Part shown: piece by piece, positions 1 to 64,000 of the stretch | Layout: each line of letters starts with the position of its first letter | How positions within the stretch are numbered: the stretch's first letter is position 1 | Source: Prevotella melaninogenica | GTDB taxonomy: Bacteria > Bacteroidota > Bacteroidia > Bacteroidales > Bacteroidaceae | Direction: 5' to 3' | Assembly (NCBI RefSeq): GCF_003609775.1 | Contig: NZ_AP018050.1 | Location: forward strand, 1,280,923-1,344,922 | Length of the DNA: 64,000 bases | Notes under the pieces: model-generated | The model's database searches: none | Told to the model about the DNA's origin: nothing | The model's input: only the letters and a program-made list of their open reading frames with translations | Made by a program: the position numbers and the translations under genes

Positions 1-1
1 A

Positions 2-388
2 TGTATTCCACAGGTAGGTGTAATGGATATGTTGCGTTATCATAAGTTTACGATTGGTTGGAACTGGGCTCCAGACTATGGAACAAGTGAAGACTCAAAG
101 GAGATGTTCGACTATCTCCATGGTTACTCCCCACTCCACAACCTCCGTCCGGGCACAAAGTATCCAGCAACTTTGGTAACAACTGCCGACCACGACGATC
201 GCGTTGTACCAGCTCACTCATTTAAGTTTGCAGCAACTTTACAAGCTGTTAATGCTGCTAACACACCGACCCTCATTCGCATTGACACAAAGGCGGGACA
301 TGGAAGTGGTAAGCCATTGTCTAAGCAATTGGAAGAACAGGCTGATATCTACGGCTTCATCCTTTATAATATGGGATTGAAATATTAA
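2..388 (+). CDS. Prolyl oligopeptidase family serine peptidase, C-terminal end (5' truncated by window)
   Basis: The reading frame is open from base 2, so the gene enters from outside the window. The roughly 128 residues seen are the end of the alpha/beta-hydrolase domain of an S9A prolyl oligopeptidase, which cleaves proline-containing peptides after Pro. The catalytic Asp lies in the [11 protein letters not shown] segment and the catalytic His in KAGHGSGKP; the nucleophilic Ser is upstream of the window. The stretch [10 protein letters not shown] before the first ATG is also typical of the family, so that ATG is not the start. The protein ends shortly after the His loop, as is usual. The family call is firm; whether the protein is exported cannot be judged without the N terminus. 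Confidence 0.9.
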
Positions 389-395
389 GAGTTCA

Positions 396-456
396 GAGGA
401 GTTATGCTCACGCATCTTTGTTTGAAAAGTAACTTCTTGCAATAGCATAACTCCTC
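396..456 (+). terminator. Long hairpin after the prolyl oligopeptidase gene
   Basis: A 13-bp perfect inverted repeat (GAGGAGTTATGCT and its complement) with a 35-nt loop lies eight bases after the stop codon. No clear T-tract follows, so termination or 3'-end protection is an inference. Confidence 0.45.
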
Positions 457-533
457 AAACTTCTAAAATATCTCATTAATAACGATTTAGTCTTAATTCT
501 ATAAAATCCTTAACCTCTTAAGTACCCAATCAA

Positions 534-1298
534 ATGCAGATACTATTAGCATCCGCTAAGATAATGAACAGTACTACAACAGTACAAACCCCTAACACAC
601 ACCTGCCTCGCTTCCGAAAAGAAGCAGGACAGATAGCGTTAGAATTAGGTGAACTTTCTGTTGAAGAACTTGCAAAAACTATCCCATGTAACGAGAAGAT
701 AGCACTTGAAAACAAACTACGTTATCAAGATTTCTTCAACGAGAAAGCTTTTCTTCCTGCCCTCCTCGCCTACTACGGACAAGCATATAAATGTCTCAAG
801 GCGCAAGAATACAGTCAGAACGACTTCAACTATGCCGACAAACATCTTTGGATAACAAGCTTTCTTTATGGTCTTTTGCGTCCATTAGACCTTATCCACC
901 CCTATCGTCTTGAAGGTAAAGCAAAGCTACCTTCAGCCAAAGGCAAGAATATGTTTGCCTATTGGAAACCTCATCTTACAGATATCCTCATCGAAGCAGT
1001 TAAAGCCGATGATGGTATCTTGGTGCATTTGGCAACTGAAGAGTTCCAACATCTATTCGATTGGAAACGATTACAAAAAGAGGTACGTATTATTCAACCG
1101 CTTTTTATGGTTGATCAAGGTAGCCGGTTGAAGGCTGTCAGTGTCTATGCAAAGAGTTGTCGAGGCGCTATGACAAGCTATATACTCCGCAACCAACTAA
1201 CTTCTCCCGAGGATCTTCTTGCCTTCGAGTATGACGGTTTTACTTATGAGAAAAACTATGGAGATGAAAACCATCCACACTTTATATTAAAGCCGTAG
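534..1298 (+). CDS. yaaA: YaaA family peroxide stress protein (UPF0246/DUF328)
   Basis: The 254-aa protein begins MQILLASAKIMN, matching the usual YaaA opening, which fixes the start. The length is normal for the family (about 250 aa). Conserved stretches seen include the LLYGLLRPLDLIHPYRLEG-type motif around residues 114-132 and the lysine-rich C-terminal YAKSCRGAM region. In E. coli YaaA limits intracellular free iron during hydrogen peroxide stress and binds DNA; the same role here is inferred from the family. The protein is cytoplasmic, with no signal peptide. A 65-aa gene follows 43 bp downstream on the same strand. Confidence 0.9.
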   Translation: MQILLASAKIMNSTTTVQTPNTHLPRFRKEAGQIALELGELSVEELAKTIPCNEKIALENKLRYQDFFNEKAFLPALLAYYGQAYKCLKAQEYSQNDFNYADKHLWITSFLYGLLRPLDLIHPYRLEGKAKLPSAKGKNMFAYWKPHLTDILIEAVKADDGILVHLATEEFQHLFDWKRLQKEVRIIQPLFMVDQGSRLKAVSVYAKSCRGAMTSYILRNQLTSPEDLLAFEYDGFTYEKNYGDENHPHFILKP

Positions 1299-1341
1299 CC
1301 TATATTGATTCCTGATTATAATTATAAAAGTCAAATTAAAT

Positions 1342-1539
1342 ATGTCAATAGAAGAATTTCGCCAACAAATCCTCACCTTGCTACTTTCTAAAACCAACAG
1401 CAAGGGTGAGCCACGTTTTGATGAAACATCAGCAAAAGAACTACTCGACCAACTAACAGACGAGGAGTTAGAAGAAGGTATCCTATTCAATACACCAGAA
1501 GATGTAGCTGAGATATTATCAGAAATAGGAACACTCTAA
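1342..1539 (+). CDS. Hypothetical small acidic protein (65 aa)
   Basis: This is a short, strongly acidic protein with a helix-rich composition (LLDQLTDEELEEG) and no signal peptide or membrane segment. It follows yaaA by 43 bp on the same strand and could be cotranscribed. I do not recognise a family. Codon use resembles the neighbouring genes, and there is no competing gene on the other strand, so it is probably real. Confidence 0.6.
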   Translation: MSIEEFRQQILTLLLSKTNSKGEPRFDETSAKELLDQLTDEELEEGILFNTPEDVAEILSEIGTL

Positions 1540-1762
1540 GCACACATTATAAGCAACAAAAGAAAACATAGACGACAATCGATTGTTTATTAGAGTTTTC
1601 TCTCAGCTTATTAAAGCTTATTCCATCTTAAAATCTCACATTCATAGCAACGAAATATTTTTACATAGCTTTTAGATATTTCTACTTAAAAACAAGAAAT
1701 AAAAGCATTTTTCAACCTCTTTGTAACTTTCTTCTTATCAAGAAGTTATAAAGTTGTGCAAG

Positions 1763-1872
1763 AAAAGGTGCTTACTTAGCCTTCAAAAGGGCGTTAGTTA
1801 GAGTCTTAAAGAGCATCTTTAACAAGTCAATTAAGGCTTAATTGAAATGCAATTCATCGTTATTAAAAATAC
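1763..1872 (+). repeat. Family-1 22-nt modular palindrome array, copy A
   Basis: Five consecutive 22-nt units start at 1763, 1785, 1807, 1829 and 1851. Each is a 16-nt quasi-palindrome (unit 2 is AAAAGGGCGTTAGTTA, unit 4 is AATTAAGGCTTAATTG) followed by a 6-nt linker. The conserved GTTATAAAG box starts exactly 18 nt before unit 1. Five more copies occur in this window. Confidence 0.9.
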
Positions 1873-1901
1873 TAACGAGAATTTATTTTGACAAAAACAA
1901 C

Positions 1902-1939
1902 AAAAAAGGTAAAAGAGAAAAAACTCTTTTACCTTTTTT
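1902..1939. terminator. Bidirectional intrinsic terminator
   Basis: A 16-bp perfect inverted repeat (AAAAAAGGTAAAAGAG) surrounds a 6-nt A loop and ends in a T-run on both strands. It sits between the convergent 65-aa gene and the OmpP1/FadL gene. Confidence 0.85.
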
Positions 1940-1956
1940 ATTATATATGAAGTTTC

Positions 1957-3570
1957 TTAGAAACGATAGCCCAATGTGAGGAGCAACTGACTTTTGTTGT
2001 TCTTAACATCAGTACTTGTTGCAACGTTAGACTCCTTAACTGTTGTAGCACCAGAAGGTATAGAGATATCTCTAATATTAGAGAATGGAGCAAAAGAGCC
2101 TTCCTGTGCACTGTACTGATAAGCCAAATCAATATTGAACTTCTTAATCTGATAACCAACACCTAATGTGAAGCGGTTGATTGCACCCCAGTTTGTGTAG
2201 TCTGTTGTTGAAGCATACGATGTACCTAAAGAAGCAAGACCTGGATCCTTCTGCGCATCATTTACATACATTGCACTTACATAATTGTAACCCGCACGCA
2301 AAGCAACATTACTTACAGGCTTATACTCAACACCCAACTTCAAAGTGCTAACACCCTTCAGAACTTCTTTAGTGTGGTTATTCATTGTCTTGTCAGGGCT
2401 TGATGTCTCGTAGTACTGATTATAGTAATAATCATAGTATCCACCATCGTTGACTCTGCTATTAATATTAGCGTAGTTCTCATACTCGTAAGTTGCACCT
2501 AAAGCGAGGTAATTACCCACGGTGTGACCAAGAGAGAAACCAAACTTCCAAGGTGTCCACATCTTGAAATCGTATGAGTTACCGATACCATTTTCCTGAC
2601 TTGCAGTGCCTGACACATAAACAAGACGTGTAACGTTTGATGTTGTCAAGTCATACCATGTTGGAGACTTTACGTATGCACCGATTCTGAAAGGCGACTC
2701 TGCTACTGGACGAACGATAACACCAGCTGTAATATCAAATCCAGAACCTGTTACCTTTCTCTCGTCACGAACGACTGCTCCACTATTATTACCGAAGTTT
2801 TCAGCATACTCACTATAGCCCTTGTAAGTAACATCTTTCATACCGAATGTTAAACCAAGATAAACCCTATCATTGATATTTCCACTGACAGCAAAGTCAT
2901 AATTACCAATGTAACCAGAGTGAGCACGATCTAATGTATAAGCAGTAGCATTCTCATAATTATAAGTTCCTGTACTACCTGGAATCAATGAATTCCAATA
3001 GAGGTAATCAATCTGGCTCCAAGTGTATGCTATATCCTTTGAAGTTGAATTTACATAGCCAATGTTCTGACCATCTTTATTCTTATCAACATAGAAGCCA
3101 CCCTCATTCTGATTACCAAGTGCACCCTTAATATATGACTGCTTATTCTGTGAACTTCCACTCAAAGAGCCTGCAGCATTAAGAATATAATCAAAGTTCT
3201 TGCTCTTATGATAGTTGAAACCAAAGTTAAGAAAAGACTTCTGACCAGTACGGGTAGTGTAAACACCGCCAATCTGATCAAAACTCAGATTAGTCTTCTT
3301 ACCATTAGAGAATTCCTTACCATCTGATTGCATAAGAAGACCACCACTGATACTAACATTGTTGTGACGGAACAAACCGATACCAGCTGGGTTAGAACCA
3401 ATTGTAGAGATATCAGCACCCAAGGCCTCCATAGCTCCACCCATACCAACGTAACGTGCAGTACCATTCAAGTCCTCTCCTGCTAACTTAGCATTCTCGT
3501 ATGTCTCCTGCGCATTTGCTGACAAAGCTGCAAACAACGATACTGCAAAGAAAATATATTTACTCTTCAT
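1957..3570 (-). CDS. OmpP1/FadL family outer membrane transport protein
   Basis: The 537-aa protein has a signal peptide ending SANA-QE at about residue 20. It is followed by the hallmark FadL-family N-terminal region (ARYVGMGGAMEALGAD, then IGSNPAGIGLFR at about 55-66), which forms the hatch in FadL porins. The remainder is alternating Gly/Tyr-rich beta-strand sequence ending LLLTLGYRF, the terminal aromatic that serves as an outer-membrane assembly signal. The family carries hydrophobic compounds across the outer membrane; Bacteroidota members are often labelled hemin receptor without proof. It starts 42 bp after the Tyr/Gly-rich protein gene and is probably cotranscribed with it. Confidence 0.88.
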   Translation of the reverse strand: MKSKYIFFAVSLFAALSANAQETYENAKLAGEDLNGTARYVGMGGAMEALGADISTIGSNPAGIGLFRHNNVSISGGLLMQSDGKEFSNGKKTNLSFDQIGGVYTTRTGQKSFLNFGFNYHKSKNFDYILNAAGSLSGSSQNKQSYIKGALGNQNEGGFYVDKNKDGQNIGYVNSTSKDIAYTWSQIDYLYWNSLIPGSTGTYNYENATAYTLDRAHSGYIGNYDFAVSGNINDRVYLGLTFGMKDVTYKGYSEYAENFGNNSGAVVRDERKVTGSGFDITAGVIVRPVAESPFRIGAYVKSPTWYDLTTSNVTRLVYVSGTASQENGIGNSYDFKMWTPWKFGFSLGHTVGNYLALGATYEYENYANINSRVNDGGYYDYYYNQYYETSSPDKTMNNHTKEVLKGVSTLKLGVEYKPVSNVALRAGYNYVSAMYVNDAQKDPGLASLGTSYASTTDYTNWGAINRFTLGVGYQIKKFNIDLAYQYSAQEGSFAPFSNIRDISIPSGATTVKESNVATSTDVKNNKSQLLLTLGYRF

Positions 3571-3612
3571 ATCTGATATTCTTTATTAATTAAACTTTCA
3601 TTATCCTAAATC

Positions 3613-4659
3613 TTATCTATGACCACCGAAGCCACTACGTGACGAACCAAAGCTACTGCCACCACCTGAGTTTGAGCCACCAAAGTTTCCGCCACCACTT
3701 CTTGCACCACCAAATGAACTTGGTGAAGGCTGTGAAAAGGTTGAACGCTCTGGCTGAGAATAAGTACGTGTACGATTCTCATAACCATTCTGACGTGCAC
3801 CGCCAAAGCGGTCATAGTAACCATTCACATCGTTGCGTTGAGATGCATTGTTACCATACTGGTTTACATTGCCACGACGAGTTGAATAAGCTGACTGTCC
3901 GTTGTTATAGGAACCATTTCTTGTCTGAGAACCAAAGGCTCTTGGAGAGTTACCCCAGTGATTGGCAGTACCAGTATGACCATTGTAAGCATAGTAACCA
4001 CCTCTTCTATAACCATAGTAAGGATAACCACCATAATAGCCATAATATCTGCTCCATGGATTGTACCAGCCGTAGCCAGCATAGCCATAATAGTATGGAT
4101 AACCGCCATAGTAGCCATAATATGGATAACTACCATAATAGCTATAGTAAGGATAACCACCGTAGTAACCATAATACCATGGATCATCCCATCTATCATA
4201 CCAGCCACCATAATAAGGTGAATGCCATCCCCAACCTACATAGATTGAAGAGCGACCAGCAAACCAAGGGTCATAATATCCTCCGTAGAAGCCATCAAAA
4301 CGGCTCATTCGTCTGCTATATGCGAAGTCGTCATCACCGCTCTCATACTGCCGTGTGAAGCCTCCGTAGATAGTATCTAACACTACAGAGTCACCATGCA
4401 ACGTAGAGACACGTGACATAAAGATATCATTTCCAAGAGAATCAACTCCGATTTTCTTATAATTATACTTGCCACGACGATTGTACTCGTCATTAGACTT
4501 ACCAATACCGCTATAATAAACAGGGCGCTCTTCCTCCATTTTACTCTGCTGATAAGCAGACTGCTCTGCCTTTGATGGGGTAAAATAAAGGTCATCCTGT
4601 GCCATAGAAAGCAATGGCATAGCTCCAAATAAAACCGAAAGTAATACTGATCGTTTCAT
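3613..4659 (-). CDS. Secreted Tyr/Gly-rich low-complexity protein
   Basis: The 348-aa protein has a signal peptide (MKRSVLLSVLFGAMPLLSMA-QD). After about 100 ordinary residues comes a block of Tyr/Gly/Pro repeats of the type YYGGYPYYGYY (about residues 125-225). Then follows an Asn/Arg/Ser-rich region and a Gly/Ser tail (GGGNFGGSNSGGG) that resembles cell-surface or biofilm low-complexity proteins. I recognise no catalytic domain. It is the first gene of a likely two-gene unit with the FadL-type porin and has its own -7 box at 4725-4732. Long open frames on the opposite strand are artefacts of the repeated codons. A surface role is inferred only. Confidence 0.8.
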   Translation of the reverse strand: MKRSVLLSVLFGAMPLLSMAQDDLYFTPSKAEQSAYQQSKMEEERPVYYSGIGKSNDEYNRRGKYNYKKIGVDSLGNDIFMSRVSTLHGDSVVLDTIYGGFTRQYESGDDDFAYSRRMSRFDGFYGGYYDPWFAGRSSIYVGWGWHSPYYGGWYDRWDDPWYYGYYGGYPYYSYYGSYPYYGYYGGYPYYYGYAGYGWYNPWSRYYGYYGGYPYYGYRRGGYYAYNGHTGTANHWGNSPRAFGSQTRNGSYNNGQSAYSTRRGNVNQYGNNASQRNDVNGYYDRFGGARQNGYENRTRTYSQPERSTFSQPSPSSFGGARSGGGNFGGSNSGGGSSFGSSRSGFGGHR

Positions 4660-4724
4660 ATACCCTTTTTTAAAATTACACTTGTTTTAACACCAAGATA
4701 TGTATGTACACAATCTTTATAGTG

Positions 4725-4732
4725 CAAAAATA
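4725..4732 (-). promoter_or_regulatory. Bacteroidota -7 box for the Tyr/Gly-rich gene
   Basis: The minus strand reads TATTTTTG, matching TAnnTTTG, about 66 nt before the start codon. Confidence 0.6.
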
Positions 4733-4797
4733 AGACAACTTTTCTTGCAAATATACGGATTTTCCCTAATCCATGGTAGGTTTTTCCCTATTTTTTA

Positions 4798-4805
4798 TAA
4801 TTTTG
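4798..4805 (+). promoter_or_regulatory. Bacteroidota -7 box for prmA
   Basis: TAATTTTG matches TAnnTTTG and lies about 21 nt before the prmA ATG. This implies a very short 5' leader. Confidence 0.6.
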
Positions 4806-4826
4806 CAGTAGAAATTTAACACCAAG

Positions 4827-5696
4827 ATGAAATATATACAAGTAAAGTTTACGGCAGAACCTGATTCTCAGGATGTAAGAGACATTATTGCAGCTCTTGC
4901 AGGTGAAGTTGGATTCGATTCCTTCACGGACGAGCCAGACGGACTCGTTGGCTACTGCCAAGAAGATCTTTTCAATGAAGAAACACTTAAAGAGACCATG
5001 CTGAATTTACCTATTCCAGACATAAAGGTTTCTTTCACAGCTAATCAAGCTGAGGATAAGAACTGGAATGAGGAATGGGAGAAAGCTGGCTTTGACCCTA
5101 TCATCATTGATGACCGCTGTGCTATCATTTGCAAGAATATGGAAGAAGAGGCTATTGCTAACTATCCTCAGCTTGCAACAATCCCAATGAAGATTGTTAT
5201 TGATGCACAACAGGCATTTGGTACAGGTACACATGAAACAACACAAATGATTGTTTCATTATTATTAAACCAAGAGCTCAAGGATAAGAGAGTCCTCGAC
5301 TGTGGTTGTGGTACGGGAATTTTAGGTATTGTTGCCGCTAAATGTGGTGCAAAGGATGTTGTATGCTATGATATTGATGAGTGGAGCGTACGCAATGCAG
5401 AGCACAATGCCGAACTGAATGGTGTAGAATTAGATGTACTTGAAGGCGACAAGCGAGTCTTGTCACACGTGAGTGGTGTCTTTGATGTTATCTTGGCAAA
5501 TATAAATCGTAATATTATCCTTGAGGATATAGACGAGTTTGTCAGTGTTATGACAACTGAATCAAAGATTATTTTGAGTGGATTCTATGAGCAGGACGCA
5601 GAAGCTATCCTTCAGAAAGCTAACGAACTCGGTCTGAAAGAGAGTCAACGTTTGTTGAATCATGACTGGTGCTGCCTACTGCTTGAACGGGCGTAA
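4827..5696 (+). CDS. prmA: Ribosomal protein L11 methyltransferase
   Basis: The 289-aa protein uses S-adenosylmethionine to methylate ribosomal protein L11 on lysines and its N terminus. The N-terminal third (about 1-110) is the L11-recognition domain. The linker carries the family signature AFGTGTHETT (about residues 131-142), followed by the SAM-binding loop LDCGCGTGILGI (about 156-168), the acidic YDIDEW ribose-binding motif and the ANINRNI active-site motif. The length is normal. Its last 77 bp overlap the end of the GH25 gene on the other strand. Confidence 0.95.
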   Translation: MKYIQVKFTAEPDSQDVRDIIAALAGEVGFDSFTDEPDGLVGYCQEDLFNEETLKETMLNLPIPDIKVSFTANQAEDKNWNEEWEKAGFDPIIIDDRCAIICKNMEEEAIANYPQLATIPMKIVIDAQQAFGTGTHETTQMIVSLLLNQELKDKRVLDCGCGTGILGIVAAKCGAKDVVCYDIDEWSVRNAEHNAELNGVELDVLEGDKRVLSHVSGVFDVILANINRNIILEDIDEFVSVMTTESKIILSGFYEQDAEAILQKANELGLKESQRLLNHDWCCLLLERA

Positions 5697-6498
5697 CCTC
5701 TTCGGGAATAAGCAATTGCTGCAAATCATAGAAGCTACCATTGTAGATATTTAAGTCTACATATCCCTTAATACCTGGCAGCCTTCCAGCATCGGTATGC
5801 TGCCAGAACTTCCAAGCACCTTGATACTCCATCTGATTAACATAGTAGTGGGCTATCCAATAAGGATAATCATCAAAGCGAGAATCAGAAAGATATTGGT
5901 CCTTAAACTTATAATAGGTATAGATGATAGGTTTCACATGATACCTATCTTCTACAATATGTAGCCATGTAAGAATATTCTGCTGGAACTCTTCAGTACT
6001 AATATTCTTTGGCTTATGCTCGACATCAAGTACTGGTGGTAAATCTCCCGGCTGTAAATGGGCCATAGCAAGAAAGAAATAAGCCTGACGACGTGCTGAC
6101 GAGTTATTGCTCCAGAAATGATAAACACCTCGTATAAAGCCAGACTCTTTTGCATTATAGAAGTTCTCACGGAACTTCACATCAACATGACTATCACCCT
6201 CCGTTGACTTAATAATAACAAAACGAATAGGTGAACGGTCTATCAACGCATTTCTAAGTCTGTTCCAGTTAATCGTACCTTGATAACGACTTACATCAAT
6301 ACCATAAATTGTATAACCCTCTGGGTAGTCAGGATCACCATAAATAGCACGCCATCTGAAGCCTGTAGGTGAAACAAAGAAGAAATAAAACAGAAAACTA
6401 TACCCTACAGCAAGACACAATCCTCCAGCCCATCGCATCCAACTTGGCATCTGAATCCAAGTCTTTAATATTGAATGAAGCACTTTGGGAATAAACAT
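5620..6498 (-). CDS. GH25 family lysozyme (muramidase), membrane-anchored
   Basis: The 292-aa protein has one N-terminal membrane segment (about residues 24-43), then a GH25 domain that hydrolyses the MurNAc-GlcNAc bond of peptidoglycan. The motifs seen are YGIDVSRYQGTINW (first catalytic Asp), FVIIKSTEGD, GVYHFW and PPVLDVEH, which carries the D-x-E acidic pair. There is no cleavable signal, so it is probably anchored in the inner membrane and faces the periplasm. Its C-terminal ~25 residues are encoded antisense to the end of prmA. A palindrome array lies upstream, and no clear -7 box was found. Confidence 0.9.
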   Translation of the reverse strand: MFIPKVLHSILKTWIQMPSWMRWAGGLCLAVGYSFLFYFFFVSPTGFRWRAIYGDPDYPEGYTIYGIDVSRYQGTINWNRLRNALIDRSPIRFVIIKSTEGDSHVDVKFRENFYNAKESGFIRGVYHFWSNNSSARRQAYFFLAMAHLQPGDLPPVLDVEHKPKNISTEEFQQNILTWLHIVEDRYHVKPIIYTYYKFKDQYLSDSRFDDYPYWIAHYYVNQMEYQGAWKFWQHTDAGRLPGIKGYVDLNIYNGSFYDLQQLLIPEEVTPVQAVGSTSHDSTNVDSLSDRVR

Positions 6499-6918
6499 TT
6501 TCTTACTTTTGGATAATCTTAAGTTCTACTTTATATCTATATACATTAAACTTTCAAGATTTCTTTTCATGAAAAAAAGAAATTATTTTCATGAAGAAAA
6601 ATAATTATTTACGTGAAGATAAATATTTATTTTCATGAAAATAAATTAGCATACGACCTGAATAAGTTCAAAATATGTTGTTTTTTTAGATTCAATAGAC
6701 AGCAGAATTAAAAACAATTAAGCACTACTTACATCCGTAATCATGTGCTATTATTATTGTATGAATGTTATAATAATAGATTGAATTTCAAAGGAATAAT
6801 TGAACATTGCTTACTAACTACTTAAACATAGAAGCAAGATAAACAGGAGCTTGTATAAAAACAAAAGAAGAAACAGAGGATATAACTATCCCCTATTTCT
6901 TCGTTTATGTATATACTA
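6499..6918. other. Intergenic region with a CATG-centred palindrome array
   Basis: No gene was seen between the GH25 start and the pfp stop. The only clear structure is the family-2 array at 6557-6647. The remainder is A+T-rich sequence without a strong hairpin. Confidence 0.65.
6557..6647. repeat. Family-2 22-nt palindrome array (CATG/CGTG centres), copy 1
   Basis: Four palindromic units of the type TTATTTTCATGAAAATAA have their CATG or CGTG cores at 6568, 6590, 6612 and 6634, exactly 22 nt apart. A second such array lies at 37033-37126. Confidence 0.85.
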
Positions 6919-8562
6919 TTACTTAGCCTGCTCTAACTCGAGAGTCTTAGTAGTCTGATCACATACTGAAGAAGGACCCCAGTACTGGATTGGACCTGGA
7001 TAGATGTAGCAAGTTTCCTTAGCCCACTTATCACGCTGAGCAGCGAAAGCCTTAAATGGAGCACCATCAAGTTCTACAAGTGCCTTGCGGATAACTGGCT
7101 TCATCTCACCGTTACGTCTCTCCATGTTCATCATCATAGTGATTGGCACACCTCCTGCCTTCCACTGATCTGTACCAGCTGTTGTGTTCTTAACGATAGC
7201 CATGTAACCTGTCTTACCGTTTGCAATCAACTGAGCTGCTGATGAACCGAGTGCATAGCAGTAGTCTGCATCAAAGTTAGAAGGAGCTGCGCAACGACCC
7301 TCGTAACCGAAGAAGTGGTGAAGAGGAGAGAACTTACCAGTGTACTTGCCTTCCTTCTTCCACTGATCAAGCTTAGCAGCAACCATCTCAGAGATAAGCT
7401 TCTCTGTCTCGATGAGAGATACCTGTACGTTACCATGTGGATCACGATCAAGAGAAAGCTGACGAGCAACGCCCTCTGGAAGTGTCTCGAAAGTAGCCTT
7501 ATTCTCTGCTGAGAGGTGAGCGAGAATATACTCACGCTGAGCAGCCTTGTCAAGGTTCAAATACTCTGCACCATGAGCAGCGAGCAAGTCATTCAACTCC
7601 TGAATCAAACGACCGATAGCAGGAATAAACTCGATAAGACCCTCTGGAATCAAAACAACACCGAAGTCGTTACCCTGCTCTGCACGATAAGCAACAACAC
7701 CAGCAATATACTCAACGATATCATTCAATGTCTGATCCTTAGCCTCAATCTCCTCAGATACCAAGCAGATGTTTGGCTGTGTTTGCAAAGCACACTCAAG
7801 AGCGATGTGAGAAGCAGAACGGCCCATCAACTTGATGAAGTGCCAGTACTTACGAGCAGAGTTACAGTCACGCTCAATGTTACCAATAAGCTCAGAGTAT
7901 GTCTTTGTTGCTGTATCGAAACCAAAAGAAGTCTCAATCTGATCGTTCTTCAAGTCACCATCGATAGTCTTAGGACAACCGATTACCTGTACGCCATACT
8001 GCTTAGCAGCATAGTACTCAGCCAATACGCAAGCATTGGTATTTGAGTCGTCACCACCGATGATAACAATAGCCTTGATATCCAACTGACGGATAATCTC
8101 AAGACCCTTCTCAAACTGCTCTTCCTTCTCAAGCTTTGTTCTACCTGAACCAATCATATCGAAACCACCAGTGTTACGATAAGCCTGAAGATTCTCAGCT
8201 GTAATCTCGATGTAGTTGTGGTCAACAAGACCACCAGGACCCATAAGGAAACCATAAAGGCGGTTCTCTGGGTTCAACTTCTTAACCTCATCAAAGAGAC
8301 CAGAAATAACATTGTGACCACCAGGAGCCTGACCACCTGAGAGGATAATACCAACGTTAATCTTAGCATTGTTAGCTGAATCAGCTGGAACAAACTCTAC
8401 GAGAGGCATTCCGTAAGTATTAGGGAACAGCTTCTTGATATCCTCCTGATTGTCAACACTCTGTGTAGGAGCACCTTCCTGCACCTTTACTGCACCCTGA
8501 AGAGCCTTAGGCAACTTTGGCTGATAGCCTGCTCTTTCCTTCTGCAATGCGCTAATTTCCAT
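6919..8562 (-). CDS. pfp: Pyrophosphate-dependent fructose-6-phosphate 1-phosphotransferase
   Basis: The 547-aa enzyme interconverts fructose-6-phosphate plus PPi and fructose-1,6-bisphosphate plus Pi. It has the long-form length of about 550 aa. The nucleotide/PPi loop reads GGDDS (169-173); Asp at the second acidic position is the known mark of PPi rather than ATP use. The PKTIDGDL motif (197-204) with its Lys also fits the PPi type. [10 protein letters not shown] (75-84) binds phosphate. A monocistronic unit with its own -7 box is likely. This enzyme is typical of Bacteroidales glycolysis. Confidence 0.95.
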
Positions 8563-8618
8563 GTGTTTAATTTAAATGATTTAAATATAATGATTTATTT
8601 AATGTCTTTACTATTTTG

Positions 8619-8626
8619 CAAATTTA
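8619..8626 (-). promoter_or_regulatory. Bacteroidota -7 box for pfp
   Basis: The minus strand reads TAAATTTG followed by C, matching TAnnTTTG, about 57 nt before the pfp start. Confidence 0.65.
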
Positions 8627-8720
8627 CCTTTTTTATCCGATAATAGAAAGGAAAAGATGCTAAATTAAAATTTTAACTCTATTTTTATGTAAGAAAGTCT
8701 TGCTTTTCTATTTTTTTATT

Positions 8721-8728
8721 TATCTTTG
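8721..8728 (+). promoter_or_regulatory. Bacteroidota promoter for the 90-aa gene operon
   Basis: TATCTTTG matches TAnnTTTG. A TTG at 8700-8702 lies at a plausible -33 spacing. The start codon follows 36 nt downstream of the box. Confidence 0.65.
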
Positions 8729-8764
8729 AACGATAAATGTAAAATATAGCTATTTAGGATTAAT

Positions 8765-9037
8765 ATGAGTAACAAAAGAGATTTGAAACGCACCATCAAT
8801 TACATTTGTGGTGATTTGTTCACAGAGGGTATCGCAGCATCTCTCTATGGTGAAAATCGTGATAATGACAATACAGAGGCTATCCTCACTTCTATCTTGG
8901 TAATGCACAGCAACTACATCAGACGCGTGTCTCATGTTCAGCCGGGCATGTCTGCCAAAGTTTATTTCAAAGACTTGAAAGACAAGTTTAGTAAAGAAGT
9001 CAATGAGATTATTGACCAACTCAATAACCTTGCATAA
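8765..9037 (+). CDS. Conserved hypothetical protein (90 aa)
   Basis: This is a soluble protein with no signal peptide, rich in helix-forming and charged residues (NYICGDLFTEGIAAS at 12-26; KDLKDKFSKEVNEIIDQLNNL at the C terminus). I believe similar small proteins occur in other Bacteroidales but I cannot assign a function. Its stop codon TAA shares one base with the ATG of the acyltransferase gene, so the two are translationally coupled. It has its own -7 box. Confidence 0.75.
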   Translation: MSNKRDLKRTINYICGDLFTEGIAASLYGENRDNDNTEAILTSILVMHSNYIRRVSHVQPGMSAKVYFKDLKDKFSKEVNEIIDQLNNLA

Positions 9038-9597
9038 TGTTACAGGCTATATCTAAGTGGCTTCTTTATAGTTTTATGGGGTGGAAGAAGGATGTCAGGT
9101 TTGCATTGCCTGATAAAGCTATTATTTGTCTTGCACCTCACACGAGTAATCATGATTTCCTTATTGGTCAGCTTTACGCAATAGCTGAGCGGCTGAAGAG
9201 CAATTTCCTCATGAAGAAGGAGTGGTTTTTTTGGCCGCTTGGTCCTATCTTCCGCAAACTTGGAGGAATTCCTGTATGGCGTGATAAGAAAACGAGTATG
9301 ACCGACAGATTAGCCGATTATGCTATAAAGGCTGATAAGTTCCAGCTTTGTATTACTCCTGAGGGTACGAGAAGTTTAAACCCTGATTGGAAGAAAGGCT
9401 TTTATTATATTGCGTTAAAAGCGCAACTGCCTATCTATCTCTACGCTTTAGACTACGAAAAGAAGTTGATTGAGTGTTCTAAGATAATAACACCATCGGG
9501 TGATGTGGAACAGGATATGAAGGAAATCAAATTGTATTTCAAAGACTTTAAGGGTAAGCATCCTGAATTGTTTACGATAGGAGAATTAAACGGATAA
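9037..9597 (+). CDS. PlsC-like 1-acylglycerol-3-phosphate acyltransferase family protein
   Basis: The 186-aa protein shows the acyltransferase H-x4-D motif in APHTSNHDF (about residues 33-41) and the glycerophosphate-binding PEGTRS motif (about 109-114). Both are diagnostic of the PlsC/LPLAT superfamily. It is shorter than typical PlsC (about 240 aa) and has no obvious N-terminal membrane helix, which fits a small Bacteroidota subgroup. Acyl transfer to a glycerol phosphate or related lipid is inferred. It is coupled by TAATG overlaps to the genes on both sides. Confidence 0.85.
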   Translation: MLQAISKWLLYSFMGWKKDVRFALPDKAIICLAPHTSNHDFLIGQLYAIAERLKSNFLMKKEWFFWPLGPIFRKLGGIPVWRDKKTSMTDRLADYAIKADKFQLCITPEGTRSLNPDWKKGFYYIALKAQLPIYLYALDYEKKLIECSKIITPSGDVEQDMKEIKLYFKDFKGKHPELFTIGELNG

Positions 9598-12185
9598 TGA
9601 AGATAAAATTGCTGTGTACCGCGCTTCTTGCAATGGCGTTTACAAATACCTTTGCACAAGCAGGTAAATCAACATGGGGAAAAACAGAATATGAAGATGC
9701 ACCATGGGTGAAGAATGTTTCTCGTCCAAATGAGATTACAGAGGGATTGCAGAATAGACATCTTTCTGTATGGTCATCTCATGGAAGATATTACGATGCA
9801 AAGAAAGGTGAATGGAGATGGCAAAGACCGATTCTATTCAGTACAACTGAAGACCTTTATACGCAGACGATAGTTCTTCCATATCTTATTCCTATGCTTG
9901 AGAGTGCAGGAGCAATTGTCTTTACACCACGAGAAAGAGACTGGCAAAAGAATGAAGTTATAGTTGATAATGATAGTCGTACCAACTATAAAGAAGAGAG
10001 TATGAAGAAGAAGTGGGCAACTACATCCACTAAGGGCTTCGCTCTACATTATGGTAGTTATAACGATGGTGAGAACCCTTTTACGGCAGGAACAGCTCGA
10101 CAAGTTAAGGCAAGGAAGCGCAACAGCAAGATTAGCTCTGTTGTTTATCAACCAACTATCCCAGAAACAGGACGCTATGCGGTATATGTAAGCTATCAGA
10201 CACAGAAGAAGAGTGTTGAAGCAGCAGAATATATTGTTTTCCACAAAGGACAAGAAACCCATTTCCGTGTGAACCAACGCATGGGTGGTGGCACTTGGGT
10301 ATATCTTGGAACATTTGAATTTGACAAGGGAAATAGCATTAACAACTCTGTTGTGTTGACCAATCATAGTTCTCATAGAGGTATTGTTACGACTGATGCT
10401 GTGCGCTTTGGTGGAGGTATGGGTAATATCGTTCGTGGCGGAACAGTGAGTGGTATGCCTCGTTTCCTTGAAGGAGCAAGGTACGCTACACAATGGGCTG
10501 GTGCACCTTGGGGCGTAGTAAGCAAGAGCAATGGTTCTAATGACTATAACGATGACATCAACTGCCGCTCATTGATGACGAACTGGCTTGCTGGAGGTTC
10601 TTGTTATTTGCCAGAAAAGAAAGATGGTAAGAAAGTGCCTATCGACCTTACTTTGGCAATACACAGTGATGCTGGAGTTAAAGCAGATGATAGTTTCGTA
10701 GGAACCTTGGGTATCTGTACAACGCAAGAAGGCAATAAAACATTAGGAGATGGACTTTCACGTAAGGTTTCAAAAACCTTTGCAGAACAGTTAGTAGCCA
10801 ATGTAAAGAGAGATTTAGATAAAGCTTTCCACATGAATTGGACTACCCGTTCAGTGTGGGACCGCAATTATAGCGAAACACGACTCCCTGAAGTTCCATC
10901 TGCAATCCTTGAGACTCTCTCTCATCAGAACTTCCCTGACATTAAGTTAGGACAAGACCCTAACTTCAAGTTCACCTTTGCACGCTCTTTATATAAGACT
11001 ATTTTGAAGTATGAAGCTAACATGCACGGTAAGACTTATACCGTGCAACCACTTGCCCCAAATAACTTCAAGATAGAATATGTATCAGCAAACAAGGTGA
11101 GATTACAATGGAGACCAACTACGGATGCCAGTGAACCTACTGCAACCCCTACTTCCTATAACGTGTATGTTGCGATGGGAACAAGAGGTTTTGACAATGG
11201 TATGAACGTTCGCAATACTTATTTTGACATAGAATTAATGCCAGGTGTCGTCTACAACTTTAAGGTAACGGCTTGTAACCGTGGTGGAGAGAGTTTCCCA
11301 ACAGAAACCCTTTCTGCCTTACGCAATGAAGGTGCAACTCAAACGATTCTTATTGTCAATGCATTCCATCGTCTTTCTTCCCCTGCAGTAGTCAACACAA
11401 GCACAGAACAAGGCTTCGACCTTGAAGCAGACCCTGGTCTTAGCTATGGGCCAGTAGCTGGATGGGCAGGAAGACAAGCTAACTTCAACAAGGCTATGAT
11501 GGGCAAGGAAGGTCCTAATGCCTTAGGTTATGGTGGCGAAGAACTCGTGGGTAAGATTATCGCAGGTAATGATTTCAACTACGTAAAAGAACATGCTGAG
11601 GCCTTACGCCATGCTGGTAAATACAATATTGTTAGTTGTGACAGTAAGGCTGTTGAGTATGACGAAGTCAATCTTTCTAAATATGCAATGGTAGACCTGC
11701 TCCTTGGTAATGAGAAAGATGATGGACATAGCTTGTATTATTATAAGACCTTCAAACCAGCCCTCCGTCAACAGTTATCAAAGTATCTAAATGGCCGTGG
11801 CAAACTCTTTGTCAGTGGTTCTTATCTTGCATCCGATATGCAGGGCGTTGATGAGCAAGAGTGGTTAAGAAATAACCTAAAGATTACCTTTAATGGTGCA
11901 AACTATGACAACTATAACTCTATTGTGAGTGGTATGGGAATGTCATTCGATGTTTATCGCACTATCAATGAAGAGCATTACGGTGCTTATACACCAGACA
12001 ACATCCTACCTGTTGATAACGCTTTTAGCACCTTAACTTATGCTGACGGACAAACTGCAGCTGTGGCATATAAAGGAACTGACAACAGTGTTTTCACATT
12101 ATCCTTCCCATTCGAGTGCATCAAGGATGCTCCTACACGCAATAGTATCATGAAGGGTATTGTCAACTTCTTAATGAAGAAATAA
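9597..12185 (+). CDS. Secreted N-acetylmuramoyl-L-alanine amidase-like protein with inserted golvesin-like domain
   Basis: The 862-aa protein has a signal peptide ending NTFA-QA (about residue 21). An Amidase_3-like fold appears split. HLSVWSSHGRYYD (first zinc His) and FSTTEDL (zinc Glu) plus FTPRERD come first. A golvesin-C-like beta-sandwich (about 190-275, ending TTDAVRFGGG) follows. Then the fold resumes with LAIHSDAG (third zinc ligand) and SAILETLSHQNFPD (catalytic Glu). A fibronectin type III-like segment (about 485-580) and a C-terminal alpha/beta domain of about 280 residues complete it. Proteins of this architecture are sometimes labelled xanthan lyase. Peptidoglycan cleavage is inferred from retained zinc ligands. 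Its ATG overlaps the acyltransferase stop codon. Confidence 0.8.
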   Translation: MKIKLLCTALLAMAFTNTFAQAGKSTWGKTEYEDAPWVKNVSRPNEITEGLQNRHLSVWSSHGRYYDAKKGEWRWQRPILFSTTEDLYTQTIVLPYLIPMLESAGAIVFTPRERDWQKNEVIVDNDSRTNYKEESMKKKWATTSTKGFALHYGSYNDGENPFTAGTARQVKARKRNSKISSVVYQPTIPETGRYAVYVSYQTQKKSVEAAEYIVFHKGQETHFRVNQRMGGGTWVYLGTFEFDKGNSINNSVVLTNHSSHRGIVTTDAVRFGGGMGNIVRGGTVSGMPRFLEGARYATQWAGAPWGVVSKSNGSNDYNDDINCRSLMTNWLAGGSCYLPEKKDGKKVPIDLTLAIHSDAGVKADDSFVGTLGICTTQEGNKTLGDGLSRKVSKTFAEQLVANVKRDLDKAFHMNWTTRSVWDRNYSETRLPEVPSAILETLSHQNFPDIKLGQDPNFKFTFARSLYKTILKYEANMHGKTYTVQPLAPNNFKIEYVSANKVRLQWRPTTDASEPTATPTSYNVYVAMGTRGFDNGMNVRNTYFDIELMPGVVYNFKVTACNRGGESFPTETLSALRNEGATQTILIVNAFHRLSSPAVVNTSTEQGFDLEADPGLSYGPVAGWAGRQANFNKAMMGKEGPNALGYGGEELVGKIIAGNDFNYVKEHAEALRHAGKYNIVSCDSKAVEYDEVNLSKYAMVDLLLGNEKDDGHSLYYYKTFKPALRQQLSKYLNGRGKLFVSGSYLASDMQGVDEQEWLRNNLKITFNGANYDNYNSIVSGMGMSFDVYRTINEEHYGAYTPDNILPVDNAFSTLTYADGQTAAVAYKGTDNSVFTLSFPFECIKDAPTRNSIMKGIVNFLMKK

Positions 12186-12223
12186 CAACAAAGAAATTGG
12201 AATAATCTAAAAGTGTAAAGACT

Positions 12224-12553
12224 ATGTATAAAATTCAAGCAAACGCTTCGGGTACACGAAGCATTGAGATTACAGACAGCCATCTTGAGACAATTCAGAA
12301 GTATTCACTTCTCTCTGGATTGGTCGATTCCAATGGTATTATTGATGAGGATATCCTCGACAAACTGAAATTCAATGTTCGTGGACTTCTTGAGTCTGAA
12401 CCTGGTAAAGACAAAGACTTGTTGGACTTATGTCTTGATGTTATTTATAATCAAAACATGAAAGCCATTGGACTAAAAAACCTTGTTGCACTCTTCAAAG
12501 AATGGGTCTTAACACACCAAGACATAGAAGATGAGAATAAAGAAGTCCTTTAA
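12224..12553 (+). CDS. Hypothetical protein (109 aa)
   Basis: This is a soluble protein of predicted mixed alpha/beta structure with an acidic C terminus (HQDIEDENKEVL). I recognise no motif. It lies 38 bp after the amidase-like gene and 85 bp before ygiQ on the same strand, so cotranscription is likely. The ORF quality and codon use look genuine. Confidence 0.65.
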   Translation: MYKIQANASGTRSIEITDSHLETIQKYSLLSGLVDSNGIIDEDILDKLKFNVRGLLESEPGKDKDLLDLCLDVIYNQNMKAIGLKNLVALFKEWVLTHQDIEDENKEVL

Positions 12554-12638
12554 TAGTTAAAAAGGAACATAAATAAAAATCAAATTCTTGAAAACAAGCA
12601 ACATACTTAAAAAGAAAATCAATTAAATACAAAAACAT

Positions 12639-14768
12639 TTGAGTTCACAAAAAGAAAATAGAAGAACTGCAAAGCAGCATAAAAAAGCAACACCTACTCT
12701 GCGACAAGATAGAGAAGGTGGTGCTAAGCATGAAGCTAAAATCACAAGACCTTCAAGATTTCAGCTGACAGACTTCCTCCCTACTACAAAAAAGGAGGTT
12801 GAACTCCGTGGTTGGGATCAGTTAGACATTATTCTCTTTTCGGGTGACGCCTATATTGACCACCCTGCCTTTGGAGCAGCAGTCATTGGTAGAACACTTG
12901 AAGCAGCTGGTTATAAGGTAGCTATCGTTCCACAACCCGACTGGCATGGCGACTTCCGAGACTTTAAAAAGTTAGGTCGTCCACGTCTCTACTTTGGTAT
13001 ATCGCCAGGTGCAATGGACTCGATGGTGAACAAATACACCGCCAATCGTCGTCTACGCTCAGACGACGCCTATTCACCAGATGGCAGACCCAACCTGCGT
13101 CCAGAGTATCCAAGCATTGTTTACTCTAATATTCTCAGACAGCTCTATCCCGATGTTCCTATTGTTTTAGGCGGCATCGAGGCTTCACTGCGTCGTCTTA
13201 CTCATTACGACTATTGGAAAGATTGTGTTCGTAAGTGTATTCTCTGTGATGCACGTGCCGACATGATTATCTATGGTATGGGCGAGAAACAGGTGGTAAG
13301 CATAGCACAAGAATTGGAAAACGGTGCTAACATCAAGGATTTAAAGCATATTCCACAAACCGTATATCTTTGTAAAGAGTCAGAGATTCCAGACGGAATA
13401 AGAGAGAATGACATCGTACTTCATTCCCATGAATCTTGCTTACACAACAAGAAATATCAGGCTGAGAACTTCAAACATATAGAAGAAGAGTCTAACAAAA
13501 AACATGCACAGCGTATTCTGCAGGCTGTTGACAACGTTTATGCCGTTGTTAATCCACCCTATCCTACCATGACAACAGAAGAGGTAGATGCGGCTTATGA
13601 CCTGCCATACACACGTGAACCACATCCGAAGTATCGTGGCAAGACGATTCCAGCCTATGAGATGATTAAGCACAGTGTGAACATTCATCGTGGATGTTTT
13701 GGTGGTTGTTCGTTCTGCACTATATCAGCACATCAGGGTAAGTTTATTAGCTGTCGCTCGAAAGAGAGTATCTTAAAGGAAGTAAAGCAGGTTATACAGA
13801 TGCCCGACTTCAAAGGTTATCTCTCCGACCTCGGTGGTCCATCAGCTAACATGTATGGTATGGCTGGTAAGAATCAGAAGGCTTGCGAGCATTGTAAACG
13901 TCCAAGCTGTGTTAATCCAGAGATATGTCCTAACCTTGAAACTGACCACACCAAGCTGCTTGAAATCTATCATGCAGTAGACGAACTTCCAGGTATCAAG
14001 AAGAGTTTTATTGGATCAGGTGTACGCTACGACCTTCTCCTACACAAGAGTAAGGATGAGAAGAGTAACGAGGCTGCCAGACAATATACTCGTGAACTGA
14101 TTACACGCCATGTCAGTGGCCGATTAAAAGTTGCACCAGAGCACACTTCAGATCGTGTATTGGGACTTATGCGCAAGCCGTCGTTCCAACAGTTCTATGC
14201 TTTCAAGAAGATTTTTGACCGCATTAACCGTGAGGAGAATATGCGACAGCAGATTATTCCTTACTTCATATCTTCTCACCCAGGCTGTCAGGAGGAGGAC
14301 ATGGCTGAGTTGGCGGTACTGACAAAAGACCTTGACTTCCATTTGGAGCAGGTACAGGACTTCACCCCTACTCCAATGACTGTTTCTACAGAGGCGTGGT
14401 ACACGGGCTATGACCCTTATACACTCGAACCAATCTTCTCTGCAAAGACACCAAAGGAGAAACTTGCACAGCGTCAGTTCTTCTTCTGGTATAAGCCAGA
14501 GGCACGTCGTGACATTGAACGAGAACTTCACCGCATAGGGCGTAGTGACTTGATAGCTAAGCTATACGACAATGTTCCGAAACGACATCCACGTGCTGTT
14601 TACGACCCGAAGGCTATCGGTAGTACGCCTGATATCCCTAACAAAAAACGTAAAGGACGGGAAGAAAAACCAACAGATAACCGTAGAAAATCTGCAAAGC
14701 AAAATGGCAAACAACCAAAGAGTTACAATCCAAACTTTTCTGGTAACCATCGACGCAGACAAAAATAA
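12639..14768 (+). CDS. YgiQ family radical SAM protein
   Basis: The 709-aa protein has an N-terminal domain opening LTDFLPTTKKEVELRGWD, with a B12-binding-like Rossmann region, then the radical SAM cluster motif RGCFGGCSFC (CxxxCxxC, about residue 350). A further Cys-rich stretch follows (CEHCKRPSCVNPEICP, about 415-430). The tail after about residue 660 is Lys/Arg-rich and disordered. The reaction of YgiQ proteins is not established. The best start is TTG at 12639, three codons after an in-frame stop; no ATG exists before the conserved region, so a non-ATG start is required. A clear terminator follows. Confidence 0.9.
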   Translation: MSSQKENRRTAKQHKKATPTLRQDREGGAKHEAKITRPSRFQLTDFLPTTKKEVELRGWDQLDIILFSGDAYIDHPAFGAAVIGRTLEAAGYKVAIVPQPDWHGDFRDFKKLGRPRLYFGISPGAMDSMVNKYTANRRLRSDDAYSPDGRPNLRPEYPSIVYSNILRQLYPDVPIVLGGIEASLRRLTHYDYWKDCVRKCILCDARADMIIYGMGEKQVVSIAQELENGANIKDLKHIPQTVYLCKESEIPDGIRENDIVLHSHESCLHNKKYQAENFKHIEEESNKKHAQRILQAVDNVYAVVNPPYPTMTTEEVDAAYDLPYTREPHPKYRGKTIPAYEMIKHSVNIHRGCFGGCSFCTISAHQGKFISCRSKESILKEVKQVIQMPDFKGYLSDLGGPSANMYGMAGKNQKACEHCKRPSCVNPEICPNLETDHTKLLEIYHAVDELPGIKKSFIGSGVRYDLLLHKSKDEKSNEAARQYTRELITRHVSGRLKVAPEHTSDRVLGLMRKPSFQQFYAFKKIFDRINREENMRQQIIPYFISSHPGCQEEDMAELAVLTKDLDFHLEQVQDFTPTPMTVSTEAWYTGYDPYTLEPIFSAKTPKEKLAQRQFFFWYKPEARRDIERELHRIGRSDLIAKLYDNVPKRHPRAVYDPKAIGSTPDIPNKKRKGREEKPTDNRRKSAKQNGKQPKSYNPNFSGNHRRRQK

Positions 14769-14777
14769 AAATGTAAG

Positions 14778-14814
14778 AAGGAGTTATGACCCAAAAGGCA
14801 TGACTCCTTTTTTT
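14778..14814 (+). terminator. Intrinsic terminator after ygiQ
   Basis: An 11-bp stem (AAGGAGTTATG with CATGACTCCTT, one mismatch) and a 10-nt loop are followed by an unbroken T-run. Confidence 0.85.
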
Positions 14815-15036
14815 AACTTATAACGATAAAGTGAAATTAAAAAGGGGGGCGACTCTGTTATTTAACGCATCAAATAATCTAAACGCAACTAAGAAAAGGA
14901 CTACTAAAAATAAACATTGACTGGTAAAATATTACAACAAAAAGAAGATAAAAGAGCACAGCAAATCATAGAAATAGAGGTGTTTTTAGCGCAATTACAA
15001 CCAATTAGTTTTCAACCAGTTACACAACCACTCCGT

Positions 15037-15146
15037 AAAAGGTGCTTAATTAGACTTCAAAAGGGCGTTAGTAAGCCCTTAAAAGGGCATCTCTTACAAG
15101 TCTATTAAGCCTTAATTAGAAGCCAAAAGAGCATCTTTTATTTTTC
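15037..15146 (+). repeat. Family-1 22-nt modular palindrome array, copy B
   Basis: Five units start at 15037, 15059, 15081, 15103 and 15125. Unit 5, AAAAGAGCATCTTTTA, is a near-perfect palindrome. The GTTACACAA box begins 18 nt before unit 1, as in the other copies. This is the only copy between two genes in tandem orientation; copy F's second neighbour lies outside the window. Confidence 0.9.
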
Positions 15147-15363
15147 ACGATGTGAATTTTCATTACAAAATAGAAGTATGAATGATAAGAACGGAGCAAT
15201 TAGCAACCTATCGATTTATCAATACCTCAAAAAAAACTTATCATCGTCAGAATAGCATGTAACAGATACATCTCGCCTATTAAACACCATCTTTTTCCCA
15301 CGGAGCTATGCAATTAGGTACAAATAGAAGCGATTAAACGTAAAACCTTAACAATATTTAAAG

Positions 15364-15392
15364 AGGTGAAGATAACTATCTCCACCTTTTTT
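15364..15392 (+). terminator. Hairpin with T-run directly upstream of the mmdA promoter
   Basis: A 10-bp stem with one mismatch and a 4-nt loop is followed by TTTTTT. It ends two bases before the -7 box, which would insulate the operon from upstream transcription. Confidence 0.65.
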
Positions 15393-15394
15393 AG

Positions 15395-15402
15395 TAAATT
15401 TG
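15395..15402 (+). promoter_or_regulatory. Bacteroidota -7 box for the acyl-CoA carboxylase operon
   Basis: TAAATTTG followed by CA matches TAnnTTTG. It implies a leader of about 105 nt containing a small AGCTCATT/AATGAGTT stem-loop. Confidence 0.65.
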
Positions 15403-15513
15403 CATTTGATTCTGTTATAAGGTCTTTTTAGCTCATTGCGAGTAGAATGAGTTGAAGGCTACAGATGAGAAAAATAAAAAAAGAAGCTATAAATAAGAAA
15501 ATAAATTCAAATT

Positions 15514-17079
15514 ATGAGTAAGCAAACAGAAAAGATCAAGGCACTCGTGGAGAAGCGCGAGTTGGCACGCTTAGGTGGTGGTCAGAAGGCCATCGACAAG
15601 CAGCATGAGCGCGGAAAGTACACTGCACGTGAGCGTATTGAAATGCTGGTTGACAAAGGCAGCTTCGAGGAATACGATATGTTCAAACTCCATCGTTGTC
15701 ATAACTTTGGTATGGAGAAGAAACAGTACCTCGGTGATGGCGTTGTTGCTGGTTCAGCAACTATCGACGGCCGTCTCGTCTACCTCTATGCGCAGGACTT
15801 CACCGTAAACGGAGGTTCGCTTTCTGAAACAATGGCTCAGAAAATCTGCAAGGTAATGGATATGGCTATGACCAACGGTGCACCAGTCATCTGTATGAAC
15901 GACTCTGGTGGCGCACGTATCCAGGAAGGTATTACTTCTTTGGCAGGTTACGGCGAAATCTTCGAGCGTAACATTCTCGCTTCTGGTGTTATCCCACAGA
16001 TCTCAAGCATACTTGGCCCATGTGCTGGTGGTGCTGTTTACTCTCCAGCATTGACAGACTTCATCATCATGAAGGAGCAGACAAGTTACATGTTCTTGAC
16101 TGGTCCTAAGGTTGTAAAGACCGTAACTGGTGAAGATATTGACGCTGAACACCTCGGAGGCGCAAGCGTTCACGCTTCAAAGAGTGGTGTGACAAGTTTC
16201 ACAGCAAAGACAGAAGAAGAGGCTATGGATCTTATCAAGAAGCTCCTCTCTTACATTCCTTCAAACAATCGTGAGGAGGCACCACGTGTAGAGTGCACCG
16301 ACCCTATCGACCGTAAGGAAGACCTCTTGAACGAGATTATCCCAGACGATCCAAACCAGGCATACGATATGTACAAGGTAATTCAGGCAGTAACTGACAA
16401 CGGAGAGTTCTTCGAGGTTCAGCCAAAGTTTGCTAAGAACATCATCACTGGTTTCGCTCGTTTCAATGGTCAGAGCGTTGGTATCGTAGCTAACCAGCCA
16501 TCAGCATACGCTGGTGTATTGGATGTAAACGCAAGCCGTAAGGGTGCGCGCTTCGTTCGTTTCTGCGATGCATTCAATATTCCAATCGTTTCACTTGTTG
16601 ATGTTCCAGGTTTCCTCCCAGGTACTGGTCAGGAGTATAACGCTGTAATCCTTCACGGTGCACAGTTACTCTATGCTTACGGTGAGGCTACAGTTCCAAA
16701 GATTACTGTCACATTGCGTAAGAGCTATGGTGGTTCTCATATCGTTATGGGTTGTAAGCAGCTCCGTTCTGACCTCAACTTCGCATGGCCAAGTGCAGAG
16801 ATTGCCGTTATGGGTGCATCTGGTGCTGTTGCCGTTCTCTGTGGTAGAGAAGCTAAGGAAGTTAAGGAGCAGGGTGGCGACGTTAAGCAGTTCCTCGCTG
16901 AAAAGGAAGAGGAGTACTCAGAGAAGTTTGCTAATCCATATCAGGCTGCTCAGTTCGGCTACATCGATGATGTTATCGAACCACGCAACACTCGTTTCCG
17001 CATCTGCCGTGGCTTGGCTCAGTTGGCTCATAAGAAGCAAGACTTACCAGCTAAGAAGCATGGCTGTATGCCAATGTAA
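15514..17079 (+). CDS. mmdA: Acyl-CoA carboxylase beta subunit / methylmalonyl-CoA decarboxylase alpha subunit
   Basis: The 521-aa carboxyltransferase subunit contains the tandem crotonase-fold domains of the PccB/MmdA family. An N-terminal half has NDSGGARIQEG (acyl-CoA oxyanion site) and GPCAGGAVYSPAL. A C-terminal half has LVDVPGFLPGTGQEY and KSYGGSHIVMG (biotin side). It transfers carboxyl between methylmalonyl- or propionyl-CoA and biotin. It is followed by a small OadG-like gene and a biotin carrier gene, the arrangement seen in Bacteroidales. Decarboxylase and carboxylase cannot be told apart from this subunit; no sodium-pump beta subunit or biotin carboxylase lies nearby. Confidence 0.92.
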   Translation: MSKQTEKIKALVEKRELARLGGGQKAIDKQHERGKYTARERIEMLVDKGSFEEYDMFKLHRCHNFGMEKKQYLGDGVVAGSATIDGRLVYLYAQDFTVNGGSLSETMAQKICKVMDMAMTNGAPVICMNDSGGARIQEGITSLAGYGEIFERNILASGVIPQISSILGPCAGGAVYSPALTDFIIMKEQTSYMFLTGPKVVKTVTGEDIDAEHLGGASVHASKSGVTSFTAKTEEEAMDLIKKLLSYIPSNNREEAPRVECTDPIDRKEDLLNEIIPDDPNQAYDMYKVIQAVTDNGEFFEVQPKFAKNIITGFARFNGQSVGIVANQPSAYAGVLDVNASRKGARFVRFCDAFNIPIVSLVDVPGFLPGTGQEYNAVILHGAQLLYAYGEATVPKITVTLRKSYGGSHIVMGCKQLRSDLNFAWPSAEIAVMGASGAVAVLCGREAKEVKEQGGDVKQFLAEKEEEYSEKFANPYQAAQFGYIDDVIEPRNTRFRICRGLAQLAHKKQDLPAKKHGCMPM

Positions 17080-17096
17080 TAAGGAGGCACGCAACT

Positions 17097-17246
17097 ATGG
17101 ATAAAAACGTATATGCAGTTATTGCAATGGCACTCTATGAGTTTGCCGGAAACAATGTTCACGATAACGAGCCTGGCTTTATCACTATTCTGCCAAAGCA
17201 GACAATGTGGGATGCTAAGTTCGAGATAATGACAAAGAAACCATAA
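17097..17246 (+). CDS. Minimal OadG-like protein (49 aa)
   Basis: This short gene starts 17 bp after mmdA behind a good AAGGAGG ribosome-binding site, unusual for this phylum. It ends 9 bp before the biotin carrier gene. The sequence MDKNVYAVIAMALYEFAGN, then VHDNEPGFITILPK and a Trp, resembles the soluble C-terminal part of Bacteroidota OadG-type gamma subunits (AAIAxAL, HDxExxxLTI, W patterns). The N-terminal membrane helix that defines OadG is missing. Position and pattern support an accessory of the (de)carboxylase, perhaps binding the carboxyltransferase. The family call is by eye. Confidence 0.7.
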   Translation: MDKNVYAVIAMALYEFAGNNVHDNEPGFITILPKQTMWDAKFEIMTKKP

Positions 17247-17255
17247 TAGACAACA

Positions 17256-17684
17256 ATGAAAGAATTCAAATATACTATCGACGGCAAGGAATATAAAGTC
17301 GAGATTTGTGAGATTAATGCCGAGAATGTTGCAGAAGTAACTGTCAACGGTGAGCAGTATGCAGTACAGATGGAACAGCCTGCTGAACCTGAGAAGAAGA
17401 AGGTTGAGCTTGGTAAGCCAGCTGCTACTGAGGCAAGTGAGGAGGCTGCTCCTACTGTTGCTATCAACAGTTCTGCTGCTATTAAGGCTCCACTGCCAGG
17501 AACAATCACTTCTGTTGAGGTGACAGTTGGTCAGGAAGTAAAGGCAGGCGATACTGTTGTTGTCCTCGAGGCGATGAAGATGCAGAACAACATCGAAGCT
17601 GAGAAGGATGGCAAGGTGACTGCTATTGCAGTGAAGGTCGGTCAGGCTGTGCTTGAGGACGACCCATTGGTTGTTATTGAATAA
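17256..17684 (+). CDS. Biotin carboxyl carrier protein of acyl-CoA (de)carboxylase
   Basis: The 142-aa protein has an N-terminal beta-rich segment (about 1-45), an Ala/Glu/Pro-rich linker (about 46-72) and a C-terminal biotinyl domain. The domain has the biotinylation motif EAMKM (Lys at about 111) between LPGTITSVEV and GKVTAIAVKVGQ. It carries carboxybiotin to or from the MmdA-type subunit encoded two genes upstream. Length and order match Bacteroidales PccB/MmdA operons. A terminator follows directly, making a three-gene operon. Confidence 0.92.
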   Translation: MKEFKYTIDGKEYKVEICEINAENVAEVTVNGEQYAVQMEQPAEPEKKKVELGKPAATEASEEAAPTVAINSSAAIKAPLPGTITSVEVTVGQEVKAGDTVVVLEAMKMQNNIEAEKDGKVTAIAVKVGQAVLEDDPLVVIE

Positions 17685-17733
17685 TTCTGCTATCAGTTGA
17701 CATTCGTCACTGATGCTATTATCATTTTCTTAA

Positions 17734-17760
17734 GAGGGTGTGTCATTACGACATACCCTC
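17734..17760 (+). terminator. Intrinsic terminator of the acyl-CoA carboxylase operon
   Basis: An 11-bp stem (GAGGGTGTGTC with GACATACCCTC, one G-T pair) and a 5-nt loop are followed by GCTTTTAT. Confidence 0.8.
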
Positions 17761-17977
17761 GCTTTTATGATAATAGTACATTAAATATAGAACATAGAAA
17801 AACACACAATCACATTTCTGTTTCCAAGTACAAAAGAAGATTATCTATTATAAAGTTACACCTTATTAATAAATGACATCATCCCTTACCTTGAAAGACG
17901 AAATGTAATTGTGTGCTTATAAAAACACTAATAAAGACAAAGGATTAATCCTCTGGCTAATACTATATTCTATCTAA

Positions 17978-18322
17978 TTATAGTCGATTGCCTTCCTTAG
18001 GAAAGACAATTGAAGGCTTAAAGGATTTTGCTTCTTCAAAATCCATCAATGCATAAGAGATGATAATTACTTCATCCCCGACTACAACCTTGCGAGCTGC
18101 TGCTCCATTCAAGCAGATACAGCCAGAACCTCTTTCTCCCTTAATAATATAGGTTTCAAAGCGTTCACCATTGTTATTATTTACAATTTGGACCTTCTCG
18201 CCTGCTATCATATTAGCAGCATCCAACAAGTCTTCATCAATGGTAATACTACCCATGTAATGAAGATTTGCCTCTGTGACAGTAGCACAGTGTAACTTAC
18301 TTTTTAATACTTCTATCAGCAT
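17978..18322 (-). CDS. panD: Aspartate 1-decarboxylase
   Basis: The 114-aa pyruvoyl enzyme makes beta-alanine from aspartate for pantothenate synthesis. The self-cleavage site that forms the pyruvoyl group is Gly24-Ser25 in HYMGSITID. Lys9 in [13 protein letters not shown] and the downstream [22 protein letters not shown] motif are also present. The length is slightly under the usual 115-126 aa but complete. It lies 9 bp downstream of panC on the same strand, so the two steps that supply and use beta-alanine are cotranscribed. Confidence 0.96.
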
Positions 18323-18331
18323 CTTTTCTTA

Positions 18332-19183
18332 TTATCCTCTGTATTTTATGTGGTCAATAAGTCGAATAGGCGTATGGCCACAATAAACTGTAATACAACC
18401 TACAACATACGCTTCCCAAGTATTTACTTCAAGAAGTGTGTTGCCATCAACAATCTCAAAATACTCTACCTCAAGTCCGTCTACCGCATTGATATCAGCA
18501 ATGACTTTCTCTCGTGTTTCAGCAACTGTATGGATCTTAGAGAACGCTACACTTTGACTTAACGCCTCATATATCTTTGGTGCTATAGCACGTTCATCTG
18601 CGGTCAACAGCATATTGCGTGAACTCATAGCCAAACCATCTGCATCACGTATAATTGGACATTCAACTATCGTTATTTCATCCTTCATACCAATAAAGTC
18701 AACAAGACGTTTGATAACAGCAATCTGCTGCCAGTCTTTCTCACCAAAATAGGCTTTATCTGGACGAACAATATAGAATAGTCTACTGACAACTTGGCAA
18801 ACACCATTAAAATGACCAGGACGTTTTGCACCCTCCATCACTGTTGATTGTGGTGGAAACTCGTATTGACGATTATCTGGTTTGGGGTAGACTTCTTCAA
18901 CAGATGGAGCAAAAACATAATCTGCTCCACAAACTTCAATAAGCTTACAATCAGCCTCTAATGTACGAGGATAACGTTCTAAATCTCCCTTATCATTAAA
19001 CTGGGTAGGATTAAGAAAAACAGAAACGACGGTTATATCATTCTCCTTGACGCTTTGTTTTACAAGTGATGCATGACCATCATGCAACGCACCCATCGTA
19101 GGAACCAACCCAATAGTCTTGTTCTCCTTACGATAAGAGAATAGTTCGTTCTGAAGTTCTACAATCTTTTGAATAACTTTCAT
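18332..19183 (-). CDS. panC: Pantothenate synthetase
   Basis: The 283-aa enzyme joins pantoate and beta-alanine with ATP cleavage to AMP and PPi. Visible motifs are [15 protein letters not shown] (nucleotide-binding HxGH-like motif, about residues 27-41), FLNPTQFN, the [13 protein letters not shown] segment and [21 protein letters not shown] (KMSK-like) is about residue 190. The length is normal. It is the first gene of panC-panD and diverges from the glycogen synthase-like gene across a 229-bp region. Confidence 0.96.
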
Positions 19184-19319
19184 CAGTCACTAAAATTTAA
19201 ATCGCTGCAAAGTAACAACAAAATAATTAAATAGACGAGATTTTAATTAAATAATCTCAACATGCCCTACTTTTTATTTGTTTTCAGTCGAAAGCGAGAG
19301 TTGTCTCATTTTTTTTTCG

Positions 19320-19327
19320 TACCTTTG
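19320..19327 (+). promoter_or_regulatory. Bacteroidota -7 box for the glycogen synthase-like gene
   Basis: TACCTTTG followed by CAG matches TAnnTTTG, 85 nt before the ATG. Confidence 0.6.
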
Positions 19328-19412
19328 CAGAAGATAAGCTACGCCCAGAAAGTACTAACATTCTATGCGTTTGCTTGCTGTAGTTGCAGAAACAAAAATT
19401 CTAACATAAAGA

Positions 19413-20222
19413 ATGGGAAAAAAAGTATTATTTGTTAATCAAGAAATCATGCCGTATGTGCCTGAGACAGAGATGTCTTTCTATGGCTCAGAAATGCCAC
19501 ACATCATGCAAGAAGCTGGATTTGAAATCCGTACATTCATGCCAAGATGGGGAAATATTAATGAACGCAGAGGGCAGTTGCACGAGGTTATTCGCCTTTC
19601 AGGTATGAACTTGATTATAGACGATACAGACCATCCATTGATTATCAAGGTGGCAAGTATTCCGCAGACACGTATACAGGTTTATTTCATTGATAATGAA
19701 GATTATTTCCAGAAGCGTCCTGCAATGACAAAGGACGAACTGGGTAACGACTATCCTGACAATGGCGAGCGTGCTATCTTCTTTGCAAGAGGCGTGCTGG
19801 AAACAGTAAAGAAGCTCAGATGGGCTCCTGACGTGATTCACTGCCAAGGCTGGATGTCTTCAGTTATCCCATTCTATGTTAAAACTGCCTACAAAGATGA
19901 GCCACAGTTTGCTAATTCAAAGGTTGTTACTTCACTCTTTGCAGAACAGCCACAAGATAGCTTAGGAACTAACTTTAAGCATTGTCTTGAATTCCGTGAG
20001 GCAAAAGCCAAATATTTGAAGAACTATAATGATAACTTCGATTTCATGGAATTAGGCAAACTGGCTATCGACTATTCAGATGGTGTCATTGGTACCAGCG
20101 ACAAAGCACATGCAGATCTTATCAACTATGCTAAGTCTAATGATAAGCAGCTTTTGGAACATGCAATCGATGATACTGAACTAAAGGAGAAGTATTCAGA
20201 ATTTTATAATAAACTATTCTGA
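19413..20222 (+). CDS. Glycogen/starch synthase N-terminal-domain protein (half-length GT5)
   Basis: The 269-aa protein matches the N-terminal starch synthase catalytic domain of GT5 glycosyltransferases. The opening KKVLFVNQEIMPYVPETEMS replaces the usual KxGGL motif, and DVIHCQGWMSSVIPFYVKT corresponds to the HxHDWH-type motif. The C-terminal GT-B half, which binds the ADP-glucose donor, is absent; the gene ends with a normal stop and no downstream remnant. Such short forms next to a DUF4270 gene are, to my knowledge, common in Bacteroidales. It may be catalytically inactive or act with a partner. Confidence 0.8.
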   Translation: MGKKVLFVNQEIMPYVPETEMSFYGSEMPHIMQEAGFEIRTFMPRWGNINERRGQLHEVIRLSGMNLIIDDTDHPLIIKVASIPQTRIQVYFIDNEDYFQKRPAMTKDELGNDYPDNGERAIFFARGVLETVKKLRWAPDVIHCQGWMSSVIPFYVKTAYKDEPQFANSKVVTSLFAEQPQDSLGTNFKHCLEFREAKAKYLKNYNDNFDFMELGKLAIDYSDGVIGTSDKAHADLINYAKSNDKQLLEHAIDDTELKEKYSEFYNKLF

Positions 20223-20255
20223 TATTCTTACATTCATACAATTAAGAAATTCTAA

Positions 20256-21701
20256 ATGAGAAGGAAATTCATTGCAGCTTGTATGCTTGCAGCTTGTATC
20301 GGAATGGTATCATGTGATGATACTACAGATACCCTTGGAGGCTCACTTATTGATAATGGCGACAAACTTTCTATAAAGGCAGACACCTTCAGCGTAGCTT
20401 CTGAGACAATGGTTGCTGGCAGTGTTATTGCACGTTCAGCAACTGGATACTTGGGCAGAATGATTGACCCTGAAACAAACACAACGGTTACAGGTAATCT
20501 TATGTCACAGTTCCATGTGCTTAGTAATTTTGAGTTGCCAGCAAAGGACTCTATCATGAGTCGTGATGCAAACAATGAGATTATTGCTGATTCATGTGAT
20601 ATAAGACTGTATTACAGCACATACTACGGTGATTCACTTAGCCAGATGAAGCTGACAGCATACGAACTTTCTAAGCCTGTTGAGGAAGGTGTGACATATT
20701 ACTCTAACTTCGATCCAGAAGCACAAGGCTATATCCGACCTGCTGCACAGGGTGGTATTGCGGAGAAACGTTCATTCACACTGACAGACTATACAGAGGC
20801 TGACAGTATCAGAAATAGAAGAAACTATAATCGTAATATCATTGTTCGCTTGAACAATCAGTACAAGGACAAGAGTGGTGTTACATATAACAACTACGGA
20901 ACTTACCTGCTCCGCAAGTATCAGCAGAACCCTGCTGCATTCCGTAACCCTTATCGTTTCTTGCATGAAATCTGCCCAGGCTTCTATTTTAAGATAGATG
21001 GTGGTTCTGGTTCAATGGCACATATACAGGTTGCTCAGTTGAATATCTACTTCAAGAACAAGCAGAATGGTAAGGTATCAGAGATATCAACCAACTTTGT
21101 AAGTACAGAAGAGGTTCTTCAGTTGACAAACTTCTCTAACGATAACACAAAGTTACAGCAGTTAGCCAGTGAGTCTGGTCACACTTATCTCAAGACGCCA
21201 GCTGGTTTGTTCACAAAGTTGACGCTCCCTGTATCTGACATTATGGCAGGACATACAAACGATTCTATCAACTCAGCTAAGGTTGTACTCTACCGAGAGA
21301 ACAATAGCACAACATCTGACTATCAGTTTGGAATACCACAGAATGTCGTTATGGTAGCTGCAGATAGCCTACAATCGTTCTTTGCGAACAATCGTCTACC
21401 AGATAACAAGACTTCATTCTTGGCAAGTTACAACAAGACAACGAATGGCTATGTATTCAACAATATCTCGGGAATTATCAACCTCTTCTCACGCAACACA
21501 TCAATGCCTGCATGGGGTAAGGTTGTAATAGTGCCAGTTGAATTGCAGACTGTAACACAAGGTTCAGGTAGTAGCCAGAAAACGATAATTACTAAGGTTT
21601 CTCACGACATGGGACTCTCAAGCACAAAGTTATTGGGTAACACGCCAACTGGTAAGAATATTCAAATTTCGATAATATACGGTAAGTTCAATGGCAGATA
21701 A
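20256..21701 (+). CDS. DUF4270 domain lipoprotein
   Basis: The 481-aa protein has a lipoprotein signal (MRRKFIAACMLAACIGMVSC, Cys20) followed by DDTTDTLGGSLIDNGD. The rest fits the DUF4270 family: a beta-rich extracytoplasmic domain with the conserved opening SVASETMVAGSVIARSATGY and GRMIDPETN. Function is unknown. It lies 33 bp after the half-length GT5 gene and overlaps the following 43-aa gene by 11 bp, so the three are probably one transcript. Export to the outer membrane or surface is inferred from the lipobox. Confidence 0.85.
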   Translation: MRRKFIAACMLAACIGMVSCDDTTDTLGGSLIDNGDKLSIKADTFSVASETMVAGSVIARSATGYLGRMIDPETNTTVTGNLMSQFHVLSNFELPAKDSIMSRDANNEIIADSCDIRLYYSTYYGDSLSQMKLTAYELSKPVEEGVTYYSNFDPEAQGYIRPAAQGGIAEKRSFTLTDYTEADSIRNRRNYNRNIIVRLNNQYKDKSGVTYNNYGTYLLRKYQQNPAAFRNPYRFLHEICPGFYFKIDGGSGSMAHIQVAQLNIYFKNKQNGKVSEISTNFVSTEEVLQLTNFSNDNTKLQQLASESGHTYLKTPAGLFTKLTLPVSDIMAGHTNDSINSAKVVLYRENNSTTSDYQFGIPQNVVMVAADSLQSFFANNRLPDNKTSFLASYNKTTNGYVFNNISGIINLFSRNTSMPAWGKVVIVPVELQTVTQGSGSSQKTIITKVSHDMGLSSTKLLGNTPTGKNIQISIIYGKFNGR

Positions 21702-21822
21702 CTTCTTAGAACGTCATCGTGAGGAATATGAGCAGCGCAAAGCGGCTTGGCTTCGCAAGAAAAAGCACTTAGGACAACAGCCCAAAGCAAGACTTCAGAA
21801 GCCTGACGACGAAGCACTGTAA
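21691..21822 (+). CDS. Small basic conserved protein (43 aa)
   Basis: The ATG overlaps the end of the DUF4270 gene by 11 bp. The product opens MADNFLERHREEYEQRKAAW, followed by LRKKKHLG, and is a highly charged helical protein ending in DDEAL. A terminator follows 15 bp later. I believe similar ~45-residue proteins occur at this position in other Bacteroidales, sometimes mislabelled dehydrogenase, but no function is known. The translational coupling and the tight terminator support a real gene. Confidence 0.65.
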   Translation: MADNFLERHREEYEQRKAAWLRKKKHLGQQPKARLQKPDDEAL

Positions 21823-21837
21823 TAGAATATAAAATAT

Positions 21838-21874
21838 AGAATCGGACTTACAACACTCATGTACGTCCGATTCT
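21838..21874 (+). terminator. Intrinsic terminator after the DUF4270 operon
   Basis: A 10-bp perfect stem (AGAATCGGAC with GTCCGATTCT) is followed by TTGTTTTT. Confidence 0.85.
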
Positions 21875-21917
21875 TTGTTTTTGGCACACCTTTTGTTTAT
21901 ACAATCCTACTAATACA

Positions 21918-21930
21918 GGACATATTGTCC
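21918..21930 (+). promoter_or_regulatory. Short inverted repeat upstream of clpC (possible operator)
   Basis: GGACATATTGTCC has 5-bp arms and lies 33 bp before the clpC start. No standard -7 box was found nearby. An operator role is speculative. Confidence 0.25.
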
Positions 21931-21963
21931 ACAGATACAAGTAAAGAAAAGAAAGGTTAGGAT

Positions 21964-24507
21964 ATGATGAATCAATTCTCCCCAAAGGTTTCTGAAATAC
22001 TTTCATTCAGCAGAGAGGAAGCAGAACGACTGACAAGTGCGTCGGTTGCTCCTGAGCATATCATGCTCGCCATTCTGAGAGAGAAGTCAGGACCAGTATG
22101 GGAACTATTCAACCAATGGAAGGTTGATATAGACAATATAAAGAAAGAAATTGAAAGAAGACTTCAGGAGGAAACAATTGACCCAACTACTTATGTGCCT
22201 GATATGCTTTTAAACGAGCAGGCAAATAACATATTGAAATTAGCTGTACTTGAGGCTCGTATTCAGCATGCACAGACAGTGGATATTCTTCATCTCTTCC
22301 TTGCTATATTGCACGATTCTTCTAACAATGGTGCAAAGCAAATAATGGAAGAAAGTGGATTCAATTATAACAACGCAATATCGATGTTACAGAAACGCGC
22401 AAACCAACCAAAGAATGGTATAGGAATGGCTGACGAAGAAGAAATGGATGATGATATGATGTCATCTTCATCGTCTGAAGGCAGCAATAATGCCAAGACA
22501 ACACAGGCTTCTCGTACAAAATCTAAGACACCAGTGCTCGATAGTTTCGGTACTGACCTTACTCAAGCAGCTGCCGAGGGAAAACTCGATCCTGTTGTAG
22601 GTAGAGAGAAAGAGATTATGCGTGTCAGTGAGATTCTTGGTAGAAGAAAGAAAAATAACCCTATTCTCATTGGCGAACCAGGTGTTGGTAAGAGTGCTAT
22701 TGTTGAGGGCTTGGCACAACTTATCGTAAAACATCTCACCTCTCCGATTCTCTTTGATAAACGTGTTATCACACTTGACTTAACTGCTGTCGTGGCTGGT
22801 ACCAAGTATCGCGGTCAGTTTGAGGAGCGCATCCGTGCATTGATCAAGGAAATCGAACAGAATCCTGACATCATTGTCTTCATTGATGAGATTCACACAC
22901 TTATCGGAGCAGGTTCTTCACCAGGCTCAATGGATGCTGCTAATATCCTCAAACCAGCTTTGGCAAGAGGTACTATACAGTGCATCGGTGCAACAACACT
23001 TGACGAATATCGTAAGTCTATTGAGAAGGATGGTGCCTTAGAGCGTCGTTTCCAAAAGGTACAGGTTGAACCAACAACAGTTGAAGAGACATTGCAGATT
23101 CTTGAGAATATCAAAGACCGCTACGAAGTACATCATCATGTAAGTTATACAGAGGATGCACTGAAGGCTTGTGTGAAGTATGCTGACAGATATATTACTG
23201 ATCGTTTCTTCCCAGATAAGGCAATAGACATCATCGACGAAGCTGGTTCTCGTATTCACTTGCAGCACGTGAAGGTACCACAATCTATCCTCGACATTCA
23301 GAAAGAGATAGAAATAACACAAGAGAAGAAGCAGACAGCAGTAAAGAATCAGAACTTTGAGCTGGCTGCAAGCTTTCGCGATAAACAGACGGAGTTGGAA
23401 CAGACACTGAAAGAAGAGCAAGAAAAGTGGCAAAATGGTGATACCGAAGATAAGGTTGAAATCAATGAAGAAGCCATTGCTGACGTTGTTTCTATGATGA
23501 CAGGCGTACCTGTTCAGCGTATGCAAGAGGCAGAAGGCGTTAGACTAAAGAACATGGATGCTGAACTCAAGCAGGTTGTTATCGCACAGGACGCAGCTAT
23601 CGACAAGATGGTAAAGGCTATTCAGCGTAACCGTGTAGGTCTGAAAGATCCTAACCACCCTATTGGTGCATTTATGTTCTTAGGTCCTACGGGTGTGGGT
23701 AAGACTTATCTTGCCAAGCGACTGGCAGAGATGATGTTTGGCTCTTCGGACGCTTTGATTCGAGTAGACATGAGCGAATACACAGAGAGTTTCAACACTT
23801 CTCGCCTTGTTGGTGCGCCTCCAGGATACGTTGGCTATGATGAAGGTGGACAGTTGACAGAGAAAGTGCGCCGCCATCCCTACTCTATTGTCTTACTTGA
23901 TGAGATAGAGAAGGCACACGGCAATGTGTTCAATATGCTTTTACAAGTACTTGATGAAGGTCGATTAACTGATGGAAACGGTCGTTTGATAGACTTCCGC
24001 AACACGGTAATCATCATGACTTCAAATGCAGGTACACGTCAATTGAAAGAATTTGGACAGGGTGTTGGCTTCAAAGCAACCAATCTGAACGGACTTTCAC
24101 AGAACGAAGGCGACAAGGAACGTGCTCGTGCTATCATTCAGAAGAGTCTTAGCAAGCAGTTCGCACCAGAGTTTCTCAACCGTTTGGACGAGATTATCAC
24201 CTTCGACCAACTTGACCTCGAGGCTATCAAAAAGATTATCAACATTGAACTCAAGGGCTTGTTCAAGCGTGTGCATGAACTGGGCTACGAGATGGAGATA
24301 ACAGATGAAGCCAAAGAGTTTGTTGCAAGCAAGGGATATGATGTACAATTTGGTGCTCGCCCATTGAAGCGTGCTATCCAAAATCATATTGAGGATGGAC
24401 TGAGCGAACTGATTCTCTCTGGCGAAATCAAGGTTGGTGACACTATCAAAGTATCAAAAGAGAATGATAGTGAGAAACTAAAGTTTGATGTTGTATCAGC
24501 TGAATAA
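21964..24507 (+). CDS. clpC: ATP-dependent Clp protease ATP-binding subunit ClpC
   Basis: The 847-aa Hsp100 unfoldase has a Clp_N double repeat (about 1-150), AAA+ domain 1 with Walker A GEPGVGKS (about 238-245) and Walker B VFIDEIH (about 303), a UVR-like coiled middle segment (about 430-475), and AAA+ domain 2 with GPTGVGKT (about 573) and LLDEIEKAH (about 641). A QGVGF tripeptide-type loop near residue 700 matches the ClpP-docking loop, so it should feed ClpP; no clpP is in the window. The middle segment is short, fitting ClpC rather than ClpB. A second Met follows the first, so the exact start is uncertain by one codon. Confidence 0.93.
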
Positions 24508-24571
24508 AATCTAAGGGAAGGAATAAACATCTCTTACCCTTACCAAATTTGTAATATAAAAGTCATCTTTA

Positions 24572-24681
24572 AAGAATAAACAAATGCTTAGTTGCATTCC
24601 AATTAAGCCTTAATTGAGCTTCAAAAGATGCTTAATTAAAGCCTAAAAGGTGCTTAGTTAGACTCAAACTAAGCACCTTTT
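24572..24681 (-). repeat. Family-1 22-nt modular palindrome array, copy C
   Basis: Read on the minus strand, five 22-nt units start at 24681, 24659, 24637, 24615 and 24593, with a GTTATAGAA box 18 nt before unit 1. Units 1 and 2 are inverted copies of each other, giving a 15-bp perfect stem (AAAAGGTGCTTAGTT) with a 7-nt loop. Confidence 0.9.
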
Positions 24682-24896
24682 CTTTTACAGTTCTATAACA
24701 CATTGATACCTTGAAAGTAACAAAAGAAACAAAATTGGCTCTTGAAGAAGGAAAAACTTATAGAAAAGACAAATATTTTGTAACAACATTTCACAACTCT
24801 ATCTAAAAACTTCCAAACTCCATTATCATACAAAACAGACGATTAAAAGTAAAAAGCACTATCCATAAAAATGTATATAAAGAAGGTGTATATAAC

Positions 24897-24942
24897 AAAA
24901 ATAGGAGTTCCCATAAATAAACATTATGGAAACTCCTATTTT
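24897..24942. terminator. Bidirectional terminator between clpC and the phosphohexomutase gene
   Basis: A 19-bp stem with one mismatch (AAAATAGGAGTTCCCATAA with its complement) encloses an 8-nt loop and has T-runs on both strands. Confidence 0.85.
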
Positions 24943-24995
24943 AATTTATAATGCTAAGCCCTTACAAATTATTTTCAAGAGCTAAGAACAATCAT

Positions 24996-26741
24996 TTATA
25001 AGCCCAAGCTCTTCTTAATAGCCTCAATCTTTGCACCTACACGCTGCTCGCAAGCAGGGAAGTCAGAAGCAGAGTTCATTGTGTCCTTAATCTCAAGATA
25101 GAACTTAATCTTTGGTTCAGTACCTGATGGGCGAACGCTCACCTTAGTACCATCAGTGCAGAACCACTGGAGAACATTGCTTGTGTCAGGCATATCCATC
25201 TTCTCCTTAGAACCATCAGCCTTTGTAATCTCAAGACTCTGGAAGTCCTTATAAACATCGATTACACTACCACCAAGTTCCTTAGGAGGATTAGAACGGA
25301 AGTTCTTCATCATCTGCTGAATCTCATCAGCACCGCTCTTACCAGGACGCTCAACATTAATTGTGAACTCATGGCTGTAACCATACTCCATATAGATATC
25401 CATAAGAATGTCATACAATGTCTTGCCATGATCCTTTGCGTATGCACAAATCTCAGCCAACAAAGTACAAGCACTCACAGCATCCTTATCACGTACGAAG
25501 TCTTCTGCAAGGAAACCATAGCTTTCCTCACCACCACCGATGTACTGCTGCTTGCCCTCAGAAAGAGCAATCTCACGTGCAATCCACTTGAAACCAGTGT
25601 AACAATCACGCATTTCAACGTTCTGCTTCTCGGCAATCTTACGGATAACCTCTGTTGTAACAATAGTCTTTACAATAAAGTCTGTTGGCTTCATCTTGCC
25701 TACAGCCTGACGATTAGTAATGATATACCACAAGAAGAGCAGACAAGTCTGGTTACCATTAATCAGTACCCACTCGCCATCGCTGTTCTTACAAGCCATA
25801 CCTACACGGTCAGCATCTGGGTCAGAAGCCATCAAGATGTCAGCATCAAGTGCCTTTGCATCACGTAAACCGAGTGTCAAAGCCTCAGCAATCTCTGGGT
25901 TTGGACGGTCAACAGTTGGGAAGTTGCCATCTTTAACCATCTGCTCTTCTACACAATGAACATTGTCAAAGCCCCAAGAAGCCAATGCACGTGGAATCAT
26001 TACACGACCAGCACCATGCAGAGGAGTATAGACAATCTTAAGGTCGTGCTGATTCTTGATAACCTGTGGGTCAATGCTAATAGTCTTTACCTGCTCAAGA
26101 TAAACCTTATCAATCTCCTCACCAATAATCTCAATCAGCTGATTGTTGCCTTCAAACTTAACGTCCTCTACCTTAACCTTGTTTACTTCGTTGATAATAC
26201 CCTTGTCATGTGGCGCAAGTACCTGTGCTCCATCATCCCAATAAGCCTTGTAACCATTGTATTCACGTGGGTTATGACTTGCAGTAATGTTCACACCTGC
26301 CTGTGCCTTCAAATGACGAATAGCAAAAGAACACTCTGGTGTAGGGCGAAGATCATCGAAAAGATAAACCTTAATGCCATTAGCTGAGAAGATATTAGCT
26401 ACGGTCTCAGCAAAGAGACGTGAATTGTTACGGCAGTCGTGGCAAACAACAACGCTAATCTGCTCCTTATCCTTGAAGCTAATCTTCAGATAATTAGCAA
26501 AGCCCTGAGTAGCCATACCAACCGTGTAGACATTCATACGGTTAGAGCCAGCGCCCATAATACCACGAAGTCCACCTGTACCGAACTCTAAATCTTTATA
26601 GAAACATTCAATAAGGTCTGCCTTATCCTCATTGTTAATCATAGCCTCAACGGCAGAACGAGTCTCTTCATCAAAAGCAGGAGACAGCCACTGTCTTGCT
26701 TTATCTTCGCATTGTGCGATGAGTGTTTGGTTATTGCTCAT
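24996..26741 (-). CDS. Phospho-sugar mutase (phosphoglucomutase/phosphomannomutase)
   Basis: The 581-aa alpha-D-phosphohexomutase interconverts hexose 1- and 6-phosphates. The phosphoserine loop TASHNP has its catalytic Ser at 155. The metal loop is DPDADRVG (about 305-312), the sugar-recognition loop is GGGEESYGF (about 405-413), and the phosphate-binding RPSGTEPKIKF is near the C terminus. The length of about 580 aa matches the PgmB2-like Bacteroidota group. Substrate (glucose or mannose) cannot be decided from sequence. It has its own -7 box and faces the DUF4491 gene across a divergent promoter region. Confidence 0.93.
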   Translation of the reverse strand: MSNNQTLIAQCEDKARQWLSPAFDEETRSAVEAMINNEDKADLIECFYKDLEFGTGGLRGIMGAGSNRMNVYTVGMATQGFANYLKISFKDKEQISVVVCHDCRNNSRLFAETVANIFSANGIKVYLFDDLRPTPECSFAIRHLKAQAGVNITASHNPREYNGYKAYWDDGAQVLAPHDKGIINEVNKVKVEDVKFEGNNQLIEIIGEEIDKVYLEQVKTISIDPQVIKNQHDLKIVYTPLHGAGRVMIPRALASWGFDNVHCVEEQMVKDGNFPTVDRPNPEIAEALTLGLRDAKALDADILMASDPDADRVGMACKNSDGEWVLINGNQTCLLFLWYIITNRQAVGKMKPTDFIVKTIVTTEVIRKIAEKQNVEMRDCYTGFKWIAREIALSEGKQQYIGGGEESYGFLAEDFVRDKDAVSACTLLAEICAYAKDHGKTLYDILMDIYMEYGYSHEFTINVERPGKSGADEIQQMMKNFRSNPPKELGGSVIDVYKDFQSLEITKADGSKEKMDMPDTSNVLQWFCTDGTKVSVRPSGTEPKIKFYLEIKDTMNSASDFPACEQRVGAKIEAIKKSLGL

Positions 26742-26776
26742 AATTTAAGTGTTTTCTTTTTTACGACTTGTATTTG

Positions 26777-26784
26777 CAAATGTA
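26777..26784 (-). promoter_or_regulatory. Bacteroidota -7 box for the phosphohexomutase gene
   Basis: The minus strand reads TACATTTG followed by CA, about 36 nt before the start codon. Confidence 0.65.
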
Positions 26785-26828
26785 CTCAATAATTCTGAGA
26801 AAGTCACTTGCAAGTAGAGTTTTTTTTG

Positions 26829-26836
26829 TATTTTTG
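26829..26836 (+). promoter_or_regulatory. Bacteroidota -7 box for the DUF4491 gene
   Basis: TATTTTTG followed by CAG matches TAnnTTTG, with a leader of about 87 nt. Confidence 0.6.
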
Positions 26837-26929
26837 CAGCTATATAAACTGAGTTTTTGCTAAGAACAATACGTTCTAAAGCATATTTCTCAATATAAGA
26901 ATTATATTTAATATTGAAACTTAACATTA

Positions 26930-27280
26930 ATGGAATTGAATTTTGAAGGTATACTCCTCGCAGTATGTACGTTTTTAATCATTGGACTTTGTCATCCACT
27001 CGTTATAAAAACAGAGTATTATTTCGGTACAAAACCTTGGTGGATATGGCTCATAGCGGGTATTGCTTGCTGTGTAGCAGCCTTGTTTGTAGAAAGTATT
27101 TTCTGGTCAGCCGTACTCGGTGTTCTCGGAGCTTCATTCCTTTGGGGCATTGGTGAACTTATCTCACAGGAGAAACGTGTCCTAAAAGGCTGGTTCCCTA
27201 TGAATCCTAAACGTAAGGAACACTACGAGAAACTCAGCAAAGACAAGCCTGTTTGCCCTACTTGTAAGGATAAGAAATAA
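26930..27280 (+). CDS. DUF4491 family membrane protein
   Basis: The 116-aa protein has three predicted membrane helices (about 6-24, 36-54 and 57-77), with HPLVIKTEYYFG between the first two and WGIGELISQEKRVLKGWFP after the third. This is the DUF4491 pattern found in gut and oral Bacteroidota. The cytoplasmic tail ends with a CPTCK pair. The function is unknown. It is a single-gene unit with its own promoter and a terminator downstream. Confidence 0.85.
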   Translation: MELNFEGILLAVCTFLIIGLCHPLVIKTEYYFGTKPWWIWLIAGIACCVAALFVESIFWSAVLGVLGASFLWGIGELISQEKRVLKGWFPMNPKRKEHYEKLSKDKPVCPTCKDKK

Positions 27281-27307
27281 AGACTTTCAAGCATCTTCAA
27301 CCATTGT

Positions 27308-27373
27308 GTTAACGCCCCGCACGTATGGTGCGGAGGCTTAACACCAATGGTGCTAACGGCTTTTTACCTTACA
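27308..27373. repeat. Family-3 22-nt palindrome array (GCACC/GGTGC), copy 1
   Basis: Units of 22 nt start at 27308, 27330 and 27352, the last one degenerate. They contain CCGCACGTATGGTGCGG and CACCAATGGTG palindromes. The region 27300-27351 can fold as one long hairpin, ACCATTG...CAATGGT, around the CCGCAC/GTGCGG stem. Related arrays are at 33410 and 42400. Confidence 0.8.
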
Positions 27374-27443
27374 GTAGTTTGTCAAGATGATAGCATCTTA
27401 TGACTCAAAGACTGTTTAAACATTATAAATCAGTCTCAAAAAG

Positions 27444-27484
27444 AACAATCCCGTGATTCCCCAAAGCGAAATCACGGGATTGTT
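27444..27484. terminator. Bidirectional terminator between DUF4491 and DUF6850 genes
   Basis: A 15-bp perfect inverted repeat, AACAATCCCGTGATT, encloses an 11-nt loop between two convergent genes. Confidence 0.8.
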
Positions 27485-27531
27485 ATAATGTATCATTTGA
27501 ATAAGGAAGTATGCATCCTTAGATTACAATA

Positions 27532-29205
27532 TCAGTTAAACAAGCCTACACTAAAACCAACATTGTAAAGGTTTGGATGTCCCGATGAGTTAGCAGAAGT
27601 AAAGTCGCCAAAGGCTTTCACAAACCACATAGCACGTGACTTCTTAATTGTCAGTGGGAACTGATACATCACCTGTAGACTTCCATGAAGAAGATTAGCA
27701 TCATAATAAGGTAAGTCTTTCAGTAAGACACGCTCTGCGAGGATAGAAGTATTATCTGCCAATTCAAGGTCAGCACGTGTAGAAAGACTATAACCGAGCG
27801 TTACATCAGCCGTAAGACGCTGCTTAAACAGTGAGAAACCATTCTCTAACTGAAAGTTCACACGGCTATAATCAGACGATGATAGCGGCAAAAGATGACA
27901 GTTGCTTGCCTTATGTGTATCAACAGAAAAGCCCATATAGCCTTTGGTAGAGGATGTTAAATATCGACTACCTGCTATTAAAGACGTATTAATGAAGTTT
28001 GCACGATAACGGAAGGAGAAGTCGAAGGTGCGAACTTGATAACGTTTGCGGAACTCTAACTGCTTTTCGTAGGTGTAAGAGGTCGTTCCTATCTGTGGAT
28101 CATTCTTGATAATCAACTGCTGGCGATACTCATCTGCATAGCCTTGCAGCCAATCCAGATGTAAATCGGCCTGATGCATAATAGTACCTGTGTACAAACG
28201 ATTCTGTGATTGTACGTTATATCGGTAAGTGAAGTACCTTCCCGGCTCATATTTGTAAGTGCCATAAGCATATTCTTCGCCACGACTTATACCAAAACTA
28301 TTCAACGTCTGAAAACGTGCAGAACGATATCCATAATCAACTTCAGTCCCCAATTGATGGTTCACCCACTCACGATTGAAACTTGAATATCCACCAATTG
28401 TACCCGTTGCATTCTCCATTCCTGAGAAAAGGTAATAGGTAAGTGTAGCATCACTCTGCACTGTTACTAATGGTCCCATCTTCTCCTTGCGACGATCATA
28501 ATAACCCGCCAAACCGAGTGTATGGCTTTCCATCGTGTAAGAGACAGAAGGAGTCAAACGATAATCAAGCAATTGCGAACGTGAACGTGGGTCACGAAGT
28601 CGGGAAAGGTCGCCCAACTGATAGTTAAGCTGTAGACCAAAACGCCAACCAGAGAAGCCAACCGTACCCATTGATGCCGTGATATCAAAGTTCTGATGGT
28701 CGTAACTTCCTGCAATAGCACTACCCGACTGGTAAGGATTGGAGTTGTAAGGGCGATACTGATCGGCAAAAGCACGATCCTTTGTACGTCCAAGATTGAA
28801 GTCTACCTTACCATAGCTGTACAGGTATTTACCTATTTTTTGGTAACGCTCAGTGAAGAACTGCATATTATTCATTGCTCCCCCTTCTTGTACACGATAG
28901 TAATCGCCACCACGATGATTAAATCCTATTGAGGCAATGCCACGATTAGATGAATTGTCAAGAGAAAGACCAGAAGCATTATTTGTATTATGCCAGAGTT
29001 GTGTAAGGTTCTCGAATCGATATTCAACCTCGCCCGAAAGCGAGTCAGAAGGCGTCTGTGCCATTGTAGGGAGTGTGAATAGCAATAAGAAAAGCCTTCC
29101 CCAGCCTCTCCGAAGAGAAGAGTGTGTAAGTTTGGAAATGCTAAGATCTATGTGTGAAGTATTCATATACTGATAGTTAATGTATGTGATAAAAAACGAT
29201 GTCAT
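27532..29205 (-). CDS. DUF6850 family outer membrane beta-barrel protein
   Basis: The open frame gives 557 aa, but the signal peptide (RRGWGRLFLLLFTLPTMA-QT) suits a start at the ATG at 29166, 13 codons in. The mature part is Tyr/Arg-rich alternating beta-strand sequence with many GxxY turns. It ends LYNVGFSVGLFN, consistent with an outer-membrane barrel. The family is, as far as I know, found beside DUF4876 lipoproteins and TonB-dependent receptors, exactly the layout here. The substrate of the system is unknown. Confidence 0.8.
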   Translation of the reverse strand: MTSFFITYINYQYMNTSHIDLSISKLTHSSLRRGWGRLFLLLFTLPTMAQTPSDSLSGEVEYRFENLTQLWHNTNNASGLSLDNSSNRGIASIGFNHRGGDYYRVQEGGAMNNMQFFTERYQKIGKYLYSYGKVDFNLGRTKDRAFADQYRPYNSNPYQSGSAIAGSYDHQNFDITASMGTVGFSGWRFGLQLNYQLGDLSRLRDPRSRSQLLDYRLTPSVSYTMESHTLGLAGYYDRRKEKMGPLVTVQSDATLTYYLFSGMENATGTIGGYSSFNREWVNHQLGTEVDYGYRSARFQTLNSFGISRGEEYAYGTYKYEPGRYFTYRYNVQSQNRLYTGTIMHQADLHLDWLQGYADEYRQQLIIKNDPQIGTTSYTYEKQLEFRKRYQVRTFDFSFRYRANFINTSLIAGSRYLTSSTKGYMGFSVDTHKASNCHLLPLSSSDYSRVNFQLENGFSLFKQRLTADVTLGYSLSTRADLELADNTSILAERVLLKDLPYYDANLLHGSLQVMYQFPLTIKKSRAMWFVKAFGDFTSANSSGHPNLYNVGFSVGLFN

Positions 29206-29217
29206 ACAGAATTTACG

Positions 29218-30435
29218 TTAAGGAGCAACCGTTGTAGACACCTCAAAGTCATTAGAACTATTATTTGTATCCATAAGAATGTTATGTCCACCTGCTGCTG
29301 TAGAAGCTGTCTTACGATAGATAACCTCACCTGAAAGACCAGCTGTGGCATTGATACTTATATATCCTGCATCAATATCATTATAAAGACGTTTCTCACC
29401 AACATCTGTACCTGTTGCCTTATGACGAAGGAAATCAACACCATCGATAATATAACGCTTTGGTAGAAGTCCATACTGTGTACCGCTGGTCTTGCCAAAC
29501 TTATAAGTAAGTTTCAGTTGACTGATGTCTGCAGAAGAGCGGAATATAACCACACCTTGCCCTGTTGTGAGGATATTCATATATGAAATGCCCGAATAGA
29601 TATTAAAGACATTCTGTAAAGCAGGTACCTCTGGATTGTTTAACATCTTACCTTTCACATCCTTTGCTTCGAAGTTTGCGTTCAAAAGGCTATGCTCTAA
29701 CGGACTGTTAAGACTATGATCAATAGCACTATTCACCAAGAGAACTGTTCCACCTGGAGCTACCTTATAACTCTTATCAGTTGGTATACGGAACACTTGC
29801 TTAACCAATACGACTGAATCAGCATAGTTTGTCTTGAGGTTTTCGAGGGTATAAGCCTGTGGGACATCCGTCTCAAGCAGTCCAATATAAAGTCCGGCAA
29901 CATCAACCGAGTCGTTAGACTGGTTATAAAGTTCAATATATTGACCAGCAACATAGCGTTTATTGTTATTGTCCTTAGAGCCAGCTGCATATATCTTACT
30001 GATTACTATATCTCGTTTTACAGAGAGAGTAGTCGTGAGAAGCAAAGGTTCTAAACCACTGATAAGCTGTGAATTCAAACTACCTGACACTGTTGCACCA
30101 TTAATTACCTGACTACTTCCTGTAATCCTATTATACTCTGACGACGTTATATCCCATGAAGTTGAGATGTTATAGACATCAGGAACAATATTAGAGAAGG
30201 TTGCTACACCCGCAGCATCAGTCTGTGCAGAATAGGTAACACCATTCAATTGAAGCGAAATCGTATGTCCCTCCAATGTCATGTGACCACTCAACTCATT
30301 TGGAAGTTGGAGCTGTACCTTAGCTGTTACAGCCTCTGAAGCATCAGAATAGTCTACACAAGAGCTAAAAACAAAGGCTACTGCGAGGATTGAAAATAAA
30401 TATTTTATTGCTTTCATATCATTATAAATTAACAT
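29218..30435 (-). CDS. DUF4876 domain lipoprotein
   Basis: The likely start is the ATG at 30417, giving MKAIKYLFSILAVAFVFSSC with the lipobox Cys at 20; six extra residues precede it in the open frame. An N-terminal beta-sandwich (about 30-130, carboxypeptidase-regulatory-like: TDAAGVATFSNIVPDVYNIS) is followed by a lamin-tail-like region, RDIVISKIYAAG...GQYIELYNQSNDSVDVAGLYI, and a C-terminal part with RYIIDGVDFLRH. These mark DUF4876. It lies between the TonB receptor gene upstream and the DUF6850 barrel gene downstream, probably as the surface lipoprotein of that uptake system. Confidence 0.83.
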   Translation of the reverse strand: MLIYNDMKAIKYLFSILAVAFVFSSCVDYSDASEAVTAKVQLQLPNELSGHMTLEGHTISLQLNGVTYSAQTDAAGVATFSNIVPDVYNISTSWDITSSEYNRITGSSQVINGATVSGSLNSQLISGLEPLLLTTTLSVKRDIVISKIYAAGSKDNNNKRYVAGQYIELYNQSNDSVDVAGLYIGLLETDVPQAYTLENLKTNYADSVVLVKQVFRIPTDKSYKVAPGGTVLLVNSAIDHSLNSPLEHSLLNANFEAKDVKGKMLNNPEVPALQNVFNIYSGISYMNILTTGQGVVIFRSSADISQLKLTYKFGKTSGTQYGLLPKRYIIDGVDFLRHKATGTDVGEKRLYNDIDAGYISINATAGLSGEVIYRKTASTAAGGHNILMDTNNSSNDFEVSTTVAP

Positions 30436-33199
30436 AAAGCTCTACACCAAAACTAAACTTACCCGTGTTACGCTGGCTCAGCGTTAAGGTATTGTTACCT
30501 GTAAGGTATGGCTCATAATAAATCATATTGTTCACATAAAGGGAAAGACCACCAAAGTTGCTGAGTTGCTTGGTAAGTCTTCCTTGCAAATTCCACTCTA
30601 CTGGTGACTTTGAAGGCTTATTATCGCTAACACGAAGAGTAAGGTCATTGACAGCAACTACGTCTACTCCCGTTGGACGAGAGGCATAATACTGGCCGTC
30701 CATACCCAAGAAACCAGACATCATGTCCGAAGTTATAGGATGCTCAACAAGGTCAGAACCAAAGTAACCAATAGGATTCTTATTTGCAGTAAAGGAAGTA
30801 TGCCAGTCATACCAGATAGCCTGTGCAGTAAATGAAGCCACCATCTTCAAGGCTGGAATATTCGTTACGACACGCAATGTATTGAGGAAACGACGATACT
30901 TTTCGTAATCTTGTCCTGAAGGATAGACTACTCTAAATGGTGTAACACTATAACTTGAATAAGACGTTGGCAATAATGCTGCCTTTACAGCTTCTGTATT
31001 GCGACCTGTTGAATAGGTCTTTGTCTCAGAATAAGCACCACTAAAGAAGAAAGATGTGTGCAAAGGACGAATCTCTCCAAGTTCAAAATCAAACTCTAAA
31101 CCTTTATTAATAGAGGTGTTTGTATTACCAACTGCACCCGTTGTCATATAGCCATTAAAGGTACGATAAGGGTTTGTATAATCAATTGTTGTAGCCTGTC
31201 CCGGTGTTATATTCAGTCCTTGCGCCTGCGTAAAGATACTATATGGATAGACAAAGAACTCACCAAGTGATTCAAAACCATTCGGAGTGCGGTCACGATA
31301 AGCAAGAATACTCAGACGACGACCATCTTTCAACTTGAAGTCTACACCCAACTCAACCTTAGTAGTTGTTGCATTCTTCAGGTTCTTAGAGTATTCAACC
31401 TTATAAGCTTGTGTATGATAGACTAACAACTGTGCCGCAGGATCAGTCTGTGGGAAATAGTTAGCAGCCACACGGTCGTCATACTTAGTATCAGGATAGA
31501 GATATGCCAGACCCGGAGTCTTCGAGTTCATACCAATTCCACCACGAATATCAAGCCAAGGAGTAACACTTAATGAAAGATTTAGACGTGGAGAAAGCGA
31601 CGTTGTAGCAACATCACTGAAAGGCTGCATAGCTGTAAAACGAAGACCAAGGTTCGCACGAAGTCTGTTTACCTTATTGATATTCCACAAGAAGTTATCC
31701 TCTGCGTATGCAGCTATCTGATGTAAGCCCGGCACATCATTAAAAGCACGCGGACGGCCATTACTATTTGGCTGTAGCGGCAACAAATCATTGTCGTTGT
31801 AATATCCCTTTCCACTATTCCAATCATAGCGGTATTCCGCACCAACCTTAAAGTTCTGACGCGTTTTACCAGCCTTGAAGAAAAAGGTGTCGTTAATCTT
31901 CGCAAACAGATTACCTGGCTTACTCTCTGTTCTACCAGTAGCCTTATACGACTGAGTCTTCCAAGGTACGTTGAAATAACCAGTTTCCTTTGAAGTCAAT
32001 ATTGGAAGAAATCCCGTACTAACAGGTACAAATGACGTCTGTACATTGTCTGTTCCTCCATAGCTAAAACCCAAAGTATAGTTGAGCGAACGCATGAAAA
32101 GTTTATCAACGGATACTCGACCGTTATGGGTCAAACCAACCGTTACGGTCTTATTCTTGGTTTCCGTACCATCTTGAATAGCATCAGGATCTTTGCCAGA
32201 CCAATCCTGTGCCGACAACAGACGTAGCTTTGTTTCTGTATGCCAACGCTTACTGAGGTCATAACTATAACCAAGATTAAAAGTATAACGATTATAACTG
32301 CGCGTCTTCTGACGTGGGTCACCCCAAGCTTTAGCATAGTCTAAGTTCACATTCATGATACCTGCTTTATTCAAAGAAAAGCCCTTTGTAAGTGAAGCAT
32401 TCGTCATAGCAGGATTTACCTTCGCCTTTATCTGCCATGGAGTTACACCCACTTTAGAGTGAACTACTACAAGACCACTCGTCAAATCACCATACTCAGC
32501 AGAAGGGATACCACGTATTACCTCAACATTATCAATATTATCAGCAGCCAACTGACGAAGGTCAGTACCAGTAAAAGCAGTAGACGAGAATTGTCCCTGA
32601 GTCAACTGACCGTTATTTGAGATAGGTACACCATCGACAACAATGCTTGAACCGAAAGCACTTGTATTGTTATTACGCAGTGTACGGAGCTGTAGATTGG
32701 ACTTCTGAGTCATATCTACATTCCCCATCTCCTTACCAGGAATGAGCTGCATAATGTCAGCCAGTGATGAAGCCTGTAAGTGGTCAATTGCCTGACGACC
32801 GATAATAGAAGACGTGGAAGCCCCTGACGCATTCTGCTTTGCTGTCACAACCACCTCTTTCAATGCCAAAGACGTAGGAACAAGCTGTACACTAACGTTC
32901 AAGTCTTTCTCAACTTTCAATGTAGCCGTATAGGTTTCATAACCCACATAACTTACTTTCAACGTAAATGAACCTGCTGGAACCTTTTGGAATACAGCCT
33001 TTCCATCGATATCTGTTACATTAAAAGACCCTAATGGTTCAAGCGAACAGTTAGCCATAATGACACTTTCTTTCGTGTTCTTATCGGTAACTACAATATT
33101 TACAATGTGATTTTCTGTTGCTTTTAATGTTCCTTGAGCCCAGAGAACTTGCCCTATCGACAACAATAACAATAGAGCTATGAGCTTTATTACTTTCAT
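30422..33199 (-). CDS. TonB-dependent receptor with carboxypeptidase-regulatory domain
   Basis: The 925-aa protein has a signal peptide ending QVLWA-QG (about residue 21), a regulatory beta-sandwich (about 33-112), the plug domain (about 120-230: VVVTAKQNASGASTSSIIGR, then IPGKEMGNVDMT and EVIRGIPSAEYGDLTSG) and a 22-strand barrel ending FGVELYVNL. It transports a substrate over the outer membrane using TonB energy. There is no SusD partner, which argues against a classic polysaccharide locus. DUF4876 and DUF6850 genes follow in the same operon. The -7 box is at 33243-33250. Confidence 0.93.
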   Translation of the reverse strand: MKVIKLIALLLLLSIGQVLWAQGTLKATENHIVNIVVTDKNTKESVIMANCSLEPLGSFNVTDIDGKAVFQKVPAGSFTLKVSYVGYETYTATLKVEKDLNVSVQLVPTSLALKEVVVTAKQNASGASTSSIIGRQAIDHLQASSLADIMQLIPGKEMGNVDMTQKSNLQLRTLRNNNTSAFGSSIVVDGVPISNNGQLTQGQFSSTAFTGTDLRQLAADNIDNVEVIRGIPSAEYGDLTSGLVVVHSKVGVTPWQIKAKVNPAMTNASLTKGFSLNKAGIMNVNLDYAKAWGDPRQKTRSYNRYTFNLGYSYDLSKRWHTETKLRLLSAQDWSGKDPDAIQDGTETKNKTVTVGLTHNGRVSVDKLFMRSLNYTLGFSYGGTDNVQTSFVPVSTGFLPILTSKETGYFNVPWKTQSYKATGRTESKPGNLFAKINDTFFFKAGKTRQNFKVGAEYRYDWNSGKGYYNDNDLLPLQPNSNGRPRAFNDVPGLHQIAAYAEDNFLWNINKVNRLRANLGLRFTAMQPFSDVATTSLSPRLNLSLSVTPWLDIRGGIGMNSKTPGLAYLYPDTKYDDRVAANYFPQTDPAAQLLVYHTQAYKVEYSKNLKNATTTKVELGVDFKLKDGRRLSILAYRDRTPNGFESLGEFFVYPYSIFTQAQGLNITPGQATTIDYTNPYRTFNGYMTTGAVGNTNTSINKGLEFDFELGEIRPLHTSFFFSGAYSETKTYSTGRNTEAVKAALLPTSYSSYSVTPFRVVYPSGQDYEKYRRFLNTLRVVTNIPALKMVASFTAQAIWYDWHTSFTANKNPIGYFGSDLVEHPITSDMMSGFLGMDGQYYASRPTGVDVVAVNDLTLRVSDNKPSKSPVEWNLQGRLTKQLSNFGGLSLYVNNMIYYEPYLTGNNTLTLSQRNTGKFSFGVELYVNL

Positions 33200-33242
33200 T
33201 TAAAAATCCTGAAATTAATACCTTTAATTGTAAAATAAAGTG

Positions 33243-33250
33243 CAAAGATA
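33243..33250 (-). promoter_or_regulatory. Bacteroidota -7 box for the TonB receptor operon
   Basis: The minus strand reads TATCTTTG followed by CAC, about 44 nt before the receptor start. Confidence 0.65.
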
Positions 33251-33409
33251 TAGAAAAAACAAGTATTTAACAATACTCTAAATTAGGTATTCTTAACCTA
33301 ACAAACATGAATATTCTTTCTATCTTAGCCACATAAACTCCCCCTTCATAGCTTTTAATATGTTATTTCATGATGGTAAGCATTTACATCTCTCATTATA
33401 AACACAGGT

Positions 33410-33497
33410 TTTAATGCTCCGCACACATGGTGCGAAGGCTTAACACATATAGTGCGAAGGCTTAACACCAATCGTGTTGACTGCTAAATACATCGCA
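33410..33497. repeat. Family-3 22-nt palindrome array, copy 2
   Basis: Units start at 33410, 33432, 33454 and 33476. Units 2 and 3 share GCGAAGGCTTAACAC exactly 22 nt apart. GCACACATGGTGC and AACACCAATCGTGTT are the palindromic parts. Confidence 0.8.
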
Positions 33498-33538
33498 AAA
33501 TACCGTAGTGGCAAGTCCAAAACTACAACTAAAGAAAA

Positions 33539-33573
33539 CGTCCATAGTAGAGTTTCAAATTCTACTATGGACG
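33539..33573 (-). terminator. Terminator of the metalloprotease gene
   Basis: A 13-bp perfect stem (CGTCCATAGTAGA) with a 9-nt loop is followed by TTTTCTTT on the minus strand. Confidence 0.8.
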
Positions 33574-33635
33574 AATATTACAACCATTAAACATGAATAG
33601 ACTTCCTGTCTATGGTGAGAAGTTTACTTAAATAA

Positions 33636-36134
33636 TTACTTTACAGTCACACGACGCTCACGAATCAACTTAATCTGACGTAAGAGATCGTTGTAATGAA
33701 GGAGATTAATGCCTTCACTCTGTGCTGCTTGTGCCTTACAGAACTGCTCAACAGTATCTAAATGCTGCATCAGATAAAGCATAATATCAGAATTACTTGC
33801 ACGATCAGCAGCAGTTGGTTTATCTTTCTGAACAGGATTCAAAAGGGTGTTCATCTGCTCTACATAGTTACGTTCAAGCAAGCGACGTGTACGAACTTGC
33901 ATATCATTAAGACCTGCAAGTGGCTTCCAAACGCTGTTGAATAAATCATTAAGATAGTCTTTGAACTGATAAGCTCCTGCTTCACGCTGGTCCTTATAAA
34001 TCTTATCCATAATGGTTCCGTTCATCATCACCTTCAGAATACGATCTTGATAACTGCTGATTTCGTCAACAAGATCAGTACCTGCAATATCAGTCATTGA
34101 TGAAGGGTAAAGCCAAAGTGGTGCTTCGAAAACCTGACGACCGATATAGTCTACAGCATCTCTACCCTTCTTGGCTGGCGCAACCTCATAAGGCTTCTGT
34201 CCAGGCATATTATTGATGTAGCGACCACCAATATTCTTCAGAACGTGATTGGTGTAACGGCCATACTGACCAACAACACTTCTCCACATTTCCATACGGT
34301 CTTCGTACTGATCATTAGGCTGACGTGTCCACTCAGGAAGCTTCGCAACAATACGCTTTAAGTTCTTAATACCATAATCACTCGCCTTAACATTATCATC
34401 ACCAAGGTCTTCTATCTGTGCACGTGGGTCTTCATTCTTGCCCTCACCACCAAACCACAGACGTGGATTCTTTGCAAGGATAGCGGTAGTCTCAGTCATC
34501 AACTTCTCCTTCTCATCCATTTCATCTTTGAACTCAGGACGATACTGATAGCCCCAACGGATTGCCCACTTGTCGTAATCGTTCACACGTGGGAAGAGAC
34601 CACGCTCTGAAATGCCATCTTTTGGCTGTGCAACGTAATTGAAACGAGCATAGTCCATGATGCTGGCAGTATGCCCATGTTCCTCAACCCATTTCTTATC
34701 ACGAAGCTTCTCTACTGGTGTAGCATGGCTTGCACCCATGTTATGACGTAAACCGATTGTATGTCCCACCTCATGACTTGACACAAAGCGAATCAATTCG
34801 CCCATAAGCTTATCGTCCATGTGTACTGTCTGTGCGCGCTTATCTAATGGAGCGCACTGTGTAAAGTACCACTTTGTCAAGAGATTCATCACATTATGAT
34901 ACCAACAGATATGACTCTCGATAATCTCACCACTACGTGGGTCAACAATACGTGGGCCGTATGCGTTCTCAATCTCAGCTGGAAGATAACGAAGAACGTT
35001 GAAACGAGCATCATCAACACTCATGGTTGGGTCGTTAGGCCACTCCTTTGCCTGTATTGCATTCTTAAAGCCAGCAGCCTCAAAAGCAACATTCCAGTCC
35101 TCAATACCCTTCATCAAATAAGGAACCCACTTCTTTGGTGTGGCTGGGTCGATATAGAATACAATAGGCTTAATAGGCTCTACGAGCTTTCCCTTTGCGT
35201 ATGCCTTCTTATCTTTTGGCTCCAAGCGGAAACGAGAGATAAACTGCTGGCGATCGGTCTTAGTCTGTTCGTCACTAAAGATGGTATATCTATTAGTGAA
35301 ATAACCTACACGATTATCCCATATACGCTTGCGCATAGGTATCTTTGGAAGAAGAACAACACTGGTGTTCAGTCCAACAGTCATTGCACCTGTATAAGAG
35401 GCAGGTGCTGTAGAAGGTGAACTTGAATAGGTACGTGTCGTAGCAATCTCCACATTTATTGGATAAACCTTCATCGTATCAATGAAAGTACGGTCAGACA
35501 TCAGTCCACCTAACTTCAATTGCTTAGAGTCATTTGAAGATATACTTAGAACGGCATTATCTCTTACGAACAAAGATGTAACATCAATCAACTGTGCTTT
35601 AGTATCCTTGTTACGACCAATCACCTTGAACGAAGCAACGATAGGGTCAGCTGTAGAAGCCTTCAACGTACGAGAAATGCTACTCTTTGGGGCAGCCTCC
35701 TGCGAAAGAACGTATGCACGAAGCAACATTGTCTTATCATCACGCTGCTCAAAATAAACTGTCTGTTGGTTAACTGCTTCTCCTGCAAACTTACCAAAGT
35801 TCTGTGGAACGGCTGTAAAACGAGTCACGGCAAGGAGATAACGACCTATAATTGAATCAGGAACTTCAAAATACCATTGGTCATCAATATGTCTCACGGT
35901 AAAGAGTCCTTGCTGAACACTTCCTTTTTTCTTTACAAGCTGGTCGTATGCAGAAGGCTTTTCTTTCTCTTTCTCTGATGCTTTATCCTTCTGTACTTTC
36001 TGTTTGGTGGTGTCTTTCTGTTGTGTAATAGTATCCTTTACAGCACGATAGACAAACCTGTTGCCTGCTACGCCTACTCCACTTCCGAGCATAAGCGCAA
36101 ACAGGCAGGCTGTTGCTTTTTTGTTAATTGACAT
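33636..36134 (-). CDS. Zinc-dependent metalloprotease with DUF5117/DUF5118 domains
   Basis: The 832-aa secreted protein has an N-terminal signal segment (about 1-24), then a Lys/Glu-rich linker (about 40-65), DUF5118-like (about 65-115) and DUF5117-like (about 120-320) regions and a metzincin-type peptidase domain. The zinc motif is HEVGHTIGLRHN (HExxHxxGxxH, about 455-466), followed by SIMDYARFNYVA, which carries the Met-turn (IMDY). Members of this large periplasmic or surface family have no known substrate. It lies 54 bp downstream of the cyclophilin gene and upstream of the TonB receptor operon, with a terminator between. Confidence 0.9.
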   Translation of the reverse strand: MSINKKATACLFALMLGSGVGVAGNRFVYRAVKDTITQQKDTTKQKVQKDKASEKEKEKPSAYDQLVKKKGSVQQGLFTVRHIDDQWYFEVPDSIIGRYLLAVTRFTAVPQNFGKFAGEAVNQQTVYFEQRDDKTMLLRAYVLSQEAAPKSSISRTLKASTADPIVASFKVIGRNKDTKAQLIDVTSLFVRDNAVLSISSNDSKQLKLGGLMSDRTFIDTMKVYPINVEIATTRTYSSSPSTAPASYTGAMTVGLNTSVVLLPKIPMRKRIWDNRVGYFTNRYTIFSDEQTKTDRQQFISRFRLEPKDKKAYAKGKLVEPIKPIVFYIDPATPKKWVPYLMKGIEDWNVAFEAAGFKNAIQAKEWPNDPTMSVDDARFNVLRYLPAEIENAYGPRIVDPRSGEIIESHICWYHNVMNLLTKWYFTQCAPLDKRAQTVHMDDKLMGELIRFVSSHEVGHTIGLRHNMGASHATPVEKLRDKKWVEEHGHTASIMDYARFNYVAQPKDGISERGLFPRVNDYDKWAIRWGYQYRPEFKDEMDEKEKLMTETTAILAKNPRLWFGGEGKNEDPRAQIEDLGDDNVKASDYGIKNLKRIVAKLPEWTRQPNDQYEDRMEMWRSVVGQYGRYTNHVLKNIGGRYINNMPGQKPYEVAPAKKGRDAVDYIGRQVFEAPLWLYPSSMTDIAGTDLVDEISSYQDRILKVMMNGTIMDKIYKDQREAGAYQFKDYLNDLFNSVWKPLAGLNDMQVRTRRLLERNYVEQMNTLLNPVQKDKPTAADRASNSDIMLYLMQHLDTVEQFCKAQAAQSEGINLLHYNDLLRQIKLIRERRVTVK

Positions 36135-36188
36135 AGATTTATTAGTAACTTTACTTTATATTTACATTGAGAATAAATAAAGACAACC

Positions 36189-36878
36189 TTATTTCAATAC
36201 GGTTGCTTTACGAATACGGATATCGACCAACGGACGATCGTTAGCATCACCAGGCTGACGCTGAATACGTTCTACAACTTCCAAGCCCTCTAACACCTGT
36301 CCAAAGACTGTATATTGTCCGTCCAAATGAGGAGTACCACCCACTTCTTTATATAGTTGTCGCACCTCTTGTGTCATCTGTACCGTACTATCAGTATGTG
36401 CATTGAGGCGTTCCTGCGCCCAGTCAAGCTGTCCATCAGAGAACTTTATTCCCCATACAATATAGAATTGTGAGGCAGACGACTCACGCTTCGGATTGAC
36501 ATCATCGCTCTCACGTGCTGCAGCAACAGCGCCACGACGGTGCAATAGCTTCGGATAATTTATCTCTGCTGGGAGTGAATAAGTCTCTTGTGTGTCACCC
36601 AAAGCCTGTCCTGGCTTTGCTGTCTTCGATGCCATGTCACCTGACTGTATCATAAAGTCCTTGATAACACGATGAAACAACACACCATTATAAGCACCAC
36701 TACGCACCAACTTTAAGAAGTTATCACGATGACGTGGTGTCTCGTTATAAAGTTGGATTCGAATGTTTCCACTGTCTGTTTCTAACAATACTTCATGACG
36801 TAATGTGTCTGTCAAAGACTGTGCTTGAACATTAGCTACGATTAAAGCCAGCAAAAAGGAAAATAATAACTTCTTCAT
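36189..36878 (-). CDS. Secreted cyclophilin-type peptidylprolyl isomerase
   Basis: The start at 36878 gives a signal peptide (MKKLLFSFLLALIVANVQA-QS). The longer frame from 36908 is unlikely because the -7 box at 36906-36913 overlaps it. The cyclophilin domain is seen in GVLFHRVIKDFMIQSGDM (catalytic Arg and Phe), SASQFYIVWG and YTVFGQVLEGLEVVERI. It catalyses cis-trans isomerisation of prolyl bonds in exported proteins, probably in the periplasm. The gene is first in a two-gene unit with the DUF5117 metalloprotease. Confidence 0.92.
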   Translation of the reverse strand: MKKLLFSFLLALIVANVQAQSLTDTLRHEVLLETDSGNIRIQLYNETPRHRDNFLKLVRSGAYNGVLFHRVIKDFMIQSGDMASKTAKPGQALGDTQETYSLPAEINYPKLLHRRGAVAAARESDDVNPKRESSASQFYIVWGIKFSDGQLDWAQERLNAHTDSTVQMTQEVRQLYKEVGGTPHLDGQYTVFGQVLEGLEVVERIQRQPGDANDRPLVDIRIRKATVLK

Positions 36879-36905
36879 CTTTTTTAATAAAGCGCAAATT
36901 ATCCG

Positions 36906-36913
36906 CAAAGATA
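36906..36913 (-). promoter_or_regulatory. Bacteroidota -7 box for the cyclophilin-metalloprotease unit
   Basis: The minus strand reads TATCTTTG, about 28 nt before the preferred start at 36878, which supports that start. Confidence 0.65.
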
Positions 36914-37226
36914 AACAATTAAGAACAAATAACCTAATTAAGCAGGGATAAAAAAGCGATTAAAAGGCTACATATATCAAGGAAAGAACGTACCTTTGCA
37001 CTATAAATGCAGGTTCTTAATGAAGTCTCTTTAGAATTATTTACGTGTAAATAAGAATTTCTTTTCATGAAAATAAAGATTTCTACTAACGTAAATAAAT
37101 ATTTATTTTCACGTAAATAATTTGCGAAAACAAATCTACATATATTAAAGAAAGAGAATATTAAAACCGTATTTAAGATTGAATTTCAGAGTATTAACAT
37201 CATTCTTATATTATAATAAATAGTAA
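36909..37226. other. Divergent intergenic region with the second CATG/CGTG array
   Basis: The 318 bp between the cyclophilin and EamA genes hold the cyclophilin -7 box at one edge and the family-2 array at 37033-37126. No clear -7 box was found for the EamA gene. Confidence 0.6.
37033..37126. repeat. Family-2 22-nt palindrome array, copy 2
   Basis: Four A+T-rich palindromes have ACGT or CATG cores. Their central C lies at 37044, 37066, 37090 and 37112, so spacings are 22, 24 and 22 nt. TTATTTACGTGTAAATAA and CTTTTCATGAAAATAAAG are the clearest units. Confidence 0.8.
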
Positions 37227-38138
37227 ATGACACAAACAAAAAGTATATTTCAACGCCCATTATGGGTGACTATCTTTGCCCTTACAGCTGCCATTGCATG
37301 GGGCTGGGCTTATCCCTTGATTAAATTAGGCTTCTCTGAGTTTGCCATCACAGCAGATATGACTGGCTCTAAAATGCTTTTTGCAGGTATTCGCTTCTGT
37401 CTTTCTGGACTGATTATATTGGCAATTGCAGGTGCTAAGAAGCGTGATTTCAAAGTAAGAAAACCTGTCGATTGGTGGTATATCCTTCTGTTCTGTATGA
37501 TGAACACCACCTTACATTATGCCTTCTTCTACTTTGGTCTTTCTCATAGTGAGGGTTCACGAGCAGCCATTCTCAACTCACTAAGCGTTTTCTCTGTCGT
37601 TATCTTTGCTTGTATCTTCTTTAAAAGCGATCGTATGACAGTAAAGAAGATTGTTGGTTGTATTGTTGGTTTTGCAGGTATATTATCGCTGAATTTAGGC
37701 GGAGCAGAGAGTGGACAGTTCACTTGGTTAGGTGATGGAATGATTATCCTCAATGCCCTTTGTGGTGCCTCAGCATCACTGCTTACTCGTGGATTGGGCA
37801 AACGTGTAGATGTATTTGTCGGTACTGGCTATAGCTTAGCGATAGGTGGTGCATTGTTGATTATCCCTGGATTACTGATGGGAGGTGAACTTCCTCAAAT
37901 TACTCCTTTGGGTATTACTTACCTACTTTTGCTTATCGCTATCAGTACATTATGTTTTACGCTCTACAACAAACTACTCACCTGTAATCCTGTTGGTAAG
38001 GTAGCTATCTATAATTCACTAATTCCTATTGTTGGAGCAGTTACCTCTTGCCTATGCCTTGACGAAACATTCTATATCAAATACATGATAGCAGGTGCCT
38101 TGGCTGCAGGCGGTATATACATTATTAATAAGAGTTAA
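37227..38138 (+). CDS. EamA (drug/metabolite) family transporter
   Basis: The 303-aa inner membrane protein has ten predicted helices in two EamA repeats. The first repeat shows AAIAWGWAYPLIKLG near the N terminus and ends around LSVFSVVIFACIFF. The second shows CGASASLLTRGLGKRV and ends LCLDETFYIKYMIAGALAAGGIYII. The family exports metabolites, amino acids or nucleotide sugars; the substrate is unknown. It is a single gene with a family-1 array downstream. Confidence 0.9.
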   Translation: MTQTKSIFQRPLWVTIFALTAAIAWGWAYPLIKLGFSEFAITADMTGSKMLFAGIRFCLSGLIILAIAGAKKRDFKVRKPVDWWYILLFCMMNTTLHYAFFYFGLSHSEGSRAAILNSLSVFSVVIFACIFFKSDRMTVKKIVGCIVGFAGILSLNLGGAESGQFTWLGDGMIILNALCGASASLLTRGLGKRVDVFVGTGYSLAIGGALLIIPGLLMGGELPQITPLGITYLLLLIAISTLCFTLYNKLLTCNPVGKVAIYNSLIPIVGAVTSCLCLDETFYIKYMIAGALAAGGIYIINKS

Positions 38139-38451
38139 CCATCTAAGCAGGTACTCAGGATGAAGTAGTAGCAGGCATAAAAGAGTACTCAAACCCATTA
38201 GAATGTAAAATAAAATCACATCACTGGAAACATACTAAGGCTTAATTGCATCTGAATTAAGGCTTAATTGACGTGCAAAAGGGCGTTAGTTCGAATGTAA
38301 CTAACGCCCTTTTGCAATGCAATTAAGCACCTCTTGCTTTACTATTTTATAACTACTTGTTTATCTGAAGGTTACAAACGCAATCAAAATAGCAGTTTTT
38401 TGAAGGAAAACGTGGTATAAAAGCCATTGAGATTGTAATAATATTTCAAAT
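38139..38451. other. Convergent intergenic region after the EamA gene
   Basis: No gene was seen. The main content is family-1 array copy D (38226-38335), which includes an 18-bp perfect hairpin that may serve as the terminator here. Confidence 0.7.
38226..38335 (-). repeat. Family-1 22-nt modular palindrome array, copy D
   Basis: Read on the minus strand, five units start at 38335, 38313, 38291, 38269 and 38247, with GTTATAAAA 18 nt before unit 1. Units 2 and 3 are exact inverted copies that, with flanking bases, give an 18-bp stem (38274-38291 with 38299-38316) and a 7-nt loop. Confidence 0.92.
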
Positions 38452-39261
38452 CTATCGACGACCATGATACCCCATTCCGTGCTTCTCATCATGCTTAAAA
38501 TGAGTAGTAAAATCAGGTTTATCCATACCAATAGGATTTGCATTCTGTTCTGGTTCGCCCATCCATTCTACAATCTTATCAACCCATAGAGCAGCACCCT
38601 GACGCGTTGGATGAATACCATCTGCACGAGAAGCTACGACAGAACTACTGTCAAAGAACCGACCTTCACCTGTACAATCACGGATTACATCAACGATTGT
38701 TCTATCTTTAATCTTCTTCCAAGGGAGAGGACCAACCCATACGTATGGGATATCCCCCACACGACTCAGAATCGTTTGGATTGCAGTTTCACGTCTACTA
38801 TAATCTTTATAACCTAAATCATTGGTACCTAAGCTAATAATTATATATGTAGGACGTACTCTTTCAATCTGATATTGAAGGTCTGAAGCTATCGCCCAGT
38901 CGCGTGTTGTACTACCATACCATACGATAGAATGAAACTTAAAACCATTTTTTACAGCATAATCATTGAATCGAGAGCCAAGACCATCAGCCATAGAATC
39001 ACCAATAAGTAATACTACTTGATCACGACTTTCTGCTACTTGTGACACTTGAGTTGTCGACGTTGGCAGTGGTTCCATAGACATTTCTTCTACTGAAGCA
39101 GAAGTTGTATGAGGAGTAGCAGCTACTGGCATTGCATCTGGCTCTACTGATTTAGCTGGCTTATCCTTTTGTTCACTTATTCCGTTAGCATCCTGCGCAG
39201 AAACAGCAGGTGATAACAGGAAAAGAAAGAGTAATACTATAAAATACTTTATTGTTCTCAC
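38452..39261 (-). CDS. Secreted SGNH/GDSL hydrolase
   Basis: The 269-aa protein has a signal peptide (MRTIKYFIVLLFLFLLSPAVSA-QD), a Ser/Thr/Pro-rich linker (about 25-75) and an SGNH domain. Block I is VLLIGDSMADGLG (nucleophile Ser about 88). Block III is ISLGTNDLGY (the oxyanion Asn), and block V is RADGIHPTRQGAALW (catalytic Asp and His). It resembles DUF459-like or peptidoglycan O-acetylation-related esterases; acyl-ester hydrolysis in the periplasm is inferred. It follows the SBF transporter gene by only 2 bp, so the pair is cotranscribed. Confidence 0.88.
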   Translation of the reverse strand: MRTIKYFIVLLFLFLLSPAVSAQDANGISEQKDKPAKSVEPDAMPVAATPHTTSASVEEMSMEPLPTSTTQVSQVAESRDQVVLLIGDSMADGLGSRFNDYAVKNGFKFHSIVWYGSTTRDWAIASDLQYQIERVRPTYIIISLGTNDLGYKDYSRRETAIQTILSRVGDIPYVWVGPLPWKKIKDRTIVDVIRDCTGEGRFFDSSSVVASRADGIHPTRQGAALWVDKIVEWMGEPEQNANPIGMDKPDFTTHFKHDEKHGMGYHGRR

Positions 39262-39263
39262 AA

Positions 39264-40238
39264 CTATTTATTTTTGCGTTTAATGGCGTGGTCATGCCAC
39301 CATATCTCTACGCTGTTAATAATATTCTGCCACAAGATGTAGCAGCCTGGCCCCACTGTCGACAGTGGATTCAGATAAGTATGGGCTATCCAAATAGCAA
39401 ATGCAGTATTCTTCTGCCCTAAAGCTTGTCCCGCATTAATCGTACTGCGGAAGAAATGACCAATATATCTACCAATAGCAAATTGTATCAAGCAAAGCAC
39501 TAAGGCCAAAATTGCTATCAACAAGAGGAAGCTTACAGCTACCTCTGCATGCACGATATTCTTTACTGTTGTACCTGAAACGATGAGTAATGAACATCCC
39601 CAAAGATAAAAACTGAGGTTATTCACACTGATTACCCACTGATAGAACCTACATAAAGCGTGCCAATGTTTTGTTATATATGCCAAAAGCATTGGAACTA
39701 CCAGTACCAGACACACCTTATAAAGAATCGCAATGAAAGCATCCCAGAAGGTTATACCTGCTCCAGACTCTATTAAAGGGAAGCAGACTGGTATCAACAA
39801 TGCACAGAGAAAGTTGGAGAGAAACGTGTAAGTTGTCATTTCTTCAAGGTTTCCACCTAACTTCTGTGTAACTACTGCTGCTGCAGAGGCACAAGGACAA
39901 ATAATACTGACAAGGAGTGCTTCAAGTAGTATAAGCGACTCACCCGTGATATGAAAAGTCAGAATTGCCCCAATAACAACCGCAACCATCAACACTTGAG
40001 AGAAAGCAATCCAAAGATGCCAACCAACAGGAATAAGCTTACGGAAGTCTACCTTACAGAAGGTAACATATAAGACGAGGAACATAAACAATGGAAGAGC
40101 TGCGTCAAGGATAGGAGCAAAAAAGTTTGCTGCGCCATCCAAGGCTGGAATAAAGGCAAAAACAAGGTATAAAAGGCTACCTGTGCCTATTGACACTGGC
40201 AGTGTCCACTCTCTTATAAATTGAATGATTCTCCTCAT
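39264..40238 (-). CDS. Bile acid:sodium symporter-like (SBF/BASS) transporter
   Basis: The 324-aa inner membrane protein has nine to ten hydrophobic helices. The segment ALLVSIICPCASAAAVVTQKLGG resembles the crossover region of the BASS superfamily, and INAGQALGQKNTAFAIWIA matches the second one. The substrate is unknown; family members carry organic acids, bile acids or arsenite. It is cotranscribed with the SGNH esterase, suggesting a shared small-molecule or acyl-group job, but this is inference only. The -7 box is at 40293-40300. Confidence 0.8.
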   Translation of the reverse strand: MRRIIQFIREWTLPVSIGTGSLLYLVFAFIPALDGAANFFAPILDAALPLFMFLVLYVTFCKVDFRKLIPVGWHLWIAFSQVLMVAVVIGAILTFHITGESLILLEALLVSIICPCASAAAVVTQKLGGNLEEMTTYTFLSNFLCALLIPVCFPLIESGAGITFWDAFIAILYKVCLVLVVPMLLAYITKHWHALCRFYQWVISVNNLSFYLWGCSLLIVSGTTVKNIVHAEVAVSFLLLIAILALVLCLIQFAIGRYIGHFFRSTINAGQALGQKNTAFAIWIAHTYLNPLSTVGPGCYILWQNIINSVEIWWHDHAIKRKNK

Positions 40239-40292
40239 CTTTTATCATCAAATCAATCTAATTCTCTCCCCTCTCAGAGAGAAAAGAGGTTG

Positions 40293-40300
40293 CAAAGTTA
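40293..40300 (-). promoter_or_regulatory. Bacteroidota -7 box for the SBF transporter-SGNH unit
   Basis: The minus strand reads TAACTTTG followed by CA, about 55 nt before the start. Confidence 0.6.
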
Positions 40301-40417
40301 CGAAAAAAAGACTGAAAATCAACAATATAATTCAAAAAACGTAAAAATGATTAAGACAAATTCAGTGTTTACAATAATAAAATAAAGCCATTAAACGACA
40401 AAAGATAAAGACAAAAA

Positions 40418-40443
40418 TCCCACCAACTTCTCAGTTGGTGGGA
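40418..40443 (-). terminator. Terminator of the 284-aa lipoprotein gene
   Basis: A 10-bp perfect stem (TCCCACCAAC) with a 6-nt loop is followed by TTTTTG on the minus strand. Confidence 0.85.
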
Positions 40444-40488
40444 CCCATTCAAGTATATATGAAGCTATAGAAAAGCGATTAGCTTTTA

Positions 40489-41343
40489 TTATCTCTTGCG
40501 TAGACCATTTACTGCTCCAACGCTATTCTTAGCATAGTCATTCTCCTTAGCTGAACCGAAAGAAGCCTTGCTTGAAGCTCTTGTCAACGCATTTTGAGCC
40601 TTTGCATTTGCTGGTCTCTGACGAGCAAGATTGAAACTCATAACATCTGTTGTGTTTGTACTACGTGCCGTACCAAAGAATGTATCATAACCCTTTGCCT
40701 GCTCATACCCTAAGTGGAAACCTTCATTAGTAGATTTCATATCAAGACGGAAGATTGTTCCACTATTAGTGTACTTGATGTAGATGTCTCCATTATTATC
40801 GATATTCCAAGAGAATGCAAGTGTTTGTGTGTTACCTTGTGCATCAGTATCTACCTCAACACCATTTCCCTGAAGAGAATTAGCAGACGAATTGTACTGG
40901 AAGAACTTCATATTAGCGTGGAAAGAATTACGCATACGCTGTTTCGTATTATCATCCGTATACTCAATAGTCATACTTCCAGCCCACTCACCAGTCAATG
41001 TCTGTGCCTCCTCAACAAGGCGGCTAACCTGTGTATTCTGCTCCTGACGATAGTTATTATCCCAGTTATAATATCTATTACTTCCAACAGCATCCATAAA
41101 AGCATAGAACTCAGAGGTTGTTGCTTCTGGATAATTATAATAGAGCCAGTTATAAGCTGTATAATAACTTGATCCATCTGGATACTGATATAGATAATTA
41201 CGTACGGCAGATGTTACCAAATTATTATAGTAATAATCATCTCCATCATAAAAATCATTATCACAGCTTGTCAATGCCAATGGACTCGCAACTATTGCAA
41301 GTGCCAAAAATAATTTAGTGATTCGTTTCATATTCATATCCAA
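40489..41343 (-). CDS. Hypothetical lipoprotein with Tyr/Asn-rich region
   Basis: The lipoprotein signal, best started at MKRITKLFLA (41331), ends LALTSC with the lipid-modified Cys near residue 22 of that form. The next ~80 residues are Tyr/Asp/Asn-rich (DGDDYYYNN, YNWLYYNYPEA). A compact beta-rich domain of about 120 residues follows (GEWAGSMTIEYTDD to FFGTARS), resembling a lipocalin-like or META-like barrel. The tail is basic. No family was recognised. It is probably an outer-membrane lipoprotein, in a single-gene unit with its own promoter and terminator. Confidence 0.75.
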   Translation of the reverse strand: MDMNMKRITKLFLALAIVASPLALTSCDNDFYDGDDYYYNNLVTSAVRNYLYQYPDGSSYYTAYNWLYYNYPEATTSEFYAFMDAVGSNRYYNWDNNYRQEQNTQVSRLVEEAQTLTGEWAGSMTIEYTDDNTKQRMRNSFHANMKFFQYNSSANSLQGNGVEVDTDAQGNTQTLAFSWNIDNNGDIYIKYTNSGTIFRLDMKSTNEGFHLGYEQAKGYDTFFGTARSTNTTDVMSFNLARQRPANAKAQNALTRASSKASFGSAKENDYAKNSVGAVNGLRKR

Positions 41344-41375
41344 TTAAATTCTTATTCTTTCTTTGTTTACTGATG

Positions 41376-41383
41376 CAAAAATA
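41376..41383 (-). promoter_or_regulatory. Bacteroidota -7 box for the lipoprotein gene
   Basis: The minus strand reads TATTTTTG followed by CATC, about 33 nt before the first possible ATG. Confidence 0.6.
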
Positions 41384-41560
41384 GTGAAATTATAAGATGA
41401 TAATCGAGTAAATACACTATTTGAAGGTAGGGAAATCCCTATTAAAGAAAAAACACCCACAAATAATCAACCCAACAGAAAGAATTCCAATAATCTATTA
41501 CGAATTAAAGCGAATCCTAAAAAACTACTAAACAATGAAGGCATTAACAAATAAAATTCG

Positions 41561-41568
41561 TACATTTG
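41561..41568 (+). promoter_or_regulatory. Bacteroidota -7 box for the glutathione peroxidase gene
   Basis: TACATTTG followed by CA matches TAnnTTTG, with a leader of about 41 nt. Confidence 0.65.
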
Positions 41569-41615
41569 CAACACACAAATAAGTAAACTATATAAAGAGA
41601 AGATAAGAAACAGAA

Positions 41616-42164
41616 ATGAGAACAGTTTATGAATTCTCTGTCAAAGACAGAAAAGGTAAGGCATTTTCACTGAAAGAGTTTTCTAATGAGGTGCTGCTGA
41701 TTGTAAACACAGCTACTAAATGTGGCTTCACACCAACTTATGAGGAGTTGGAGGCACTCTATGAGAAGTACCATGCACAAGGATTTGAAGTACTTGACTT
41801 CCCTTGCAACCAGTTTGGACAGCAGGCACCAGGTACAGACGAAAGTATCCATGAGTTCTGCAAACTTACATACGGCACAAAATTCCCACGCTTTAAGAAG
41901 GTAAAGGTTAACGGCGAAGACGCTGATCCTCTCTTCAAGTTCCTCAAGGAGCAGAAGGGCTTTGCTGGTTGGGACGAGTCACACGAGCTCTATCCTATCC
42001 TCGATAAGATGCTTTCTGAGGCTGATCCTAACTATAAGGAGAGTGCGGAGATTAAGTGGAACTTCACCAAATTCCTTATTAATAAGAAGGGACAGGTTGT
42101 TGCTCGCTTTGAGCCAACAGAGAAGATTGAGAATATCGCAAAGCAGATTGAGGAGTTATTGTAG
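41616..42164 (+). CDS. Glutathione peroxidase family thiol peroxidase
   Basis: The 182-aa protein carries the peroxidatic Cys36 in NTATKCGFTP, the LDFPCNQFGQQ motif (residues 59-69) and the WNFTKFLI tryptophan/asparagine motif near residue 150. Together these make the Cys/Gln/Trp/Asn catalytic set. It uses Cys, not selenocysteine. It reduces hydrogen peroxide and lipid peroxides; bacterial Cys-type members generally use thioredoxin. There is no signal peptide, so it is cytoplasmic. It has its own promoter and a strong terminator. Confidence 0.95.
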   Translation: MRTVYEFSVKDRKGKAFSLKEFSNEVLLIVNTATKCGFTPTYEELEALYEKYHAQGFEVLDFPCNQFGQQAPGTDESIHEFCKLTYGTKFPRFKKVKVNGEDADPLFKFLKEQKGFAGWDESHELYPILDKMLSEADPNYKESAEIKWNFTKFLINKKGQVVARFEPTEKIENIAKQIEELL

Positions 42165-42230
42165 GATAAAGACTTACAATTAGTTCATTCCTAATAAGGA
42201 TAAAAGCTATTTGTAAGATTACATATAACA

Positions 42231-42277
42231 AAACGATAAAAGGCAAAGAGCTTAGTACTCTCTGCCTTTTATCGTTT
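42231..42277. terminator. Terminator of the glutathione peroxidase gene
   Basis: A 20-bp stem with one mismatch (AAACGATAAAAGGCAAAGAG with its partner) and a 7-nt loop ends in TTT. Confidence 0.8.
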
Positions 42278-42399
42278 ATCGTACTCATTGCTGTCCACTA
42301 AACAAGAAACAACTAACGTCGTATTTTGGAATTACTTGTAGTAGATATGTTATTTCCTAATGTCTGTTTGCCTTTCCTATCGTAAGATTTTGCAAGGTA

Positions 42400-42487
42400 A
42401 TTAGTACTCCGCACCAATGGTGCTTACCAACAACACAATGCGTGCTGGGCAACAACACATAAGTTAAACACGCAAAGTAAGTGTTAA
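42400..42487. repeat. Family-3 22-nt palindrome array, copy 3
   Basis: Units start at 42400, 42422, 42444 and 42466. CTCCGCACCAATGGTGC is shared with copies 1 and 2; later units are degenerate (GCTTACCAACAACACAATG, GCTGGGCAACAACACA) but keep the 22-nt register. Confidence 0.7.
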
Positions 42488-42489
42488 GC

Positions 42490-43974
42490 TTACTTCATTT
42501 CGGAATCCAAGCCCTGCTTTCTTGCAGGAAGAAAGAAGCATGCTGCGAACGTTATTAGTCCGTTCAACATCAACAACTCATAGCCGAACTTATAACCAGT
42601 AGTCTTCGAAACGATTGTATCTAAAGCAAAACAAAGAAGTGGACTGGCTACTGCTATATATGGAGTTAACCTATCATTTACTGCTCGCTTGGTACATAAG
42701 CCAAAAGCAAAGAGTCCTAAAAGTGGTCCGTATGTATAAGAAGCTATTGTGTAAATGGCGTCTATCAGACTTGTAGAATTGACATAACGGAAGATAAGAA
42801 TAAACAGAATAAACACTACCGACATACCAACGTGTGCCTGCTTACGCAACTTTTCATCTTTTGGACGATTACAAATGTCCACACAATAAGTTGTTGTTAA
42901 GGCTGTTAAGGCAGAGTCTGCACTGGAGAAACACGCCGCAACAATTCCAATCGTAAAGAGAATAACAACCAATGTTCCTAATTGTCCACCTGCAACAGCC
43001 TGTAACATAAGATTATCTGGCACATCAGGTAAAGCTTGCCCTATACTATTAAAGTACATCATCAACAACACCCCAAGAGAGAGAAAGAGTAAGTTAGCTG
43101 GTACAAAGGCAAAACCATAGGTACACATATCCTTCTGTGCCTCTCGCAAAGTCTTACAAGTAAGATTCTTTTGCATCATATCTTGGTCCAGTCCTGTCAT
43201 AACAATAACAATAAAAATACCGCTAAGGAACTGTTTCCAAAAGTTCTGTTTTGATACCCAATCATCAAATACAAAAATACGAGAATGACTGTCATTGGCT
43301 ATCGCATGCGCTGCTTCAGGAAGCGACATTCCCAATGCCTCGACAACCTTATATATAATCAGAATAAGCGCAAGAAGCATACAAAGGGTCTGAAAAGTGT
43401 CTGTCAACACCAGTGTACGAATTCCTCCCCGACGCGTATAAAGCCAAATGAGTGCCACAAGAGCCACAACAGTAATAGGAAAAGGTATGCCGTATGCATC
43501 TAAAACAAACCGTTGAAGTATCATACAAACAACATAGAAGCGCACTGCAGCACCTGTCATCTTAGACAATAGGAAGAAAGAAGCACCCGTCTTATAGCTA
43601 TGATTGCCTAAACGTGTTTGTAGATAAGAGTAGATAGTCGTCAACTTAAGACGATAATAAACAGGAAGTAGCAGAAACGCCACTGCAAAATAACCAAGGA
43701 TAAAACCTAAACAAGTCTGCATATAGGTCATATCGCTCAACATTACCATACCCGGAACGCTGACGAAGGTGACACCAGAAATACTGGCACCAATCATTCC
43801 AAAGGCAACAAGATACCAAGGCGACTGTCCGTTTGCACGGAAAAAAGCTTCGTTATCTGCTTTATGTCCTGTTATTCTACTTATCAACAATAAGACGCAA
43901 AAATATGTAAGAATAGTAGCGATTATTATCATAATGGCAGCAAAATTACTAAAAAATATAATCATTCCATGCAT
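42490..43974 (-). CDS. Sodium:solute symporter (SSS family)
   Basis: The 494-aa inner membrane protein has about 13 hydrophobic helices. The conserved SSS segments are seen: GMIGASISGVTFVSVPGM in TM2 (sodium site), the YTRRGGIRTLVLTDTFQ loop (matching the family TGGLxAVxxTDxxQ), and AACFSSADSALTALTTTYCVDI in TM9 with the sodium-coordinating Ser/Ala residues. The substrate cannot be inferred. The start could be the fourth codon (MIIFFSN). It lies tail to tail with the glutathione peroxidase and diverges from the trpB-like pseudogene. Confidence 0.9.
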   Translation of the reverse strand: MHGMIIFFSNFAAIMIIIATILTYFCVLLLISRITGHKADNEAFFRANGQSPWYLVAFGMIGASISGVTFVSVPGMVMLSDMTYMQTCLGFILGYFAVAFLLLPVYYRLKLTTIYSYLQTRLGNHSYKTGASFFLLSKMTGAAVRFYVVCMILQRFVLDAYGIPFPITVVALVALIWLYTRRGGIRTLVLTDTFQTLCMLLALILIIYKVVEALGMSLPEAAHAIANDSHSRIFVFDDWVSKQNFWKQFLSGIFIVIVMTGLDQDMMQKNLTCKTLREAQKDMCTYGFAFVPANLLFLSLGVLLMMYFNSIGQALPDVPDNLMLQAVAGGQLGTLVVILFTIGIVAACFSSADSALTALTTTYCVDICNRPKDEKLRKQAHVGMSVVFILFILIFRYVNSTSLIDAIYTIASYTYGPLLGLFAFGLCTKRAVNDRLTPYIAVASPLLCFALDTIVSKTTGYKFGYELLMLNGLITFAACFFLPARKQGLDSEMK

Positions 43975-43992
43975 TTAGAAAATCTTATTTTG

Positions 43993-44000
43993 TAACTTTG
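43993..44000 (+). promoter_or_regulatory. Bacteroidota -7 box upstream of the trpB-like pseudogene
   Basis: TAACTTTG matches TAnnTTTG, 53 nt before the remnant ATG. The promoter seems to have outlived the gene. Confidence 0.55.
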
Positions 44001-44052
44001 TGAAACATCATCTTTCAAATAACAGTTATCCATTGTATAATTAAGTAATAGT

Positions 44053-44594
44053 ATGGCACAACAGAAAAGATTTATACTTGACGAGAAAGATAGAAGACAG
44101 AGTTCATTGCAGCAGAGCCAAACAGCTGTCCAAAGCTGACACATGGTAAGTTTGAATATGCTTTCGGTGATGAGGCTGGATATACTCCATTGTTGCCAAT
44201 GTACACACTTGGACATGATTTCAATCCAGCAAACATCCATGCAGGTGGTCTGCGCCACCATGGTGCAGGTGTTATCGTAAGCCAATTGCTCAAAGACGGC
44301 TATATGTACGGAATGGATATACCACAGTTAGAAAGCTTCGAGGTAGGTATCCTCTTCTCTCATACAGAAGGAATTATCCCTGCACCAAAGAGCTGTCATG
44401 CCATAGCAGCTGCCATTCGAGAAGCAAAGAAGGAAAAGGAAACTGGAAAAGAAGATGTTATCCTATTCTGTCTCTCAGGATATGGGCTCATTGATATGAC
44501 GGCATACGACACTTATATCAATGGTGATTTGAGGAACTATACGCTCACTGACGAAGACATAGAAAAGAACCTTGGCACTGTTCCAAAAATATAA
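44053..44594 (+). pseudogene. TrpB-like (TrpB2) tryptophan synthase beta chain, internally deleted
   Basis: The remnant starts MAQQKRFILDEKD, the usual TrpB2 N terminus, then at about 44092 shifts frame and runs into a TGA at 44137. The last part of the family appears in another frame from about 44094: KTEFIAAEPNSCPKLTHGK, then GDEAGYTPLLPMYTLGH and NIHAGGLRHHGAGVIVSQL, ending normally at 44594. TrpB2 proteins have about 450 residues; about 13 plus 167 remain, so some 270 codons, including the PLP lysine region, are gone. It is a non-functional remnant. The ATG-less C-terminal frame should not be annotated as an intact gene. Confidence 0.88.
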
Positions 44595-44636
44595 GAACAA
44601 GAGGTAACACGCTATTATAAAGTACAATAAAGTAAC

Positions 44637-44668
44637 AGGCACTTTGTAGACAATGCTACAAAGTGCCT
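44637..44668. terminator. Bidirectional terminator between the trpB remnant and coaW
   Basis: A 13-bp perfect stem (AGGCACTTTGTAG) with a 6-nt loop lies between the two convergent ends. Confidence 0.8.
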
Positions 44669-44689
44669 ATATTCATTTATAGATAGAGA

Positions 44690-45520
44690 TTATATATTCT
44701 CGATGTTATCTGCTTGTAATGCAGCACCTATGGCTGTACAATACTCTGAATTCTTCGGAATAATAAAGCGAACGTCATAAATCTTCTCCATTACAGGGAA
44801 GAGAAGTTCGCATTGTGGCAATAAACTAAGGTTTCCAATGAGTACAAAGTCACGAATATCGCTATTCAAAGAGCTCAAGATAGTTGCCGAACCAATCGAC
44901 TGTAACACCAGACCTATCAAGCCTAAGGCAATATCCTCACGGCTTGCATTAGCCTGTGCATTGGCAAAGAGAGATGCTGTTGCATCCATTGGTAAGCCTG
45001 GGAGTGGACTAGTTGAAATATCCTTAATCTGCAGGTTGATACGAGAAATATCCCCCTTATTGGCTAAAGCAATAATCTCATTGATATTATCCGTCTGCAA
45101 AAGCAAACGAGAAAGACCACTCAACGTACCGCCACCAATACCAATACCGCCGATATGACGAACCTCATTGCCATTGCAAAGAACAAGTGATGTACCCGTA
45201 CCCATCGAAACAACGATCATACGTTGCAACTTCGACTCAAACTGAGCACCTAAGCCATCAGCCAAAAACTCATCTGCCTTAGCTGTTGGAAGCCCATAAA
45301 CAGGCTTGTCAATATAGTGAGCACCTACGCCCGTAAGCATAACACGCTCAACCTCAGACAGATCTATTCTATTGTCATATAGATATTTTCCAAAAGCGCC
45401 ATACAAGGATGTTACTGGATCAGTAGCCTTGATACGCAAAGGTTTAATAACCTTTCCCTCTCTGATTCCAACAATCTTAGTTGTTGAAATACCCACATCT
45501 ATACCGATGGAAATCTTCAT
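44690..45520 (-). CDS. coaW: Type II pantothenate kinase
   Basis: The 276-aa ASKHA-fold kinase phosphorylates pantothenate, the first committed step to coenzyme A. Motifs are IGIDVGISTTKIVGI (phosphate 1, residues 4-18), TGVGAHYID, the catalytic-Glu-containing ADEFLADG region (about 81-88), VVSMGTGTSLV (phosphate 2) and HIGGIGIGGGTLSGL. The length fits type II bacterial enzymes (about 265-280 aa). Type II enzymes such as the staphylococcal one are not feedback-inhibited by CoA. The panC and panD genes for the two preceding steps lie 26 kb away in the same window. Confidence 0.93.
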   Translation of the reverse strand: MKISIGIDVGISTTKIVGIREGKVIKPLRIKATDPVTSLYGAFGKYLYDNRIDLSEVERVMLTGVGAHYIDKPVYGLPTAKADEFLADGLGAQFESKLQRMIVVSMGTGTSLVLCNGNEVRHIGGIGIGGGTLSGLSRLLLQTDNINEIIALANKGDISRINLQIKDISTSPLPGLPMDATASLFANAQANASREDIALGLIGLVLQSIGSATILSSLNSDIRDFVLIGNLSLLPQCELLFPVMEKIYDVRFIIPKNSEYCTAIGAALQADNIENI

Positions 45521-45719
45521 ACACCTTATATAATTATACAGAAGTCTTGCAAAATCTACTTTCTAAGAGCTAATGAATTAACCAAGATTTACCAGAGTTT
45601 ACGCTAATCAACCACGCATAAAGATTCGTCTCTACACAAGTATTAATAACAGTTCAACCCCTAATAATATCGTCTAATCCAACACTCCAGATAAGCATGA
45701 AATACAACTTATAATGTCG

Positions 45720-45727
45720 CAAAGGTA
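45720..45727 (-). promoter_or_regulatory. Bacteroidota -7 box for coaW
   Basis: The minus strand reads TACCTTTG followed by CG, implying a leader of about 190 nt. Confidence 0.55.
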
Positions 45728-45811
45728 CGAAAAACCTTAAAGTTTAGAGCATATACTGAGATATTTTACAAAAAAGACACAAAATTATTTCTCTATTAAG
45801 CTGAAAATGAG

Positions 45812-45819
45812 TATCTTTG
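45812..45819 (+). promoter_or_regulatory. Bacteroidota -7 box for the HU gene
   Basis: TATCTTTG followed by CA matches TAnnTTTG, about 54 nt before the ATG. Confidence 0.7.
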
Positions 45820-45873
45820 CATTCCGTTATAACGAGAGATTAGAAATAAACATAAATAAAGAACAAAATCAAA

Positions 45874-46152
45874 ATGACGAAAGCAGATATCATCAATGAG
45901 ATAGCAACGTCTACTGGCATTGCCAAGAAGGACGTTTCAGCTGTGGTTGAGTCTTTTATGGAAACTATCAAAGACAGTTTGTTGGAGAAGAAAGAAAATG
46001 TATACCTTCGTGGCTTCGGTAGCTTTATCGTTAAGCACCGTGCGGAAAAGACAGCTCGTAACATCTCAAAAAACACGACTATCACTATCCCAGCTCACGA
46101 TTTCCCAAGCTTCAAGCCTGCAAAGACTTTCATCGAGGATATGAAGAAATAA
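45874..46152 (+). CDS. HU family DNA-binding protein
   Basis: The 92-aa histone-like protein has the N-terminal helical pair (TKADIINEIATSTGIAKKDV) and the signature VYLRGFGSFIVKHRAEKTARN that leads into the DNA-binding beta-arm. The arm continues NISKNTTITIPAHDFPSFKPAK, lacking the classic RNPxT tip (ARNISKN instead). It bends and compacts DNA as a dimer. The downstream neighbours are a 29-aa basic protein and an RNase E/G gene, a gene order I recall as common in Bacteroidota. Confidence 0.93.
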   Translation: MTKADIINEIATSTGIAKKDVSAVVESFMETIKDSLLEKKENVYLRGFGSFIVKHRAEKTARNISKNTTITIPAHDFPSFKPAKTFIEDMKK

Positions 46153-46194
46153 ATTAAACATAAATACAATAACAATTTAAAACAATTTAAAGCT

Positions 46195-46284
46195 ATGCCA
46201 AACGGAAAGAAGAAAAAGGGACACAAGATGGCTACGCACAAGCGTAAAAAGAGATTAAGAAAGAACAGACATAAGAGCAAGTAA
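46195..46284 (+). CDS. 29-aa highly basic protein, probable ribosomal-type small protein
   Basis: The tiny gene starts 42 bp after the HU gene and encodes MPNGKKKKGHKMATHKRKKR followed by LRKNRHKSK; more than half of the residues are Lys, Arg or His. Such composition is typical of ribosome-associated peptides. It resembles the very short basic protein I recall as part of the Bacteroidota large ribosomal subunit (bL38), but I cannot confirm the match here. Similar peptides seem conserved upstream of RNase E/G in the phylum. It is too short for many gene finders. Confidence 0.7.
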   Translation: MPNGKKKKGHKMATHKRKKRLRKNRHKSK

Positions 46285-46470
46285 GCCCCAAGGCTGAAAG
46301 ACTTATAACTGACTTTCAAAAATATGGCGGGGCGTGTCATCGCAATATACTTCTCTTCCCTGGAAGTGCGACGGCAGGTTCCGCATTTTTATTTTACCTA
46401 TATGTATCTTTTAGCATAGTTCATGATAACTTATATAATTGCTAAAAGGTAGGTATAACAAACGAAGAAG
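46285..46470 (+). other. Structured, G+C-richer leader upstream of the RNase E/G gene
   Basis: The 186 bp between the 29-aa gene and the RNase gene include a conspicuously G+C-rich stretch (46323-46386). Partly self-complementary segments (TGCG...CGCA) are followed by TTTTTATTTT. It may be a terminator or an autoregulatory leader, as known for E. coli rne; this is inference. Confidence 0.35.
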
Positions 46471-48042
46471 ATGACAAGCGAAGTAATTATTGATGCCCAA
46501 CCGAAAGAGATTTCGATAGCGCTGCTCGAAGACAAGCGTCTGGTTGAATACCAGCGTGAGCCAAGAGAAGCCAGTTTCTCGGTTGGAAACATCTACGTGG
46601 CAAAGGTTAAGAAACTGATGCCAGGGCTTAACGCCTGCTTTGTAGATGTAGGTTATGAGCGTGACGCCTTTCTTCATTATCTTGACTTAGGGAGCCAATT
46701 CAACTCCTATGCGAAGTATCTGAAACAGGTTCAGAGTGACCGCAAGAAACTTTATCCCATTCAGAAAGCCACTCGCCTACCCGACTTGCAAAAGGACGGA
46801 ACTGTTCAAAACACATTGCAGGTAGGACAAGAGGTGATGGTACAGATTGTTAAAGAACCCATTTCCACCAAAGGACCTCGCCTTACAGGCGAAATATCAT
46901 TCGCTGGCAGATTCCTGGTGCTTATACCATTCGGGCATAAAGTTAGCGTATCATCTAAAATCAAAAGCGGAGAAGAACGTGCACGTCTCAAGCAACTCAT
47001 ACAGAGTATTACGCCAAAGAATTTCGGTGTAATTGTCCGTACTGTAGCTGAAGGTAAACGCGTTGCCGAGCTTGATGCTGAGATGAAAGTCCTATTGAGC
47101 CGATGGAATGAAGCAATCACAAAACTGCAAAAGACACAGGAACGTCCTCAACTTGTTTTTGAGGAGACTGGACGTGCTGTTGCTATGCTGCGTGACCTCT
47201 TCAATCCAACCTACGAAAACATCTACGTCAACGACGACGAGATTTGCACTGCCGTTCGACACTATGTCTCTCTAATAGCCCCTGAAAAGGCGGGCATCGT
47301 GAAGAAGTACACTGGTAAGGTGCCAATCTTCGACAACTTTGACGTTACGAAGCAAATTAAATCCAGCTTCGGCAAGACCATCAATTATGGTCATGGCTGC
47401 TACCTCATCATTGAACACACTGAGGCAATGCACGTTGTGGATGTGAATAGTGGAAACAGAACAAAAGAAAAAGCACAGGAACAGAATGCTCTTGACACCA
47501 ACCTTGGTGCTGCCGATGAGTTAGCTCGCCAGCTTCGACTGCGTGATATGGGTGGAATCATTGTCGTTGACTTCATCGACATGAATCTTGCTGAAGACCG
47601 CCAGATGCTGTACGAGCGTATGTGTAAGAATATGCAGAAGGACCGTGCACGTCACAACATCCTTCCACTTAGCAAGTTCGGACTTATGCAGATTACTCGC
47701 CAGCGTGTACGCCCAGTGATGGACGTAGATGTAGATGAGAACTGCCCTACTTGTTTCGGTAGTGGCAAGATTCGTTCAAGCATCCTCTTTACTGATCAGT
47801 TGGAGCGTAAGATTGACCGATTGGTTAATAAGGTTGGAGTAAAGAAATTCTATTTGCACGTTCATCCATACGTTGCAGCTTACATTAACAAGGGTTTTAT
47901 TTCCATGAAACGTAAGTGGCAAATGAAGTATGGTTGGGGTGTGAATATCATTCCTTCACAAAAACTTGCCTATTTGCAGTATGAGTTCTATGACGCAAAA
48001 CAGCAGTTCATTGATATGAAGGAACAGAACGACAATTCCTGA
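46471..48042 (+). CDS. rng: Ribonuclease E/G family protein
   Basis: The 523-aa endoribonuclease has the S1 domain at about 35-125 (NIYVAKVKKLMPGLNACFVDVGYERDAFLH, interrupted by an insertion). The DNase I-like catalytic domain carries metal-binding Asp residues in MHVVDVNSG and GGIIVVDFIDM. The zinc-link CPTCFGSGK (CPxCxGxG, about 428-436) dimerises the enzyme. The length matches RNase G rather than RNase E, since there is no long degradosome tail. It processes rRNA and degrades mRNA. It lies downstream of HU and the 29-aa basic protein on the same strand and ends at a strong terminator. Confidence 0.95.
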   Translation: MTSEVIIDAQPKEISIALLEDKRLVEYQREPREASFSVGNIYVAKVKKLMPGLNACFVDVGYERDAFLHYLDLGSQFNSYAKYLKQVQSDRKKLYPIQKATRLPDLQKDGTVQNTLQVGQEVMVQIVKEPISTKGPRLTGEISFAGRFLVLIPFGHKVSVSSKIKSGEERARLKQLIQSITPKNFGVIVRTVAEGKRVAELDAEMKVLLSRWNEAITKLQKTQERPQLVFEETGRAVAMLRDLFNPTYENIYVNDDEICTAVRHYVSLIAPEKAGIVKKYTGKVPIFDNFDVTKQIKSSFGKTINYGHGCYLIIEHTEAMHVVDVNSGNRTKEKAQEQNALDTNLGAADELARQLRLRDMGGIIVVDFIDMNLAEDRQMLYERMCKNMQKDRARHNILPLSKFGLMQITRQRVRPVMDVDVDENCPTCFGSGKIRSSILFTDQLERKIDRLVNKVGVKKFYLHVHPYVAAYINKGFISMKRKWQMKYGWGVNIIPSQKLAYLQYEFYDAKQQFIDMKEQNDNS

Positions 48043-48087
48043 ACAAACTACTAAGTCGTTAGATAAAACGAAAGGTTTACAACATTA

Positions 48088-48125
48088 GAAATCCGCCACC
48101 TATTATATATAAGGTGGCGGATTTC
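48088..48125 (+). terminator. Intrinsic terminator of the RNase G gene
   Basis: A 14-bp perfect stem (GAAATCCGCCACCT) and a 10-nt A/T loop are followed by TTTTTTT. Confidence 0.92.
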
Positions 48126-48209
48126 TTTTTTTCTCTACTTTTCATATTTCATAAAAACATAGACTTCAAACCTAAGAGAAAGTCAATTTGTCAACAATTT
48201 TCCTCTCTT

Positions 48210-48319
48210 CGATTTTTATTAAGGCTTAATTACACTCGAATTAACGCTCAATTGACTTCTAAAAGATGCCCTTTTGAGGTCTTACTAACGCCCTTTTGAA
48301 GCCTAACTAAGCACCTTTA
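48210..48319 (-). repeat. Family-1 22-nt modular palindrome array, copy E
   Basis: Read on the minus strand, five units start at 48319, 48297, 48275, 48253 and 48231, with GTTACAAAG 18 nt before unit 1. Unit 2 is AAAAGGGCGTTAGTAA and unit 3 AAAAGGGCATCTTTTA. Confidence 0.9.
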
Positions 48320-48439
48320 ACAAACCAACTTTGTAACTATCTAATAACAAAAGAGTTACAAAGGAACGTAAAACTGTGTTTTTAAGCACCATTAAGAGGA
48401 TTAAAGGACAAAAAATGTTAAGTATTTTCATAACTGTAA

Positions 48440-48479
48440 AACGCCCTCACTTGTCATCATTCAAACAAGTGAGGGCGTT
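48440..48479. terminator. Terminator of the AlaX-amylase unit
   Basis: A 15-bp perfect stem (AACGCCCTCACTTGT) with a 10-nt loop has T-rich sequence on both sides. Confidence 0.85.
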
Positions 48480-48502
48480 GTTTTTATTGATAGAGAAATG
48501 AA

Positions 48503-48970
48503 TTAAGCAGAAATTACCTTAAAGCGAATGCGAAAAGTGCGCTTTTGCTCGTCCCAATTAGTCCCTAACATTTCAAAACGACCAATCTGAGCCGTTGAAC
48601 GAACGTGCTTGCCAATACAAAGACAAACGTCAAAATCACCAATACGAACCAGACGCAACATCTCTGAAGCATCCTCTGGGAGTTTATCAATCGAAACACC
48701 CTCAGGGATGTTATTGCGGTCAACCATTTCGAATGTTACTGGAAGGTCTTCAGCAATCAGACGATTCATCTCAACCTCTATCGCCTTTTCCTCTTTACGA
48801 TCAGGCTTATGATCAAGGATGAAAGTCATCTTGCTCTTCTTCCGTTCGATGTGAGCATTGTTGCTGCGCTCTGTGCCAAACATACGAATCATCACCTGAT
48901 TCAGCAAGTGTTCTGCTGTATGAGCAGGAGGAAACTCCTCTTTATTGTGTGAATTTAAAACGTAGTCCAT
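48503..48970 (-). CDS. AlaX-like trans-editing (threonyl/alanyl-tRNA synthetase SAD-domain) protein
   Basis: The 155-aa protein has the first zinc motif of the editing domain in PPAHTAEHLLNQ (His17 and His21, HxxxH) and the second in DVCLCIGKHV (Cys and His, CxxxH). These are the four ligands of the ThrRS/AlaRS second additional domain. Free-standing members hydrolyse mischarged tRNA, usually Ser- or Gly-tRNA(Ala). The usual GRxxHH segments are divergent, so the exact substrate is open. It starts 6 bp after the GH13 gene stop and is cotranscribed with it. Confidence 0.82.
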   Translation of the reverse strand: MDYVLNSHNKEEFPPAHTAEHLLNQVMIRMFGTERSNNAHIERKKSKMTFILDHKPDRKEEKAIEVEMNRLIAEDLPVTFEMVDRNNIPEGVSIDKLPEDASEMLRLVRIGDFDVCLCIGKHVRSTAQIGRFEMLGTNWDEQKRTFRIRFKVISA

Positions 48971-48976
48971 GGTCTT

Positions 48977-50668
48977 CTACTTTATATTAAACTTGTAAAT
49001 TCTACCATAGTTCGCCTCTATATCTAATGCTACTTGACCATCGCACTTCAACTCTACAACCTTTGTAAAACCTGAAAGCAAGTCAGTCATCTCAACTGTC
49101 TTCTCTGGAATACCGAGGAAGTCGAATGCATGAGTAGGGATAGTGACATTGATTTGTACCCGTTCTTGATCGAAGTTAGCAACAACCAATAACACTTCAT
49201 CATCTGCCTTACGTAAGAAAGCAAACTGTTTATGAGGATTAAACTGGTGACTCTGATGATTGACATACATTAAATCAAAGGTCAGTCCCTCACGTACAGC
49301 TTTCTCGCGATTGCAGAAACGGAGAATTCCTTGATAAACAAGCGAAAGCTTCTTTTCGTCAGTAGTCAAAGCTTTACGATTGAAGAAACCTTTATAGATA
49401 GCGTCACTCGTCCAGTAATCAAAGATTGTTGAACGACCGTCCTGACCTGAAAATCCTTCCTTATCCATACCTTTTTCGCCAAACTCCTGTCCTGCATAAA
49501 CCATAACAGGATTCTGCTGAAGAAGAGCAGAGACAATCATACCGGGAACTCCCTTCCAAGGATTACCTGCAAAGAAATCAGAAGCAATACGCTGCTCGTC
49601 ATGATTCTCAAGGAAATAAAGCATGTGGTCGCGAATATCATCAACCTTTTGCCACTCATGCGTAATAGAAGAAGCAGGACGCTCGTCGCACATCACACCA
49701 CGAATACAGTCGTACATTCCCACCTTATCATAGAGATAGTCGAAACCTGACTCAACATACATACGATATTGATTAGGATCATAGACCTCACCAATGAATA
49801 TCATCTCAGGATAACGCTCCTTCACCTGCTGTGTTGCGTAAGCCCAAAACTCATGCGGAACCATCTCAGCCATGTCACAACGGAAGCCATCAACGCCCTT
49901 TGCTGCCCAGAAAAGAAGAATATCAGTCATCTTCTTCCATGTAGAAGGAAGAGGATGATAGTGATAACTTCTACCGCCTGCATCACAATAGTCTACACCA
50001 TAATTTAGCTTTACAGTTTCATACCAATCGTTCTGCTGTGGATGAGCGTCGAAGCGGTCGTTACCAGTGCATTTTGCTGGGAACTCATAATAAGCCTCAG
50101 CATCATGAGCATAGACATTATCAACAACCCCAGAAAGGTTAAGCTGTTCGCCCGGACAGTAATAGAAATTGTTCTGAGCATCGAAATGCTTACCTGTATC
50201 ATCATCTTCTCCAAGGTCTTCAACACCCTGTGGCTTAGCAATACTCTTGTATTGGCGAGCAACATGATTAGGCACAAAGTCAATGATAATCTTCATACCT
50301 TCAGCATGAGTGCGGGCAACAAGAGCCTCAAACTCTGCCATACGTGCATCTACATCTACCGCAATATCTGGGTCGATATCATAATAATCGGTAATAGCAT
50401 AAGGCGAACCAGCACGTCCCTTTACAACACGAGAGTTCTGTGTAGGAATACCGAAGGATGAATAATCAGTACATGTAGCATGACGGATAACTCCTGTGTA
50501 CCAAAGATGAGTGACACCGAGGTCATGGATTCGACGTAGCACCTCCTTGTCGAAGTCATTCATCTTTCCTGCTCCGTTCTCTGCTAAGGTACCATTCTCC
50601 TTCTTTGTAAGATTCTTATTACCGAAAGTACGGGTGAAGACTTGGTAGATAACTAATTTAGTTTTCAT
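48977..50668 (-). CDS. GH13 family alpha-amylase-type glycoside hydrolase (cytoplasmic)
   Basis: The 563-aa protein is a TIM-barrel GH13 enzyme. The conserved regions are DFVPNHVAR (region I), GVDGFRCDMAEMVP (region II, nucleophile Asp), IFIGEVYDP (region III, acid/base Glu) and FLENHDEQRIAS (region IV, transition-state Asp). A long insertion in domain B and a C-terminal beta domain complete it. No signal peptide is present, so it likely acts on intracellular glycogen or maltodextrin. The opening KLVIYQVFTRTFGNKN fits the amylase group. It is the first gene of a pair with the AlaX-like gene. Confidence 0.9.
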   Translation of the reverse strand: MKTKLVIYQVFTRTFGNKNLTKKENGTLAENGAGKMNDFDKEVLRRIHDLGVTHLWYTGVIRHATCTDYSSFGIPTQNSRVVKGRAGSPYAITDYYDIDPDIAVDVDARMAEFEALVARTHAEGMKIIIDFVPNHVARQYKSIAKPQGVEDLGEDDDTGKHFDAQNNFYYCPGEQLNLSGVVDNVYAHDAEAYYEFPAKCTGNDRFDAHPQQNDWYETVKLNYGVDYCDAGGRSYHYHPLPSTWKKMTDILLFWAAKGVDGFRCDMAEMVPHEFWAYATQQVKERYPEMIFIGEVYDPNQYRMYVESGFDYLYDKVGMYDCIRGVMCDERPASSITHEWQKVDDIRDHMLYFLENHDEQRIASDFFAGNPWKGVPGMIVSALLQQNPVMVYAGQEFGEKGMDKEGFSGQDGRSTIFDYWTSDAIYKGFFNRKALTTDEKKLSLVYQGILRFCNREKAVREGLTFDLMYVNHQSHQFNPHKQFAFLRKADDEVLLVVANFDQERVQINVTIPTHAFDFLGIPEKTVEMTDLLSGFTKVVELKCDGQVALDIEANYGRIYKFNIK

Positions 50669-50684
50669 ACATATAAAAGAAAGA

Positions 50685-50737
50685 AAGCCCCTCCTTCGTC
50701 CCTTCCCTAATTTAAGGAAGGGGACGGAAGAGGGGTT
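50685..50737 (-). terminator. Terminator after fabD
   Basis: A long imperfect G+C-rich hairpin (AAGCCCCTCCTTCGTCCCTT with its partner) lies between fabD and the amylase gene. Confidence 0.7.
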
Positions 50738-50760
50738 ATTCGCTTAATAATAATGTAGGA

Positions 50761-51645
50761 TTATACACCGTGTGCATTAACGGTCTTGTCGATGCGACCA
50801 AGCATACCCTGCAAAGCAGCACCAGGTCCGCACTCAACGAACTCTGTAGCACCATCAGCGATCATATTCTGTGCGCTCTTTGTCCAACGTACGCTTGATG
50901 TAAGCTGAGCGATGAGATTCTTCTGAATCTCTGCTGGATCAGTGTGTGGCAAAGCATCTACATTCTGATAAACAGGGCACTTTGGTGCATTGAATGTAGT
51001 TGCCTCAATAGCTGCCTGCAATTCGTCCTTAGCTGGCTGCATCAATGGAGAGTGGAAAGCACCACCCACCTTCAATGGCAATGCACGCTTAGCACCAGCT
51101 TCCTTCATCAACTCGCAAGCCTCATTGATACCCTCTGTTGAACCAGAGATAACCAACTGACCAGGGCAGTTAAAGTTAGCAGCAACGCAAACCTTACCAT
51201 CCTTTGAAACTGATGCACAGATTTCCTCAACTTTCTCATCAGCCAAACCAATAATAGCTGCCATAGTACCCGGATTCTGCTCACAAGCCTTCTGCATAGC
51301 ATTAGCACGCGCTGCAACAAGTTTCAAACCGTCTTCGAAACTCAGTGCACCAGCTGCTACAAGTGCAGAGAACTCACCCAAAGAGTGACCTGCTACCATA
51401 TCAGGCTTGAACTCATCACCTAAGCAAAGAGCTGAAATAACGCTATGGAGGAATACTGCAGGCTGAGTAACCTTAGTTTCTTTCAACTGCTCGTCTGTAC
51501 CAGCAAACATAATCTCGGTTATCTTGAAGCCAAGAATCTCGTCAGCCTTATCGAAAAGTTCCTTTGCTAATGGGTTGTTGTCATAGAGGTCCTTACCCAT
51601 ACCAACAAACTGAGATCCCTGTCCAGGGAATACAAATGCTTTCAT
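50761..51645 (-). CDS. fabD: Malonyl-CoA:ACP transacylase
   Basis: The 294-aa enzyme moves malonyl groups from CoA to acyl carrier protein, feeding fatty acid elongation. The start MKAFVFPGQGSQFVGMGKDLY is the textbook FabD N terminus. The nucleophile Ser sits in VAGHSLGEFSALVAAG (about 84-99), an Arg in VAARANAMQ (about 110-118), and the catalytic His in GGAFHSPLM. The -7 box is at 51686-51693. A near copy of its promoter and first codons is found 1,680 bp upstream, separated by an inserted nuclease gene. Confidence 0.96.
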   Translation of the reverse strand: MKAFVFPGQGSQFVGMGKDLYDNNPLAKELFDKADEILGFKITEIMFAGTDEQLKETKVTQPAVFLHSVISALCLGDEFKPDMVAGHSLGEFSALVAAGALSFEDGLKLVAARANAMQKACEQNPGTMAAIIGLADEKVEEICASVSKDGKVCVAANFNCPGQLVISGSTEGINEACELMKEAGAKRALPLKVGGAFHSPLMQPAKDELQAAIEATTFNAPKCPVYQNVDALPHTDPAEIQKNLIAQLTSSVRWTKSAQNMIADGATEFVECGPGAALQGMLGRIDKTVNAHGV

Positions 51646-51710
51646 ATACTATTGAATTGTTTAATTATTAATATTCTACAGTGTGCAAAGGTACAGAAAA
51701 GAAAGGAGAT
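51593..51710 (-). repeat. Direct repeat 1: fabD 5' end and promoter (native copy)
   Basis: This stretch aligns without gaps to 53273-53390, offset exactly 1,680 bp. The promoter half (51641-51700) is nearly identical; the coding part is diverged. The two copies flank the nuclease gene. Confidence 0.85.
51686..51693 (-). promoter_or_regulatory. Bacteroidota -7 box for fabD
   Basis: The minus strand reads TACCTTTG followed by CAC, about 41 nt before the ATG. The same box, as TATCTTTG, exists in the upstream duplicate. Confidence 0.7.
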
Positions 51711-51773
51711 AGAAAAGAAACTAAGTAAAAAACACTATCTGGGTTGCATCACACTCCCCTCTCATAAATATAA

Positions 51774-52961
51774 TTAATTGGTATTCATCTTATCTTGTAC
51801 TAACTTTATTAAAGCTACTAACTCTGCATAACCAAGTTCTATTGTAGTATATTTCCAACAATACCACCATATATTATCATCAGTTTTCCAGCCTTCTAAC
51901 TCTCTTTCCTCCAATAAAGATTCACAATACTTCTTTACTTCTGGTATAAGCTGTTCACTTACATAATGTCTACCAAAACCAATATAAATATTCTTATTCT
52001 GAAGATTTTGTTCTATAAGCACTGCTATTTTGTACTTTTCACTATAAGGCAATATTATTCCTGTCTTGAGATAGTTATCATCATTACTATGGTGTAACAA
52101 TTCAAGAGTATTAAACTCCACACCCAACTTAATACTCCATTCTTCAAATATTTTTTTATATGCCTCTATCATTAAAGCATCTATATAACCTGACAAGTTA
52201 TCTATCGCACTCTTATTAGCTTTCAAAGCAAGAAGCTGTTCTTCTCCGTTTTTATCTTCAAGTTGTAAACTTGAGGTTATAAGATTCTTAATATTTGGAT
52301 CCATCTTTTTGTATTTATAATTGTTTGTCAATTGTATTAAATAAGCTTTATACTGGTAAATACCAGAAGCCAAGTCTTCCTCCTTACGTGGTATCTCTTG
52401 ATAATATTCATCTAACCAGTCTATTATATTCTCTTTATAAGAAATATCAACATATCGAGGCTCAGTAGAAAAAGTATCTTTAAAATCTCCCCAAGTCTGT
52501 TTAGATGCATGTTCATATTGCGTACGCGTAATGTAAATAACAAAAATCTTAGATAACGAATAACCAAGGCTATTACACTTTTCGATATACCTACTTAACT
52601 GTTTTGGTTGCTCTTTTGCTCCATGTATCTTATTCTCTATAATAATAGCATACTTATTATGTTCACAAATAAGACCATCAATTCTATACCTCTCAGATGT
52701 AATCTGAGGTGAAACCACACTTTCTTCATCAAAATCGAATCTCCTATCATATCTCCTTTTTAAGAAACTAATAAAAGAATGTAAAGTAGTTTTATCCCGA
52801 AGCAGGTTTACCAATATCCGACTATGAGCATTCTCATCTGCCCAAACTTCTTCCAATAAATTAAATTTATATGGAAGTTTATTTAATTTTTCACCTAACA
52901 ACTTCGTTAGTATTAACAACTCTTTGTGACCTAATGGTCTAAACAAATTATTTGGCATCAC
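51774..52961 (-). CDS. PD-(D/E)XK nuclease family protein (probable accessory or defence gene)
   Basis: The 395-aa protein has an N-terminal nuclease domain. Glu43 lies in ADENAHSRIL, Asp95 in YRIDGLICE, and Glu109-x-Lys111 in AIIIENKIHG, followed by Gln118/Gln121 in the helix EQPKQLSRY. This is the order E, D, ExK, Q of the PD-(D/E)XK superfamily, close to the PDDEXK_4 type. The remaining ~250 residues are helical without a known motif. Such lone nucleases often occur in defence or mobile loci. The gene sits between two copies of the fabD promoter, so it is an insertion; by eye it is more A+T-rich than fabD. Confidence 0.8.
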   Translation of the reverse strand: MMPNNLFRPLGHKELLILTKLLGEKLNKLPYKFNLLEEVWADENAHSRILVNLLRDKTTLHSFISFLKRRYDRRFDFDEESVVSPQITSERYRIDGLICEHNKYAIIIENKIHGAKEQPKQLSRYIEKCNSLGYSLSKIFVIYITRTQYEHASKQTWGDFKDTFSTEPRYVDISYKENIIDWLDEYYQEIPRKEEDLASGIYQYKAYLIQLTNNYKYKKMDPNIKNLITSSLQLEDKNGEEQLLALKANKSAIDNLSGYIDALMIEAYKKIFEEWSIKLGVEFNTLELLHHSNDDNYLKTGIILPYSEKYKIAVLIEQNLQNKNIYIGFGRHYVSEQLIPEVKKYCESLLEERELEGWKTDDNIWWYCWKYTTIELGYAELVALIKLVQDKMNTN

Positions 52962-53265
52962 GATATAATTCTTTTTATAATAGCAACTTTACACTTAAAC
53001 ACAAATCGGTCATTAGAACACAACATTCATCTATCTTACTTTCCATATTATTTCCTAACATCTTTTTTGTCGATCAGATTAGACTGTCTTATTCACTAAT
53101 GAACGACATGAGCTTGAAAGTTGCTGTCACTACTATCAGCCTAACATATAACATAAACATCTTATAATGTGTATATTACAAGAAATGTTAAAAGTGACAG
53201 CAACTAAAAACAAAATCTATTTAGGTTCTAATGATTGATTTGGATTAAAATTTAAATAAATAACA
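52962..53265. other. Region upstream of the nuclease gene with a 13-bp inverted repeat
   Basis: AGTTGCTGTCACT (53119-53131) and AGTGACAGCAACT (53193-53205) form a perfect inverted repeat 61 bp apart. No gene lies between them, and no -7 box for the nuclease gene was recognised. This may be a regulatory or recombination site. Confidence 0.5.
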
Positions 53266-53325
53266 TTATAATTTACCCATACCAACGAACAGAAAGCCCC
53301 ACTCAGAGAAATCGAATGCTTTCAT
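53266..53325 (-). pseudogene. Duplicated 5' fragment of fabD (19 codons)
   Basis: Reading from ATG at 53325, the frame gives MKAFDFSEWGFLFVGMGKL and then stops. FabD itself begins MKAFVFPGQGSQFVGMGKDL, so 13 of the first 18 positions match and the GQGSQ loop is lost. It lies directly downstream of an intact copy of the fabD promoter. It is best explained as the remnant left when the nuclease gene inserted and a second fabD 5' end was supplied. It may still be transcribed and translated. Confidence 0.85.
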
Positions 53326-53390
53326 ATTCTATTGAATTGTTTAATTATTAATATTTTACAGTGTGCAAAGATACTGAAAAGAAAGGAAAT
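53273..53390 (-). repeat. Direct repeat 2: duplicated fabD promoter and 5' end
   Basis: This is the partner of 51593-51710. The 60 bases around the promoter differ at only a few positions, among them a conserved 20-base A/T stretch upstream of the start codon. Confidence 0.85.
53366..53373 (-). promoter_or_regulatory. -7 box in the duplicated fabD promoter
   Basis: The minus strand reads TATCTTTG followed by CAC, matching TAnnTTTG. It could drive the 19-codon remnant and perhaps the nuclease gene. Confidence 0.6.
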
Positions 53391-53419
53391 CATGAAGAAA
53401 TATTCTCTAAAATAGAACA

Positions 53420-55126
53420 TTACTTCTTAAACAAGATTCCTCTTAAATCTACACTATGCTCATTCAAATCACCTTGAAGATTGGTCATGTAAAAGCAGAT
53501 ATTCTTACCATAGAATGTTATTGGAAGAGGATTGTCTGCTTTATCCATCTCATCCAATGTATTAATAGGAATAGAGATAACATCCTCTACCTTCTTATCA
53601 TTCAGCATATAGTCCATCGTTATAAACATAGTATCATTCTTTGTTTCAAATGAAAAACGTTCTGAAGAATAATCATGTCCTACAATTCTATAAGAAGTAT
53701 ATCCCTTAGGAATTGTACAGAGTGAAGCAGAATATTTACAATCAATATCTACAAAGTGACTTTCTGTTTTAACCTCTGACCTATATAAAAATTCATATAT
53801 AAAGACTCCCTTTCTATCAACAAGTCCATCTATAGCCAACGTATCAAATGTGCTTGATAAATAGTAAACTTTATCGGAAAGCTGCTCACCTTGAACTTCT
53901 CCTAAACTCTTTACCAGTTTTTTATACGTAGCACTATCCATTGGAAACTTCGTTACGCCATTTTCCATAGCGATCTGCTTAATATCACTTTGCAACTTAT
54001 TACGTGTAAAAGTAAAGACATTATAAGGCAATACCGTGAGTATAAGTACCAATGCAGTAAATGAACCTACAATCCATGATAAGCGCTTCGCCTTTACCAC
54101 GTAAAGCCCAATGCAAACAGCATAACACCAAAGGTTGAAAGCAAGTAAATATATACGTAACACAGATATTCCATAATCGTTAAAACGACGGATAATACCA
54201 ATAGACATCAAAAACAATAAGGGTAATACGACTATAGGAAGATAGCGTAAAACAAGTTGATCGAAGCGCTTCTTCTCTGCTTGGAAATTAACAGGATAAA
54301 GTAGAAAGACAATGACGATTGTCAGAAACATCAGTGCAGTTACCAACCAACTGACCCAACCATTAGGCAATGTCCACGTTAGAACGATCTTAATAACATA
54401 AAGATACAAAGTTAAAAGGTAGACCAAATGAAGTGGTATCACCAAGAAATGTATGACACCATTCATAAACTTATTCTCCGTCCAATTACGAACAGCATAT
54501 TTATCTTCTCCTGAAGGAGTTTGAAGCACAACTAACGAAGGTGCTAAGAAGAAGAAACAGAAGATAAGGAGATAGAGTACTTGCGTTTCCTCAACATGAA
54601 AATCGAACAGAAAAATAAATGACTGTATCAATAACTCCAGACCTAAAAACAAAATTAATGATACAATAAGAGACAAAAAGATATGCTTAACAAAACCTAA
54701 GACAAAATTGATTGCAGGTCTATCATCTTTCTGGCCAACAAAAGGAATAACCCAAAGAGCCAATACAATAGCAACACAACAAGCAACACAAGATGCCTTA
54801 AAAGAATTATTCAAGGGAAAATTATGCGAGAAGAAAACACAGATAGTCGTCCAAAGAATATTTGATAAAAGATTTATTATCAAACTTTTCCCTCTGGATT
54901 TATTCTCTGAATATAAGTGAACAACATAAGAGAAAACAGTTCCCGACAAAGGCCAAAAAATCATGAAAAACTCTATTCCTGACTCCAAGTTCTGTCGCTT
55001 ATGGCTGAATATCCATAAATATACTGTTGCTATAATAATATAACAAAAGGTAAAAGGAAAACGTTTTAACGTCTTGACAATATGATCATATTTGTCTGCA
55101 AGACTCATTTTATTAAACAGCATCAT
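53420..55126 (-). CDS. DUF4153 family membrane protein
   Basis: The 568-aa protein carries about 12 hydrophobic helices in the first 375 residues, including the conserved NWTENKFMNGVIHFLVIPLHLVYLLTLYLY region characteristic of DUF4153. A C-terminal soluble part of about 190 residues (from LQSDIKQIAMENGVTKFPMD) follows. The start is probably the seventh codon (MSLADKYDHI, 55108). No function is known. It ends 94 bp before the duplicated fabD promoter; it was presumably the original upstream neighbour of fabD. Confidence 0.82.
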   Translation of the reverse strand: MMLFNKMSLADKYDHIVKTLKRFPFTFCYIIIATVYLWIFSHKRQNLESGIEFFMIFWPLSGTVFSYVVHLYSENKSRGKSLIINLLSNILWTTICVFFSHNFPLNNSFKASCVACCVAIVLALWVIPFVGQKDDRPAINFVLGFVKHIFLSLIVSLILFLGLELLIQSFIFLFDFHVEETQVLYLLIFCFFFLAPSLVVLQTPSGEDKYAVRNWTENKFMNGVIHFLVIPLHLVYLLTLYLYVIKIVLTWTLPNGWVSWLVTALMFLTIVIVFLLYPVNFQAEKKRFDQLVLRYLPIVVLPLLFLMSIGIIRRFNDYGISVLRIYLLAFNLWCYAVCIGLYVVKAKRLSWIVGSFTALVLILTVLPYNVFTFTRNKLQSDIKQIAMENGVTKFPMDSATYKKLVKSLGEVQGEQLSDKVYYLSSTFDTLAIDGLVDRKGVFIYEFLYRSEVKTESHFVDIDCKYSASLCTIPKGYTSYRIVGHDYSSERFSFETKNDTMFITMDYMLNDKKVEDVISIPINTLDEMDKADNPLPITFYGKNICFYMTNLQGDLNEHSVDLRGILFKK

Positions 55127-55198
55127 GAGTATAATTCTCTAAATATAAGTTTCTTCTAACTTAATTATCAAATAAAAGAAATAAGGATAATGGTAGAA

Positions 55199-55582
55199 TT
55201 AGTGAATAGACATAACAAGGTGGCGACCTGCTAATAAAGCAATAAAGCCTAATGCAAGGGAAACTATGATATAAAGGGAGGAAAGAATAAAACCATCCCC
55301 TCCCTTTAATAACGTTGCATGCTCATTCATAAAGGTTGAAAAGGTTGTAAAACCTCCACAAAAACCAGTAGTAAGCATAAGGCGAACAGCTGGACTAACT
55401 CCTCCATTATCACTGGATAATGAGGAAAAAACACCTATAAGGAAACATCCAAGTACATTTACAACCATTGTTCCCAAAGGAAATGAGCCAGCTACAGCCA
55501 ACTGAACATACTTCGAAATAACCATTCGAAGACTGCCACCAACAAAACTTCCAATACCGACTAAGATAATATCCTTTATCAT
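55199..55582 (-). CDS. crcB: Fluoride efflux channel/transporter CrcB (Fluc)
   Basis: The 127-aa membrane protein has four helices. The motifs GSFVGGSLRMVISKYV (N terminus), GTMVVNVLGCFLIGVFSS (with the pore Asn) and TTGFCGGFTTFSTFMNE (the central sodium-site and Phe-box region) define the dual-topology Fluc family. It expels fluoride as an antiparallel dimer. The length is normal. It lies 31 bp downstream of the DUF5686 gene on the same strand. No fluoride riboswitch is recognisable in that short gap. Confidence 0.95.
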   Translation of the reverse strand: MIKDIILVGIGSFVGGSLRMVISKYVQLAVAGSFPLGTMVVNVLGCFLIGVFSSLSSDNGGVSPAVRLMLTTGFCGGFTTFSTFMNEHATLLKGGDGFILSSLYIIVSLALGFIALLAGRHLVMSIH

Positions 55583-55613
55583 ATCTAACGATGATTAGAT
55601 TTACTCATAGGGA

Positions 55614-58415
55614 TTAGAAAACCAGATTAAAACCAAATCTAATACCATTCTTTGATATTCCTGGAGCATTCGTATAAGTAAGTCGACGAACGTAATCAAC
55701 CTCCAAACATTTGAAGATATTATGTACTCCGACAACAAACTCCATGTAAGGATCGCGCGTCATTACACGTGTGTCGACAGGGAACTTATACAATTCTGTA
55801 TCATTAGCATTCTGTGGTAAGTATGGGTTGTTCTTATCTGTTAAATGTCCCCACATCCCTTTAAAGGCAACATACTCACGCCACTTCAGTTTCTTAATGA
55901 GTGGAAGACGGTTGAAAATCTTACCTTCTAAGTCCCACGCAAGATTAAACTGTGCATATCGGTCATTAAGGAATTCAAGTCCTTTCATAAGGTTGAACGT
56001 TCCTTGATGTTCAAAATAAGACGTGTTCACAGGAGGAGTGATAAGGAATTGGAATGGCACCTTATTCCATTGTGCACCACCTTGCACACGCGTATCAATG
56101 TGACCCCAGCTACCTAACCAGAAACGTTTATAAATAGAAACCTCAGTAAGATTACTATTAAAGTCACCTCCTAAGAAATGCTTAATACCCATTGTATGCT
56201 TAACATTGAACTCTGGTGCATCGAGATTTACAGTCATACGCTTTTGCTTTGAGTTCACATAAGACTGTCCAGGACGATAATTGAATCCAAGACTAACCTC
56301 ACTCACACGCAGTTTGTCTACCAGTGTACCATCCATCTTCTCATATACAAGTTTACCAGTTGGTCTATTACTCTCTGTACGAAGTTCCAAACTTGTAGCC
56401 AAACCATAATCTGTCTCCCAATTAAAGTTTATCTTCTGACGATTAACAAAATACATCTGCTCAACCTTCACTGGGCGGAAAGTCATGAAGATATTATCCT
56501 TATTGTGTTTCAGATACTTATCTGATGGAGACTCTACGTCACTTGTTGATTCGAACGAAATAGTACGTACAGGGAATTCTATTGGCTGATACTCTGGCTT
56601 ATTGAATGAGTAAGTAACCTTAGCATCGTAATAACTGCGGTGTGACTTCGTACCATAAGCATAGTAACCCTCAAAGAACCAATGAGGATTAAGCTTAGCT
56701 GTCGTACGAGCAGAGGCACGCAAGCGAATACCATCAATAAAGTTCTTTGAGATGAAAGTATTGACAGGGCCGATATCAAACTTACTTGGCTTATCTTCAG
56801 AACCTGTTTCAATAAAGTTCTCTATCAATGCCTTGGATGCAAAAATCACCCATTTGAAATGCTTAGTATTTGCCATTCGCTTGATAAACGAGTCCATCCC
56901 AGCCTCACTCTTCGTCAATTGCGTTGTTCTGTGTGCTGCCCAAAACTCATTATCACGCATCTTAGCATTGGTATCGTATATAATCTTTGCTTTACCCTTA
57001 AACTGTTTATCCTCAATAGGAGCAAAGCCATAGTTTGTCATACCAGTCGTACGAATGACAATAGCACGTTGTAAGAGGTCTGTTAGCTTTAACTCAGCAA
57101 TCATATTGTCTGTTGTCAAAGCCCACTCTCCATTGCTTAACTTCGTGAATTCCTGCTGAAACTTCATAGCATCAACAAAGTTAACACCTGTATTAGCAGG
57201 CAACTGCATATCACACTTCTTCACATGAAGCGAACTATCATTCAATACATACAACTCACCACGGAATCCAAAGTCCTGCTGGTTGGCTGGCATAAACTGC
57301 AAACGAATACACTGATCCTGATTTACATAGACCGTATCGTCTATATAAAAATGATAAAATGAAATAGCTGTAGAACCGATTGGAGAAGGAAAACGTTTCT
57401 GAAGGAGGTCAATATGGTCATCATAAAGATTGATATCCTTAAAGAGGTCCTTCACAATTGTATTCAAAGCTTCACCCGTTTGTATAAGTTTTGAAATACC
57501 CTTAGTAGACTGTCCCAACACAATATCCTTCTCATCACGTGGACTCTTACGATAAAGATGCTGCGTAAGCGTTTCATCTACAGAGATTGGAAGAATGAGT
57601 TTGTTATTATAAGGACAAGTCTCCACTTGGTCAAGAAGCCAAGGAGCCTTCTTAAACATAGAGCCTTCAAGTTCATCAGGTGTAAGGTTATTAATAGCCA
57701 TTGTCACCTTCTGATACTTATCATACTGATAGTAATCATGGTTCTCCAAATGGGTTTGTTTCTTCGCAGCAATAACACGCCGCATCAACTCTACTGCTGG
57801 ATTATCCTTACGAGAATACTTATGACGTCGCTTAGCCTTCACAACAATCCCTTGAAGTTGCTTAGAGTCTGCAATAAGGGTCACCTTCAATTCTCTTGAA
57901 GTATGTGCAGTAATCTTGATATGACGTGGCTTATAACCTACAGCAGTAATAGTAAGCTGTTCACCCACCTTTCGAGCTATAGAAAAATGCCCATCAGCAT
58001 CACTCGATGCACCTAACTTTAAATTCCGATAGAGCGCATTCGCATAAGGAATACTATCTCCCGTCTGCCAGTCAACCACGTAACATTGGAGCAAAGTACT
58101 ATCTATCACTGCTGGCTTAGCAGCTATCTTAGCTAAAGAATCCATCATTTGAAGCAATGAGTCAGTAGCTATCACCATCGAATCAGTTGCTGTTAACAAA
58201 GAATCTTTACCTAACAACAAAGAGTCAATACGTACTACATGAGGCTTCGAATTAAAGTACAATGCCTTAAAAGAATATGCTTGCGCAGTAAATGACACAA
58301 GTAAAAAGAGAAGAGAGATAATCACTCTATTCTTTATCACTTGTAGCTCCTCTTTTGCCTTATCAAAGACAAAAGATATATGTTTATCTTTATTGAGTCT
58401 GGGTAATCTGTTCAT
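55614..58415 (-). CDS. DUF5686 family outer membrane protein with carboxypeptidase-regulatory-like domain
   Basis: The 933-aa protein has an uncleaved-looking or late signal segment (about residues 29-46, ending TAQA). A Ser/Leu/Asp repeat-like stretch follows (DSLLGKDSLLTATDSMVIATDS, about 63-85). Then comes a carboxypeptidase-regulatory-like beta-sandwich (about 108-190, SDADGHFSIARKVGEQLTITAVGYKP) and the DUF5686 region with a C-terminal barrel ending GIRFGFNLVF. The function is unknown; it is a surface or outer-membrane protein. It follows the inositol-phosphate synthase gene by 115 bp and may share its transcript. Confidence 0.85.
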   Translation of the reverse strand: MNRLPRLNKDKHISFVFDKAKEELQVIKNRVIISLLFLLVSFTAQAYSFKALYFNSKPHVVRIDSLLLGKDSLLTATDSMVIATDSLLQMMDSLAKIAAKPAVIDSTLLQCYVVDWQTGDSIPYANALYRNLKLGASSDADGHFSIARKVGEQLTITAVGYKPRHIKITAHTSRELKVTLIADSKQLQGIVVKAKRRHKYSRKDNPAVELMRRVIAAKKQTHLENHDYYQYDKYQKVTMAINNLTPDELEGSMFKKAPWLLDQVETCPYNNKLILPISVDETLTQHLYRKSPRDEKDIVLGQSTKGISKLIQTGEALNTIVKDLFKDINLYDDHIDLLQKRFPSPIGSTAISFYHFYIDDTVYVNQDQCIRLQFMPANQQDFGFRGELYVLNDSSLHVKKCDMQLPANTGVNFVDAMKFQQEFTKLSNGEWALTTDNMIAELKLTDLLQRAIVIRTTGMTNYGFAPIEDKQFKGKAKIIYDTNAKMRDNEFWAAHRTTQLTKSEAGMDSFIKRMANTKHFKWVIFASKALIENFIETGSEDKPSKFDIGPVNTFISKNFIDGIRLRASARTTAKLNPHWFFEGYYAYGTKSHRSYYDAKVTYSFNKPEYQPIEFPVRTISFESTSDVESPSDKYLKHNKDNIFMTFRPVKVEQMYFVNRQKINFNWETDYGLATSLELRTESNRPTGKLVYEKMDGTLVDKLRVSEVSLGFNYRPGQSYVNSKQKRMTVNLDAPEFNVKHTMGIKHFLGGDFNSNLTEVSIYKRFWLGSWGHIDTRVQGGAQWNKVPFQFLITPPVNTSYFEHQGTFNLMKGLEFLNDRYAQFNLAWDLEGKIFNRLPLIKKLKWREYVAFKGMWGHLTDKNNPYLPQNANDTELYKFPVDTRVMTRDPYMEFVVGVHNIFKCLEVDYVRRLTYTNAPGISKNGIRFGFNLVF

Positions 58416-58530
58416 ATCTTACTTTAGTTTTAGGACAATGCAGAACAGCCCACTATAGCTATTCTGCACCCAAGAGTTGTCACATCCATAAAAGATGTTC
58501 GAAAGACTTCTATACGGTTTGAGAAGCTTA

Positions 58531-59838
58531 CTAATCGATTTCTTCATCTGCTTCATATCCCCCCATTTCTCGGATAGCATTCTTCAGCATGGTATACTGT
58601 TCAAAGAGGTTATTGACAGCTTCCTCACCACGGGTAAAATCGTGCATTGGACTCTTAAGGAAGATACTCAAGAAACGCTGAATACCATAACGACCAGCCC
58701 TCGCAGCAAGATCAGAGAGCAATGTAAGATCAAGAAGCAATGGTGCAGCAAGGATTGAGTCACGGCAAAGGAAATTAATCTTTATCTGCATTGGGTAACC
58801 CATCCAGCCAAAGATATCAATATTATCCCATCCCTCCTTATCGTCATTACGAGGTGGATAATAATTGATACGCACTTTATGATAGATATTACCATAAAGA
58901 TCGGGCTGTTCATCAGCTCTACAAATTGTTTCAAGTGTTGACAACTTACTTACTTCCTTTGTGTGAAAATTAGCTGGTTCATCAAGAACCAAGCCGTCAC
59001 GATTACCCAAGATGTTCGTTGAGAACCACCCTGCAAGACCAAGGTTACGTGTCTTAATGATAGGAGCAAAGCCCGACTTAACCAATGTCTGACCAGTCTT
59101 AAAGTCCTTACCTGCAATAGGCATACGTGTCTTCTCAGCCAACTCCCACATAGCAGGTATATCAACCGTTGTATTAGGAGCACCCATAATAAACGGACAA
59201 CCTTTTGTCAATGCCGCGTATGCATAACACATTGATGGAGCAATATGCTCTCTGTCATCTGCCTTCATAGCCGATTCCAATTGCTCAAGTGTCTTATGAC
59301 ATGCCTCGTCGTATGGTACATAAATCTCGGTAGAAGCAGCCCAGATAACAACTACACGTTCACAGCCATGCTCTTTCTTAAAGTTCTGAATGTCTTTCTG
59401 CAATTCAAGCACCATATCCCAGCGTGTCTTGCAGTCTTTAACATTGTCACCATCCAGTCGCTTAGCATAGTTTCGGTCAAAAGCAGCTTTCAGAGGCTTG
59501 ATAGCCATCAGTTCCTCACGTACAGGTTCAATATCCTTTGCCTTCAACACTTCAGCATATACTGCAGCCTGATAAGCATTCTGAGGATACACATCCCATG
59601 TACCAAAGACAATATCGTCTAAGTTTGCCAATGGAACAATATCTTTGTAATGAAGATATTTCTTATCTGCTCCACGTCCTACACGGATTTTATCATATTG
59701 AGTCATAGCTCCGATAGGCTTCGTAAGACCCTTGCGTGTCATTAACACTCCAGTCATGAAGGTCGTAGCAACTGCGCCGCAACCAACGACCATTATTCCT
59801 AATCTGCCTTCTGCAGGCTTTACGTTTGTTTGCTTCAT
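58531..59838 (-). CDS. ino1: Myo-inositol-1-phosphate synthase
   Basis: The 435-aa enzyme converts glucose-6-phosphate to inositol-3-phosphate with bound NAD. The Rossmann glycine motif is VVGCGAVATTFMTG (residues 17-30). Further family motifs are IWAASTEIYVP, KDFKTGQTLVKSG (catalytic Lys region) and GWFSTNILGNRDGLVL. MQIKINFLCRDSILAAPLLLDL lies in the C-terminal part. The length is shorter than the eukaryotic enzyme (about 530) but normal for bacteria. It is the last gene of the four-gene inositol-lipid operon and supplies the inositol phosphate head group. Confidence 0.94.
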   Translation of the reverse strand: MKQTNVKPAEGRLGIMVVGCGAVATTFMTGVLMTRKGLTKPIGAMTQYDKIRVGRGADKKYLHYKDIVPLANLDDIVFGTWDVYPQNAYQAAVYAEVLKAKDIEPVREELMAIKPLKAAFDRNYAKRLDGDNVKDCKTRWDMVLELQKDIQNFKKEHGCERVVVIWAASTEIYVPYDEACHKTLEQLESAMKADDREHIAPSMCYAYAALTKGCPFIMGAPNTTVDIPAMWELAEKTRMPIAGKDFKTGQTLVKSGFAPIIKTRNLGLAGWFSTNILGNRDGLVLDEPANFHTKEVSKLSTLETICRADEQPDLYGNIYHKVRINYYPPRNDDKEGWDNIDIFGWMGYPMQIKINFLCRDSILAAPLLLDLTLLSDLAARAGRYGIQRFLSIFLKSPMHDFTRGEEAVNNLFEQYTMLKNAIREMGGYEADEEID

Positions 59839-59867
59839 GATTAATACTGCAATATTTAATTAACGCA

Positions 59868-60662
59868 TTAAAGTGGCGTATATTGTCTTAATATAGATTG
59901 TAGTTCAACTAAATTCTTAATAACATAATCTGCCACACACGTTGTTGGCTCTTCCGACGTCCACCCTTCACCTTTTAACCAAATTGTATGGCAACCTATT
60001 TCACGAGCTGGAAGTATATCTTTGGTATAGCTATCGCCAATCACAACAACGTTTTCAGGCCTCACTTCCATAGATTTCACAGCTAAATTAAATATCTGCG
60101 AATCAGGCTTTCGAACACCAACAACAGCACTTTCCGTTACTGTTTCAAAATAAGAAGATAAATCAAACTCCTCAAGAACAACCGTCATATTCCCATAGAA
60201 GTTTGTTACCAAGCCTAATCTATGGTTCTTCTTTAAGTCAGATAGGACTCGCCTACTCTCTGACATAATGGTTTTTACCTTCTCATAAATATCGTTCAAC
60301 AGAACTCTTTGCATCTGTTCAGCCTCAACCTTATCTACTGATAACCAGCCACGACTAAGTAAGTATTCAAACTCTATTCTTAACTTATTCGTTAACATCG
60401 AGAGGAATGTGTCATGTGACTGTATAATAGGCAGCTTTCCTAAGGTACGCTCTGCATGTACATAGGCTTCACGAAACTGCTCCTCGGTCACAGGAATTTC
60501 ATTCCTTTTGTATGCATACCATAGAAACTTACCCCAATGACAACCCGCAGTATCAAGTGTACCACCAAAGTCAAAGAGAAGAATTAATCTTCCCTCCTCA
60601 CTACACTGAGAAGCGTGTATTGTTTCTGCTTTTAAAGATATATCGTTTAACTCTTTGTTCAT
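59868..60662 (-). CDS. HAD-superfamily phosphatase (inositol-lipid operon)
   Basis: The 264-aa protein has HAD motif I LLFDFGGTLD with nucleophile Asp31. The second Asp of DxD is Gly33, as in the DxG subgroup. Motif II is LVTNFYGN, motif III VGVRKPD with the Lys, and motif IV VIGDSYTKD. A helical cap lies at about 50-140. It lies between the CDP-alcohol phosphatidyltransferase and inositol-phosphate synthase genes, so dephosphorylation of a phosphatidylinositol phosphate or of inositol phosphate is a reasonable guess. The substrate is not proven by sequence. Confidence 0.85.
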   Translation of the reverse strand: MNKELNDISLKAETIHASQCSEEGRLILLFDFGGTLDTAGCHWGKFLWYAYKRNEIPVTEEQFREAYVHAERTLGKLPIIQSHDTFLSMLTNKLRIEFEYLLSRGWLSVDKVEAEQMQRVLLNDIYEKVKTIMSESRRVLSDLKKNHRLGLVTNFYGNMTVVLEEFDLSSYFETVTESAVVGVRKPDSQIFNLAVKSMEVRPENVVVIGDSYTKDILPAREIGCHTIWLKGEGWTSEEPTTCVADYVIKNLVELQSILRQYTPL

Positions 60663-60783
60663 TCTAAAATAGTTTAAGCTACATTAGATTGTAATAGACT
60701 GTTATTCAACACTAAAAGATAAGCATTAAAAGTATTTCATCAACATATATTCAACCCTAATTATAGTCTAAAAAACATATTAT

Positions 60784-61827
60784 TTACTCCTTTGGCATGA
60801 GGCTTTTACATAAATCTTCGTGCCGCTTATGCATATAGATGTACAACAAACTATATAAACTAATCTCAAACACAAAGTATATCCACGGACAATTCAATAA
60901 GCAAGTGACGTAAATAAGAATAGCACGACTATTGAAAGACAAGAAGTTTGTAAAAGGCATCAGCGGTTTGCTACCTGCCAAGAAACGTTCTTTGAGCTCC
61001 TGTGGCACCTTATCTATTCCTCCGTACTTCTCTATCAATGCTGCATGAAACTTCTGAAAAGCAGGGGTTCTACGCTCCTGACTTCTACAATAACGTTGAT
61101 AATTACTATGAAAAGCACGATCCCAAAAGACACCCTTCTTTCCCTTCAAATCTTCAACAATAGCGTGTTCGCGTTCGTATGAGTCAAGTTCTGAACCTTC
61201 TTTACCCTTCAAGAAATAAAGATGAATCTGTCGATAATAGTCACTTAACGAACTTTGGGGGGAGTGACATAACAAACTTGCAACAGCTGCCAAACCTAAT
61301 CCCCAAAAGCCCCACACCTCTGATGTGCCGGGCATTGGCTGATACCACAGTCGTAAGACAATAGCAAGATAGATTGAGAAGAACCATACATCGCCTGCAA
61401 AACCATCTAAACAGCGACCTTTCATAGATTGTTGACGAGTAAGCCGTGCCAACTGTCCGTCTGTTGAATCACAAAAGTTTGCTAACATCAAGAGAATAAT
61501 TCCTATGATATTATGCAAGGTATCTGTAAAATAAAACATTACACCCGCACCAATTCCAAGGAAGATAGAGAGAATAGTAATCGTATTAGGCGTAACACCT
61601 AAGCGATACCAGAACAAGGCAAATGCTAAACCGATAGGCCGAGTAAAATAAATATCAAGCCATTCTTCCGTATCCATAGACTTGAAAGAGGCACGAAGAA
61701 GACTAAAAAATCCCATCTTACCATCTTGTCCTTCTCCCAAATATGGCGAAGAGGGCTGAGCTGCAAAATGAGCATTGTCCTTTGTTTGCTGAGCAGTTGC
61801 TCTATTATTTTGTTCTTCTTTTGTCAT
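60784..61827 (-). CDS. CDP-alcohol phosphatidyltransferase family membrane protein
   Basis: The 347-aa inner membrane enzyme has a long N-terminal cytoplasmic part (about 1-60), then about six helices. The CDP-alcohol phosphatidyltransferase motif spans Asp120-x2-Asp123-Gly-x2-Ala-Arg128, x8, Gly137-x3-Asp141, then Asp146. The last Asp is one residue later than the canonical D-x3-D. It probably joins an inositol phosphate with a CDP-linked partner to form a phosphatidylinositol (phosphate). The neighbours (inositol-phosphate synthase, nucleotidyltransferase, phosphatase) support an inositol head group. A large soluble loop (about 215-285) is unusual for the family. Confidence 0.88.
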   Translation of the reverse strand: MTKEEQNNRATAQQTKDNAHFAAQPSSPYLGEGQDGKMGFFSLLRASFKSMDTEEWLDIYFTRPIGLAFALFWYRLGVTPNTITILSIFLGIGAGVMFYFTDTLHNIIGIILLMLANFCDSTDGQLARLTRQQSMKGRCLDGFAGDVWFFSIYLAIVLRLWYQPMPGTSEVWGFWGLGLAAVASLLCHSPQSSLSDYYRQIHLYFLKGKEGSELDSYEREHAIVEDLKGKKGVFWDRAFHSNYQRYCRSQERRTPAFQKFHAALIEKYGGIDKVPQELKERFLAGSKPLMPFTNFLSFNSRAILIYVTCLLNCPWIYFVFEISLYSLLYIYMHKRHEDLCKSLMPKE

Positions 61828-61879
61828 TGTATTCTGATTATTTATAAACGAGTCAAGTTGAGGAATAATTGACTATCTA

Positions 61880-63508
61880 TCAACTACAACTATTCATATC
61901 GTCCTTACACTTCTCGTTTAAAGAGGTTTTATGAGAAATCTCAACCTTCTGTTTCATCCGTCTAACGATAGCCTTTGCCGCTTCTTCCCTACATCTTGAG
62001 AAACTGGGAAAGTCATTAAAATCAATGATAACATAACTGCCGTCTTCCCGTACTATCGCGTCACCACCATAAATAGGCGTCTGTAGTAAACAAGCTAACT
62101 TCTCCGCATCAGTTTGCAAGTTAGAAGATGAAAATGGATAATATTGTGGTTTACCATTCCTTTCTTCATCACCAAACTTTGTTTCTGTATCATCACTGGA
62201 ATAATAATAACGGAAAAAGCCAGTATCTTCAACACCATAGAACTTCACTACGTCACCTTTCACATGTGCTTGTATCACGATGTTTATGATACCACGCTGC
62301 ATAAAAGCTGATTTCACATTTTCTACTTCTGTCCAATCTTGACAGAAACAGACATCTTTTTTACTTTGTGCCGATGCATCAGCGCGCTTTACCCAATAAC
62401 CATCATTACCTTCATCAGGTGGAAATGGGAGATGGTTTTCACGCATCACCTTATCTACATTACTCCTTTGACCAGCCCAAACGCCAGCCGATGGGTTAAG
62501 AACTTGTATGCCACTCTGCTCCAACTGCCCAAGACACTCTAAAGCCTTTGTGCTGCGAGCCATAGAAATAATTTGGCTATTGACATTTACAAAATCTACT
62601 GATTCAGATGAAACAGACCGATTATAAGTATTAAAACTATTGACAAAATCATCTTCACTTATTATCGTGGCATCCTCTAAAAGACTACCAACCTCTTGCA
62701 ATACAGCTAAGTCTTTCTCCTCAGAGTTAGGTGAATAGCATAATGCACGTTGTATCAATAAGGTTTTCCCTTTATAATAAGGAGATAAGTTCTTTACCCC
62801 TTCATCAGCCTTTCTTATATCTTCTATATGGTCGATATCAAACACCTTTGTCAGTGGATAAGCTTCTATTCGCAAACTTGCTGCAACCAATGCACGCTGA
62901 AAATTACGCATCCTGCATTCACCTTTTTCTATACAAGTTTCAAGAATATCAAGCGAAGGAGCTGTCAACCCATATATACCTGCAGAAATAAAACGAGAAT
63001 CTACTTGTGCATCATCGTAATAGCCATTAATGCGCATGACATTGTCAACACCAACATAAAGTGGTTTTTCATCATCAATATAATCTGTAACACCCATCAA
63101 AGCGGCTGTCCCATGTGCTATCTTATCTTGAAAGGATAAGACGTAATCATGAAACTCACTTTCATCAAAGATAGTATCAACAGTTGTTAGGATAAAAGGC
63201 TCATCACGAAGAAAGTCGCGCAATTCATAAAAACTATGCATTGAACTCGGCGTTGACTTTACGACAAAACGCAACGGGATGGGCAAACCATTCAAACCTT
63301 TGTCTTGTATCATCTTCAAATGACTTGCCACATCAAACATCTGCTCATTACAGATAACAACAATCTCCGTGGCATTATTTTCCATGAAAATCCTTATTAA
63401 TCTGTCTATGAGCCGTTCTCCCCTTACCTTCACCAATGGTTTGGGTTCGGTGACACCTTCTTGAGCCAGTCGTGAACCATCGCCAGCTGCAATAATTGCG
63501 AATTTCAT
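61880..63508 (-). CDS. Nucleotidyltransferase fused to an ATP-grasp (ITPK-like) domain
   Basis: The N-terminal ~240 of 542 residues are a sugar-phosphate nucleotidyltransferase: AAGDGSRL (7-14), EPKPLVKV and a metal-binding TTVDTIFD (Asp111). Residues about 255-520 look like an ATP-grasp domain: VLNPSAGVWAGQRSNVDK (336-353), WVKRAD (Lys374), VIQAHVKGDVVKFYGV (411-426), GGDAIV and IIDFNDFPSF (491-503). The last segment closely resembles the DINxFPG metal site of inositol-polyphosphate kinases. An inositol phosphate could thus be both phosphorylated and activated to a CDP form. It is the first gene of the operon, and its ATG lies only five bases after a -7 box. Confidence 0.82.
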   Translation of the reverse strand: MKFAIIAAGDGSRLAQEGVTEPKPLVKVRGERLIDRLIRIFMENNATEIVVICNEQMFDVASHLKMIQDKGLNGLPIPLRFVVKSTPSSMHSFYELRDFLRDEPFILTTVDTIFDESEFHDYVLSFQDKIAHGTAALMGVTDYIDDEKPLYVGVDNVMRINGYYDDAQVDSRFISAGIYGLTAPSLDILETCIEKGECRMRNFQRALVAASLRIEAYPLTKVFDIDHIEDIRKADEGVKNLSPYYKGKTLLIQRALCYSPNSEEKDLAVLQEVGSLLEDATIISEDDFVNSFNTYNRSVSSESVDFVNVNSQIISMARSTKALECLGQLEQSGIQVLNPSAGVWAGQRSNVDKVMRENHLPFPPDEGNDGYWVKRADASAQSKKDVCFCQDWTEVENVKSAFMQRGIINIVIQAHVKGDVVKFYGVEDTGFFRYYYSSDDTETKFGDEERNGKPQYYPFSSSNLQTDAEKLACLLQTPIYGGDAIVREDGSYVIIDFNDFPSFSRCREEAAKAIVRRMKQKVEISHKTSLNEKCKDDMNSCS

Positions 63509-63513
63509 CTCTG

Positions 63514-63521
63514 CAAAGATA
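63514..63521 (-). promoter_or_regulatory. Bacteroidota -7 box of the inositol-lipid operon, implying a leaderless transcript
   Basis: The minus strand reads TATCTTTG, then CAGAG, then ATG. Transcription normally begins about 5-8 nt after this box, so the mRNA would start at or next to the start codon. Confidence 0.6.
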
Positions 63522-63822
63522 CATAATTCTAAGGAGATAAGCCCCTTTCTCGGTAACGTTTTTCTACTTAAATATACCCCAAAAGAAACTTTTATAATAC
63601 TTTTATCGACTTACAAGCTTTAATACTTAACTAACCCCTCTGAAAGTGACAGAAGACAAATAAGATAAATAAAATAATAACAGCCTCATTGGAGTACATA
63701 AGAGCACAAAGAAATTTTATTACAAAAACAAGGAGAAAAAGAAACATAATAACAGCCTAAATCAGTATTTTCAACTACTATTGTAACCAAAAGACTATCA
63801 AACAATTACAAGACCATAAAGT

Positions 63823-63932
63823 AAAAGATGCTTAATTGGACTTCAAAAGGGCGTTAGTTAGACCTCAAAAGAGCATCTTTTACAAGTCAATTGGGCGTCT
63901 TTTCGAAGCCTAAAAGGCACATATTACTTTTC
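63823..63932 (+). repeat. Family-1 22-nt modular palindrome array, copy F
   Basis: Five units start at 63823, 63845, 63867, 63889 and 63911. Units 2 and 3 are AAAAGGGCGTTAGTTA and AAAAGAGCATCTTTTA. The ATTACAAGA box starts 18 nt before unit 1. Confidence 0.9.
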
Positions 63933-64000
63933 AATAGTTAGAAAATTTATTACATTTAGTGAAACACATAGTTCTCATAAAAGCAAATATGATAATCGAG

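Follow-up and report, generated by a model that had tools for sequence, protein, structure and literature searches.

A dispersed intergenic repeat of five phased 22-nt dyads in Prevotella, a candidate platform for a DNA-binding protein

Described repeats and the element in the window

The closest described repeat is PINSR, a 188-bp intergenic sequence that was reported in 177 and 184 copies in two P. intermedia strains, on both chromosomes and also downstream of tnaA, without terminal inverted repeats and with unknown function (PMC4755523). That 2015 description presents PINSR as specific for a species group, since by PCR it was limited to P. intermedia, P. nigrescens, P. falsenii and P. disiens, with P. 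denticola and P. veroralis outside (PMC4755523). Two repeats of other genera are similar. BrickBuilt of Porphyromonas gingivalis also consists of a leader, tandem short repeats and a tail and is always intergenic, but it has a 23-nt unit, 1 to 22.8 units, IS5-type terminal inverted repeats and 19 copies (PMC4596501). BOX of Streptococcus pneumoniae is likewise a modular intergenic repeat with more than 100 copies, but has a variable number of modules, terminal inverted repeats, target duplications and a predicted RNA structure (PMC3049150). In contrast to BrickBuilt MITEs, the element in the window (the whole 64,000-nt stretch of Prevotella melaninogenica DNA analysed here) has 22-nt units, mostly five of them, and direct ends. 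These direct ends also set it apart from BOX and other MITEs, as does the lack of a clear target-site duplication (best excess 10 versus 4 of 93 copies, at 3 nt, with boundary offsets and lengths scanned), and it does not show the base-pair covariation of RNA hairpin repeats. Repeated sites about two helical turns apart are also found in iteron origins, parS-type sites and the end arrays of Tn7 and Mu; the element differs from these in its at least 150 chromosomal copies, its dyad units and the absence of a known cognate protein.

Like PINSR, the window element is dispersed, intergenic and without coding function (none of 143 copies overlaps a predicted gene), and it lacks terminal inverted repeats, the window species having direct ones. 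Copy numbers are also alike, with about 180 PINSR copies over two chromosomes and at least 150 matches here to a profile (R1) from 36 copies, of which 60 on contig C1 and 90 on contig C2 are among the matches listed. The window species differs from PINSR in length, about 245 bp, and in its half-sites. In another genome on two contigs, G117, which we infer to be P. intermedia or a close relative, a six-species profile (R2) gave at least 150 matches at 149 distinct places. The span between the terminal motifs, measurable at 27 of 30 loci, was 187 nt in 25 cases, 188 nt in one and 221 nt in one, and unit starts were 22 nt apart, except once 44, where one unit was missed by the pattern. The tnaA gene was present in two of eight genomes tested, G117 and G094. 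In G117 an element (L364:1107-1260) follows the 3' end of tnaA at a distance of about 240 nt, in agreement with the published tnaA location; in G094 no R2 match was detected near tnaA. Because of the 187-nt span and the copy downstream of tnaA, the element class is very probably PINSR. The restriction to one species group does not hold for this class, as R2 at E <= 1e-4 matched 111 of 299 genus genomes (61 of 131 good ones), the window genome and some source genomes of the profile being counted, and as R1 gave at least 79 matches in P. denticola and at least 21 in P. veroralis. The available part of the PINSR description contains no 22-nt units, leader or terminal dyads (PMC4755523), which was the one paper that our literature searches returned for PINSR; no work listed in these searches describes 22-nt phased arrays in Prevotella.

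Architecture and fixed spacing

A sequence-only reading had described six arrays of five 22-nt units in the window as one element rather than random satellites. Coordinates, strands and unit division were confirmed for all six (Table 1), and the array is the core of a larger element of about 245 bp; the leader, the terminal repeats, the mutual exclusion of copies and the link to PINSR were not covered by that reading. The window is the end of contig C2 in a genome of 3,090,326 bases and three contigs. Copy F (window 63823-64000) lies at this contig end, and the repeat may have broken the assembly there. Further copies are abundant, contrary to the outcome that the sequence-only reading had named as its refutation: a unit-2 14-mer with at most one mismatch gave 174 genome matches, compared with 2 for the reversed pattern, and all listed R1 matches had E <= 1.2e-25 (30 of the 36 profile copies had been picked by an exact unit-2 match on contig C1). 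A scan of genome contigs with a 38-nt pattern gave no match. In a viral contig scan, two IMG/VR contigs (L241, L242) contained a 17-nt unit-2 pattern.

Table 1. Copies of the element in the window, in window coordinates
Copy	Extent	Strand	Left terminal repeat	Leader dyad	Units	Right terminal repeat	Remarks
A	1650..1897	+	~1651-1668	~1720-1752	1763-1872	~1877-1896	terminal bounds approximate
B	14924..15171	+	14925-14942		15037-15146	15153-15170	
C	24547..24794	-	24776-24793		24572-24681		unit 2 half-site order reversed; right bound approximate
D	38201..38449	-	38431-38448		38226-38335		unit 3 half-site order reversed; right bound approximate
E	48185..48433	-			48210-48319		downstream of RNase G-like gene; terminal bounds approximate
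F	63709..63957	+	63710-63727		63823-63932		near end of contig C2

In the element, a 48-nt gap separates the left terminal repeat (near TTTGAAAWATNATTACA) from the leader; another 12 nt lead to the five units, and 4 nt after these comes the right terminal repeat (near TNTGAAAWTWKTTTACAAA), the terminal repeats being about 228 bp apart. The leader, upstream of the 110-nt array, is a dyad of the form TTTGTAAC-N17-GTTATAAA and contains a conserved AATCAANNNNTTA about 26 to 15 nt before unit 1. This motif resembles the IHF consensus and is a possible bend site. The consensus units 1 to 5 are AAAAGGTGCTTAATT, AAAAGGGCGTTAGTA, AAAAGGGCATCTTTT, AATTGGGCGTCTTTT and AAAAGAGCATGTATT, each followed by 7 nt, and are composed of two half-site types, AAAAG.. 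and AAYTAA... Unit 1 is heterotypic (H1-H2') in 110 of 143 copies and unit 2 in 122. Conserved unit order, as claimed before, was found in most copies; it breaks down in unit 2 of copy C and unit 3 of copy D, and unit 5 is variable. The terminal motif is dyad-like (TNTGA-N7-TTACA). Of 142 copies, 119 have a match to a regular expression for this motif on the left side and 90 have one on the right, and an information profile made independently of this expression shows both terminal blocks to be conserved likewise. The two terminal motifs are direct repeats in the window species; the left motif of G117 reads reversed (TGTAA-N7-TCACA), which fits a dyad.

Unit extraction was performed with an ungapped matrix on 131 stretches plus the window and yielded 143 copies, a set of best-scoring matches, 142 of which have enough flank for spacing work. 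The register, said in the sequence-only reading never to slip, was maintained throughout: among these 142 copies, 512 inter-unit distances were exactly 22 nt, 35 differed from this by 22 nt (cross-matches of similar units or true unit changes), 21 were unmeasurable and no other value occurred. Five units are present in the large majority of copies. The leader keeps its distance to unit 1 in 138 of 142 copies; the left terminal repeat keeps its distance to the leader in 109, deviates by one in 31 and by 25 in a single copy, and was left unmeasured in one, while 45% of the spacer positions between the left repeat and the leader differ from the consensus.

Copies were split by a unit-5 pattern into type I (61 copies) and type II (81 copies). 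In type II the 42-nt spacer has a median nearest-neighbour identity of 0.62 (10-90%: 0.52-0.83), near the 0.595 obtained for column-permuted spacers of all 142 copies. The left repeat nevertheless ends at -97 in 47 type II copies, at -98 in 12 and at -96 in 7, so that every one of the 66 type II copies with a recognisable left repeat has it at the modal position or 1 nt away (not found in 15). We consider fixed spacing despite diverged spacers to be strong evidence, although it is not free of ascertainment, since the copies are good matches and since, for scores within 4 bits of each other, the spacing script gave preference to the position in register. Some type II copies have close relatives whereas the median one has none, so not every copy is old. 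Type I spacers are more alike (median nearest-neighbour identity 0.83), and type I copies look like a more recent burst, that is, younger. These copies, and also L031-L033, share sequence beyond both terminal repeats and may sit in a longer mobile unit.

Placement, mutual exclusion and occurrence in relatives

With genes called by our own script, 52 of the 140 classifiable copies lie between convergent genes, 67 between tandem and 21 between divergent ones, with 3 more at edges. The convergent placement pointed out earlier thus holds for four of the six window copies but is not a genome-wide rule. In tandem settings the element points with the genes in 35 cases and against them in 32. The median distance of the array is 253 nt from gene ends and 409 nt from gene starts. 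Runs of orientation along the chromosome are as expected, so a strand bias was rejected.

Copies exclude each other at short range. Around 126 copies, each at the centre of a stretch of 3-4 kb, a total of 440,299 flanking bases contained no second copy; this set leaves out five stretches in which neighbours had been merged, holding 11 copies with 2,165 bp between the closest two. The 126 stretches include 70 other intergenic gaps of at least 100 bp, none of them occupied, where about 12 extra copies would be expected because 5 of 28 such gaps in the window are occupied (the sixth copy is at the contig end). Gaps below 2 kb were also missing among the listed matches, as compared with uniform placement that ignores gene structure: none versus 3.9 expected on C1 (P 0.02) and 11.1 on C2 (P 0 of 2000) in the window genome, none versus 13.2 on C1 and 2.5 on C2 (P 0.07) in G117, and none versus 3.8 on C1 (P 0.02) and 1.2 on C2 (P 0.28) for 84 of 133 matches in P. 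multiformis. The window copies are 9.5-15.6 kb apart, with a CV of 0.19 (P 0.004, six drawn from 28 gaps). Under the same uniform null, the gap CV is as for uniform placement on C1 of the window genome (P 0.26) and of G117 (P 0.46) and lower on C2 of the window genome (P 0.0015). Short-range exclusion is therefore clear, whereas regular spacing beyond about 2-4 kb is not general. A DnaA domain match (G000:C2:652839-654200) lies about 0.7 kb from a copy. Since copies are only somewhat denser there and oriC of Bacteroidetes is often far from dnaA, we make no claim on dnaA proximity.

Judged by the ortholog of window:1957-3570:-, P. denticola, P. jejuni, P. histicola, P. vespertina, P. veroralis and P. 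multiformis are the closest among named species. At E <= 0.001, and mostly as lower bounds, R1 matches numbered at least 146 in P. jejuni, at least 151 in P. histicola, at least 15 in P. vespertina, at least 133 in P. multiformis and at least 14 in P. brunnea, in addition to the P. denticola and P. veroralis matches given above; since one element can appear among the weak matches on both strands, the numbers for P. denticola, P. bivia and P. brunnea are approximate. R1 matched 15 of 36 genus genomes, counting that of the window, but no genome among 24 others of the order. R2 matched 6 of 197 other genomes of the order, one of the same family with 7 matches and five with one weak match each.

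The arrays of five relatives (20 stretches per species) can be read as 22-nt units whose half-sites differ from species to species. P. histicola has AAAAGRNGYCCTTTT types, P. multiformis AATCAGGC.., P. denticola NNNNAGGCCTTNNNN types and P. bivia AAAASRT-N-AYSTTTT; this reading was made by eye after matrix placement, with some P. denticola and P. bivia rows poorly placed. G117 likewise combines its own half-sites with the 22-nt register. Thus, the letters of the half-sites are species-specific and the register is mostly common, though 21- and 23-nt arrays occur. Exceptions are a 23-nt-period array (TTAACTTAAAGTACGAGTGTAGG) downstream of a ClpB-like gene in P. vespertina (L225) and dyads near TTATCTAAGTCTGATAA about 21 nt apart (by eye) on the 3' side of an RNase G-like gene in P. 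veroralis (L235). A sequence-independent period scan of 80 loci (580 kb), all sharing one gene neighbourhood, gave 48 intergenic-like matches, 19 at 22 nt, 6 at 44 nt, 7 at 21 nt, 5 at 14 nt and others, and not all of the 22-nt matches are dyads.

Positions are partly shared between species. For the site of copy A, eleven loci were searched. R2 matched on the 3' side of the gene in P. histicola, P. bivia, P. brunnea and the MAG locus L113, weakly so in P. jejuni (E 0.0035), and gave no match in the remaining six; in P. micans (L048, GTATAATNANTTATAC) a 22-nt array at this site escapes R2. The site of copy E had R2 matches in 4 of 10 loci (P. jejuni, P. denticola, P. multiformis, P. brunnea), and in these four species the array is found on that side of the RNase G-like gene where copy E lies. 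At the place of copy C only P. jejuni had a match (E 1.2e-5; 1 of 10 loci, some without full 3' flank). Copy B has a counterpart in P. histicola (L245) with both flanks matching and an array 81% identical. Unlike most of the 20 P. histicola arrays, the one at this locus is still of the window type, so simple concerted evolution is not supported. The flank of a window-genome copy was matched by 35 of 100 relative stretches, 21 well and 14 via short weak matches, and at 12 of the 21 better-matched flanks the array is inverted relative to the gene.

Competing explanations

We favour, with a probability of about one half, the explanation that the copies are rigid DNA-level platforms of fixed geometry for a putative dyad-binding protein. 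On each copy the protein would recognise a dyad of about 15 bp, present five times on one helical face (22 bp corresponding to two turns), and the leader dyad and the two terminal dyad-like motifs at fixed distances would allow the bound proteins to form one rigid complex. Its role might lie at chromosome scale, in organisation or in the insulation of transcription units from one another. Initially the element probably spread as a mobile sequence of the non-autonomous kind, and it may later have been kept for its binding sites, and both readings would then be true in turn. A platform is supported by the register (547 of 547 measurable distances in 142 copies are multiples of 22), by the left repeat position kept in type II despite near-chance spacers, by the species-specific half-sites in one register in five relatives and G117, and by the half-site logic of units 1 and 2. 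The intergenic placement with random orientation, the exclusion between copies in flanking bases and among listed matches, and the 99 of 100 listed exact unit-2 matches that fall within listed R1 matches also argue for it.

The main competitor of a platform is a parasitic non-autonomous MITE- or BOX-like element whose array binds a transposase or recombinase in trans, whose geometry is needed only to move and whose mutual exclusion would be target immunity; we give this a substantial minority of the probability. It would account for the at least 150 copies, the more similar type I spacers with their shared outer flanks, a P. denticola array (L322) that is 94% identical to a copy of the window genome, and the inverted orientation at 12 of 21 better-matched genes. 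The shared outer flanks and the inverted orientation also count against a platform, as do the close relatives of some type II spacers (90th percentile 0.83) and the fact that spacing beyond about 2-4 kb is not regular everywhere. However, the missing clear target-site duplication and the direct rather than inverted end repeats of the window species are not as expected of such an element, few copies among the exact unit-2 matches are truncated, and many type II copies keep their geometry though their spacers diverged to near chance. Array-less terminal motifs above 9 bits numbered 25, versus 40 in the reversed-sequence control, with one strong case. As they do not exceed the control, excision by site-specific recombination at the terminal repeats was rejected as well.

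Compared with these two explanations, function at the RNA level is very improbable. The units would act as RNA hairpins, either terminators or 3'-end stabilisers, and indeed they are dyads, unit 3 pairs well, and terminator-like hairpins were found between gene end and element in 46 of 166 cases (antisense control 30, shuffles 0), although these lie outside the element. Units 1 and 2, however, join non-complementary half-sites, and their inner pairs are only 0-20% Watson-Crick, which disfavours hairpins. Across 143 copies the pairing excess over independent columns is at most 0.03 in every unit pair but one (unit 5 pair 4-12, 0.68 versus 0.53 expected), so the covariation between arms that had been named as a check is confined to this pair. 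The structure that RNAalifold gives for 36 copies joins unit 1 to unit 3, with two-sided changes in 0 of 10 pairs, terminator-like signals within the element occur in 16 and 17 of 143 copies on the two strands, orientation to genes is random, and Rfam gave no match within the window. Hairpin RNA was rejected on half-site logic and missing covariation, and the preference of the sequence-only reading for a protein on one DNA face is upheld, with binding itself as the putative step. Intrinsic curvature, with A- and T-tracts phased at 11 bp and bending as the function, is improbable, though less so than hairpins. In 7 of 8 sets the 11-bp tract power exceeds that of tract-preserving shuffles by a factor of 3-10, and the bend predicted with the wedge angles used is about twofold. 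Yet P. denticola keeps the 22-bp register without tract phasing (0.19 versus 0.31, some rows being poorly placed) and with little extra predicted bend (51 versus 41 degrees), and L113 (AACTGAGGCTCAGTT) and L101 have 22-nt dyads without A-tracts. Curvature thus fails as a conserved feature in P. denticola, and bending may help but is not what is conserved. Chance satellites or a local duplication have negligible weight: no point in their favour was found, and the genome scan refutes them with at least 150 copies of fixed order and spacing and with related arrays in many species.

A repeat that was called species-group-specific in 2015 has a strict architecture that is common to much of the genus and is kept while its letters change. 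It is tempting to speculate that the platforms are mutually spaced and geometrically fixed throughout the genus and that a putative protein whose specificity changes fast occupies five phased dyads at each of 150-200 intergenic sites, giving the chromosome its organisation in a parS- or MatP-like manner, the half-site code changing and the 22-bp geometry remaining constant; we regard this extension as possible but doubtful. Potentially, selection acts on the geometry of individual copies. The pattern points to an uncharacterised DNA-binding system in Bacteroidota, in a major human oral and gut genus, and makes it testable, since a DNA bait, spacing mutants and species-swapped half-sites are now defined.

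Other arrays with a 22-nt period were also observed. Within the window, one type (6564-6646 and 37047-37120) has dyads near TTATTTNCRTGNAAATAA and is unlike the studied element in sequence, and a third type (33422-33476 and 42415-42459) starts near YCTCCGCACNNATGGTGC and has CAC-N5-GTG-like dyads. In Xylanibacter brevis, three different 22-nt arrays follow each other in one intergenic region (L103:5126-5358).
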